Origin: Caldifarciminota bacterium SM23_42
GTDB taxonomy: Bacteria; Hydrothermota; Tepidihabitantia; SM23-42
Assembly (NCBI GenBank): GCA_001303785.1
Contig: LJUJ01000018.1
Coordinates: 1-40,868 of the forward strand
Direction: 5' to 3'
Length of the DNA stretch: 40,868 bases
The notes below the pieces were generated by a model that ran no database searches, was not told where the DNA came from, and saw only the letters and a program-made list of their open reading frames with translations. Shown here one piece after another: positions 1 through 40,868 of this stretch. The translations under genes and the position numbers were made by a program. The first letter of the stretch is position 1, and every line of letters starts with the position of its first letter.

Positions 1-3000
1 TTGGTGTCGATGCTCACAAAATACACACCTTGTGATACCTTGCGGCCGTGTTCGTCGATGCCGCGCCACACGATATCAAACGGTTCTGAGTCTACGTTTT
101 GATTTTCTGACGTGAAGACGCACCGGCCCGCAACATCATAGATCGTCAAGCTCACCTGTTGATTCTCCAGTCCCTGAAACCTGATGCATAAATTACCACG
201 ACAGGGATTGGGATAGGTTGTGCATGTGGGCAGGGTTGTTAGCCCAGTCCTTTGTACACGTACGCCGCTCGGCATGATGTTAAAATACCCCATGATCGAG
301 TCAACGAGGATCAGTCTGGTCGAAGGCGGCATACTGTCTGCCAAACCGCTTAACTCAATCGATATTCCTATGGTCTGATTATTAGCCGCAACCCCACAGT
401 TGAAGTTATTGAAGACGTTCTTGAATACTGCTACACCACCAGTTGCGGGATCTATACGATCGATGGAACTATTCTCGCCTACATAATTAAAGCTCATACC
501 TTCGGTAAATGTGCCGGCAATGCCGGCCACACCGGTGAAGTAACCGATGTTATTTGATATCGGCGTAATGCAAAAGTAAGGAGAAAAATCAAAACCACCT
601 TGGCTCGGATCATGATACCAGACATCACCGCCTTCCATATACATCCTACCACCAACTGCCAGATTGTATTCGATTTCAGATACGACGTAGCTCGTATCAT
701 AGATTGTGTAGTTATCCGGGGACATTCCCAGACAGACAAAGAGCGATTTATAGATGTTGACCGAATCACGTGGGAAATTTTGTCGGTAATCACCTACGAA
801 GTTGAGCTGCGAAAGCTTGGTATTGATGATTATGCCACTGCTGTGATTCGGGTCTGGGTCCCAGATCAAATAATCCCGCTGACCGATATAAATGCCGAAG
901 TTTAGGGTATCAATATAGACTCCGGCGTTTAACGCGAGCCTTAGATTCGTAGGATGGGCAGGCGGTGCATCAGGATCCGCCGCGATGATAAAATAATCCG
1001 ATTGATTGAATGCAACGCTTTCCGGCTCAATCGTGCCAAAGCTTGCCGTGCTATCGATAATGGTCAGCAAGGTGTCATCACAGAGTAAGTTGCCGGAAAC
1101 GCTTTCTGCCGGACACGAACCGCAATTTTCTATGAACAACGTGAGTTGCGCCGTGTCACCGGGTGATATGTACTTGAACGAATCATTTACCAGATAGTTG
1201 TGATAGACAAGGTTTGGCGCATGGTTAATCAAGTTGAAGTCGTGAATCCATAGCGAATCGAGTGAATCGGTGATCCGGAGTCGCAGCTTGATTTCATGTC
1301 GGTCCGGACAGCTCGAGTCGACGATCACATTGTAACCATCCTCCGTGGTCCAGGCCAAGTCCATGGGCAAAATGTCACCAAAGTTTTTGACCGTGTCGTC
1401 CAATGCGAAATACTGATCAGTCTCCTGCTTCTGTAGTATGCCGTAAACGTTTTCGGCAATAGAATCGCCGATATTCTGCACCCATACGGGCAATTCAATA
1501 TCCTCGGCCGGATTAACCTGATAATTTCCGTTGCCGCCAAGCGTGTCTAAGATCATATGTGCTCTAAAGATAACATAGGGTCGTGGACTGTAAACAAGAA
1601 AGTTGAAATACGACACCCAGGTCGAATCCAAGATATCGTGTACCGTGAGTCGCAGATTTATCTGATGGCTGTCCGGACAATCAGGATCAATCAGGACATT
1701 GAAACCATCATCCGAGGTGAATGCCGAATCCAAAGACGCAATGGTGCCAAAGGACTTGATGGTGTCAGTTAGTTGATAGTAACTATCGGTCTCCGCTTTC
1801 TGGAGAACGCCAACTACATTATACGCGGTTGAATCACCGAGGTTCGCCACCCATACGGCTAGTTCAATTTCCTCGCCGTTATTGGGCTGGAAATTGCCGT
1901 TGCCGTTTATCGTATCGAGTACCTGATAGTTCCAATATGCCACAAATGCTCCGCCAGAATAGCCGCCAACCACTGTGTCATAAGCGGGAAGAAAATTCCT
2001 GCCGGTTACGGTAATGAAAGCGCTGTCCGGGTAATCCATGGTATCAACGAAGACCACATTACCGTTAGGACCTGTGCTTCCGTAGTGATACAAACTAGAA
2101 TCCAGCCGTGCAGTAACACAGACCAATGCGTCTTCCACGGGCTGCATATTACATTCGACATGTACGGTTAATGTATCGCTCTGCCATGCATGAGGCGAGT
2201 GTGTGACTTCCAGTTCTTTCGGCGTCGAGGTCCACATGGTCATCGCCGGATCGCCCAAACAAGTCCAGCTATAATACTCAAGCGAGTCATTGAAATCTGC
2301 GTAATATTGTACTCGGCCTGCTTCTGCAGCCCGGCCGAGTGTAGTGAGGCTGTCGCAGAAAATACTTGCCAGGGTTCCCTTGGTGAGAGAACTGCGCATC
2401 TCTGCAGCACCGTATAATGTTGTTGTCGTTCCAAAAAAACCAACCGTGCCTCGTGGCTCATCCGGAGTGCCGGCATTTAGCCACCATTGACCAATGCCCT
2501 CGACCGTTCTGCATGTTGCAGAGATTACAATCGGCAGCTTGAAACCATTGAACATGTCCCAGGGATAGATCCACGAGAAGGGCCAACCCCAATGACTAAC
2601 GCCCTGACCGCGGAAGATTATGTGTGTACGCCCATCATTTATTGCGTCGATAACATCCTGACTGGAATCGCCGAAACTATAAGCAAAAGAATCGATATGT
2701 ATGAATCCAGCATCAACCATCAATTGATGTGCATAACGAGCATCAGCCCAGTAAACCGAGTCGGAGTAAGGTGGTCCACCGTCTTCGAGGACAATCGTCG
2801 TTCCCTTGCGAAACCAGGTGATATCACCGAGATATGGTTCTTTTTCATAACCGAGAACCTTGGCAACTACTGTCTTGGCTTCCAAAGTGTCGCTTGCCCA
2901 GAAGCGCCCCGGGATTATTTCATTTCTAAAATCCCCGGTGATATTGGTGTAGTAATTGTCACTGTTGCAAATCACCATGCCGGGGAAGATGAATAGCGGA

Positions 3001-3281
3001 AATGGTACTTGGTCATCGTTGCCAACGAGCAGCAAGTATTCTGGTCGCAATGGCCAGTTATTGAAGGCGTTGAACACGTAATTTCTTATTTGGGTTGAAT
3101 CGCTACCGGTTTCGGTAGTGGTCACGATTTTTGCCTTGAGCCCTTTGTTCGTTTTCCATTCAGCCAGTGGAGCCAAGGCATCGGCATAGTCTGGATGAGT
3201 TATTATGAGATAGCGCGCACCAGTTTCTTGCGCAAGGCAAATCGCATAACAGACGGATATGATAATACAGATCCTTGCCAC
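1..3281 (-). CDS. C25 (gingipain-like) secreted protein, 3' end cut by window
   Basis: The open frame runs off the left edge, leaving 1093 codons. I place the start at GTG 3281: AAGGAG lies 11 nt upstream (3293-3298), the first 18 residues form a signal peptide (MARICIIISVCYAICLAQ), and a near-perfect promoter at 3350-3377 leaves about 60 nt of leader. An in-frame ATG at 3332 would add 17 polar residues and has no ribosome site. Residues about 20-380 match the peptidase C25 fold and are clearly paralogous to the gene at 10982-12616. The expected Cys is Cys257 (motif ISATCRT), but the usual GHG His motif reads GQG (225-227), with a His only at 230. Three Ig/CARDB-like repeats follow (about 455-565, 575-690, 695-790), the first two very similar. 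The end of the frame (about 1015 onward) is a PNP...YD..GR.V...GVYF module like FlgD-Ig / type IX sorting domains. Family assignment is confident; protease activity is not. Confidence 0.85.
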   Translation of the reverse strand, partial: MARICIIISVCYAICLAQETGARYLIITHPDYADALAPLAEWKTNKGLKAKIVTTTETGSDSTQIRNYVFNAFNNWPLRPEYLLLVGNDDQVPFPLFIFPGMVICNSDNYYTNITGDFRNEIIPGRFWASDTLEAKTVVAKVLGYEKEPYLGDITWFRKGTTIVLEDGGPPYSDSVYWADARYAHQLMVDAGFIHIDSFAYSFGDSSQDVIDAINDGRTHIIFRGQGVSHWGWPFSWIYPWDMFNGFKLPIVISATCRTVEGIGQWWLNAGTPDEPRGTVGFFGTTTTLYGAAEMRSSLTKGTLASIFCDSLTTLGRAAEAGRVQYYADFNDSLEYYSWTCLGDPAMTMWTSTPKELEVTHSPHAWQSDTLTVHVECNMQPVEDALVCVTARLDSSLYHYGSTGPNGNVVFVDTMDYPDSAFITVTGRNFLPAYDTVVGGYSGGAFVAYWNYQVLDTINGNGNFQPNNGEEIELAVWVANLGDSTAYNVVGVLQKAETDSYYQLTDTIKSFGTIASLDSAFTSDDGFNVLIDPDCPDSHQINLRLTVHDILDSTWVSYFNFLVYSPRPYVIFRAHMILDTLGGNGNYQVNPAEDIELPVWVQNIGDSIAENVYGILQKQETDQYFALDDTVKNFGDILPMDLAWTTEDGYNVIVDSSCPDRHEIKLRLRITDSLDSLWIHDFNLINHAPNLVYHNYLVNDSFKYISPGDTAQLTLFIENCGSCPAESVSGNLLCDDTLLTIIDSTASFGTIEPESVAFNQSDYFIIAADPDAPPAHPTNLRLALNAGVYIDTLNFGIYIGQRDYLIWDPDPNHSSGIIINTKLSQLNFVGDYRQNFPRDSVNIYKSLFVCLGMSPDNYTIYDTSYVVSEIEYNLAVGGRMYMEGGDVWYHDPSQGGFDFSPYFCITPISNNIGYFTGVAGIAGTFTEGMSFNYVGENSSIDRIDPATGGVAVFKNVFNNFNCGVAANNQTIGISIELSGLADSMPPSTRLILVDSIMGYFNIMPSGVRVQRTGLTTLPTCTTYPNPCRGNLCIRFQGLENQQVSLTIYDVAGRCVFTSENQNVDSEPFDIVWRGIDEHGRKVSQGVYFVSIDT

Positions 3282-3349
3282 TTGGTTCCACGCTCCTTGT
3301 GTCAGTCGATTATGCTTGACCCTGAATGACATAGTGTACTTTTCAAATT

Positions 3350-3377
3350 ATTATAGTAAACCCTTAAAGATTGTCAA
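3350..3377 (-). promoter_or_regulatory. sigma70-type promoter for the C25 gene
   Basis: On the minus strand TTGACA (3377-3372), a 16-nt spacer and TATAAT (3355-3350) match both hexamers perfectly. The expected start of transcription, near 3343, supports GTG 3281 as the translation start, because ATG 3332 would have only about 10 nt of leader. Confidence 0.8.
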
Positions 3378-3513
3378 GCAGACGCGGCCGCAATCGCACT
3401 ACGAGGTTGTCATAAACTACGGCTGGATTATTTGTACCTGCTAAAAAACCCAAAAGAATATCTGTTTGCTCTTAATATAGAAATTTGCTGCCGCTGCGGG
3501 CGGAGAGTCGGTC

Positions 3514-3558
3514 TCCATATCCGCTCTTTACACACTACGCTCAACGCGCCCTCTTTGC
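3514..3558. repeat. Dispersed intergenic repeat, copy 1 (CGCTCAACGCGCC type)
   Basis: The stretch TCCATATCCGCTCTTTACAC followed by ACTACGCTCAACGCGCC and CTCTTTG is matched at 5592-5644, with a short insertion in the second copy. It is noncoding in both places. Confidence 0.6.
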
Positions 3559-3597
3559 CTCCGTAGTCCTCAATTGCCTTCTTCTACCTCTTTCGAT

Positions 3598-3642
3598 CAT
3601 ATAGCCCTCCTAGGAGGATCTACGACAGGTTGGTTTGTTAAC
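3598..3642. repeat. CCTCCTAGGAGG dispersed repeat, copy 1
   Basis: Begins CATATAGCCCTCCTAGGAGG and continues with a TCTACGACAGGTTGGTTTGTTAAC tail, written here in two parts. A near-identical copy lies at 14248-14291 and a partial one at 19731-19759. The core CCTCCTAGGAGG is a perfect palindrome. All three copies lie just downstream of the 3' ends of minus-strand genes. Confidence 0.7.
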
Positions 3643-3672
3643 AAAAAGGGGGATGGAAAATTCATCCCCCTT
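3643..3672 (-). terminator. Intrinsic terminator of the BNR gene
   Basis: On the minus strand a 10-bp stem AAGGGGGATG / CATCCCCCTT with a 7-nt loop is followed directly by a T run. It lies 27 nt past the stop codon of the gene at 3699-5384. Confidence 0.85.
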
Positions 3673-3698
3673 AAATGCGTTATGAACGCGTTGGATTG

Positions 3699-5384
3699 TT
3701 ATCTCAATACCGTCATCGTTTGTGTCGCGACATTTTCCTGCGTTTCGATTCTGACAAAGTAGATACCAGCGGTGAGATTCTGATTGTCGATGTTGAGTGT
3801 GTATTCACCAGGCGCCTTTGATTCGTTGACGAGATTGGTAACCAATCTACCAGCCGCATCGTACACAGCGATCCTCACGTTACCTTCACTGTGAACATTA
3901 TAGGCAAATCTTACATTGCCCCGTGATGGATTGGGTGCGAGACTGATAGTGCCGATTCCGAGTTCTTGACCAGGTCCTTGCGCGATACCGGTGTTGCCAA
4001 AATGATCGAAGTAGGGCCTGTAAGCCATAGCCGAACTCGTGTATATGATGGCGGAGTAACCACTACTACTCCTGGTGATCCATCCGGCAGTTGGTCCCCA
4101 TATGCTGGTTGCGCCATAATCGTTGATGCGATACGGTGTGATGAAGTCAGTGGGAGTCGAAGACGGCGTCCATGTGAACATCGTTGAGTCGCCAGGATCC
4201 TGGTTATAGGCAACAGTGAGCGAACCGCCAACCTTTCGGGAGCGCAAAGTGCTTTGATTCTCATCGGCACCGCCGCCGATAACTGTTCCGTAGGTCCAGT
4301 TCACGCCACTGTTCGTGCTGTAGTAGTATGCTAAGTTGTCACTGGTGCTGAATTGAAAGGTGACAAAGATCCAACCGGTTTGCGTAGCACCATGGGTATA
4401 CGCAATGTCGGTATAGGCCAAATCGGCCGCACCGGAGTTGTTACTCACCTGCGCAGAACCGATCCAGCTACTTCCATAATTGGTGCTTCTCTTGATACGG
4501 ACCTCATTGTTAGTGGTGAGCCTGTCGTCCACAAACGTGACGGCGACGTTACCACCCGCACCCGCAGCAACTTGTGGATAAGGATCAATGCCAGGGTCGA
4601 CAAACAACTGCTGCTGGTCTACCCATTCATTACCATCCACGGCATTGCGTGCCGCCCAGATATCCAGGTTAGTTTCTGAAGGAATATAAGTGCAATAGAG
4701 CCAGCCGCCAGTTCCGATGTCAGCATCCAGATCGGCGTAATCAACATCAACGGGGCTTACCTGCTCCCATACTGCTCCAGTGCCATCAGTCCTTATTCTT
4801 CTGGCGTAAAGCGTCTGCTCTCCACCGGGTTCATACCAGATGCCGAGATAGCAAACCCAGTCCTGTCCACCCGCATCCGTAACCACACGGACCTTAGGAT
4901 TTTCGATATAGCCATCCATATTGTGACCGGCGCTGAACAGATTCCACGTTACTCCATGATCCGTTGAACGGAAGACAATGAGGCTGTCATAGGTCGTATG
5001 GTACGTATCAAAGCAACAGTAGATATCTTCTGTGCCTGGGTCTTCGTCAAAATCCTGACCGGTTCCAACTTCCCTGTCCGATATCAATATGTCTTGGTCC
5101 CATCTATAATCCCAGCTGGATGAAGATTCACTTTTTCTTGTCTTCTGTCCTTCGATAATGAATGGATATGTCGTGGCTGAGGTTGGATCGTCCGGATCAG
5201 GTAGGTCTTCGTTCCGTATTACAGGTGGTTTCACTCCGCGTACAGGACCATCTGGAAGGTCGTACTGTTCTCCGGAGACTCTAACACTCTGGGTAGTACT
5301 TGCTTCTATGTCGCCGCTTTGTCCTTCAACCGCAAAGAGGAGTGTTGCCGACATCAAAAGCAAACATATTGTTATGTATCTCAT
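3699..5384 (-). CDS. Secreted BNR/Asp-box (sialidase-like propeller) protein with C-terminal sorting module
   Basis: Encodes 561 aa from the second of two adjacent ATGs. GGAGG ends 4 nt before ATG 5384 but only 1 nt before ATG 5387, so the second is the better start. The signal peptide is hydrophobic and ends near FAVEG. Three Asp-box motifs are visible (STDHGVTW, STNYGSSW, STNSGVNW), typical of BNR beta-propellers found in sialidases and many non-enzymatic surface proteins. The last 80 or so residues (LAPNPSRGNVRF ... YDAAGRLV ... AGIYFVRI) form the PNP-type sorting / FlgD-like module shared with four other proteins in this window. No sialidase catalytic set was recognised, so the substrate is unknown. 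It has its own promoter and a strong terminator and is monocistronic. Confidence 0.8.
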   Translation of the reverse strand: MRYITICLLLMSATLLFAVEGQSGDIEASTTQSVRVSGEQYDLPDGPVRGVKPPVIRNEDLPDPDDPTSATTYPFIIEGQKTRKSESSSSWDYRWDQDILISDREVGTGQDFDEDPGTEDIYCCFDTYHTTYDSLIVFRSTDHGVTWNLFSAGHNMDGYIENPKVRVVTDAGGQDWVCYLGIWYEPGGEQTLYARRIRTDGTGAVWEQVSPVDVDYADLDADIGTGGWLYCTYIPSETNLDIWAARNAVDGNEWVDQQQLFVDPGIDPYPQVAAGAGGNVAVTFVDDRLTTNNEVRIKRSTNYGSSWIGSAQVSNNSGAADLAYTDIAYTHGATQTGWIFVTFQFSTSDNLAYYYSTNSGVNWTYGTVIGGGADENQSTLRSRKVGGSLTVAYNQDPGDSTMFTWTPSSTPTDFITPYRINDYGATSIWGPTAGWITRSSSGYSAIIYTSSAMAYRPYFDHFGNTGIAQGPGQELGIGTISLAPNPSRGNVRFAYNVHSEGNVRIAVYDAAGRLVTNLVNESKAPGEYTLNIDNQNLTAGIYFVRIETQENVATQTMTVLR

Positions 5385-5477
5385 CATTCCTCCTTAATCG
5401 TTCTTATGCACAGATGCTATGTTTGTCCCCCATCACCTCCATTCGGTTAGAGCATACATTTAAGTCTAACTACGTAT

Positions 5478-5505
5478 ATAATATCCATTACTCTCAAATT
5501 GTCAA
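5478..5505 (-). promoter_or_regulatory. sigma70-type promoter of the BNR gene
   Basis: TTGACA (5505-5500), a 16-nt spacer and TATTAT (5483-5478) on the minus strand. The leader would be about 85 nt and ends in a strong GGAGG site. Confidence 0.7.
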
Positions 5506-5591
5506 GAGGGTCTTTGTGACACGCATACGTTAGTGAACCTAGGTTAACTAATCCGCGCTCGTATTGTAAAAGTATAAGAGTTGATGCCTGT

Positions 5592-5676
5592 TTCTATGTC
5601 CGCTCTTTGCGCTTTACGCACTGCGCTCAACGCGCCTTCTTTGATGCCGCTGATAACAAACTGATTACACTGATGC
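5592..5676. repeat. Composite dispersed repeat (CGCTCAACGCGCC plus TGATAACAAACTG types)
   Basis: Positions 5592-5644 repeat 3514-3558. Positions 5632-5676 (GCGCCTTCTTTGATGCCGCT then GATAACAAACTG) repeat 14301-14344. A further part at 5697-5731, with the words CTGATCCTCTGATAT, recurs at 37707-37735. The block is therefore a patchwork of families also seen elsewhere in the window. Confidence 0.6.
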
Positions 5677-5771
5677 TTTTTACCTGGTGTTCTGGTCTTC
5701 TGATATCCTGCCAACTGATCCTCTGATATGCTTTTTATCATCATTGCAATCTGTTCGTTATCGCCGTAATC

Positions 5772-5801
5772 GATGGGTGCAGTGCATCCAGTGACATAAT
5801 G
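5772..5801. repeat. GATGGATGC...GCATCC-ATGACATAATG repeat, copy 1
   Basis: GATGGGTGCAGTGCATCCAG followed by TGACATAATG. Related copies lie at 18821-18865, 37795-37828 and, in reverse orientation, 30903-30936. The GGATGC/GCATCC arms form a small hairpin in the best copies. Confidence 0.6.
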
Positions 5802-5843
5802 GTTGCAAACTGATGTGTATCGTGCATCAATGTCTTCTTAGGA

Positions 5844-5858
5844 GTTATGCCTGTCCCC
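5844..5858. repeat. Solo GTTATGCCTGTCCCC element
   Basis: The 15-mer GTTATGCCTGTCCCC is identical to the arm of the inverted-repeat unit at 7036-7149, and 14 of its bases recur at 18761-18774 (GTATGCCTGTCCCC). Confidence 0.6.
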
Positions 5859-5952
5859 GTTAGCCGTAACTTTTTGCATTTGATTCCGTCTGCTCTATTA
5901 TACTGGATTTGAAATAGCTTCATGATTACATATGATTTCGTATTCGAGTACA

Positions 5953-5981
5953 TTAACATGCACATGTGCGTATGTTATACT
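5953..5981 (+). promoter_or_regulatory. sigma70-type promoter of the lipoprotein gene
   Basis: TTAACA (5953-5958), a 17-nt spacer and TATACT (5976-5981). Transcription from about 5988 would include the AAAGGAGG ribosome site at 6014-6021. Confidence 0.6.
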
Positions 5982-6025
5982 AAAGTTTATAAAGTATGGC
6001 TTTGGGTAGTAAGAAAGGAGGACAC

Positions 6026-6934
6026 ATGAAAATCCCAAAACTGACACGTACCTTACTACTGACATTTGGATGCACGGCAATGCTGGTCGTCGCTTGCGGC
6101 GGAGAAGGTATGAGGACACTGGATCTCGATTTCACCGGAGTCGATCCTCTGTCAAATGACTACCACTATGAGGGATGGGCTATTATTAACGGCGAGGCAA
6201 GATCGACCGGCAAATTCAATCTCGATGCGGCCGGTGATTTCTTCACAGTTGGTGGTGTAGAGATTCCCAATGGCGAGTTCGATGTCGACTTTGATCTGGA
6301 TGATGCGACTGTCATTGTGATAAGTATTGAGCCTGCTGGCGACACAGATGCCATTCCATCTGACACCAAGTTCCTTGCCGGTGACGTAGTTGGCGATGAT
6401 GCTGACCTTACGGTTGCGGCTACACAGGCACTGGGTGATGATTTTACTACCTCCACAGGTAAGGTAATCCTGGCAACGCCGACTAATGGTTCAGGAACGA
6501 ATGAGCTAAGTGGGATTTGGTTCTTGGATTTGGGCAGTGGCTCGCCAGAAGTAGGTCTGTCGTTGCCGACCCTGCCAACAGGTTGGAAGTATGAGGGTTG
6601 GGCTGTCATCAGCGGACAGCCGGTTACAAGCGGTAAGTTCACTGCCGTGGATATGGCTGATGAATCCGCACCCTATAGTGGTCCGCAGCCAGGGCCGCCT
6701 TTCCCAGGTGAGGATTATCTTGAGAATGCTCCGGCTGGTCTTGTGTTCCCTACAGACCTGTCCGGAGATATAGTGGTGATCTCGGTTGAGCCTGATCCTG
6801 ATGATGATACGGCGCCCTTTGTACTTAAACCGCTGGTATACCAACTACCAACTCCAGCCCAGGATCATTTCACCTATGACATGGATAACCAGGCAGGTAT
6901 GACGTTCCCAACTGGTACCGCGTCCCTAAAGTAA
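6026..6934 (+). CDS. Lipoprotein with two tandem beta-sandwich-like domains
   Basis: Encodes 302 aa. ATG 6026 follows AAAGGAGG by 4 nt; an upstream in-frame ATG at 5996 would put a hydrophilic extension before the signal. The lipoprotein signal ends at LVVAC with Cys24, so the mature protein should be lipid-anchored. Two similar units follow: one opens near residue 48 (HYEGWAIINGEARSTGKF) and the other near 191 (KYEGWAVISGQPVTSGKF). Each ends in a strand of the type IVISIEP or VVISVEP. The pattern Y-x-x-W-x-I...G...G-x-F resembles the C-terminal domain of anti-sigma-K factors (RskA), but no anti-sigma or transmembrane part is present; this is an inference. No partner gene is adjacent, and the gene has its own promoter and terminator. 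Function unknown. Confidence 0.75.
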   Translation: MKIPKLTRTLLLTFGCTAMLVVACGGEGMRTLDLDFTGVDPLSNDYHYEGWAIINGEARSTGKFNLDAAGDFFTVGGVEIPNGEFDVDFDLDDATVIVISIEPAGDTDAIPSDTKFLAGDVVGDDADLTVAATQALGDDFTTSTGKVILATPTNGSGTNELSGIWFLDLGSGSPEVGLSLPTLPTGWKYEGWAVISGQPVTSGKFTAVDMADESAPYSGPQPGPPFPGEDYLENAPAGLVFPTDLSGDIVVISVEPDPDDDTAPFVLKPLVYQLPTPAQDHFTYDMDNQAGMTFPTGTASLK

Positions 6935-6962
6935 CGAGTAACATACAGGAAAGTTATATTAC

Positions 6963-6994
6963 CGGCTGCGCCTAGATAGCGCAGCCGCTTTCTT
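6963..6994 (+). terminator. Intrinsic terminator of the lipoprotein gene
   Basis: Perfect 9-bp stem CGGCTGCGC / GCGCAGCCG with a 7-nt loop, followed by CTTTCTT, 29 nt after the stop codon. Confidence 0.8.
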
Positions 6995-7035
6995 ATTACA
7001 TACACATGCGGGTAGCAATTTAAGAACTCGGATTC

Positions 7036-7149
7036 GGGGACAGGCATAACATTCTGAACATTTTGTAAGACAAGTACTTTGAGTATGCGCCGTTTGGTTA
7101 ATCCCTCCTTGATATGTGGAAATTTGTTAAAAATGTTATGCCTGTCCCC
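7036..7149. repeat. 114-bp MITE/REP-like unit with 18-bp perfect inverted ends
   Basis: The left end GGGGACAGGCATAACATT (7036-7053) is the exact reverse complement of the right end (7132-7149), and similarity continues imperfectly inward. The interior has no gene. Single arms occur at 5844-5858 and 18761-18774. It resembles REP/BIME units moved by RAYT (Y1) transposases, but no transposase gene is in the window. Confidence 0.75.
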
Positions 7150-7174
7150 AGTGCGGTCAGACACGTACCAAAGG

Positions 7175-7202
7175 TTGACATTTTTGCGTTCCTAGATACA
7201 CT
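7175..7202 (+). promoter_or_regulatory. sigma70-type promoter of the signalling operon
   Basis: TTGACA (7175-7180), a 16-nt spacer and TACACT (7197-7202). The leader to ATG 7242 is about 33 nt and has no clear Shine-Dalgarno site. Confidence 0.55.
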
Positions 7203-7241
7203 TAATCCTAGAAACAACGTCGTCCTTGAACATTCGCTCGT

Positions 7242-9416
7242 ATGAACTATATAACTCACTTACATATGGCCTGCTCTTTGGTTTATTTCTGCATGGCCGC
7301 GTTCGTCTTGTATAGGAACGTCCAAGCCGCGCTCAACCGCGTCACGGCCGGGATTCTATTGTGCCTTGGTGTCTGGAGCTTCGGCATGACCTGGGTGCAC
7401 CACCTGCAAAGTACCCAGATTACTGCCCGATTGTATGACTATATTAGCTCGTTTGGTTCGTTTGGCTTCGGTGTTTTCGCACTGTGGTTCGCTCTGCTCT
7501 TTGCCGAAAAGAAGAAGGTGCTTAATTCAAGATTCATTTACGTTTTTTTCGTGACCGTGCCAATTTTCTTTATTGCCCTGGAATGGAATGGTGTCCTGGC
7601 GGTTGATTACGTGAAACAGCCTTACGGCTGGGGTACGGTCTGGTCAGGGTCCATATGGATGTATCTCTTCTACGGTTATCTCGCGATCTTTCTTATTTCG
7701 ACGTTGGTGATCATTGCCCTATACGCGCACCGCCAGGAAAATCCACCCCAGAAAAAACAGGCACGGATTCTCTACATAACCGCAGCAATTTCCTTTGCCT
7801 TGGGATCAGTCACGGACCTGTTATTACCGGAACTCAATATCTACTCAATTCCGGCGGTTGCCGACATTATCGCCTTTGTATGGGCAGGTGGTTTGGTGTA
7901 TGTCATTGTGAAATACAAGTTTTTGGTCCTCACACCAGAAGCCGTGGCTGATGACATTATTACAACTATGACCGAGGCATTAGTGTTGCTCAATCCGAAA
8001 GGGCAGGTGGTAAGCGTTAATCAGGCAACCTTGGGTCTGCTCGGGTACTCAGAGAAGGAATTAAAGGGGAGAGACCTGCGAGCGATTTTTGCCGACACCG
8101 AGGTTGCGGACAAAGTACTACGTGAGGTGATTCAAAAAAAGACCGCACGCAATTATGACTGTGCGCTTAGAGCCAAGGACGGAACCGACATCGGCGTTTT
8201 ACTCTCTTGTTCGTTGATTCAGTATGACGACGCTGTGTCTGGTGTGGTCTGTGTGGCGCGCGATGTGCGAGAGCAGTTGCAGGCACGTGAGGAGATCGAA
8301 AGATCCGAGGCGCGCTATCGAGACCTCGTTGAAAAGGCAGGGATTGCAATACTGATCGACAACAGAGACGGGTCGTTCCGCTACTTCAACAAAAGGTTTG
8401 CGGATCTATTTGGGTACTCGATGAAAGAAATGGAAAGGCAATCGATTCGAACCCTTGTGCATCCAGATGATATCGAATGGGTCATGCATCACCATGAAGG
8501 TCGCTTTACAGGACAGAAGATGCCGCACCGTTATGAATTCAGAGGAGTCAAAAAGGATGGTTCGACAATATATCTGGAAATAGATGTCACTGCCCTGCGT
8601 GAACGAGGCAGAACAGTGGGCACCCGTTCCTACATTTGGAACATTTCCGAGCGGAAAAAGATTGAGGGAGAATTACACCGCACGCATGGCGAGCTGGAAA
8701 AGCGCGTGCGGGAACGTACCGCAGACTTGGTGCATGCTAATGAAGCGCTGCAAACAGCGCTTGCTGAGAAGGAAGTATTGCTTCGAGAGATCCATCACCG
8801 GGTCAAGAATAATCTGCAGGTCATCTCGAGTATACTCAACCTGCAGAGTAAACACGCACAGGATAGTCATACGCAGGCAGTGCTTGAGGAGAGCCGGAGC
8901 CGTATTCAATCAATGACTATGGTCTACGAACAGCTGTATGGGTCGGAGGATTTGAGCCGTATTGATTTTGGCAAGTATGTGCGTAACCTCACCCAGGCGC
9001 TGTGTGCGTCCCACGATGTTGATCACAAAGCGATCAAACTCAATACCGAGGTTGGCGAATGCCAGCTAGATATTGGGACCGCAGTTCCGTGTGGTTTGAT
9101 CATCAGTGAACTTGTCCTGAACGCATTGAAACATGCATTTCCAAAGAACGTTGAAGGCCAGATTGACGTGTTGTTTAACTCAGGCAAGAATCGGCGGTGC
9201 ACCCTGACCGTCAGGGATACTGGCATCGGTCTACCCGAGGATCTGAACCTGAATTCGGCCAGCACCTTAGGTTTACAGTTGGTGCGTGCACTTGTCGAGC
9301 AGCTCGAAGGTCATATTGAAGCCGTAAGAAAAAAAGGTACTCAGTTTATCGTCACTTTTAGAAGTGGGGACAGGAGGAGATATGCCAAAGGCAAAGATAC
9401 TGGTCGTCGAAGATGA
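7242..9416 (+). CDS. Hybrid-free sensor histidine kinase: 7TM - PAS - PAS - HisKA_2 - HATPase
   Basis: Encodes 724 aa. Residues 1 to about 222 hold seven hydrophobic segments like the 7TM sensor region of membrane histidine kinases. A first PAS domain runs from about 236 to 350 (motif LLGYSEKEL) and a second from about 360 to 480 (LFGYSMKEM, ending in the PAC-like NISERKK). A coiled segment leads to the HisKA_2-type dimerisation box REIHHRVKNNLQV, whose phospho-acceptor is His518 or His519. The ATPase domain shows the N box (ISELVLNALKHAF) and the G boxes (DTGIGLPED, TLGLQLV). It lacks a receiver domain. The last 35 bases overlap the response-regulator gene, so the two are translationally coupled and very likely partners. 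The ligand is unknown. The start has no clear ribosome site. Confidence 0.9.
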   Translation: MNYITHLHMACSLVYFCMAAFVLYRNVQAALNRVTAGILLCLGVWSFGMTWVHHLQSTQITARLYDYISSFGSFGFGVFALWFALLFAEKKKVLNSRFIYVFFVTVPIFFIALEWNGVLAVDYVKQPYGWGTVWSGSIWMYLFYGYLAIFLISTLVIIALYAHRQENPPQKKQARILYITAAISFALGSVTDLLLPELNIYSIPAVADIIAFVWAGGLVYVIVKYKFLVLTPEAVADDIITTMTEALVLLNPKGQVVSVNQATLGLLGYSEKELKGRDLRAIFADTEVADKVLREVIQKKTARNYDCALRAKDGTDIGVLLSCSLIQYDDAVSGVVCVARDVREQLQAREEIERSEARYRDLVEKAGIAILIDNRDGSFRYFNKRFADLFGYSMKEMERQSIRTLVHPDDIEWVMHHHEGRFTGQKMPHRYEFRGVKKDGSTIYLEIDVTALRERGRTVGTRSYIWNISERKKIEGELHRTHGELEKRVRERTADLVHANEALQTALAEKEVLLREIHHRVKNNLQVISSILNLQSKHAQDSHTQAVLEESRSRIQSMTMVYEQLYGSEDLSRIDFGKYVRNLTQALCASHDVDHKAIKLNTEVGECQLDIGTAVPCGLIISELVLNALKHAFPKNVEGQIDVLFNSGKNRRCTLTVRDTGIGLPEDLNLNSASTLGLQLVRALVEQLEGHIEAVRKKGTQFIVTFRSGDRRRYAKGKDTGRRR

Positions 9417-10389
9417 GAAAATCGTCGCGCTGGACATCAATAATGTGTTGAACAAGCTTGGCTACGATGTGCCCGCGCTTGTCGCCTCAGGCGAGGAGGC
9501 CGTACAAGAGGTCAAGCGAACAAAACCGGATCTAGTACTAATGGATATTGTATTGAAAGGAGCCAAAGATGGCATCGAAGCGGCCGAGGTTATCCGGCAT
9601 CGATACGGAACACCGCTCGTTTTTCTCACTGCCTATGCCGATGATGAAATACTCAAAAGGGTAAAGCATATCGAGCCTTTTGGTTACATTCTCAAACCTT
9701 TTCAAGAAAAGGAACTCTACAGTGCGATTGAGATCGCGCTATTCAAACACGGCCTTGAGAAGAGACGCAAGCGGGAGCGTGATAAATTCCGACGCAGCTC
9801 CCGGCGCATGATGAAAAGCTATGAAGCGGCTGTCAATTCTCTTTCCGAAGCCGTGGAGATGCGCGATCCTCAGTCGGCAGGCCACCAGAGAAGAGTGGCT
9901 GAGCTGTCGTGTGCGATCGCACGGGAAATGGGATTGAGGGATAAGACGATTGAGGGTATTAGGTTAGCCGGATTGATTCACGACGTGGGTAAGATACGTA
10001 TACCCGTCGAGATTTTGCGCAAACCTGGCCACCTGAATGATGATGAGTTCAATATGATCAGGGAGCACCCGAAGGTGGGTTATGAAATACTGAAAGGGGT
10101 GGATTTCCCGTGGCCGATTGCGGATATGGTACTTCAGCATCACGAACGATTAGATGGTTCTGGGTATCCGGAAGGAATCAGGGAAGAAGAGATTCTTCTT
10201 GAGTCGAAAATCCTTGCAGTCGGCGAAGTCGTCGAGACCATGCTGATGCATCATACCTATCAGCCGTCTCTGGATGAAAGCGTTGTGCTGGGCGAACTCA
10301 TCAGAAACAGAGGTACGTTGTATGACCCGTTAGTGGTCGATGCGTGTGTAGTTCTTTTCAAGGAAAAGAAATTCGAATTTGCGCAGTAA
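9382..10389 (+). CDS. Response regulator with receiver and HD-GYP domains (probable c-di-GMP phosphodiesterase)
   Basis: Encodes 335 aa. ATG 9382 is chosen because AGGAGG ends 5 nt upstream; a GTG at 9364 lies before this site and would add six residues. The receiver domain spans residues 1-120 with acidic EDE near the N-terminus, the phospho-acceptor Asp55 (VLMDIVL), Thr in FLTAY and Lys in YILKPF. A short coiled linker leads to an HD-GYP domain (about 145-335) with the HD pair His200-Asp201 (HDVGK), HHE at 253-255 and GYP at 261-263, that is, the full metal/c-di-GMP hydrolase signature of RpfG-like proteins. It overlaps the kinase gene by 35 bp. Inference: the kinase controls cyclic-di-GMP breakdown through this protein. 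No GGDEF gene is present in the window. Confidence 0.92.
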   Translation: MPKAKILVVEDEKIVALDINNVLNKLGYDVPALVASGEEAVQEVKRTKPDLVLMDIVLKGAKDGIEAAEVIRHRYGTPLVFLTAYADDEILKRVKHIEPFGYILKPFQEKELYSAIEIALFKHGLEKRRKRERDKFRRSSRRMMKSYEAAVNSLSEAVEMRDPQSAGHQRRVAELSCAIAREMGLRDKTIEGIRLAGLIHDVGKIRIPVEILRKPGHLNDDEFNMIREHPKVGYEILKGVDFPWPIADMVLQHHERLDGSGYPEGIREEEILLESKILAVGEVVETMLMHHTYQPSLDESVVLGELIRNRGTLYDPLVVDACVVLFKEKKFEFAQ

Positions 10390-10407
10390 GGTCAAGAAAG
10401 GAGTTGT

Positions 10408-10821
10408 GTGCGGCGAGCGCTATTTTGGCAATCGATACTTGTCTGGGTTATTTTGGCGGTTCTAACCATACTATATGCCATTTTCCGGGAAGCCGTTTTC
10501 ATCCCGGTGACAGGCATGGATGGTACATTAGCACGCGCCGTACTTCTGCCCTTTGCTATCATTTATATTTTTGTTATTACATTTGTCTTTTTGAAGAAAA
10601 CCGGGCACACATACAGTAGCCGGGATACCTTGATGATTGGACTTCTGTGGTTAGTGTTGACCATAGCCTTTGAGTTTACGTTCGGAACGCTGGTCATGGG
10701 GAATTCTCTGGCTACATTGCTCGCAGATTACAATATCTTCGCCGGGAGGACGTGGTCGATTTTTTTGCTCGCGATATTCCTTGTGCCCCTTATAGTTGGT
10801 AAAAGCTTGAAACGGCCCTAA
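10408..10821 (+). CDS. Small four-helix membrane protein
   Basis: Encodes 137 aa from GTG 10408; AAAGGAG ends 4 nt upstream and no ATG fits better. Four hydrophobic segments are visible (about residues 5-25, 42-62, 75-95 and 108-130), with short polar loops that include YSSRDT and LLADYNIFAGR. I recognise it as a member of a family of small conserved membrane proteins but cannot name the family or a function. It sits 18 nt after the HD-GYP regulator on the same strand and is probably the third gene of that operon, which makes it a candidate input or output component of the signalling system. No catalytic motif is evident. Confidence 0.7.
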   Translation: MRRALFWQSILVWVILAVLTILYAIFREAVFIPVTGMDGTLARAVLLPFAIIYIFVITFVFLKKTGHTYSSRDTLMIGLLWLVLTIAFEFTFGTLVMGNSLATLLADYNIFAGRTWSIFLLAIFLVPLIVGKSLKRP

Positions 10822-10932
10822 CGAATCAAAGACCACGCGAAGCGCAAGAAATCGGCTTGTTGTTGTGCCTAAATATGACAACGTCCGGATAACAACTCGG
10901 GTGTCGTAATATCCCAAAAATTTGCCGGAGAC

Positions 10933-10960
10933 TTGACATTCTGAGAATTTCATGTAATCT
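10933..10960 (+). promoter_or_regulatory. Putative promoter of the second C25 gene
   Basis: TTGACA (10933-10938) with TAATCT (10955-10960) 16 nt downstream. The -35 is perfect and the -10 weak. AAGGGAG lies before ATG 10982. Confidence 0.45.
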
Positions 10961-10981
10961 AAGGCTATTAAGGGAGAAAAG

Positions 10982-12616
10982 ATGAAACGATGCTTGTTGG
11001 CGATTATAGCACTTGGTACGCTTATTTCCGCTCAGGAAATAGGCGCCCGTTATCTGATTATAACCCATGACAATTTTTATGATGCAATTAAACCTTTGGC
11101 TCAATGGAAGCACAGGAAAGGGATGAGAACAAAGGTTGTGAAGCTTTCTCAAATCGGGTCATCAACAGCGCAGATCCATGACTATGTTGAGAATGCCTAT
11201 GATAACTGGCAAATACCGCCAGAATTTTTGTTGCTGGTAGGCGCTCCTAACTACATACCTTTCTATTACTATGGGGGCGGATGGAATTCTTATTACTCAG
11301 ACAATTATTACACTAACATGGATTCAGATGTTTATAATGAAATACTTTCTGGCCGTTTAACCGTACACAGTGTAGATGAAGCACAAACCGTCGTAAATAA
11401 AATACTCCTTTATGAAATGACACCCGACATCAGTGACTCACTCTGGTTTACCAACGCGTGTCTGATAGTGAGGGAAGATTACGACTCTGATGACACGATT
11501 TATTGGAACGACATTAATCATGCGAAAAATCTGATGCGTAGTCACGGATATGATGTCATTGATACCTTATCCAGGTCAGCAGGCGATAATGCGTATGATG
11601 TAGTTGAAGCGGTCAATGAGGGTAGAGCATTTGTGCTGTACCGTGGTAGTGGTACCAATAACTGGGGTTCTCCGTTTGGTGTATATCCTGACCAGACACA
11701 GAATGGCACGAAACTCCCCATTGTGCTATCCATAACCTGTAGGACAATCGGCACGAGCACCACGCCAGCCACGGCAGAAAAGTGGTTGTTAACCGGTACG
11801 CCGTCATTACCCAGGGGAGGCGCGGGATATTTCGCCACGACGACTACTATCATGAATGGTGCGTACCTGAGAAGCGCAACGTGTAGAGGTTTCTTCAACG
11901 CTTTATTTCAACAGGGTAAACGGACATTTGGGGAAGCCTGCGAGGGTGGTAGAATGAATGTTTACACCCTCTATGGCAGCACGAGTGAATATCGTGGGTT
12001 TACCACGCTCGGCGATCCGGAGATGAACATTTGGACGGCAATCCCCGAACCACTTGAGGTGAGTCACGATCCTGCGTTGTCGCTTGACGATGATTCGTTG
12101 AGGGTGCGCATTCATTTCGATGATGCGCCGTTGGAGTCGGCGCTGGTATGCGTTGTGCTCGACACGCTTGTGTATCAGCACGGATACACCACAAGTAATG
12201 GTGATATCATCTTCTATTTTGATACACTTGACATTGGTATGATGGATATTACCGTGACCGCGCGTAACAAGATTCCTTACCTCGATTCGATTCCGATTAT
12301 CATGACCGGTGTTGAGAAAGAGATGAACTTGTCCGCGTCCGGTCTTCAGAACTTTGCAGTTTATCCAAATCCCTTTAGCGGGGTGACCGATATTCGATAC
12401 GTGATGTCCGATAAATGCCGAGGTGTTGAGCTGAAGATCTATGATGCGATGGGTCGGGTGGTGAGGAGTTTTCATGTTGGGCCCGGCGCGCCAGGTGGTT
12501 CGATATCCTGGCACGGCGATGACGATGCCGGCAGGAAACTGCCAGGCGGGGTCTATTTTATCCATACTTCCACTACCGATGAGCGGCGGTCGATAGCAGT
12601 AGTGCTATTCGAATAA
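10982..12616 (+). CDS. C25 (gingipain-like) secreted protein with FlgD-like C-terminal module
   Basis: Encodes 544 aa with a signal peptide (residues 1-18, ending SAQ). Residues 20 to about 375 are the C25-like domain and closely parallel the protein at 1-3281: both mature ends begin E-x-GARYLIITH. The Cys of the family motif is Cys253 (SITCRT). At the place of the GHG motif the sequence is GSG (222-224), with no His within the next several residues. A short Ig-like segment (about 380-440) and the terminal PNP/FlgD-Ig module (VYPNPFSG ... YDAMGRVV ... GGVYFIHT) follow. The lack of the usual His argues that this copy may be a non-peptidase binding protein or may use another residue. It is convergent with the gene at 12667, with only 50 nt between the stops. 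Confidence 0.85.
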   Translation: MKRCLLAIIALGTLISAQEIGARYLIITHDNFYDAIKPLAQWKHRKGMRTKVVKLSQIGSSTAQIHDYVENAYDNWQIPPEFLLLVGAPNYIPFYYYGGGWNSYYSDNYYTNMDSDVYNEILSGRLTVHSVDEAQTVVNKILLYEMTPDISDSLWFTNACLIVREDYDSDDTIYWNDINHAKNLMRSHGYDVIDTLSRSAGDNAYDVVEAVNEGRAFVLYRGSGTNNWGSPFGVYPDQTQNGTKLPIVLSITCRTIGTSTTPATAEKWLLTGTPSLPRGGAGYFATTTTIMNGAYLRSATCRGFFNALFQQGKRTFGEACEGGRMNVYTLYGSTSEYRGFTTLGDPEMNIWTAIPEPLEVSHDPALSLDDDSLRVRIHFDDAPLESALVCVVLDTLVYQHGYTTSNGDIIFYFDTLDIGMMDITVTARNKIPYLDSIPIIMTGVEKEMNLSASGLQNFAVYPNPFSGVTDIRYVMSDKCRGVELKIYDAMGRVVRSFHVGPGAPGGSISWHGDDDAGRKLPGGVYFIHTSTTDERRSIAVVLFE

Positions 12617-12666
12617 GACCGAGACGCGTTTAAAAACCAATCTAGTAAGAAATTCAGGCAGGGGGG

Positions 12667-14013
12667 TTACTTTGTGAAGACAACAATTTTTTCACTGAAG
12701 ATGTTCTGAACAGTTTTATACACAGTAAAGTATATGCCGGGATTTACGTTCTTGCTGTAATTATCTCTTAGATCCCATACAAACTCAACCTGTCCATTAG
12801 GTAATACTGAACCGACGAGGTCGCGGACAGCCCTACCTGTGATATCAACAACCTCTGCACTTAAAAGATCATGGTGCCGACGTTCACTAGAACAGCAAAA
12901 TCTAATCGTAATTTTGTTTTTGTGATGTGCAATCTGGATCGAGTTCGTTCGTCTTTCCGTCCGGTCTTGGGTCTTGGTTTCTTCACTTTCTTGCTTCGGT
13001 GTATCATGAACAGTTGTTTTTAGGGTATCAAAACAGTCTACTACCATCCTTCGCGGCCGCTCATCCGGGTAATCATAAGTTGCTACGACCCGAGGTATAC
13101 GCAGTATCTTGAAATAATGGGTTTCGTCTACTCTCGTTACAACATAGGTTTCGTCTGAGACTGGATGGAGGGCAATAGTCCGTGGGATTTCGTTTTCTAG
13201 GTTTGAGTTGTACCACGTTTGACAATAATTATCTGAATACCACACCCCAGGGTAGTATGGGCCACTCCACCACATCTGGTTGGCAATGATCAGGCGCGGC
13301 GCTGATGATACGTTGCGAATTCTGTACTCGGCATCAATCGCGTCAAACGCGCCGGTTCCCGTGTTCCAGCTCGCGCCGCCATCGAGGCTTTGGCGGAAAC
13401 CGATCTTACCGCCGATTCCTACGACATCAGCATTATCCGGATGGCTCGCCATACAGAAATCAAATCTGCTCCACGGTCCCTGGTCATAAACCGTATCCCA
13501 GGTTCTACCATGGTCTTCGGATTTTCTTACCGTCATGCGCGATCCAACGGATTTCAAACTCAGGTACAACGTGTGTGGGTGTTCCGTGATTACCCTCAGT
13601 TCGCTGACAACAGAGTGTGGGTGATCATCGTATAACATTATCCAGCTGTTGTTTGAGACAGTTGTACGATAAATATCACCGTTCTTGGTAACGGCAAAGA
13701 TGTAATGGGATCTCGGACTCTTCTCGATCTCGTATATCTGGTTTCCTTGTAGACCTACGGGAGACCAGGCACCAGTGCAATCCCTTTGCCAGACGCCATC
13801 AATTGTTGCCGCGTACATAACACCCGGGGACAATCCGTTGACTTCGCCGCAGATGATATCATTTGTCCAGAGGTCAAAGCCCGGTAGCCTAATCCAACTG
13901 GTTCCTTTGTCGCTGCTAAACCATATTCCATCGCCACTAGTCGTGTAGATGTGAGTCACATTCGCTGCAGCATACGAAAAAGTGATGAGTATGAGTAACA
14001 CGATGCCCTTCAT
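12667..14013 (-). CDS. Secreted BNR/Ycf48-like propeller protein with sorting module
   Basis: Encodes 448 aa with a short signal peptide (MKGIVLLILITFSYAAA). At least four Asp-box-like turns are visible (SSDKGTSW, SEDHGRTW, SLDGGASW, YSDNYCQTW), indicating a seven-bladed or similar propeller of the BNR/Vps10/Ycf48 kind. The C-terminus (about 360-448) carries a degenerate version of the sorting / FlgD-like module (VDITGRAV ... NPGIYFTVY). AGGAGGAGG lies 14 nt before ATG 14013, which is further than usual; no better in-frame start was found. A consensus promoter lies immediately upstream. The protein is likely exported and surface-attached or released. Ligand unknown. Confidence 0.8.
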   Translation of the reverse strand: MKGIVLLILITFSYAAANVTHIYTTSGDGIWFSSDKGTSWIRLPGFDLWTNDIICGEVNGLSPGVMYAATIDGVWQRDCTGAWSPVGLQGNQIYEIEKSPRSHYIFAVTKNGDIYRTTVSNNSWIMLYDDHPHSVVSELRVITEHPHTLYLSLKSVGSRMTVRKSEDHGRTWDTVYDQGPWSRFDFCMASHPDNADVVGIGGKIGFRQSLDGGASWNTGTGAFDAIDAEYRIRNVSSAPRLIIANQMWWSGPYYPGVWYSDNYCQTWYNSNLENEIPRTIALHPVSDETYVVTRVDETHYFKILRIPRVVATYDYPDERPRRMVVDCFDTLKTTVHDTPKQESEETKTQDRTERRTNSIQIAHHKNKITIRFCCSSERRHHDLLSAEVVDITGRAVRDLVGSVLPNGQVEFVWDLRDNYSKNVNPGIYFTVYKTVQNIFSEKIVVFTK

Positions 14014-14041
14014 AATGCTACGTATTGCCTCCTCCTATATA

Positions 14042-14069
14042 ATTATAGGAGAAAGACGGCATTTGTCAA
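14042..14069 (-). promoter_or_regulatory. sigma70-type promoter of the second BNR gene
   Basis: TTGACA (14069-14064), a 16-nt spacer and TATAAT (14047-14042): both hexamers are perfect. The expected transcript start is at or inside the AGGAGGAGG at 14036-14028. Confidence 0.75.
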
Positions 14070-14247
14070 GCCGACCAGAGAAGGTGCTGCTAAGTTAAAA
14101 AACGAATAGCCTTCCGTACAATGGATACTTACACTATCATTGTAATCTGTTGTAATCGGCGTCCCGCTAAGCGAGGATCCTCGAATTACCCTGAATTATT
14201 ATCATAAGTGAAAATTCGGGATAATCGAACTGCGAAGCAGTTAACAA

Positions 14248-14291
14248 CATATAGCCCTCCCAGGAGGACCTACGACAGGTTGGTTCTGTTA
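14248..14291. repeat. CCTCCTAGGAGG dispersed repeat, copy 2
   Basis: Begins CATATAGCCCTCCCAGGAGG and is followed by CTACGACAGGTTGGTTCTG. It differs from 3598-3642 at only a few positions. The palindromic core is broken here by one change. Confidence 0.7.
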
Positions 14292-14300
14292 GAAGGCTCC

Positions 14301-14344
14301 GCGTTCTTCGATGCCACTGATAACAAACTGCCTACGCTGATGCC
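14301..14344. repeat. TGATAACAAACTG dispersed repeat, copy 2
   Basis: Matches 5632-5676: GCGTTCTTCGATGCCACTGA followed by TAACAAACTG and CTGATGC. Noncoding in both places. Confidence 0.6.
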
Positions 14345-14550
14345 CTATCGGCGTGCGAATATTGCTAAGATTATTCTTCGAGTGAATCTCGAGCTTGTCG
14401 AGAGATGAATCGAGAAGTCACACAATGAGCGGCTGATTGATGTTAGTCGCAAATGACTCAGCGACACAATGAAATAGTGACTGCATACCGGCGTGTGTCG
14501 TGGATCATTGTTTCCAGAAGATTGATGCCCCCGAGTGTATTATTCTCGTG

Positions 14551-16245
14551 CTAATCCCTCAATAAGACACATCTCCTAACCTGCGTTCCTTCGGCAGTCT
14601 TCAATTGATAGTAATACACACCATTCGGCGAGTTCCCGGCATCAAGAATCACAGTGTGATAACCGGCATCCATGTGTCCGTCGACAAGGGTTGATACTGC
14701 CTGGCCGGTGATATTATATACGGTCAATGTCACTTGACACGCATTTGCCAGTTGAAAGCCGATTACGGTTTCGTCATTAAAGGGATTCGGGGTGTTTTGC
14801 AGCAGAACAATATTCTCCGGAGATGTTGTCTCATGTTCATAAACACCGGTGTATAGCTCAATCGGGCCTAATGGAACCAAAGTATGTCCTTCAAACCCGG
14901 GATATTCTGGCGCGTAGCGGAGGATTTTAGACAATCTATTTTCTGCAGGAGGGATTATCGTTCCCTGGTATACAGGTCCGATATCTGTTACTGGATTGAT
15001 GTATATCCACACTATTTCAGTGTCGGGTGCTACCTCAAAGAATTTACCATTGATCGCTTCGCAGATTAGTGTATTACCGTTGGGTAGCCGTTGTGCACCG
15101 GACCAGGTTGATGAATAGAAATCCAGTGGATTAGGAGCTTGATATATCCAGATCGGTTCATCGGGACCATAGGTTGTATCGGGTCCGATCGCGTAATTAC
15201 CCGTGCTGTCGATTGGCGGTACGATCTCGTCAACTGTCGAGTAATTACCCTGCGGGCGTCCCTGTCCATTATTGAAAACGAGTATGTTTGATGCGCCTGG
15301 ATTTCCCTCCTCGATCCAAGAACCATCATGCGGAGCAAAGAGCTTTCGATCAGAAGCGGTACCGTGGCGGTACGTTTGAGGATTACCCCACCGATAGAGC
15401 AAGTCACCGCCTTTACCGTAGTCGCCGCCACTATGACCTGCGGCTTGAGCCGTGGTCGTGCTATGATCGATGACCCATATCTCACTGAATTTCCTCACGG
15501 TTAGGATGATTTGATCGAGTTCCTCATTGTAATCTATAGCGTTAGTGTGCATGCAGTCCGCTATCCCTGCATTGAGACCGCCTGGATCCCAGTTAAGGTC
15601 TATGAGCTCGGGATGGTCGCCAACGACTCCATAATTTTCTTTGGTGCTATCAAAATCCTGGATCAGGTGATCCCATACGTGCCATTCCCATACAATATTA
15701 CCACTTGACGGACCGGTTGGTTGAACCTCAATGATATGGTCTGGCCATAATTCTCCATCGACCAACAGAGCGGTGTCACGCCCGGCGGCGATAGCCTCTG
15801 CATAGCTCTTGAGTTCCCATGCGATCATGAGTACATTACCGTTTGGTAACGGCTCGATGTCGTGGTGAGGGCGATATTGATCACTATTGTAGGTGAACTC
15901 CCAAGTAGTGTTTCCTTCCCAGTCAATCAGTTCGACAAAGCCGCCGGCGCCGGCAGTATTGAAGTTTTGGTTTGCAATCCTTGATGGACGCAATAACTCA
16001 CCCGTTTCCAAAAAATATGCCATACCGGCCACCCTATTCGTTCGTTCCCAGGAGTGTACGAGCATGCCATCGTTGTCGATAAGATAGGTGAAGGGGTAGG
16101 GTATCGGAGAAAAAAGCGTATATCCATTGAAAGAGGTTGAGTCGTTCAGGATGAGTCCAACGGTCTGAGCTCGTGCGCTGATGGTTACTATCATCGTGCA
16201 TAGAAGAAAGGAAAGAACACTTTTCCTATAAATCGATAGCTTCAT
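14551..16245 (-). CDS. Secreted arylsulfotransferase-like (ASST) protein with sorting module
   Basis: Encodes 564 aa. ATG 16245 follows AAAGGAGG by 7 nt, and the signal peptide ends near SARAQ. Residues about 35-470 match the arylsulfotransferase / ASST-type propeller: repeated W-E-x-x-x and LPNGN strands (LPNGNVLMIAWE, LPNGNTLICEA), the HHDIEPLPNGN strand near 130 and HTNAIDYNEE in the middle. Family members transfer sulfate between phenolic compounds, but many environmental homologues are uncharacterised. The last 75 residues carry the PNPF ... YNITGQAVSTLV ... GVYYYQL sorting / FlgD-like module. It lies 13 nt after the 68-aa L7/L12-like gene and probably shares its promoter at 16642-16669. 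Confidence 0.8.
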   Translation of the reverse strand: MKLSIYRKSVLSFLLCTMIVTISARAQTVGLILNDSTSFNGYTLFSPIPYPFTYLIDNDGMLVHSWERTNRVAGMAYFLETGELLRPSRIANQNFNTAGAGGFVELIDWEGNTTWEFTYNSDQYRPHHDIEPLPNGNVLMIAWELKSYAEAIAAGRDTALLVDGELWPDHIIEVQPTGPSSGNIVWEWHVWDHLIQDFDSTKENYGVVGDHPELIDLNWDPGGLNAGIADCMHTNAIDYNEELDQIILTVRKFSEIWVIDHSTTTAQAAGHSGGDYGKGGDLLYRWGNPQTYRHGTASDRKLFAPHDGSWIEEGNPGASNILVFNNGQGRPQGNYSTVDEIVPPIDSTGNYAIGPDTTYGPDEPIWIYQAPNPLDFYSSTWSGAQRLPNGNTLICEAINGKFFEVAPDTEIVWIYINPVTDIGPVYQGTIIPPAENRLSKILRYAPEYPGFEGHTLVPLGPIELYTGVYEHETTSPENIVLLQNTPNPFNDETVIGFQLANACQVTLTVYNITGQAVSTLVDGHMDAGYHTVILDAGNSPNGVYYYQLKTAEGTQVRRCVLLRD

Positions 16246-16258
16246 GAAAGTACCTCCT

Positions 16259-16465
16259 TTAGGTTAATTTGACGTCAAAGCCATTCTGCAACAATCTGAA
16301 GGCACCGAAGCGGCTTGATGCTGATTTGAATGCAATCGTTTTTGGTAAAGACTGCATTATTTCCTTTGCTTTTTCGTTAGAAAAGCCACACTTTTCCAAC
16401 AGCTTGATACCATCTTCTGTCGAGACCTTACAGCTTGTTAATTTAATACGAAGTTTTGCTGGCAT
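16259..16465 (-). CDS. Small protein resembling the ribosomal L7/L12 C-terminal domain
   Basis: Encodes 68 aa. ATG 16465 follows AAAGGAG by 5 nt; an in-frame TTG at 16480 lies before this site and is not the start. The pattern (hydrophobic strand, IKLLEKCGFSNEKAKEIMQS, LPKTI, then a final GFDVKL strand) matches the spacing of the L7/L12 C-terminal domain: IK...G...EAK...P...A...L...G..V. It lacks the N-terminal dimerisation part of L7/L12, so it is not the ribosomal protein itself. No signal peptide. It is the first gene of a probable two-gene operon with the arylsulfotransferase-like gene, preceded by an unusually long (about 170 nt) leader that contains an inverted repeat. Function unknown; the fold match is an inference from pattern only. 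Confidence 0.65.
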   Translation of the reverse strand: MPAKLRIKLTSCKVSTEDGIKLLEKCGFSNEKAKEIMQSLPKTIAFKSASSRFGAFRLLQNGFDVKLT

Positions 16466-16496
16466 TATTTCTCCTTTCAAAAATCCATCTCTTCGT

Positions 16497-16583
16497 GCCT
16501 ATTTTTCACCGTATTTTCAATCAAGATTTTCCGCGATTTTGCCGGTATAATCCTGTTATATTTTACGGTGGTAGAAAAATAGC
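16497..16583 (-). other. Long inverted repeat in the leader of the L7/L12-like gene
   Basis: GCCTATTTTTCACCGTA (16497-16513) pairs with TACGGTG-gta-GAAAAATAGC (16564-16583), giving two stems of 7 and about 10 bp separated by a 3-nt bulge, around a 50-nt interior. It lies between the promoter and the start codon, so the leader RNA could fold. Confidence 0.5.
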
Positions 16584-16641
16584 GTGACGACCACAAGCAG
16601 CGTTACAGAAACTGAATCCTAAGGTTATTTCTGTATCGTGT

Positions 16642-16669
16642 ATTATAACCACTTTTCTTAGATTGTCAA
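16642..16669 (-). promoter_or_regulatory. Consensus sigma70 promoter of the L7/L12-like / arylsulfotransferase operon
   Basis: TTGACA (16669-16664), a 16-nt spacer and TATAAT (16647-16642). The first gene on this strand starts at 16465, giving a leader of about 170 nt. Confidence 0.75.
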
Positions 16670-16715
16670 CACGCACCATGTAGAGACTGTTATTTCGTGG
16701 CACCGCAGAAAAACG

Positions 16716-16780
16716 TTCAGTGTACGAACATTCAGTGTGTACTGTGCCATGAATCTTCAGTGCATTGAGTGCCTTCAGTG
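16716..16780. repeat. Four direct TTCAGTG repeats upstream of the OmpA-like promoter
   Basis: TTCAGTG starts at 16716, 16731, 16756 and 16774. The last copy ends 5 nt before the -35 box at 16786. Two copies are extended as TTCAGTGT-x-TAC. The arrangement looks like activator or repressor sites. Confidence 0.5.
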
Positions 16781-16785
16781 TCACC

Positions 16786-16814
16786 TTGACACGGTGCAGG
16801 ATGTTGATTAGACT
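16786..16814 (+). promoter_or_regulatory. sigma70-type promoter of the OmpA-like operon
   Basis: TTGACA (16786-16791), a 17-nt spacer and TAGACT (16809-16814). AAAGGAGG follows at 16829-16837, before ATG 16844. Confidence 0.6.
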
Positions 16815-16843
16815 CTTTGGATTAAGAAAAAAGGAGGTTGGCA

Positions 16844-17521
16844 ATGAAAATTGCGATTATCGTTGTAAGTATTGTCGCATTGGCGTTGATTATTACGTCG
16901 CTTTACTTAGCTGATGCGAATAAGAAACTTGCACTGAGAGCAGACAATCTGGAACAAGAAAAAGAAGCGATTGCTGCCGAGCTCGAGTCCAGAATCGCCG
17001 CGATCTCTCAAGAAAAGGAAGATGAGATTGTGCGTATGAAGAGCACGTATGATGAGCTCGTCGCCAGCATGCAGAAGGAAATCGAAGAAGGCCAAATTAC
17101 AATCACCCAGCTGGCTGATCGGTTGTCGGTCAGTATGGTCGATAAAATCCTTTTTCCATCCGGGGAAGCGGAAATCACCCTTGAAGGTATTGAGGTTTTG
17201 GAACGGGTTGGAAACGTGCTGAAGAACACTCAGAACCAGATGATTCGTGTTGAGGGGCACACAGACAACGTGCCGATACATCCAAACCTGCAGGACAAAT
17301 TTCCGACCAACTGGGAACTATCGACGGCACGCGCCACGAATGTCGTGCGTTTTCTACAAGAGAAGGTTGGCATCAAAGGAGTACGTTTGCAGGCAATCGG
17401 TATGTCTGAGTACCACCCCGTGGTGAGCAACGAGACCAAGGCTGGCCGCAGCCAGAACCGGCGAATAGAAATCAATCTCTTACCGGAATTCGCCGGCGGG
17501 ATGCCGCTGACATCGGAATAA
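16844..17521 (+). CDS. OmpA/MotB-type peptidoglycan-binding protein with N-terminal anchor
   Basis: Encodes 225 aa. ATG 16844 follows AAAGGAGG with good spacing. Residues 3-22 are a single transmembrane anchor, and about 25-90 are a charged coiled coil (LEQEKEAIAAELESR). Residues about 95-218 are an OmpA-C-like domain with the peptidoglycan-contact features: FPSGEAEI, VEGHTDNVPI, NWELSTARATNVVRFL and SQNRRIEINL. MotB proteins share this layout, but there is no motA gene nearby, so a general cell-envelope spacer or anchor role is more likely. It heads a run of three genes with the lipoprotein (12 nt downstream) and the methyltransferase. Confidence 0.88.
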   Translation: MKIAIIVVSIVALALIITSLYLADANKKLALRADNLEQEKEAIAAELESRIAAISQEKEDEIVRMKSTYDELVASMQKEIEEGQITITQLADRLSVSMVDKILFPSGEAEITLEGIEVLERVGNVLKNTQNQMIRVEGHTDNVPIHPNLQDKFPTNWELSTARATNVVRFLQEKVGIKGVRLQAIGMSEYHPVVSNETKAGRSQNRRIEINLLPEFAGGMPLTSE

Positions 17522-17533
17522 AATCAGCGAACA

Positions 17534-17977
17534 ATGCGAATATCTGTTTTTCGATTGTGTTTTACTATTTGCATACTAGTCATCTCTTCGTGCACGGTTT
17601 CCAGAAGTCACAATGCAGTTGTAGCTCTGCCAGAAGATACATCAATGGAGACTGCACAGCAGATCATTATGGCTGTGCTCCATGATAACTTCATGGGGAA
17701 AATCAAGACCGAGTTCCCGTATCTTACAGAAGTGCAGCTAGAGTGGCTCAGTATCTACTGGCGTGTACAGCAGATGATTGGTGACGAAAAATCAACATTG
17801 TCTATAGTCATACGAATGCAGTATGGTGGTGATTTGACACAAGAAGATGCGAAAGCAATAACCGAATACGGAAAGACCATTGTTGAAAAAACGGTGGAGC
17901 ATTATTTCAAAATGCAACCAGGTGAATCAATCCAACAATCTTTACTCGAAGTAAATGAAGTTTCTTTCGAAAAATAA
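17534..17977 (+). CDS. Small lipoprotein of unknown function
   Basis: Encodes 147 aa. The N-terminus has a lipoprotein signal with the lipobox VISSC (Cys20). The mature part is mostly helical in character, with no motif that I recognise; LTEVQLEWLSIYWRVQQMIGDEKST is the most distinctive stretch (broken here only by my reading, not in sequence). No Shine-Dalgarno site is visible, but the gene starts 12 nt after the OmpA-like stop and ends by sharing an A with the methyltransferase start, so translation coupling is likely. Genomic context suggests a cell-envelope role beside the peptidoglycan-binding protein. Confidence 0.7.
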   Translation: MRISVFRLCFTICILVISSCTVSRSHNAVVALPEDTSMETAQQIIMAVLHDNFMGKIKTEFPYLTEVQLEWLSIYWRVQQMIGDEKSTLSIVIRMQYGGDLTQEDAKAITEYGKTIVEKTVEHYFKMQPGESIQQSLLEVNEVSFEK

Positions 17978-18705
17978 TGCCCAGAGAAAAAGCGATTGCG
18001 CTTAAGGCATACGAGAAACTGGCTGAACGTTATGCGGCACTGATCGACACCAAACCGCACAACGCTTATTACGAGCGTCCAGCTACCCTATCCCTGTTAC
18101 CCAGCGTACGCGGCAAGCGTGTGTTGGATGCAGGCTGTGGTCCTGGTGCTTATGCTCAGATACTCGTGAAACGCGGCGCGAAAGTTGTCGGTGTGGACAT
18201 TAGTCCCAAGATGCTGCGCCTGGCGCGTGACCGTGTGGGCAGCAAAGTCGAGTTCCACCAGGCAGATCTAGCAAAGCCCATGAGGTTTTTGAAGGGTGGA
18301 TCGTTCGATGTTGTAATATCTTCTCTCGCAATTCCTTACATACGCGATCTCGCTCCTTTGCTCAAGGAATTTTATCGCGTGCTCAAGAATCCTGGTGTTT
18401 TGGTTTTTTCCGACGGCCATCCATTTGGCGACTATTTACTTTTCAAGAAGAAAAGGAAGTCAAAAAACTATTTCAAGACCGAACTGGTTGGTTTGACCTG
18501 GCGCGGTTTCGGTATTCCAGTGTACATCCCGGGTTATCGCAGACCGCTCAATGCGCTTTTGAATCCATTGATCGAAGCTGGTTTCATACTCGACCGCATT
18601 GTTGAACCGCTACCCACCGAAGAATTCAAGAAGGCCGACCCCAAACGCTATCGACAACTGATGCGCATGCCCGGCTTCATCTGCATACGGGCACGGAAGG
18701 AATAG
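17977..18705 (+). CDS. Class I SAM-dependent methyltransferase
   Basis: Encodes 242 aa. The start overlaps the stop of the lipoprotein gene (TAATG). Motif I is VLDAGCGPGAYA near residue 45, followed by VVGVDISPKML (acidic residue binding the ribose of SAM) and the post-motif region FDVVISSLAIPYI. The fold matches Methyltransf_11/25-type enzymes of the UbiE/BioC group. The substrate cannot be told from sequence. The C-terminal half has the lid-like region RGFGIPVYIPGYRRPL. It is the last gene of the apparent three-gene operon. Confidence 0.88.
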   Translation: MPREKAIALKAYEKLAERYAALIDTKPHNAYYERPATLSLLPSVRGKRVLDAGCGPGAYAQILVKRGAKVVGVDISPKMLRLARDRVGSKVEFHQADLAKPMRFLKGGSFDVVISSLAIPYIRDLAPLLKEFYRVLKNPGVLVFSDGHPFGDYLLFKKKRKSKNYFKTELVGLTWRGFGIPVYIPGYRRPLNALLNPLIEAGFILDRIVEPLPTEEFKKADPKRYRQLMRMPGFICIRARKE

Positions 18706-18760
18706 CGCTGGGCTATCAGTATAGGGAGATATTCATACCCGGGCAAAAAGTGTAAAAAGT

Positions 18761-18774
18761 GTATGCCTGTCCCC
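18761..18774. repeat. Solo GTATGCCTGTCCCC element
   Basis: Differs only by a missing T from the arm of the inverted-repeat unit at 7036-7149. It is preceded by a short AAAAAGTGT direct repeat (18746-18759). Confidence 0.5.
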
Positions 18775-18820
18775 CGGCCACGTATATATCACTGCAATCT
18801 ATGTTTTTATCGTTGGCATC

Positions 18821-18865
18821 GATGGATGCCCGTGGCATCCAATGACATAGATGACATAATGACTG
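18821..18865. repeat. GATGGATGC...GCATCC-ATGACATAATGACTG repeat, copy 2
   Basis: GATGGATGCCCGTGGCATCC then AATGACATAGATGACATAAT and GACTG. Copies at 5772-5801, 37795-37828 and inverted at 30903-30936. The GGATGCC/GGCATCC arms form a 7-bp hairpin. The rest of the 18706-18932 gap shows no gene. Confidence 0.65.
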
Positions 18866-18932
18866 TATTTTTGAGGATATTATGGATCATTGTCTGTGAG
18901 AATTTTGTGCCCGTCTCGGGATGTTATTGATT

Positions 18933-19625
18933 TTATGTCTTGGCGTCTAGGTCTTTTATGTATTTGACAAAAGAGGCCAACTTCTTTCTTAACTCCGAAT
19001 AGTGCTTTTTTTGATTTGCCCTTGCCTGCTCGGTCTTTGGTTTCGTCTTCTCTTCCGATTGTGCTGTTGCCAACATCCTCTTTAGCAGGGGCAGCATTTG
19101 TTCCAACTCCTTTGCCATTTTGCCGTACTTTGAGCTTTCAAATGCATCAAGAAAACCTTCTTTTACGAGCCATTCTCGAGGATCAACGGCGGCCTCGAGT
19201 TCTTCACCGCGTAGCCATGATTCATTCGCTTTATCGATTTCAGCAATGACTTCCGGGTACAAGTCTTTAACCGCAGTAATGTATCGTTCGGGGAAACTGT
19301 TGTCATCACCGTCGTATTTAATTAGTTCACACTCCTTATATTCTTCCTCGAACTTTCTCTTGATTTTATCATCGCCCTTCCTGTGGATCGCGAGCATTGG
19401 GGGAATATCAATATACAGCTTCTCACATAAGCGAAAAAGCGTCTGTCGGTGGAGAATGTCATCGAGCACGCGAATATTAGATATGATAAGGTTCAGTCTC
19501 TTTTGGAACTTTGCAATCATTTCGAGTGTTTCTGGATACGTACCTACGGCGATGATCCGTTCTCGACTCAGCAAATCACATATTCTCTTTCTGATTTTTC
19601 GGTTCGGTTCTATGAGCAGAATCAT
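18933..19625 (-). CDS. Degenerate receiver (pseudo-receiver) protein with helical tail
   Basis: Encodes 230 aa. Residues 1 to about 115 follow the receiver fold (MILLIEPNRKIRKRI, LNLIISNIRVLDD, ECELIKYDGDD), but the phospho-acceptor Asp is Asn50 and the N-terminal acidic pair is reduced to Glu6. The switch Lys is kept. The remainder (about 120-230) is helical and charged, with a likely coiled coil, and has no output domain that I recognise. A perfect promoter ends 8 nt before ATG 19625 and there is no Shine-Dalgarno site, so the mRNA should be leaderless. It stands alone, without a kinase. It probably works without phosphorylation, as a scaffold or protein-protein adaptor. Confidence 0.7.
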   Translation of the reverse strand: MILLIEPNRKIRKRICDLLSRERIIAVGTYPETLEMIAKFQKRLNLIISNIRVLDDILHRQTLFRLCEKLYIDIPPMLAIHRKGDDKIKRKFEEEYKECELIKYDGDDNSFPERYITAVKDLYPEVIAEIDKANESWLRGEELEAAVDPREWLVKEGFLDAFESSKYGKMAKELEQMLPLLKRMLATAQSEEKTKPKTEQARANQKKHYSELRKKLASFVKYIKDLDAKT

Positions 19626-19633
19626 GTTAATTG

Positions 19634-19662
19634 ATTATATGAATGCGAAAGCAATATGTCAA
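19634..19662 (-). promoter_or_regulatory. Consensus promoter for a leaderless transcript (pseudo-receiver gene)
   Basis: TTGACA (19662-19657), a 17-nt spacer and TATAAT (19639-19634), then only 8 nt to ATG 19625. The expected transcript start coincides with the start codon. Confidence 0.75.
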
Positions 19663-19730
19663 TGAAGGTAATGGATTGAAGTTATGAAATCGGCATTTCT
19701 TTTGCGCGTTGACCATCGTTGCACGCCATA

Positions 19731-19759
19731 GGATCTGCAACAAATTGGTTCTGTTAACC
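19731..19759. repeat. CCTCCTAGGAGG-family repeat, partial copy 3
   Basis: GGATCTGCAACAAATTGGTT followed by CTGTTAACC matches the right half of 3598-3642 and 14248-14291. It lies directly downstream of the DUF3795 gene. Confidence 0.5.
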
Positions 19760-19764
19760 GTATT

Positions 19765-20202
19765 CTACCAGTATTTCTCTCCTTGCAGGAATTTTTGCAT
19801 TCCCTGTTTCTTGATTTTTCTTAGGTTCTTGAGATGGGCGTCGCCGTGAACCGGCTGTAGAAAATCGAGTGTGTGGCATTTTTCGAAATCAGTGCATTCC
19901 CAGCACCCCGTGTACTCCTTCTTTGTGCAGCAATTTCTTATTTTACACAAAGGTGGACCGCCTCCGTCTTGGCATGTGCGCTTGCACCGCAGTTTAACCA
20001 TCATTCCTAGTAGCTCACAGGCTTGCTCGTAATTCTTATACGGTTTGAAGTATCTTGATATCACTTTAGCAAAACGTTGGAATTTCGTGGCACGCAGTTC
20101 CTTGCGCAAGTCCCGCGCCAGATCAGCAATCTTGCCTTGATAAATAAAACAGCTGCCACAATAAAGCCCGCAGTAGGCAACGAGATTCTTATTGGCTTTC
20201 AT
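19765..20202 (-). CDS. DUF3795 cysteine-rich protein
   Basis: Encodes 145 aa. The N-terminal YCGLYCGSCFIYQG motif and later cysteines (CKRTCQDGGGPPLCKIRNCC, GCWECTDFEKC) are the hallmark of DUF3795, a family of small proteins thought to bind metal. More than ten cysteines could hold zinc or iron. The biochemical role is unknown. It lies 37 nt downstream of the VOC gene on the same strand and is probably cotranscribed; no Shine-Dalgarno site is visible. Confidence 0.85.
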   Translation of the reverse strand: MKANKNLVAYCGLYCGSCFIYQGKIADLARDLRKELRATKFQRFAKVISRYFKPYKNYEQACELLGMMVKLRCKRTCQDGGGPPLCKIRNCCTKKEYTGCWECTDFEKCHTLDFLQPVHGDAHLKNLRKIKKQGMQKFLQGEKYW

Positions 20203-20239
20203 CTGAGGCGATTTCGATATTTCTGGATACGCGGTTTCT

Positions 20240-20584
20240 CTATTTCTTGCTCCACAACCCTACGATGTTGCCACACGGGTCAGTGAACAGACCATAGAAG
20301 CCGAATTCAGGTGAGATCTGAGTCTTTTCTTTGATTTTCTTACCGCCGGACGCTTCGATCTCGGCGAGTTTCTTTGCAATATCCTCAACTTCAATATAAA
20401 GAACCACGCCGTCCTGACTTGGTTTGCTTTCCTGGGTGAAACCGCCGCCTTGGTTATCGCCCGTGGAAAACATCACATAACCCGGCATGTCTTCAGTCAT
20501 TTTCCAGCCGAAGATTTTGGAGTAGAATTCTTTGGACTTTTGCATATCAGTGGTTGGTATTTCAGTATGTCCAAAACCATGCAT
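20240..20584 (-). CDS. VOC (glyoxalase/bleomycin-resistance fold) protein
   Basis: Encodes 114 aa. ATG 20584 follows GAGGAGG. A single glyoxalase-like unit is seen: GHTEIPTTDMQKSKEFYSKI FGWKM at the start and FYGLFTDPCGNIVGLWS at the end, typical of the VOC superfamily group near PhnB/glyoxalase-like proteins. The metal-ligand pattern (His6 and a late acidic residue) cannot be confirmed without alignment. Such proteins usually act as dimers on small molecules; the substrate is unknown. First gene of a probable pair with the DUF3795 gene. Confidence 0.85.
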   Translation of the reverse strand: MHGFGHTEIPTTDMQKSKEFYSKIFGWKMTEDMPGYVMFSTGDNQGGGFTQESKPSQDGVVLYIEVEDIAKKLAEIEASGGKKIKEKTQISPEFGFYGLFTDPCGNIVGLWSKK

Positions 20585-20606
20585 TTTTCCTCCTCGTTGA
20601 AGTAGG

Positions 20607-20633
20607 ATAATATATCAACGTACGTGTTGTCAA
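20607..20633 (-). promoter_or_regulatory. Putative promoter of the VOC/DUF3795 pair
   Basis: TTGACA (20633-20628) with TATTAT (20612-20607) at 15-nt spacing. The -35 is perfect and the spacing slightly short. Confidence 0.5.
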
Positions 20634-20755
20634 CCCCGTATGCCTTGAACACCAATTCAAAGGGCAGAAGAGAACTTACGAAGAGCATGGATTGGGGTTA
20701 AATCCCCGCTCTTTAATTCTTGAGTGAGCGCTGGTACGGGATCTTTGACTTGACC

Positions 20756-20853
20756 CTTGACAATTGTTGTTATTCCGGCTGTGACTACGTTTTATGAATG
20801 TCCTGCCGTGTTACGCAGGCAAGTATACGGGGTGGCTTTTGTCAATTGTCAAG
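20756..20853. repeat. 98-bp element with 11-bp perfect inverted ends
   Basis: CTTGACAATTG (20756-20766) and its reverse complement (20843-20853) enclose a small CCTGC/GCAGG hairpin near 20801-20819. The layout is like the unit at 7036-7149 but the sequence differs. Confidence 0.5.
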
Positions 20854-20890
20854 ATTTGACCCCGCGTGGTTGCTACGGGTTGATAGTCGG

Positions 20891-22141
20891 TTAGACATAT
20901 TTATCGATAGCCTGTTTGTATCCCATGTTCAGTAAGAAATGAATGAACCAGAGTCGTTTGGGCCTGGCTAGTCTTCTTAATATTGACCTATATGAATAGC
21001 ATTCCTTCCATGCCCATGCACATCCTTCATTCAGTCTCTCGCGAGACATTAGTTTTGGTCTGAAAACAGCGCCGCCATATCGACTCCAGTCTTTGGTGAC
21101 GATTCTATTCTCATTCAGCAGTCTCGAGTAAACTGGCGTCCCAGGAAATGGTGTGAGGGTGGAGAAAGATGCTGAGTCAAGATTATGTCGTTTCACAAAA
21201 TCCACTGTTCGTTCGAAGACACTTTCGTCATCATGATCAAACCCAAAGATGAACGCGCCATGAATTGATATTCCATGATCCTGTATTTTCTTGATGTCTT
21301 CGGCATAACGCCTTACAGCGTTAATCCTTTTGCCCGCTTCTTCTAAACTCTCCTGTGATAGAGATTCAAAACCGATAAATAGTCCCGCACAGCCGCTGCG
21401 CGCGGCCAGTTCGAGTAGCTCGGGATCCCTAGCTATAGTCAGTGATGCTTGACCTATCCATTTTCTTTTATAGGGTATGAGTGCTCGAAACAAATTCTTT
21501 GCACGTTTTGGCATGCCTACGATATTATCGTCTACAAAAAAAATCAGTATACCCTTGAGTGTCTCGACCTCTCTGAGTACATCACTTACTGGACGGGAAC
21601 GATGGGTGTTTCCAAAAAAAGCGCTGACTGAACAATAACTGCATTGAAATGGACATCCTCTCGATGTTTCTACTGTGTTGAACATGATGTAAGATTTCCG
21701 GCGAAGCAAGTCTCTCCTCGGAACAGGCATGTTATCTAAGCTTCCGAAGCCATTTTGTTTGTAGAATTTCTTGAGTTTTTTTGATTCAATGTCACGTAGG
21801 ACATTATGCCATATGGCATCTGCTTCCCCAATGACAACTGAATCGCAATGTTGAATGGCTTCCTGAGGCATGAAGGAGGGATGGAAACCGCCCATGACAA
21901 CAGGTACGCCTTTTTGCCGGAAGGAATCGGAGATTTCATACGCCCGTGTTACGGTGGGGGTCATGGCCGTTATTCCGACCATATCAACTTTTTCGTCGAA
22001 GTTTATCTTTTCCAAATTTTCATCGACTACAGAGACGTCAATATCTGGTGGTGTTAGGGCAGCCAAGGTTATGATCCCCAAATGTGGGGCCAATTTTCCG
22101 CCGCCTGCGGGTATATGAGGTACAATTAACAATACGCGCAT
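20891..22141 (-). CDS. B12-binding-domain radical SAM protein
   Basis: Encodes 416 aa. ATG 22141 follows AGGAGG. Residues 1 to about 135 form a cobalamin-binding-like Rossmann domain (VLLIVPHIP, VGITAMTPTV, VVMGGFHPSFMPQEA). The radical SAM core has the cluster motif Cys163-x3-Cys167-x2-Cys170 (SRGCPFQCSYCS), the strand IFFVDDNIV, and GFESLSQESLEE and GAFIFGFDHDDES. This is the BchE/HpnJ-like architecture, whose members methylate or rearrange lipids, pigments or natural products, or act in uncharacterised steps. The C-terminal 80 residues are basic and possibly membrane-associated (RRLARPKRLWFIHFLLNMGY). No biosynthetic partner lies nearby, so the substrate cannot be inferred. Confidence 0.9.
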   Translation of the reverse strand: MRVLLIVPHIPAGGGKLAPHLGIITLAALTPPDIDVSVVDENLEKINFDEKVDMVGITAMTPTVTRAYEISDSFRQKGVPVVMGGFHPSFMPQEAIQHCDSVVIGEADAIWHNVLRDIESKKLKKFYKQNGFGSLDNMPVPRRDLLRRKSYIMFNTVETSRGCPFQCSYCSVSAFFGNTHRSRPVSDVLREVETLKGILIFFVDDNIVGMPKRAKNLFRALIPYKRKWIGQASLTIARDPELLELAARSGCAGLFIGFESLSQESLEEAGKRINAVRRYAEDIKKIQDHGISIHGAFIFGFDHDDESVFERTVDFVKRHNLDSASFSTLTPFPGTPVYSRLLNENRIVTKDWSRYGGAVFRPKLMSRERLNEGCAWAWKECYSYRSILRRLARPKRLWFIHFLLNMGYKQAIDKYV

Positions 22142-22196
22142 TTTCTTCCTCCTATTAAATTATTAGAATACGCTAAATTCCAGATGATAATGAATT

Positions 22197-22225
22197 AGCA
22201 TAATTGAGAATTTGCAATTTGTCAA
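22197..22225 (-). promoter_or_regulatory. sigma70-type promoter of the radical SAM gene
   Basis: TTGACA (22225-22220), a 17-nt spacer and TATGCT (22202-22197). The leader would be about 50 nt and contains AGGAGG. Confidence 0.6.
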
Positions 22226-22546
22226 CCTCCTTTTCGAGATGAGTTTTAAGCAAAATAGCAGGATCGGTGGCATCAAATAGGTCGAGGTCTTCGTGGGATT
22301 GCCGCGTTGTCCCTCGACAGGTTCCCCTCGGCTTCGCTCGAGACAAGCGGGACTCTTCCTGCCCGAGGCGGACACGCGCATGACCGATGCTTCTCACCGC
22401 AGGAGCAGAGGCGTAGATGATAATATCGCTGTTGCCATTTTTTCTCAAATCTTCGGTTTGATTGAAAAAATGAGCATGCCGATTTCGCTGTCGGTAAATC
22501 GTTTTTCGTCATTGTAATCATGGAGGGCGAAGCCTTCCAGGTAACC

Positions 22547-22574
22547 TTGACACTCAGCACTGCCAGCCTATAAT
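22547..22574 (+). promoter_or_regulatory. Consensus promoter for a leaderless transcript (DUF4159 operon)
   Basis: TTGACA (22547-22552), a 16-nt spacer and TATAAT (22569-22574), then 7 nt to ATG 22582. No Shine-Dalgarno site can fit. Confidence 0.8.
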
Positions 22575-22581
22575 TATATGG

Positions 22582-23214
22582 ATGCATGCATTTATTTTAT
22601 TGGTTTTGCTATTCGGGCAATACGATTTCACGATTGCGCGGCTGAAATACGGTGGCGGTGGTGATTGGTACGGAGATCCGTCGTCTCTGACTAACCTGCT
22701 GACCGCGATCAGCGAAAGAACAAACATCAGAGCCGCACCGCGTGAGGTAGTCGTGGAAATCACCGACCCGAAATTGTTCGAGCATCCTTATTTGTACATG
22801 ACCGGCCACGGCAATGTGCACTTCACAGATGATGAGATAAAGATTTTGCGTAATTATTTCAGAGCCGGGGGCTTTCTACATGCCGATGACAATTACGGCA
22901 TGGATTCATCGTTCCGGCGCGAGATCGTGAAGATTTTTCCGGAGTCGCCTTTAATCGAGTTGCCGTTCGACCACCCGATATACCATATATTTTATGAATT
23001 CCCGGACGGCCTGCCAAAAATCCACGAGCACGACAATAAACCGCCCCAGGGTTTTGGTATTTTCTATGACAACCGTCTGGTTATTTTCTACACTTATGAA
23101 TGTGATCTTGGTGATGGTTGGGAGGATCCGGATGTGCACGATGATCCGCCTGAAAAACGGGAGCAGGCTCTGCAAATGGGCATTAATATCGTAATGTATA
23201 GCCTCACTGATTAG
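22582..23214 (+). CDS. DUF4159 protein, exported
   Basis: Encodes 210 aa. A short hydrophobic N-terminus (MHAFILLVLLFGQ) is probably a signal peptide, followed by the DUF4159 core: FTIARLKYGGGGDWYGDPS, YLYMTGHGNVHFTDDEI, LRNYFRAGGFLHADDNYG and LPFDHPIYH. DUF4159 has a glutamine-amidotransferase-like fold in domain descriptions, but no function is established. In other phyla it often sits with MoxR, DUF58 and BatA-like genes; none of these is here. It is the first gene of a tightly packed operon with the DUF4175-like gene (1 nt gap) and the TPR gene. ATG 22582 is preferred over ATG 22578, which is out of frame. Confidence 0.85.
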   Translation: MHAFILLVLLFGQYDFTIARLKYGGGGDWYGDPSSLTNLLTAISERTNIRAAPREVVVEITDPKLFEHPYLYMTGHGNVHFTDDEIKILRNYFRAGGFLHADDNYGMDSSFRREIVKIFPESPLIELPFDHPIYHIFYEFPDGLPKIHEHDNKPPQGFGIFYDNRLVIFYTYECDLGDGWEDPDVHDDPPEKREQALQMGINIVMYSLTD

Positions 23215-23215
23215 C

Positions 23216-26200
23216 ATGCCAAATATCGAGATAATACGCTGCAAGACCAAGCAATACACAATACATCAGAATCTATCTGATTTCTTTGCAATTTTGATCT
23301 TTACCTGCGCCACCATAATCATTTCGATTGCGGTTGCGCTGTTTCTTCTCAAATCACCGTGGTATGGTCTGCTCGGCATCATACCCTTGCTCTTTTTCCG
23401 TCCGCGCGATCTCATATACCGGGCCCGAGAACTAGAAGAGAAGATCGGATTGAAAGGCGAAATCGTCAACAGTCTGCAGCTGTCAAGAATTCCCAAAGAC
23501 AGTAAAGAGAATTATTCTCAAGAACTGATCCAAGCATTCATCGATGAAGCAGCCACGAGAATCGAGAAAATTGATACTCGCAGGTTTGTTGATCGCGGGT
23601 CACTCGCGCTAGCGGCGCGCTTCGTGCTGATCGCCGTAGCATTTGCCTTGATCCAACCGGCAGTCTTTCCCGAACGCTTTTGGTATTCACTCAATCACCG
23701 AATAGAATACAACGTATCGCCGGGCAGTGTTGATTATCCAAAAGACACACAAGCCGATGTTGCGCTGCAAATCTGGGGCGTTTATTTGCCGAAGATTGTA
23801 AACCTGCGGCTCAGTGCTGGTGAGGAAACAACCAGGCAAACAGTGAGCGTTCAGGACAACATCGCCAGGAGCACGGTAACTGTTTCCGAACCTTTGATCT
23901 ACCATTTCGAGGTCTTTGAGCATAAAACAAGAAAATATGAGTTGTATCCGGTTGAGCCTTTGTACATTGAGAATCTATTTTTCCATCTTCGATATCCGGC
24001 TCACACCAAACTGGCTGAGGAAACGAGAACCGGCCGCCAACTCGTCGTTCCCGAGAAGACCGTGGTATATGTTCAGGGACGGGCGTCTGAATTGCTGCAA
24101 GCAGCCAATCTCGACTTCGGCGACACACTTGCCTTAACACATGAAGGCAGAGAGTTCCACGGAGAATTCGTGGTGACCGCAAGCGGTACCGCAACACTAC
24201 ACCTGAGAGCGCGCGGCGAATTGCATGAAGGAATCAGGATCTATGCAATCCCTGACCTTGCACCGTTGGTCGATATATTCTACCCAGGCACAAACGTGAA
24301 TTTGCCTTATGACATGAAACTCGATGTCGGTATACGGTGCAGCGACGATTACGGATTGTCTGCGGGCACGTTCCACTTCGCTTTTGAGATAGATACTACG
24401 AAGCTCGTGGCATTGAAGCGAGGCGCTTTTGAAGATACGGTCTACATCTTATGGGATCTGTCAGATCTCGGCATGCTGCCGGGCGATGAGGTTTCATATT
24501 ACGTAACGATCCGCGATAACAGCGGACAGGTAACCAAGAGCAATACATACTACGTATACTTTCCCACCATGGAACAGATGTATGAGGCGATCAATGAACA
24601 AGAGGCCATGCTTGAAATCGATATCGAAGACATGCATACCGAACACGGTGAACATATAAAGGAGGTCGCACGCATTCAGGAGAAGCTCATGAAAGAGCGG
24701 GAGTTGTCGTGGGCCGATCAGGAAAAACTGAGTGAGGCGATAAAAGAAGAGGAAGTAATATTGGAACAGATCAACCAGTGGCAGACAGAATTGGAAGAGA
24801 CAATTGAGAAGTTAAATGAAGGGATAATCCTCGATCAGAAATCGATTGATCGCTTGAATGAGATTTCCCAAATACTCGAAGAGCTAGCACCCGAGGAGTT
24901 GAGAGAGGCGCTCGAGAACTTGCGGGTCGCAATGGAACAGCGTCCCGGTGACATGCAAAAGGCGCTGGAGCAGATGCGGCAGCATCAGGAAGAATTGGCC
25001 AAAGCTTTGGAGCGCTCCCTCGAGATACTTAAACGCTACGAGCAGGAAGAAAAATTGAGGCAAATCGCCGAGCGCGCCAAGGAATTGGCCGAGCAGCAGG
25101 TACAAATAGAGGAATTGACCGAGGCAGAGGATGGGCTGGCGGCTGAGAATCAGCAAGAGGTGGATCAGGGTATGGAAGAACTCATTGATAAGTTGAACGA
25201 ACTGGCCGCCTCTGAGGGGCTGGAGGAAGAAATCAGGGAAGCGCTTAGGCAGATGGCGAACGAGATGCAGAATCTAAAGAGCGGAAGTGGTAAAGACAAA
25301 AAAACGGGGCTTCAGAACCTGGCAATGAATCTCGAACAGCTGTATGAAAAATTGACCCAGGGACGCTTTGCGAACCTGCGTAAGAATCTGTTGGAAAGCC
25401 TCAAGCAAATAATCGAGACTTCTGAAGCGCAAGAGAAATTGATAAACGACGGACTGAAAATAGATCCCGATTTACAGGGGAAATTGATTCAGGCAACCGA
25501 GACAATTGCCGAAAGTCTTTTTGCACAGCAAACCAAGAGTCTTTTCGTAAGCCCGGAATTCGGCAAGGGTCTGGCCAGGGCAACATTGCGTATGGAGCAG
25601 GCCCAAAAATACCACGACAACGCAAAAGTGGGAAAATTGAGAGCGACCGAGGCGATGAGGGAATTGAATCTAGTAGCACGTGATATACTCTTCATTCTTG
25701 CGAGAATGAAGCAAGATGGTTCCTCCACCGGGATAAACTCCTTCATGCAGCAGCTGGGGGATATCACTAACAGTCAGATGTCGCTCAACCAGGCATTGAT
25801 GGGTATCCTTCCCATACCCATGCAGGGACTTAGCCAGGGCCAGAAGAAACAACTGCAGCGCCTTGCGGCGCGCCAGCGTGCGTTGCGTGAGGCATTGGAA
25901 TCTTTGCGCAACGAAGCTGCGGCTGGTAGATACCAGGATGTCCTTGGTGATGTCATACGTGAGATGCAGGAGATGGAAGAGGATCTTTTTCAGTACAAGG
26001 TCAGTCGGGAATTGATCGAGCGGCAGAAAAAGGTGATATCAAGACTGCTCGACAGCCAACGTTCAATCCGCAAAGAGGATTTTGCCAAGAAAAGAAAAAG
26101 CAAGCCTGGCCAGGATGTCCGAGAGCGTGCGAGTCCGGCTCCGCTAGCCCAGGAATTGGGCGAGGATGAGCTCCGTGAGCTGCTTCAACAGGAATTGCGC

Positions 26201-26269
26201 AAACCGTACCCAGAGGAATATGAAATATACATCCGCGAATATTTCAGAGCACTACTGGAAGAGCAATGA
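23216..26269 (+). CDS. DUF4175-like large membrane protein with long coiled coil
   Basis: Encodes 1017 aa. Two hydrophobic segments lie near residues 25-62 and a third near 130-148; a 320-residue beta-rich, probably extracytoplasmic region follows (Ig-like strands, ending IRDNSGQVTKSNTYYVYF near 450). Residues about 455-760 are a very charged, Glu/Gln-rich helical region with heptad character (EELREALENLRVAMEQ). A further helical part near 760-1000 includes PMQGLSQGQKKQLQRLAARQ. The order matches the DUF4175 family found beside DUF4159 genes. The C-terminus ends 4 bp into the TPR gene (ATGA overlap), so translation is coupled. Likely a cell-envelope assembly component; mechanism unknown. Confidence 0.8.
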   Translation: MPNIEIIRCKTKQYTIHQNLSDFFAILIFTCATIIISIAVALFLLKSPWYGLLGIIPLLFFRPRDLIYRARELEEKIGLKGEIVNSLQLSRIPKDSKENYSQELIQAFIDEAATRIEKIDTRRFVDRGSLALAARFVLIAVAFALIQPAVFPERFWYSLNHRIEYNVSPGSVDYPKDTQADVALQIWGVYLPKIVNLRLSAGEETTRQTVSVQDNIARSTVTVSEPLIYHFEVFEHKTRKYELYPVEPLYIENLFFHLRYPAHTKLAEETRTGRQLVVPEKTVVYVQGRASELLQAANLDFGDTLALTHEGREFHGEFVVTASGTATLHLRARGELHEGIRIYAIPDLAPLVDIFYPGTNVNLPYDMKLDVGIRCSDDYGLSAGTFHFAFEIDTTKLVALKRGAFEDTVYILWDLSDLGMLPGDEVSYYVTIRDNSGQVTKSNTYYVYFPTMEQMYEAINEQEAMLEIDIEDMHTEHGEHIKEVARIQEKLMKERELSWADQEKLSEAIKEEEVILEQINQWQTELEETIEKLNEGIILDQKSIDRLNEISQILEELAPEELREALENLRVAMEQRPGDMQKALEQMRQHQEELAKALERSLEILKRYEQEEKLRQIAERAKELAEQQVQIEELTEAEDGLAAENQQEVDQGMEELIDKLNELAASEGLEEEIREALRQMANEMQNLKSGSGKDKKTGLQNLAMNLEQLYEKLTQGRFANLRKNLLESLKQIIETSEAQEKLINDGLKIDPDLQGKLIQATETIAESLFAQQTKSLFVSPEFGKGLARATLRMEQAQKYHDNAKVGKLRATEAMRELNLVARDILFILARMKQDGSSTGINSFMQQLGDITNSQMSLNQALMGILPIPMQGLSQGQKKQLQRLAARQRALREALESLRNEAAAGRYQDVLGDVIREMQEMEEDLFQYKVSRELIERQKKVISRLLDSQRSIRKEDFAKKRKSKPGQDVRERASPAPLAQELGEDELRELLQQELRKPYPEEYEIYIREYFRALLEEQ

Positions 26270-26985
26270 TCATATTATTCTTGGTGTTTAGCATTGAAGC
26301 GCGAATCGACAGTTTGGAAAATGCCTTTGCCTTGAATCGACAGCTTGAGACCTTACTTCAACTCAATGAGTGCTACGTAGCACGAAGCGAATACCACAAG
26401 AGCATCGAGTTGTTGAAAAGCAATCAGCAACATTATCCAAAGGATGAAGACAAATCACGTGTCATGTACGAAATTGGTGATGTGTTTCTATTTGCGGGGG
26501 AAATCGCAAAGGCTCATGATACTTACTTGCGATTAATTGGAAGGTACCCACGAATGGATATCGCTAACGATGCGGCCCTGAGGATGTACTTGGTCGAGGC
26601 GGCCAAGGATGATACGGTTCAACTGAAAAGGTTGATCAATGTGGTTCGCTTGTATGAAACCGCGCAGTATCTGGACGCCGTCGATTCAGCCCGAGTTTTG
26701 TTGAAATCGCTTGTTGGCGCCTATGCTTATTACTATATGGCACTTGCTTACGATGCGCAGGGCGAATTGCCGTTGAGCCTCAGTACCATCGTGGAATTGA
26801 ATGAGAAGTACCCAAAGCACTCAATTCAAGAGGCCGCGCTCCTTCGGGCCGACATTCATATGAGGCTGGGTGAGCCAAAGAAGGCTCGCGAGATTTTAGA
26901 GGATCTTATTGTGCGTGAGCCGAATACAGTATATGCATTCAAGGCGCGTCAGAAACTGGAACTTATGGGCGCTACCGAGCGATAG
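26266..26985 (+). CDS. Exported tetratricopeptide-repeat protein
   Basis: Encodes 239 aa and overlaps the DUF4175-like stop by 4 bp. The N-terminus is a short signal-like hydrophobic run (MIILFLVFSIEA). TPR-like helical pairs follow: QLNECYVARSEYHKSIELL, YEIGDVFLFAGEIAKAHDTY, YYMALAYDAQGELPLSLSTI and LLRADIHMRLGEPKKAREIL. TPR arrays bind proteins, so this is probably the adaptor of the three-gene DUF4159/DUF4175 system, located outside the cytoplasm or at the membrane. The stop codon lies inside a weak terminator-like hairpin. Confidence 0.8.
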   Translation: MIILFLVFSIEARIDSLENAFALNRQLETLLQLNECYVARSEYHKSIELLKSNQQHYPKDEDKSRVMYEIGDVFLFAGEIAKAHDTYLRLIGRYPRMDIANDAALRMYLVEAAKDDTVQLKRLINVVRLYETAQYLDAVDSARVLLKSLVGAYAYYYMALAYDAQGELPLSLSTIVELNEKYPKHSIQEAALLRADIHMRLGEPKKAREILEDLIVREPNTVYAFKARQKLELMGATER

Positions 26986-26993
26986 CGGTTTTT
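26970..26993 (+). terminator. Weak terminator-like hairpin at the end of the TPR gene
   Basis: CGCTA (26970-26974) pairs with TAGCG (26983-26987) and is followed by G and five T. The stem is only 5 bp and includes the stop codon, so this is a tentative call. Confidence 0.35.
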
Positions 26994-27006
26994 CGAAGAC
27001 CCCCTC

Positions 27007-27633
27007 TTAGGCAACCGATAACAGTGCGGTGATTAGTTTCTTTATATCGTCCGGCCCCTTGACTTCGTAAATCTTCATACCCAGATTTTGGGCTGGAATT
27101 AGATCCACACTGTAGCGATCACCAACAACAAGGCATTCATTCGGGTTCACGTCCATCTCTTTTGCTGCTTTCTTAAAGAACTGAGGATTCGGCTTCATGG
27201 TCTTGAAGCTATTATAACTGAAGACGCGGGCAAACAGATCCCGCACCTTGAGCGCTTCAAGGATCCGCTGTGCCTGTACCTCGTTGTTGTTGGTCAGAAT
27301 AGCAAGGCGGCAGCGTTTTCTCAGGCCTAACAGCATTTCCTTCAGCTCGCCGTTCTGGGTTAGATAGTCACGCGGGTCAAAAAAATCTATGTTTTCCTTA
27401 TGCCACATTTCTACCGGCATGCCGAATTGAACTAGGGTTAAGGTGTAAGGTACCGGGAAGCCGTGTTTCTTTTTCAGTTCTTCACGCCTGTCTTCGATGA
27501 GCGACTTTGCTTTCTTTACAGGAATTTTCTTGAGTTTGGCTAGAGCGTGATACGCAGCCTCAGCGAATTTTTTTCTTACTTCGGGACTCTTATATAGTGT
27601 GCCGTCTAGGTCAAATAGTATTACTTTTATCAT
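27007..27633 (-). CDS. HAD-superfamily hydrolase (phosphatase-like)
   Basis: Encodes 208 aa. The HAD motifs are present: motif I FDLDGTLY (Asp8, Asp10), motif II LTNNNEV, the Lys of motif III in KTMKPNPQFF, and motif IV VVGDRYSVDL. The helical cap between residues about 15 and 85 is of the subfamily I type, as in phosphoglycolate phosphatase and YjjG-like nucleotidases; the substrate is not predictable. It lies 47 nt downstream of porB on the same strand with no clear terminator between, and may be read through from the por operon. No Shine-Dalgarno site is evident. Confidence 0.88.
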   Translation of the reverse strand: MIKVILFDLDGTLYKSPEVRKKFAEAAYHALAKLKKIPVKKAKSLIEDRREELKKKHGFPVPYTLTLVQFGMPVEMWHKENIDFFDPRDYLTQNGELKEMLLGLRKRCRLAILTNNNEVQAQRILEALKVRDLFARVFSYNSFKTMKPNPQFFKKAAKEMDVNPNECLVVGDRYSVDLIPAQNLGMKIYEVKGPDDIKKLITALLSVA

Positions 27634-27680
27634 ATTCTGTTCCAGGATATCGTTCGTTTGTTGTTACTAAGCGGCGACCG

Positions 27681-28601
27681 TTACTGCTCGCTCCTCCTGA
27701 GTAAGCGCTCCCAGATCATGTCGACCTCTTCCTGATACTCCTTGATCGGTACGTCGTCATGCCATTTGAATAGGTGCCCGAATCTGCCCTGGAGATTTAA
27801 GAACTCAGTTATCGGTTTCTTTCCCTTGGGTTTGACCGTGATACGATACTTGCCATCCTGATATTCGTAAAGTGGCCAGACGCAGGTTTCGACTGATAAC
27901 TTGGAAACCTTAATCGTTTTCTCTGGTACATATGCCCAGCCAAGCCGACACGGTGCATAGATATTGATGAATGAAGGACCATCCGCGTCTAATGCCTTGC
28001 GTACCTTGGTAACGAGGTCATTCCAGTAGCCAATCGTTGCTTGGGCCGCATAAGCTGGTTCATGGGCGATGATAATTTCTGTGAGATTCTTTCTGAGCTG
28101 CATCTTGCCCGGAATCTTGGTGCCAGCGGGTGATGTTGTAGTATGTGCACCGCGTGGTGTTGCCGATGAGCGCTGGATACCCGTATTCATGTATGCCTCA
28201 TTATTATAACATACATAGAGTACACGATGACGTCGTTCGATCATGCCGGAGAGTGCCTGCAGGCCGATGTCATAGGTTCCGCCGTCCCCGCCAAATGCGA
28301 TGAAGCGTAGGTCTTTCTTGACCAGACCTTTTTTCTTCAATGCACGGTAGGCAGCCTCGACTCCCGACATGGTAGCCGCAACATTCTCAAAGGCATTGTG
28401 GACATAGGGGACATTCCACGCCGAATATGGGTAAATCGTGCTGACCACCTCTAAACATCCGGTAGCCGCGCCGACGACAACTGGTTGTTCCGCAGCGGTC
28501 AGAACCATGCGTGCCGCAATAGTTGCTGCGCACCCGGCACAAGCCCGGTGACCACCAAGGAATTTCTCTTCTTGAGCTGCTAGTTGTTTTAGCGATGCCA
28601 T
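27681..28601 (-). CDS. porB: Pyruvate:ferredoxin oxidoreductase, beta subunit (TPP-binding)
   Basis: Encodes 306 aa. The thiamine-diphosphate motif is FGGDGGTYDIGLQALSG and the following NNEAYMNTGIQRSSATP. Cysteines of the HRACAGCAA motif and a later one (TCVWPLYEY region) are expected ligands of the [4Fe-4S] cluster of the beta subunit. With the other three subunits it forms the enzyme that oxidises pyruvate and CoA to acetyl-CoA and CO2 while reducing ferredoxin, or runs the reverse direction. Its ATG overlaps the TAA of porA by one base. It is the last por gene. Confidence 0.92.
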   Translation of the reverse strand: MASLKQLAAQEEKFLGGHRACAGCAATIAARMVLTAAEQPVVVGAATGCLEVVSTIYPYSAWNVPYVHNAFENVAATMSGVEAAYRALKKKGLVKKDLRFIAFGGDGGTYDIGLQALSGMIERRHRVLYVCYNNEAYMNTGIQRSSATPRGAHTTTSPAGTKIPGKMQLRKNLTEIIIAHEPAYAAQATIGYWNDLVTKVRKALDADGPSFINIYAPCRLGWAYVPEKTIKVSKLSVETCVWPLYEYQDGKYRITVKPKGKKPITEFLNLQGRFGHLFKWHDDVPIKEYQEEVDMIWERLLRRSEQ

Positions 28602-29773
28602 TATTCCCCCCTTACTCCGTAGTAAACGATATTCTCGTCTACCTTACCTGATTTCTCTATGTCAAAGAGACCGGTGTATACGCTTTCGATATCTTCAATG
28701 CTGATGTCACGGCCACCGAGTCCGTAAATGAAATTTTTCATGAGCGGACGCGTGTTTGAATCATAAAGAATAGATCGGCACTCGTTGTATAGGTGACCGC
28801 CGAGTGTAGACATCGTATCTGAACGGTCCATGATTCCTAGAACCTTAACCTTGGCTATGGCTTTGAGCATTGCGTCCTTGGGAAAGGGACGGAAGATGCG
28901 GCATCTGACCAGACCGACCTTCTTACCTTGCTCGCGCATCTTGTCGACCGCGACTTTTCCGGTTCCGCCGGTCGAACCCATGGCCAATATGGCCACTACG
29001 GCGTCGTCCATCTTGTACTCATCGACGATCGGATAGTGACGACCAAACTTTTCACCGAATTCGTTCTGCACTTCCTCGATAATCGGTAACACATGATTCA
29101 TCGCATCAATCTCTGAGCGCTTGTGTTCAAAGAAGTAATCCTGCAAATCCAGAGCACCCAGGGTTATCGGGTTGTCAACGTCAAGCAAAGACGTCTTTGC
29201 CTGACGCGTGCCCAGCCACTTGGGTACTGCATCATCGTCAACCATTTCGACACGTTCCATACCATGGCTGATAATGAATCCGTCGGTGGTAACCATTGCC
29301 GGGAGTAGCGCCTTTTCGGCGATTTTGACGGCCATGATCGTTGAGTCGTATGCTTCCTGGGTGTTCTCGCTGAATATCTGAATCCAGCCGGAATCCCGTG
29401 AGGCGAGTGAGTCAGAGTGGTCACAGTGAATGTTGATCGGACTCGACAATGAACGGTTGACCAGACAGATGACGATGGGCAGACGGAGTCCCGCTGCAAT
29501 GAAGAGAATCTCGTGCATCAAGGCGAGTCCCTGAGACGCAGTCGAGGTCATGACCCGGGCGCCAGCCGAGGAAGCGCCGACGCAGGCGCTGATTGCCGAG
29601 TGTTCGCTCTCCGCAGGTACGAATTCAGTAGTGACTTTACCATCATGAACGAACTTTGAGAATAGTTGGACGACTTCGGTTGCGGGTGTGATCGGATAGG
29701 CGGCAACGACATCCGGATTGATCTGGCGCATTGCCTCAGCCATTGCTTCGTTTCCAGTTCTCGCAACGATCAT
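28601..29773 (-). CDS. porA: Pyruvate:ferredoxin oxidoreductase, alpha subunit
   Basis: Encodes 390 aa from ATG 29773, which overlaps the porD stop (ATGA) and has GGGAGG upstream; a frame extension to 29818 lies inside porD and is rejected. Landmarks are GNEAMAEAM at the N-terminus, AYPITPATEVVQLF, the EFVPAESEHSAISACVGASSAGAR region that contacts TPP and substrate, TASQGLALMHE, and the C-terminal transketolase-like domain (AILAMGSTGGTGKVAVDKMREQG). Related 2-oxoacid oxidoreductases (ketoisovalerate type) share this layout, so pyruvate is the most probable but not proven substrate. Confidence 0.92.
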   Translation of the reverse strand: MIVARTGNEAMAEAMRQINPDVVAAYPITPATEVVQLFSKFVHDGKVTTEFVPAESEHSAISACVGASSAGARVMTSTASQGLALMHEILFIAAGLRLPIVICLVNRSLSSPINIHCDHSDSLASRDSGWIQIFSENTQEAYDSTIMAVKIAEKALLPAMVTTDGFIISHGMERVEMVDDDAVPKWLGTRQAKTSLLDVDNPITLGALDLQDYFFEHKRSEIDAMNHVLPIIEEVQNEFGEKFGRHYPIVDEYKMDDAVVAILAMGSTGGTGKVAVDKMREQGKKVGLVRCRIFRPFPKDAMLKAIAKVKVLGIMDRSDTMSTLGGHLYNECRSILYDSNTRPLMKNFIYGLGGRDISIEDIESVYTGLFDIEKSGKVDENIVYYGVRGE

Positions 29774-30060
29774 TTTTCCTCCCTTACCATTTTGATTGCC
29801 TGTACCTTGGGCGGACATTCTTCAGCACAGATTCCACAACCCTTGCAGTAGCGGTAGTCAATTCCCTGCACCTTACCGTCCTTGACGATGATTGCGGAGT
29901 CCGGGCAGTAAATCCAGCAGAGAAAGCAGTTGGTGCACTTTTCCTCGTCCCAGATCGGTTTTTCACTGCGCCAGTCACCGGTTTCAAACGTCTGGCTCGA
30001 GCCACCTTCCAGGACAAGCCCTATCGGTAGTTCTTTCCAGCCTTTTTTCTCCTTCTTCAT
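29770..30060 (-). CDS. porD: Pyruvate:ferredoxin oxidoreductase, delta (ferredoxin-like) subunit
   Basis: Encodes 96 aa. Two [4Fe-4S] binding motifs are intact: CTNCFLCWIYCP and CKGCGICAEECP. The protein passes electrons from the catalytic subunits to soluble ferredoxin. Its start overlaps the porC stop by 4 bp and its stop overlaps the porA start, so the subunits are translated together. Confidence 0.92.
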   Translation of the reverse strand: MKKEKKGWKELPIGLVLEGGSSQTFETGDWRSEKPIWDEEKCTNCFLCWIYCPDSAIIVKDGKVQGIDYRYCKGCGICAEECPPKVQAIKMVREEK

Positions 30061-30629
30061 GCTTTTGCCTCCTCGTATGCGCGTTTTATTGCCTGGATGT
30101 TACCGTCAACCACATCCGGACGATTCGGAAACTTGTGCTGGAGGCGTATTTTGACAGAGTCGAGCATGTCTTTGAAGTCGAGCAGTTTGGAAACCTTGAT
30201 TAGCGCACCCAACATCGGGGTGTTCGGGAGGTCGCGCTTTAGTATTTCCTTGGAGATCTTACTTGCATCCACAACATAAACATGTTGCTTGGTTAGTTTT
30301 AGTTCTTTCTTTATTTCTTCAGCAGTCTTCTGCGTATTGACCAATATCACGCCGTCCTCGGGTAGCCCATCGGTGACGTTTACTGTTTCCATTAGTGTTG
30401 GGTCCAATACTACAACAATATTGGGTGATTTGATACCGCAGTGTTGAAGTATTGGTTTATCAGAAATGCGATTGAATGCAAAGACCGGGGCACCCATGCG
30501 TTCCGGTCCATATTCAGGAAATGCTTGTATATATTTACCCGTTTCCACGGCAGCATCGGCAAAGAGAAGGGCTGCAGTCTTTGCCCCCTGGCCACCTCGG
30601 CCGTGCCACCTAATTTCGAGTAGTGCCAT
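30057..30629 (-). CDS. porC: Pyruvate:ferredoxin oxidoreductase, gamma subunit
   Basis: Encodes 190 aa. ATG 30629 follows AAAGGAG with normal spacing. The family markers are RWHGRGGQGAKTAALLFADA near the N-terminus, IQAFPEYGPERMGAPVFAFNR and IVVVLDPTLM. It is the first gene of the por operon (C-D-A-B), as in archaeal and many anaerobic bacterial four-subunit enzymes. A consensus promoter about 120 nt upstream is the likely driver. Confidence 0.92.
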   Translation of the reverse strand: MALLEIRWHGRGGQGAKTAALLFADAAVETGKYIQAFPEYGPERMGAPVFAFNRISDKPILQHCGIKSPNIVVVLDPTLMETVNVTDGLPEDGVILVNTQKTAEEIKKELKLTKQHVYVVDASKISKEILKRDLPNTPMLGALIKVSKLLDFKDMLDSVKIRLQHKFPNRPDVVDGNIQAIKRAYEEAKA

Positions 30630-30749
30630 TTGTTGCTCCTTTCCTCCTTAATTATATAGGGATAAATTTATTTAATATTATCTCGGGCGAATTTCTGAGA
30701 ATGATTTAGCTCACAATCTTAATCAATTCCCTACTAATAAGGTAACTTA

Positions 30750-30777
30750 ATTATAGCGAAATCAAACACAAAGTCAA
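30750..30777 (-). promoter_or_regulatory. Promoter of the por operon
   Basis: TTGACT (30777-30772), a 16-nt spacer and TATAAT (30755-30750). The leader to porC would be about 114 nt and contains a TGAG...CTCA inverted word near 30696-30713. Confidence 0.7.
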
Positions 30778-30902
30778 TAGACGCCATGTGATACAGGATG
30801 CAAGCCCGCCCCGCTTCGCAAGGCGAGGCCGGGGATACACGATATACAGAGTCATTATGTCATTGAGTCCCGTTGAAATAACCTGAATTTCACGGGATAA
30901 AT

Positions 30903-30936
30903 CACTGTGTCATTCGATGCTGCGCATCCATTGATT
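30903..30936. repeat. GATGGATGC...GCATCC repeat, inverted copy
   Basis: GTGTCATTCGATGCTGCGCA followed by TCCATTGATT is the near reverse complement of 37795-37828. The GGATGC...GCATCC hairpin is damaged by one change. Confidence 0.55.
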
Positions 30937-31168
30937 TAATTCTCGACGCAGCCGCCACGTTGTGGCAGCGCTACTCGAAGAGTATGTAATCTCTCTATTC
31001 GAGAGTGGGCACCACATCGCTATATAGCTGATAAAATGGTATCATGATGCTTCTCGACGCGCTAGCGCTTGCTCGAAGAATAAGCTACTTTACGGTTCGA
31101 GCGGAGGCCGCCTAAGGTGGGCGCAGTCGAGAACACAGCAGTTTGAGAAAGAATTTTGACAGAATATG

Positions 31169-31197
31169 TTGCGTTGCTGTTGGATTTTGCTTATAAT
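31169..31197 (+). promoter_or_regulatory. Promoter for a leaderless panC transcript
   Basis: TATAAT (31192-31197) with TTGCGT (31169-31174) 17 nt upstream. Only 5 nt separate the -10 from ATG 31203 and there is no Shine-Dalgarno site. A perfect TTGACA at 31156-31161 is too far away (30 nt) to pair with this -10. Confidence 0.6.
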
Positions 31198-31202
31198 GAC
31201 AT

Positions 31203-32039
31203 ATGCAGTTGGTGCGGAGCGTCAGTCAGGCCAAGAAGATAATTGCGTCAATCAAGAAAAGGGGCATGAAAATTGGCCTGGTACCCACGATGGGCTATTT
31301 GCATGAGGGGCACTTGTCGCTCGTAAGGATTGCGCGCAAGAAATGCGATTTTTTGGTCGTATCGGTATTCGTCAATCCGACACAATTCGGTCCGGAAGAA
31401 GACTTCCGTAAATACCCGCGTGATTTGAAACGGGATTTGAGGTTACTGAAACTAGAAGGTGTGGATTTGGTGTTCTATCCTTCTGTGAGCCAGATGTACC
31501 CCGATGGTTTTCGGACGTATGTGGAGGTTGTCGAGTGGAGCAGGCTATTATGTGGCGCATCACGTCCCATACATTTTCGGGGCGTGACCACCGTGGTGTT
31601 GAAATTCTTCAATATCGTGCAGCCCGATATCGCAGTTTTTGGTAGTAAGGATTTTCAGCAGGCAGTGATTATCAAGAAGATGGTGAAGGAGTTGAACCTG
31701 AATGTAAGAATCGTAACCGGCAGGATTGTGCGCGAAAGTGATGGTTTAGCCATGAGTTCCCGCAACAAATATCTGAGTGAGAAAGAGAGAAAGAATGCCG
31801 CAGTTCTTTACCAATCTTTGAAATCGGTAAAGCGAGCGTACAAAAAGGGGTTGCGTAAGCCACGGCCTGCCGTCGAAATGATGGCAAAGATGATAGAACA
31901 GAAAGGCGGGGGGATCGACTATATCCAAACCGTAGACAAGGACACACTTGAGCCTGTCAAGAAATTAAAAAAGGGAACCCTTATTGCCGTGGCTGTATTT
32001 TTCGGACGAACCAGACTGATCGATAACATCTTATTGTAA
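31203..32039 (+). CDS. panC: Pantothenate synthetase
   Basis: Encodes 278 aa, the usual length. It condenses pantoate and beta-alanine with ATP to make pantothenate, the precursor of CoA. Motifs are the HIGH-like TMGYLHEGHLSL (His34, His37), VSVFVNPTQFGPEEDF, FGSKDFQQ and the KMSKS-equivalent region GLAMSSRNKYLS. All expected motifs are present, so it should be active. No panB or panD gene is adjacent. The mRNA is probably leaderless. The C-terminal segment RTRLIDNILL is typical. Confidence 0.95.
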   Translation: MQLVRSVSQAKKIIASIKKRGMKIGLVPTMGYLHEGHLSLVRIARKKCDFLVVSVFVNPTQFGPEEDFRKYPRDLKRDLRLLKLEGVDLVFYPSVSQMYPDGFRTYVEVVEWSRLLCGASRPIHFRGVTTVVLKFFNIVQPDIAVFGSKDFQQAVIIKKMVKELNLNVRIVTGRIVRESDGLAMSSRNKYLSEKERKNAAVLYQSLKSVKRAYKKGLRKPRPAVEMMAKMIEQKGGGIDYIQTVDKDTLEPVKKLKKGTLIAVAVFFGRTRLIDNILL

Positions 32040-32041
32040 AT

Positions 32042-32158
32042 CCTAAATTCTAAGCACTAAACAATACCAAAATTCAAAATCCCAAACCCGGTTTTGGTCA
32101 TTTGGATTTAGTGCTTAGAAATTGTTTAGGATTTAGATATTAGAATTTAGATTTTGAA
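32042..32158. repeat. AT-rich palindromic repeat between convergent genes
   Basis: CTAAGCACTAAA (32051-32062) and TTTAGTGCTTAG (32106-32117) are perfect reverse complements, with a long imperfect extension and a TTTAGGATTTAGATATTAG tail. Related AT-rich words occur at 40722-40790. It may also act as a two-way terminator for panC and the facing gene. Confidence 0.6.
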
Positions 32159-32173
32159 AAGCACGTAGTGCTC

Positions 32174-33913
32174 TTATCTAAATTCCAGTATCCCAAAGTA
32201 CTGCGGCGCGTGTGCAAACGGGATTGACCAGTAGCCGGCGTCACCGAGGCGTGGTTGCAGCCGTCGCATATTGAATCCCCATTTGTCTTCGCTGAACGGT
32301 GTGAGTTCTTGCTTGGCAATCTTTAATTCCAGAGTCCAGGCATTATCCTCGCGGCCAGATGCCACTTCCCATGTGCCGTTCCACGATACATCCCTGTCGA
32401 GCACACCATCTATCAGGCTGCACTTGCGGTCGAAAACCGCCCCGTTGCAGTTGATGATCGCTTGGTAGTAAGTCTGATGGTCAAAATTAGTGTCGAAGAA
32501 TAACCAGACATTATCGTCGTAATATGTTGTGCCGTCATGTTCAAAGATGTCTGCACGGAGTCCGGAAAAATCACTTTCAAAACAACGCGCTGCAAAGTAG
32601 AGATTGTCATTGTCGTGCGCGAAATATATTTCGGTTTTTTCAACAGATGCTACGGTACTGGCATTGTAATTTGAAAATTGTGCAATTGGCACTATCGCCT
32701 GCCAGACATAGTCATCAAGCTTGCCGTCGATGACGGGCGCAGATTCTAATCGGTCAACAAACTTGTGCCGTTTCAGCGAAAGAATGTTATACAATGTGCA
32801 GACCTTCCCGTAGGTGAATGGATAGGCAAGCGTGAAGGATGGTATCGGAAAAAGATCGGAGCCGTCATGAACAGTCACGTCAAACTGGTATTCTTTGCTC
32901 TCTTCAGATGCGATAGCAAGCGGCATTTCGACCGGCGTTATCGTGTAGCGTCTAGGGTCAACCTGCCATTGAATAGGGTCTTTTAAAGAATCGGGGCCGA
33001 TGTTTTCGACCGTAACCGCGACCGATTGAGTCACATTCTTTGCATCGTCATCAACGACGCAGTCGTCTATAGTAATGGCTTCTTCATCCAGTTGTCTGAT
33101 TATTCTAATGTCCTCGAGGGTGACAACGTTGCGTACCAACGCGCTTTCTTTCTTGAGTACAGCAATGTTTCTTTCTTGACCCCTGACCGAGACCTTTAGG
33201 TAATGATAGAAATGGCCGCGTGCCGGATCATTGGTTGACATACCACCGCCCGAACTGCCGACATTGACGTATTCGATATTGTTGCGATTCAGATACGAGT
33301 ATTCATGATGATGCCCGGTGAATACCACGTCTACTCCGTATTTTTCGAATACTTGTACCAATGTATCGGTGGTATTTTCGCGCAGCGCGTAAATATAAGT
33401 TGGTATGTGATAGAAGACAAAAATATTGTCAGCCTGTTTGTTCTTTTCCAAGTCATTTTCCAACCATTCCAGTTGTTCGTGATCCATTTCTTGAGGTTGC
33501 GCCCAATAAGTCATCGTGTTATCCAGTATAATAAAGTGGCTGTTAGCGTAATCAAATGAATAGTAGCGCTTGACTCCAGTTTTTTCTTCATAAATAGCGC
33601 GATCAATTTCGTTTTGGATTTCGTGATTGCCTGCCACGTAGTAGAATTTACAGGGCAACGTCTCAATGGTCGCGATGATTGAGTCCCATTGTGCATACAT
33701 AATGGTAGTGTCAGTTTGGTAACCTTCGATCAAATCACCCACACACATGACAAAGTCAGGATCGAGGAGCTTAATCTCGTCTATTATTTCTTCAAATACC
33801 AGGTCCTGTGCACTACCGGTACGATCACCCACGACGACGAAGCGAAAACCGTCGTCGGTTTTTGCAGAAAGAAAAAGTATCAGGACAAGCGTTACAAAAA
33901 CGGTCTTTTTCAT
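32174..33913 (-). CDS. Exported metallophosphoesterase with C-terminal CBM9-like domain
   Basis: Encodes 579 aa. ATG 33913 follows AAAGGAGG, and the signal peptide covers residues 1-18. The calcineurin-like phosphoesterase domain (about 22-265) has GDRTG (Asp30), CVGDLIEG (Asp60), AGNHE (Asn96-His97), FYHIPTY and FTGHHHEYSYL, that is, the metal-ligand set of the family; the usual His of the first motif is Arg/Thr here. A middle Ig-like section (about 270-385) is followed by a CBM9-like domain (about 390-579, RLESAPVIDGKLDDYVWQ and YDDNVWLFFDTN), a fold that binds carbohydrates in other proteins. Substrate unknown; an extracellular phosphomonoesterase or phosphodiesterase role is inferred. Confidence 0.85.
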   Translation of the reverse strand: MKKTVFVTLVLILFLSAKTDDGFRFVVVGDRTGSAQDLVFEEIIDEIKLLDPDFVMCVGDLIEGYQTDTTIMYAQWDSIIATIETLPCKFYYVAGNHEIQNEIDRAIYEEKTGVKRYYSFDYANSHFIILDNTMTYWAQPQEMDHEQLEWLENDLEKNKQADNIFVFYHIPTYIYALRENTTDTLVQVFEKYGVDVVFTGHHHEYSYLNRNNIEYVNVGSSGGGMSTNDPARGHFYHYLKVSVRGQERNIAVLKKESALVRNVVTLEDIRIIRQLDEEAITIDDCVVDDDAKNVTQSVAVTVENIGPDSLKDPIQWQVDPRRYTITPVEMPLAIASEESKEYQFDVTVHDGSDLFPIPSFTLAYPFTYGKVCTLYNILSLKRHKFVDRLESAPVIDGKLDDYVWQAIVPIAQFSNYNASTVASVEKTEIYFAHDNDNLYFAARCFESDFSGLRADIFEHDGTTYYDDNVWLFFDTNFDHQTYYQAIINCNGAVFDRKCSLIDGVLDRDVSWNGTWEVASGREDNAWTLELKIAKQELTPFSEDKWGFNMRRLQPRLGDAGYWSIPFAHAPQYFGILEFR

Positions 33914-33929
33914 GCTACCTCCTTTTGTG

Positions 33930-33957
33930 ATCTTACTGATAATGACAGAGAAATCAA
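33930..33957 (-). promoter_or_regulatory. Putative promoter of the phosphoesterase gene
   Basis: TTGATT (33957-33952), a 16-nt spacer and TAAGAT (33935-33930). Confidence 0.5.
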
Positions 33958-33967
33958 GAGGTATCCT

Positions 33968-34003
33968 ATTTCGGTATTTAGCTAATTAACGTAATACCGA
34001 AAT
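33968..34003. repeat. 10-bp perfect inverted repeat between the ABC operon and the phosphoesterase promoter
   Basis: ATTTCGGTAT (33968-33977) and ATACCGAAAT (33994-34003) flank 16 AT-rich bases. It lies 11 bp upstream of the phosphoesterase -35 box, so it could be an operator or a terminator hairpin for the ABC operon; there is no T run on the minus-strand side. Confidence 0.5.
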
Positions 34004-34133
34004 TATTCCCCGTAGGTCTCAACCGTATCGGGGTGGCACTTCCGGACTTCTCGACAAAATTAGTGCGCTACTGCGAGTGGGGCGTTTCTTCGAGTGCAGT
34101 GATAGTGCGAACGTAGTGATCCTGCGGCTTGGT

Positions 34134-35855
34134 CTAGTCTTTCATGAATTCTTCTTCCATGAGTTGATGCTGGTAGAGTTTCCAGTATAATTCTTGCTTC
34201 TTGAGCAGGTCTTCGTGGATGCCCTGTTCGATGATCTTTCCTTTATCCAGAACATAGATGTAGTCACAGATGGAGAGAACCGATAGCCGGTGCGAGATGA
34301 TAATCATTGTCGTGTCCGGTGTTTGAGATAGTTGACCAATCAGCTCCTTCTCGGTGTCCGCATCGAGATTCGATGTTGCATCATCGAGCACGAGTATTTT
34401 GGGTTTACCAAGGATCGCACGGGCAATCGCCACGCGTTGTTTCTCACCACCGGAAATTCTCAAACCGCGTTCGCCAATGAGCTCATCCCATCCCTTGGGC
34501 GCACCCCGGACAAATCCCTCGAGCTGAGCCAGCTTAATTGCGTTGTTAACCAGCGGAGTATCCACCCTCCTGCCAAAGGTGATATTGTTATAGATAGTTT
34601 CCGAAAAGAGCGAAGGTTCCTGGGGTATATAGCCAAACAGAGAACGTACCTGCGAAAGCTGGATGTCTTTCACGTCTGCATCATTGAGTTTTACTCTCCC
34701 TTCGGTCGGATCGGCGATTCTCATTAATACTTGGAGCAGCGTTGTCTTGCCTGAGCCCACGGTTCCTGCCAGGCCAATCTTTTGGCCGGGTTCAAATTTT
34801 ATGTTGATACCATTGAGAATGAGCGGACCGTTTTTTGTGTACTTGAATGATACATTCTCCAGTGCGATCCCCTTGTGCTTCGTTTCTTTTAAGTCACCAT
34901 CATCCACCACGTCGGTTGGGTGATTCTTGATTTCCTCGAGGCGCTCGTTTTGTACCTGGGCGCGTTTTTTTGAAACAAAGAAATTGCCGATGCGAAGCAT
35001 CGGATCTAACAGGATTATTATATAGGCGTTGAATGCTACAAATTCACCGATTGTCAGACTGCCCCTGATTATGAATAGTCCGCCGAAGAGAAGCACGAGT
35101 ATAACACCTATTTCCTCAATAGCTGTGAATAGATTGTGTACCAATGCTTCAATTCTTATGACCCTGATCGATGCGGCTACCCGCTCCTTCAGAATATCCA
35201 GGAAGCGTTGGTCGGTTTTGTCTTCGATGGTATAAGATTTTACTAGCTTCACACCCGCGAAACTCGATTGCAAGTGATTGTTTGCCTTTGATATCGATTC
35301 GCGCCATGCGTAGTAATACTTGTACATGACCGGGCTTAGCTTTAACCAGCCGACCGAGGCGATGCTTATGGGCAGTGCCGAAATGAGCGTCAGTAATGGA
35401 TTGATTCTTATGAGAAAAAAGAGGGCGATTACTAAGGTGAAGATGCCTTCGATGGGGCGGAATATTCCCGAGCAGGAGAACCAACCAAGCTCATTGAGAT
35501 CATGGTCTACACGCTGCAGTATATCACCGGCCGGGAAGCGACTGAGAAAAGAATGCCCTTTACGCAGCAGCTTAGATAGGATATTTGTACGTTCATCGAG
35601 AAGGAAAATCTCGTTGGTTCGTCCTCGAGTGAACGGTAATAAGGAATTGAATACTGCGCGCAAGAGTCCGATTCCACCAATAATCAATATGTACCTTAAC
35701 AAATCCTGGCGGGCAAACCCGGCTCTAATACCGTCTATGACGTCCTTTAGAATGTATGGGAAGATCAGTGAGACAATCGTATTGATGAACGAGAAGGCAA
35801 TGAGAAAACTCAGCCATAATTTGTGTCGTTTCCAGAAATATACTACTGATCTCAT
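34134..35855 (-). CDS. ABC exporter half-transporter, subunit with degenerate catalytic site
   Basis: Encodes 573 aa. Residues 1 to about 320 carry the six transmembrane helices of a type IV (MsbA/Sav1866-like) exporter; about 335-565 are the nucleotide-binding domain. Walker A is GTVGSGKTTLL and the signature is ISGGEKQRVAIARAI. Walker B ends LVLDDATSNLDADTE, with Asp where the catalytic Glu is normally found, and the switch His is present (IISHRLS). The start shares one base with the upstream partner's stop (TAATG), so the two are coupled. The pair fits asymmetric heterodimeric exporters (TM287/288, BmrCD type). Substrate unknown. Confidence 0.9.
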   Translation of the reverse strand: MRSVVYFWKRHKLWLSFLIAFSFINTIVSLIFPYILKDVIDGIRAGFARQDLLRYILIIGGIGLLRAVFNSLLPFTRGRTNEIFLLDERTNILSKLLRKGHSFLSRFPAGDILQRVDHDLNELGWFSCSGIFRPIEGIFTLVIALFFLIRINPLLTLISALPISIASVGWLKLSPVMYKYYYAWRESISKANNHLQSSFAGVKLVKSYTIEDKTDQRFLDILKERVAASIRVIRIEALVHNLFTAIEEIGVILVLLFGGLFIIRGSLTIGEFVAFNAYIIILLDPMLRIGNFFVSKKRAQVQNERLEEIKNHPTDVVDDGDLKETKHKGIALENVSFKYTKNGPLILNGINIKFEPGQKIGLAGTVGSGKTTLLQVLMRIADPTEGRVKLNDADVKDIQLSQVRSLFGYIPQEPSLFSETIYNNITFGRRVDTPLVNNAIKLAQLEGFVRGAPKGWDELIGERGLRISGGEKQRVAIARAILGKPKILVLDDATSNLDADTEKELIGQLSQTPDTTMIIISHRLSVLSICDYIYVLDKGKIIEQGIHEDLLKKQELYWKLYQHQLMEEEFMKD

Positions 35856-37639
35856 TATACCCCGCTCAAATATTGAAGTCGGTACATCTTATAGTAATGA
35901 CCTTTGTGTTGGATCAGATCATTGTGTTTTCCTTCTTCCACGAGTTTCCCTTTGTGTACGACCAGAATACGGTCGGCCAGGCGTGTTGTGGTGAGACGGT
36001 GCGCAATGATGATTGCGGTACGTCCTTTCAGTAATTCTTTCATTCCTTGCTGGACTAACCGTTCGCTCTGGGGATCGACTGACGATGTCGCTTCATCGAG
36101 AATGAGTATTTCAGGATCAAAGACCAATGCCCGGGTATATGATATGAGTTGCCTTTCGCCAAAAGATAGATTGATGCCCTGTTCAATAATGTTTGTATCG
36201 TAGCCATCCGGGAGATTTAGAATTCGTTGATGTATTTGTGCGCGTTTTGCAGCATCATGGATTCTTTCATCGGGTATCGTCGCATTGAATAGTCTCAAGT
36301 TATCAGTAATTGAACCTGGGAATAAGATGACGTCCTGTGGCACAAATCCGATTCTTGAACGCAAAGAATGACGCTCTATGTGAGTCAGCGATGTGCCGTC
36401 AATAATGATGTCTCCATCTTGAGGCGAATAATATTTCAACAAAAGAGAAATGATCGATGTCTTACCGCCGCCGGTCTCGCCGACGAGCGCTATTCGCTCG
36501 CCTTTTTCTATCTGGAAATTTAGATTCTTGAGTACCCAGTTCTTATCTTCGTAAAAGAAACTTAGGTTTCTGAATTCAATAACATTTTCGAATTCGCTTA
36601 AGACGTGCTTTTCATCCTTCCGGAATTCTTCTTCAGTTGACAGAATCTGGAATGCCCTTTCCGCGGCGGCAAAAGCTCGTTCGATAACGTTTATCTGGTC
36701 AGACAAACTGCGCAGGGGTACGAAAAGGCGGGTGATATAACTTATGAACAAATAGAGGGTGCCGATCGTGATCAGTCCGCGCAGCGCCCAGAGTCCTCCG
36801 ATGCCGAGTACAAGGATAACACCCATAATTTCGCCGAGTTCCACAAAAAACCAGATGCGGTACCAGAATGATAAAGCTTTCAATTCGTAGTCGTACTTGT
36901 CTTTGCCCAATCTGTTGATTTTCGACACGAAGCGATCTTCCTGTTGGAACATCTGTACAACGTGCAGTGATTTCACCGTCTCCACGATGAAACCATTTAT
37001 TTCAGCAATTTTCTTCCTCAAATTTATGTACACCGGTCTCACATGACGCTCAAACCACCAGAAGCAGTACGAAAATATCGGCATCATGACCAGAATGAGA
37101 ACGTAAAGACGCCAGCTGACCACGATCATTACCACAGACATACCGACGAGAAGGGCGAGATTTTGGACCAGCACGACTGCGGTTGAAGAGAAGAGAAACT
37201 TTAAGGCTTCGGTATCACTCTCGACTCGTGAAATGAGCTTACCCACCGGGTTCTTGTCAAAATAGGAGACTGGGAGACGCAGTAAGTGTCTGAAGATATC
37301 TGCCTTTAAATCAGCGATTGCCCTTTCGCCAACGCTCATTATCTCGATTTGCTGGAAATATCTTACGAGAATAACCACAATCTGAATGATTATGTATATG
37401 ACGGCAAGGATTATCAGGCCCTGCATACTCTTGTTGGGAATTTCGACATCGATGGCGCGTCTGATCAAAATGGGTCCTAATAGAGTGAGGAGAGTTGAAA
37501 ATAGTAGTAAGAACGAAGCGATAATAATCGTTTTTGAATACTTCCTGAAGTACGGCAGTAGTTTCTTCAAGACACGCCAATTTCTTTTTCTTGTGCCGTC
37601 TTGCTCAACGCTATACCTATCTTCCCAATGCCAATGCAT
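35855..37639 (-). CDS. ABC exporter half-transporter, subunit with consensus catalytic site
   Basis: Encodes 594 aa. A six-helix exporter domain (about 30-340) precedes a nucleotide-binding domain (about 360-590). Walker A is GETGGGKTSII and Walker B is ILILDEATSSVDPQSE with the catalytic Glu intact; the signature is LSFGERQLISYTRAL, with Phe replacing the first Gly of LSGGQ. The altered signature matches the partner's altered Walker B: together they would form the degenerate site, while this subunit's Walker motifs and the partner's ISGGE form the active one. The -10 box CATAAT ends 7 nt before ATG 37639 and there is no ribosome site, so the operon mRNA should be leaderless. Confidence 0.9.
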   Translation of the reverse strand: MHWHWEDRYSVEQDGTRKRNWRVLKKLLPYFRKYSKTIIIASFLLLFSTLLTLLGPILIRRAIDVEIPNKSMQGLIILAVIYIIIQIVVILVRYFQQIEIMSVGERAIADLKADIFRHLLRLPVSYFDKNPVGKLISRVESDTEALKFLFSSTAVVLVQNLALLVGMSVVMIVVSWRLYVLILVMMPIFSYCFWWFERHVRPVYINLRKKIAEINGFIVETVKSLHVVQMFQQEDRFVSKINRLGKDKYDYELKALSFWYRIWFFVELGEIMGVILVLGIGGLWALRGLITIGTLYLFISYITRLFVPLRSLSDQINVIERAFAAAERAFQILSTEEEFRKDEKHVLSEFENVIEFRNLSFFYEDKNWVLKNLNFQIEKGERIALVGETGGGKTSIISLLLKYYSPQDGDIIIDGTSLTHIERHSLRSRIGFVPQDVILFPGSITDNLRLFNATIPDERIHDAAKRAQIHQRILNLPDGYDTNIIEQGINLSFGERQLISYTRALVFDPEILILDEATSSVDPQSERLVQQGMKELLKGRTAIIIAHRLTTTRLADRILVVHKGKLVEEGKHNDLIQHKGHYYKMYRLQYLSGV

Positions 37640-37646
37640 GGTTCAT

Positions 37647-37674
37647 ATTATGTACACATGACACTCGAAGTCAA
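37647..37674 (-). promoter_or_regulatory. Promoter for a leaderless ABC-operon transcript
   Basis: TTGACT (37674-37669), a 16-nt spacer and CATAAT (37652-37647), then 7 nt to ATG 37639. Confidence 0.65.
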
Positions 37675-37706
37675 ATGTTTTCCCCGTACGCTATAACGAA
37701 GCAATG

Positions 37707-37828
37707 TGCACTGATCCTCTGATATCCTGACATGCTTCCCCTATTAAAGCATACCAGTGACCATCTTTGTAATCTATCCATTATCATTGTAATCGATGGA
37801 TGCGCAGCATCCAATGACATAATGACTG
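37707..37828. repeat. Composite dispersed repeat block, including GATGGATGC copy 3
   Basis: CACTGATCCTCTGATATCCT (37709) resembles the block at 5697-5731. Positions 37795-37828 (GATGGATGCGCAGCATCCAA then TGACATAATGACTG) are the cleanest copy of the GATGGATGC family, with a 6-bp GGATGC/GCATCC hairpin. The block ends one base before the DUF2330 start codon. Confidence 0.65.
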
Positions 37829-37829
37829 A

Positions 37830-38657
37830 ATGACTAAGTCGTATGGTATGATTCCGATAAACCCCAATGCGAGGATTTTTGAGCCAAACCAACGCGCGAT
37901 GATTGCTTGGAATGGTCGTGAGGAGATATTGCTGCTGAGCACTGATTTACACGCCTCGGATTCAACCATGCTGTTAGAGGTGCTTCCATTGATGTCAGAA
38001 CCGGAAGTGAAAAAGGGTGATCTAGCGACATTTCGCAAGGCAACTGATCTAATCAACAGAAAGCTCTATCATGCTGCGAGTGCAAAGGGGCGTCAGATGT
38101 CAGAGGGGATCGTCGTGCCATCGGGAGAGGTAACCTTTCATGAGAAAATAGGTGCTCACGATATATCGGTAACGCACTTGCTCGACGCTCAAGGTTTTGT
38201 TAAATGGGTTATGGATTATCTTAAGACATTAGAAATTGAGGGAAATATCATCTCTGAAGAAATGCGGGAATTAATTGAGGATTATATCGGTGAAGGTTTT
38301 GAGTGGTTTGTGTTTGATGTCGTAACCCTGGGGACTGAAACCGTCACCAATGAGCCGATTCAATATCGATTCAAGACCGAACACCTTTTTTACCCACTTA
38401 AGATTACGAGCACGGCTGAGGGTGCAACGTCAATCGAGCTTTTAATTCTCACGCCACGACTCTTGAATAGATTTCCGTCACTGCCGATTAGCCGTATCAG
38501 ATTGAAACACGACCCCATTAATATCAGCCAGGATGAATTGGCAGAGTTGAATGAAGAGATGTACAAACTGCTCAAGGGTAATGACAGGATGAAACTGCGC
38601 ATTTGGGAAATCAAGGGTGAACTGAAAGCCTTCGACGCCGACCTTCTCGCACGGTGA
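37830..38657 (+). CDS. DUF2330 protein lacking a signal peptide (possibly truncated)
   Basis: Encodes 275 aa. The N-terminal part (YGMIPINPNARIFEPNQRAM, then AWNGREEILLLSTDL and LEVLPLMSEPEVKKGD) is the DUF2330 signature, a family that is normally exported and starts with a signal peptide. Here the frame starts with MTKS directly before the domain. The codon just before ATG is an in-frame TGA, and the repeat block ending at 37828 lies immediately upstream. No Shine-Dalgarno site or convincing promoter is seen. The rest looks intact to the C-terminus. Either the protein has moved to the cytoplasm or the gene has lost its 5' end through repeat-associated rearrangement and is now decaying. Function unknown. 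Confidence 0.7.
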   Translation: MTKSYGMIPINPNARIFEPNQRAMIAWNGREEILLLSTDLHASDSTMLLEVLPLMSEPEVKKGDLATFRKATDLINRKLYHAASAKGRQMSEGIVVPSGEVTFHEKIGAHDISVTHLLDAQGFVKWVMDYLKTLEIEGNIISEEMRELIEDYIGEGFEWFVFDVVTLGTETVTNEPIQYRFKTEHLFYPLKITSTAEGATSIELLILTPRLLNRFPSLPISRIRLKHDPINISQDELAELNEEMYKLLKGNDRMKLRIWEIKGELKAFDADLLAR

Positions 38658-38804
38658 CATCGTCTATAGCATCGCTTTTATTGACCGTGTTTCAGCTCTT
38701 CAAGTTTCCTAGGTCGGAGATTTGCTATGGAAATGCTTTAATGCGAGTGGAAAGCCGAAAGTGGTTTATTATAATCCACTGCTGTTTCAAATGAAAGAGG
38801 AAGC

Positions 38805-38853
38805 CCTACCTACAATTCCTCCCCCCTTGAGGGGGAGGATATCAGGAGGGGTG
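38805..38853 (+). repeat. Left inverted end of the DUF559 cassette (hairpin repeat)
   Basis: CTACCTACAATTCCTCCCCC and onward. Internal 9-bp hairpin: TCCTCCCCC (38817-38825) with GGGGGAGGA (38831-38839). The reverse complement of 39208-39265 aligns with it along its length. Confidence 0.65.
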
Positions 38854-38900
38854 TATTAAGTGGGTAGGAGTGAAAAATAAAGCTGGCACCAAAGAATAGA

Positions 38901-39269
38901 ATGTTAGTAAGAGAGTTGAGAAGAAATATGACCGAGGCTGAGAAAAGGATATGGTATAGGATAAGGAATAAACAATTGGGGGCGAAATTCAGAAGGCAGC
39001 AGCCGGTAGGGAAGTATGTCGTTGATTCTATCTGTTTTGAGAAGAAGCTAATTATTGAAGTCGATGGTGGTGAGCATTTTGAAAGTGACAGAGATGAAAT
39101 AAGGGATGAATGGGTTCAAAATCAGGGGTATAAGGTATTGAGGTTTTGGAATAATGATGTACTGAAGAACCCTGATGGTGTGATACACATGCTAATTGAA
39201 GAAATTACACCCTCTCCATTGTCCCCTCCCTTCAAGGGAGGGGATGTTATAGTGGATGGAGGTAGTTAG
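38901..39269 (+). CDS. DUF559 (Vsr-like, PD-(D/E)XK) endonuclease-domain protein
   Basis: Encodes 122 aa. The N-terminus RELRRNMTEAEKRIWYRIRN, the core GAKFRRQQPVGKYVVDSICF, then KKLIIEVDGGEH with the catalytic Asp/Glu and GYKVLRFWNNDV make the standard DUF559 pattern, related to very-short-patch-repair and restriction nucleases. It is a small stand-alone domain. The last 18-20 residues (from TPSPLSPPF) are encoded by the right inverted hairpin repeat, so the stop codon is supplied by the repeat. The flanking inverted ends suggest that gene and repeats move as one cassette. No methylase or other restriction partner is near. Confidence 0.85.
   Translation: MLVRELRRNMTEAEKRIWYRIRNKQLGAKFRRQQPVGKYVVDSICFEKKLIIEVDGGEHFESDRDEIRDEWVQNQGYKVLRFWNNDVLKNPDGVIHMLIEEITPSPLSPPFKGGDVIVDGGS
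39208..39265 (-). repeat. Right inverted end of the DUF559 cassette (hairpin repeat)
   Basis: Internal hairpin TCCCCTCCC (39222-39230) with GGGAGGGGA (39236-39244). Its reverse complement begins CTACCTCCA and ends GAGGGTG, matching the outer and inner borders of the left copy. Confidence 0.65.
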
Positions 39270-39289
39270 AAAAATGGAGTCTTCGCACA

Positions 39290-39317
39290 TTCACAAAAAT
39301 AATGGGTTTCGTAATTT
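39290..39317 (+). promoter_or_regulatory. Weak candidate promoter of the deoxyhypusine-synthase-like gene
   Basis: TTCACA (39290-39295), a 16-nt spacer and TAATTT (39312-39317). Spacing is right, but the -10 is poor. Confidence 0.3.
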
Positions 39318-39350
39318 CCGAACACATGAGTCGTGCGTAAGGAGGTGCAG

Positions 39351-40520
39351 ATGAAAAAGAAGAGGAAGATGAAAAAATACAAGAAATATGATATTTTACC
39401 TAAGTGGCTTAAAGGTAAGAAGTTTCCAAACATGCATAAGTATCTTTCTGGACCAAGAATATACCCAGATCCGATTACGGGTCGCGAAAGATTGACGACA
39501 ATGATCGAGAAAACATTTCTTGCCTACAATGCAGCGAGAATTAGAGAAGCGTGCCGTTTGTTTGTCGAAAAAATGCTTAAACGAGATGTGTATGTTGGCA
39601 TTAGTCTTGCCGGGGCACTGACGCCGGCTGGTTTGGGTAAATCTGCAATTGTCCCATTGATTAATGCTGGTTTTATTGATTGGGTCGTCTCGACGGGCGC
39701 CAATTTGTATCATGATTTGCATTTTGCATTTGATTTGGAATTGCATATCGGCTCACATCATGTGGATGACGCTGCATTGCGCGACAATGGGGTTGTGCGT
39801 ATCTATGACATTCTGATGAGCTACACGGATTGTCTGCTTGAGACCGATCGGCTCTTGCGTGAAATTTTAAGCAAGCAGGAATTTCAGAGGGTTATGGGCA
39901 CTGCCGAATTTCATTACTTGCTTGGCGAACATCTGGCAAAAGAGGAAGAGAAGAGGGGACTAAAAGGCGTTTCTGTGTTGGCGGCTGCATACCGCGCAGG
40001 AGTTCCAATCTACACCAGTTCCCCTGGCGATTCAGGATTAGGTATGCACATCGCCGAGAATTCCTTGCGTGACTTTGGCACGCGCTTGGTTCCTTCAATT
40101 GATGTTAATGAAACGGCCGCGATTGTATATGCGGCTAAGAAATCGGGCGGCAAGTCTGCCGTTGTGCTTATCGGCGGTGGAAGTCCAAAGAATTTTCTTT
40201 TGCAGACCGAGCCTCACATTCAGGAAATATTACACATTCCAGATGTCGGGCATGATTATTTTTTGCAGGTCACTGATGCTCGACCAGACACGGGTGGTCT
40301 GTCAGGCGCAACGCCGCATGAAGCAGTATCTTGGGGTAAGGTAGACCCGGATCGTTTACCTGATGCGATTGTCTGTTACATAGACGCTACTGTCGCTTTG
40401 CCGTTGTTGACGTATTACGCCTTGGCGAAGCGCAAGAAGCGTCCTTTCAGAAATCTCTACGCGAAACGGGGAAAACTTGTGAAGAATCTGGTTGATAGGT
40501 ATTGGAAAGAAAACGAATAA
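39351..40520 (+). CDS. Deoxyhypusine synthase-family protein (bacterial, homospermidine-synthase-like)
   Basis: Encodes 389 aa. ATG 39351 follows AAGGAGG by the normal distance; a GTG at 39333 overlaps that site and is rejected. Family features are [20 protein letters not shown] (NAD site), [29 protein letters not shown] and the active-site region IGGGSPKNF with Lys280, at the position of the lysine that forms the enzyme-imine intermediate, followed by [14 protein letters not shown]. Bacteria have no eIF5A, and bacterial members of this family are expected to move an aminobutyl group between polyamines (spermidine and putrescine), as homospermidine-synthase-like enzymes do. The basic N-terminus ([13 protein letters not shown]) is a lineage feature. 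No other polyamine gene is adjacent. Confidence 0.88.
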
Positions 40521-40792
40521 CCTATTCTCACACATTCGTGCGAGAACAAATCCGAAGTTCGAATTCTTCAAACTCAAAACCCACAAACGTAATTTGTTAA
40601 TGACTTAATAACACAATGACATAATGACTTAAGGATGCCCGTTTTGGTCGACGGATTTGCGTTCCGTCAACTTATTTTATTGCATTCCGACAAGGCAGAC
40701 TGTTTTGATATTCGAATTTTGGGAATTAGCATTTGTTTAGGGTTTAGGATTTAGGGTTTCCTTCTTGGAATATAGAATTCCAAAAAGGAAAA
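40521..40792. other. Gap with repeat fragments between the DHS-like gene and tRNA-His
   Basis: Contains an imperfect hairpin just after the stop codon (TTCTCACAC / GTGCGAGAA, 40524-40546), a diverged ATGACATAATGACTT copy (around 40608-40638) and the AT-rich TTTAGGATTTAGGG words (40736-40760). No gene is seen. Confidence 0.5.
40722..40790. repeat. AT-rich TTTAGGATTTAG-family repeat, second copy
   Basis: GTTTAGGGTTTAGGATTTAG and neighbouring GGAATTAGCATTTG words resemble the tail of 32042-32158. The palindrome is not conserved here. Confidence 0.45.
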
Positions 40793-40866
40793 GGTGAGTG
40801 AGGGGACTTGAACCCCCAACCGTTGGAGCCACAGTCCAATGCTCTACCGATTGAGCTACACCCACC
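40793..40866 (-). tRNA. tRNA-His (anticodon GTG)
   Basis: Read on the minus strand: extra G at -1 (40866), acceptor GTGGGTG (40865-40859) pairing with CACTCAC (40800-40794) with one G-U pair, D arm GCTC/GAGC, anticodon stem TTGGA/TCCAA with loop CTGTGGC (anticodon GTG), T arm GGGGG-TTCAAGT-CCCCT, and discriminator C (40793). The additional G opposite C73 is the classic identity mark of tRNA-His. No CCA is encoded. Confidence 0.93.
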
Positions 40867-40868
40867 AA

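Follow-up and report, generated by a model that had tools for sequence, protein, structure and literature searches.

Promoters of the SigA/sigma-70 type with a -10 box that ends 5-8 nt ahead of the start codon very probably yield leaderless mRNAs beside Shine-Dalgarno (SD)-led ones in the genome of Caldifarciminota bacterium SM23_42. We observe the promoter geometry, its statistics, its exclusivity towards SD sites, its restriction to first genes and its conservation. The window, i.e. the whole stretch of 40,868 nt that was analysed, is an entire contig of a 2.53-Mb, WOR-3/Stahlbacteria-like MAG that is 97% complete. The nearest relatives of its panC (71-73% identity) are found on the 'candidate division WOR-3 bacterium' chromosomes CP070686.1 and CP070705.1, followed by a Stahlbacteria MAG.

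Four genes or operons in the window share one promoter design, as a sequence-only reading had proposed with correct coordinates: a 'pseudo-receiver' gene, the DUF4159 operon, panC and an ABC operon. In all four, 5-8 nt separate the -10 box from the ATG, and the -35/-10 spacer measures 16-17 nt. The claim that no SD site fits is likewise borne out, with an SD match of at least 4 nt absent from all four genes. The DUF4159 promoter consists of a TTGACA -35 box (22547-22552, + strand) and a TATAAT -10 box (22569-22574, +) with a spacer of 16 nt, and leaves a gap of 7 nt to the ATG at 22582. The putative leaderless first gene behind it (22582-23214, +; PF13709, E = 4.7e-73) has a start codon at a position that is common to most orthologues in the alignment. 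Upstream of panC, a weak -35 box, TTGCGT (31169-31174, +), and a TATAAT -10 box (31192-31197, +) are spaced by 17 nt, with a gap of 5 nt to the ATG at 31203; the putative leaderless gene (31203-32039, +; PF02569, E = 8.5e-107; TIGR00018) encodes a pantoate ligase. The pseudo-receiver gene (18933-19625, - strand) is putatively leaderless or very short-leadered, and its TTGACA (19657-19662, -) and TATAAT (19634-19639, -) boxes have a spacer of 17 nt and a gap of 8 nt to the ATG at 19625. No match to its 230-aa product was found in Pfam or NCBIfam. The ABC operon opens with a putative leaderless exporter subunit gene (35855-37639, -; PF00664/PF00005), followed by a second ABC subunit identified with Pfam (34134-35855, -), and carries TTGACT (37669-37674, -) and CATAAT (37647-37652, -), with a spacer of 16 nt and a gap of 7 nt to the ATG at 37639. 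The description of these promoters as consensus applies to the DUF4159, pseudo-receiver and ABC promoters; that of panC, with three mismatches in its -35 box, falls outside this description.

The DUF4159-DUF4175-TPR operon (22582-26985) continues with genes for a DUF4175 protein (23216-26269, +) and a TPR protein (26266-26985, +), which lack an SD site and start 1 nt past, or overlap, the preceding stop. This arrangement suggests translational coupling of both inner genes behind a putatively leaderless first gene.

An SD-led contrast gene in the window, encoding a B12-binding radical SAM protein (20891-22141, -), has AGGAGG close upstream of an ATG without adjoining -10 box, and three close orthologues keep the SD site. 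Strong AGGAGG sites had been ascribed to most neighbours, which is overstated: an SD match of at least 5 nt is present in 13 of the 26 other genes examined in the window, and many of those without one are operon-internal. A TTGACA/TATAAT promoter runs into AGGAGGAGG (window 14014-14073, -) upstream of the gene at 12667-14013 (-), where the SD site lies ~14 nt from the ATG with an in-frame ATA and ATT in between; the start of this gene may be non-ATG or misplaced. Upstream (5936-5995) of the gene at 5996-6934 (+), TATACT ends 14 nt before the ATG and no SD site is found, a configuration that possibly reflects a short non-SD leader outside both modes.

The statistics were obtained from 40 genome stretches which, together with the window, amount to 762 kb of readable sequence, about a third of the genome, with a further 72 kb masked as N. 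Genes (616) and their starts were called by a simple purpose-written caller that relied on coding content only, which kept upstream signals from influencing where a start was placed; in its first run this caller chose all four window starts. The genome-wide -10 scan against shuffled upstream regions, suggested earlier as a check, was run on this sample and gave counts far above chance. Among the 616 genes, 25 exact TATAAT boxes lie at gaps of 5-8 nt, compared with about one per position elsewhere. A -10 box at these gaps precedes 50 of the 204 unit-first genes without SD site (dinucleotide shuffles: 5.2, maximum 9), against 1 of 101 SD-led first genes and 1 of 118 inner genes without SD site. 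Most of these 50 boxes (45) are accompanied by a -35 box at a spacing of 16-19 nt (dinucleotide shuffles: 0.75, maximum 3). Paired -35/-10 boxes at gaps of 5-8 nt were counted in 45 of 202 first genes without SD site, 1 of 101 with SD site and 0 of 269 inner genes, which confines the class to unit-first genes (Fisher tests: 4e-8 for the SD contrast, 1e-18 for the first-gene contrast). Across 345 first genes, 47 paired promoters lie at gaps of 5-8 nt versus about 1.1 per position elsewhere; only 3 fall into the trough at 9-13 nt and 24 lie at 14-22 nt, the latter mostly at SD genes. The peak at 5-8 nt remains significant when the local rate at 14-22 nt is taken as the reference (Poisson P < 1e-15). 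When nearby alternative ATG/GTG starts are allowed, 62 of 351 first genes are included versus 4-21 at shifted gaps. Roughly 14-15% of the sampled first genes belong to the class, which corresponds to ~8% of all sampled genes; start errors make these estimates approximate. Start codons of the 49 listed -10-adjacent genes are ATG (45) and GTG (4), never TTG. Leaderless and SD genes do not differ in how the initial 36 nt of the CDS fold. Some 150 unit-first genes lack both an SD site and an adjacent -10 box, which leaves room for wrong starts, other promoters or a third initiation mode.

In the two nearest families, f1 and f2, all orthologues of the DUF4159 (23/23) and ABC (15/15) genes with enough upstream sequence have the adjacent promoter. 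Both hexamers are kept in these two sets while the spacers drift. In the 23 DUF4159 orthologues, conservation per position is 0.96-1.00 in the hexamers and 0.35-0.57 at most spacer positions, rising up to 0.78 beside the -10 box. The relatives of the ABC operon have the consensus TTGACA and a -10 box of the form [CG]ATAAT, mostly at a gap of 7 nt. For panC, all 19 orthologues of f1, the nearest family, have the adjacent promoter and its -10 box, with a gap of 5 nt in 17 of them, and only the TTG of the -35 box is kept among relatives; a tally of 20/23 includes a doubtful f2 site (L167), and the four f2 genes are taken as being without the adjacent promoter. In f2, panC is preceded by what reads as the end of an upstream gene, and panC seems to lie behind another gene in most of the more distant families. 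In these orthologues, the gap between -10 box and start shifts by a few nt and never exceeds 12 nt. The pseudo-receiver makes a weaker case for the leaderless class than the others: many gaps among its relatives measure 8-11 nt, often 9-11 nt, so that leaders of 2-5 nt are possible, and some homologues have longer leaders with an SD site. A second pseudo-receiver homologue in the same genome (G000:C31:122718-123419, L203; 34-37% identity) also has TTGACA/TATAAT near its ATG, at a gap of 9 nt.

Three other explanations were weighed against these data. Promoters near an ATG could be expected by chance at 46% GC, and the sequence-only reading rested on four cases only; as shuffles, positional controls and the gap-shifted pattern all lie far below the observed counts, we reject this explanation, whose probability is practically negligible. 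Mis-assigned starts, with true codons further downstream and ordinary leaders, would agree with N-termini often being least conserved and with the few DUF4159 orthologues that align only from about residue 12. However, the panC, ABC and most DUF4159 orthologues align from residue 1 with co-located start codons, and a caller blind to upstream signals chose all four starts, on which grounds this option was rejected as very improbable.

The genes might also be leadered, with transcription starting further upstream and a non-SD leader, the TATAAT by the ATG then being an AT-rich signal of the initiation region and not a promoter. AT-rich sequence does precede non-SD starts in some bacteria (PMC9581028). 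Such a signal would not account for a -35 box 16-19 nt upstream of 45 of the 50 adjacent -10 boxes, nor for conserved hexamers around a drifting spacer in the DUF4159 and ABC orthologues, and it is absent from the inner genes without SD site; we regard this explanation as unlikely.

Two start modes in one genome, leaderless and SD-led, are strongly supported by the sequence data, i.e. by the bimodal distances, the near-exclusive classes, the unit-first restriction and the orthologue conservation, in agreement with what had been suggested from the four genes. The trough at gaps of 9-13 nt is expected if starts are of two kinds, those without a leader and those with one that just fits an SD site. 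In SD-led first genes of the sample, the promoter tends to sit 14-22 nt upstream of the ATG, which implies leaders of only about 8-16 nt. The usual transcription start point is located 6-8 nt downstream of the -10 box, so a -10 box ending 5-8 nt before the ATG places this point at, or within ~2 nt of, the AUG. From this geometry we infer where transcription starts, namely at the AUG, and how ribosomes enter. RNA polymerase would begin at the A of the AUG or no more than about 2 nt from it, the resulting leaderless mRNA would have no room for an SD site, and its 5'-terminal AUG would be recognised directly, by 70S ribosomes or by 30S subunits with initiation factors. Other units of the genome use SD-site leaders, often short ones. 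Within the nearest families, the -10-adjacent class is inherited on a gene-by-gene basis. An additional promoter further upstream of these genes may exist. The 16S 3' ends of the same genus carry a normal anti-SD, CACCTCCTTT, and read GGATCACCTCCTTTC, so SD pairing is considered normal. A search for the 16S tail in the own genome found nothing, the gene probably being missing from the MAG, and Rfam gave no match at the 16S-end loci of the relatives, which are partly masked.

Leaderless genes of such geometry are well described, e.g. the TA-led genes of Actinobacteria and those of Deinococcus. The TA-led study describes a TA-like -10 signal ~10 bp before the start that exceeds dinucleotide shuffles, in genomes where SD-led genes occur as well (Zheng et al. 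2011, PMC3160421). The class described here resembles it in its fixed -10 signal above shuffles and the SD-led genes of the same genome, and combines three features of leaderless (TA-led) genes: such a signal, the absence of an SD site and the first-gene position. It differs in its near-consensus TTGACA and a genome of 46% GC, and WOR-3 is not among the groups named in the pertinent passage of that study. For Deinococcus-Thermus, a published study reports a -10 box that precedes ORFs by ~6-7 bp and coexists with a GGAG motif class, without pathway bias and conserved across the genus (PMC12340547, citing de Groot et al. 2014). The adjoining -10 box, the coexisting SD-type class and the conservation within a clade are shared, and the position of the -10 box upstream of orthologues is kept across the clade here too; in Deinococcus-Thermus, the class comprises nearly one third of genes, mostly with TACACT, whereas the WOR-3 sample has ~8%, mostly with TATAAT. 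The mixture of SD and leaderless starts in one genome also matches the leaderless class of GeneMarkS-2, by which, as summarised in a later source, 21.6% of bacterial species are predicted to transcribe leaderless genes (Lomsadze et al. 2018, via PMC9581028). A literature search of partial coverage found no report of leaderless genes in WOR-3. An uncultured phylum would join the bacteria with a sizeable leaderless class, and SD-tuned gene finders may misplace starts in WOR-3 MAGs.

The suggestion that the leaderless set is regulated differently gains no support. By Pfam/NCBIfam, its functions are a mixture of housekeeping and membrane ones, and the listed genes include a semialdehyde dehydrogenase, PdxJ, RibBA, class I (Trp/Tyr) and class II (D/K/N) tRNA synthetases, SmpB, undecaprenyl diphosphate synthase, a GlmS-like protein, GcvT, an aminopeptidase, a Fur-family regulator and transporters. 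A specialised regulon was considered and is not supported, the listed genes showing no sign of a single one. It is conceivable, if rather doubtful, that selection acts on the initiation mode as a gene-specific trait, a defined set of genes staying leaderless across the divergence of two families because mRNAs of the two modes are translated differently under some condition; the outcome would be a genome-wide switch without dedicated regulators.

To follow the class across the phylum, the pattern TTGA-N18-20-TATAAT-N5-7-ATG was counted against a control with N14-16, as raw counts uncorrected for base composition and genome size; this control is conservative because it contains real SD-led promoters. 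The own genome has 100 matches versus 35. Summed over both strands, the counts are 1435/413 in 13 f1 genomes, 440/115 in three f2 genomes, 267/37 in three f5 genomes and 222/31 in six f4 genomes, and a similar excess is seen in families f1-f5, f7 and f8. CP070705.1 has 105 N5-7 sites, two other WOR-3 genomes 6 and 20, and an AT-rich Clostridiaceae genome 31, versus 0-9 in outgroups such as Moorella, Alicyclobacillus, Thermotalea, Calditrichota, Zixibacteria and Cloacimonetes. Much of the phylum thus has an excess of the adjacent spacing, though a weaker one; 100-kb samples from four relatives hold too few genes for an estimate of class size. The WOR-3 clade allows one to trace, orthologue by orthologue, how leaderless starts are gained and lost. 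The f6 genomes have only ~9 N5-7 sites each, and the numbers in other families extend from almost zero to about 76. In f6 (G031, G033, G039 and others), 3-15 -10-adjacent sites were counted per genome versus about 22-160 in sister families of the same class, which may reflect a loss of leaderless genes.
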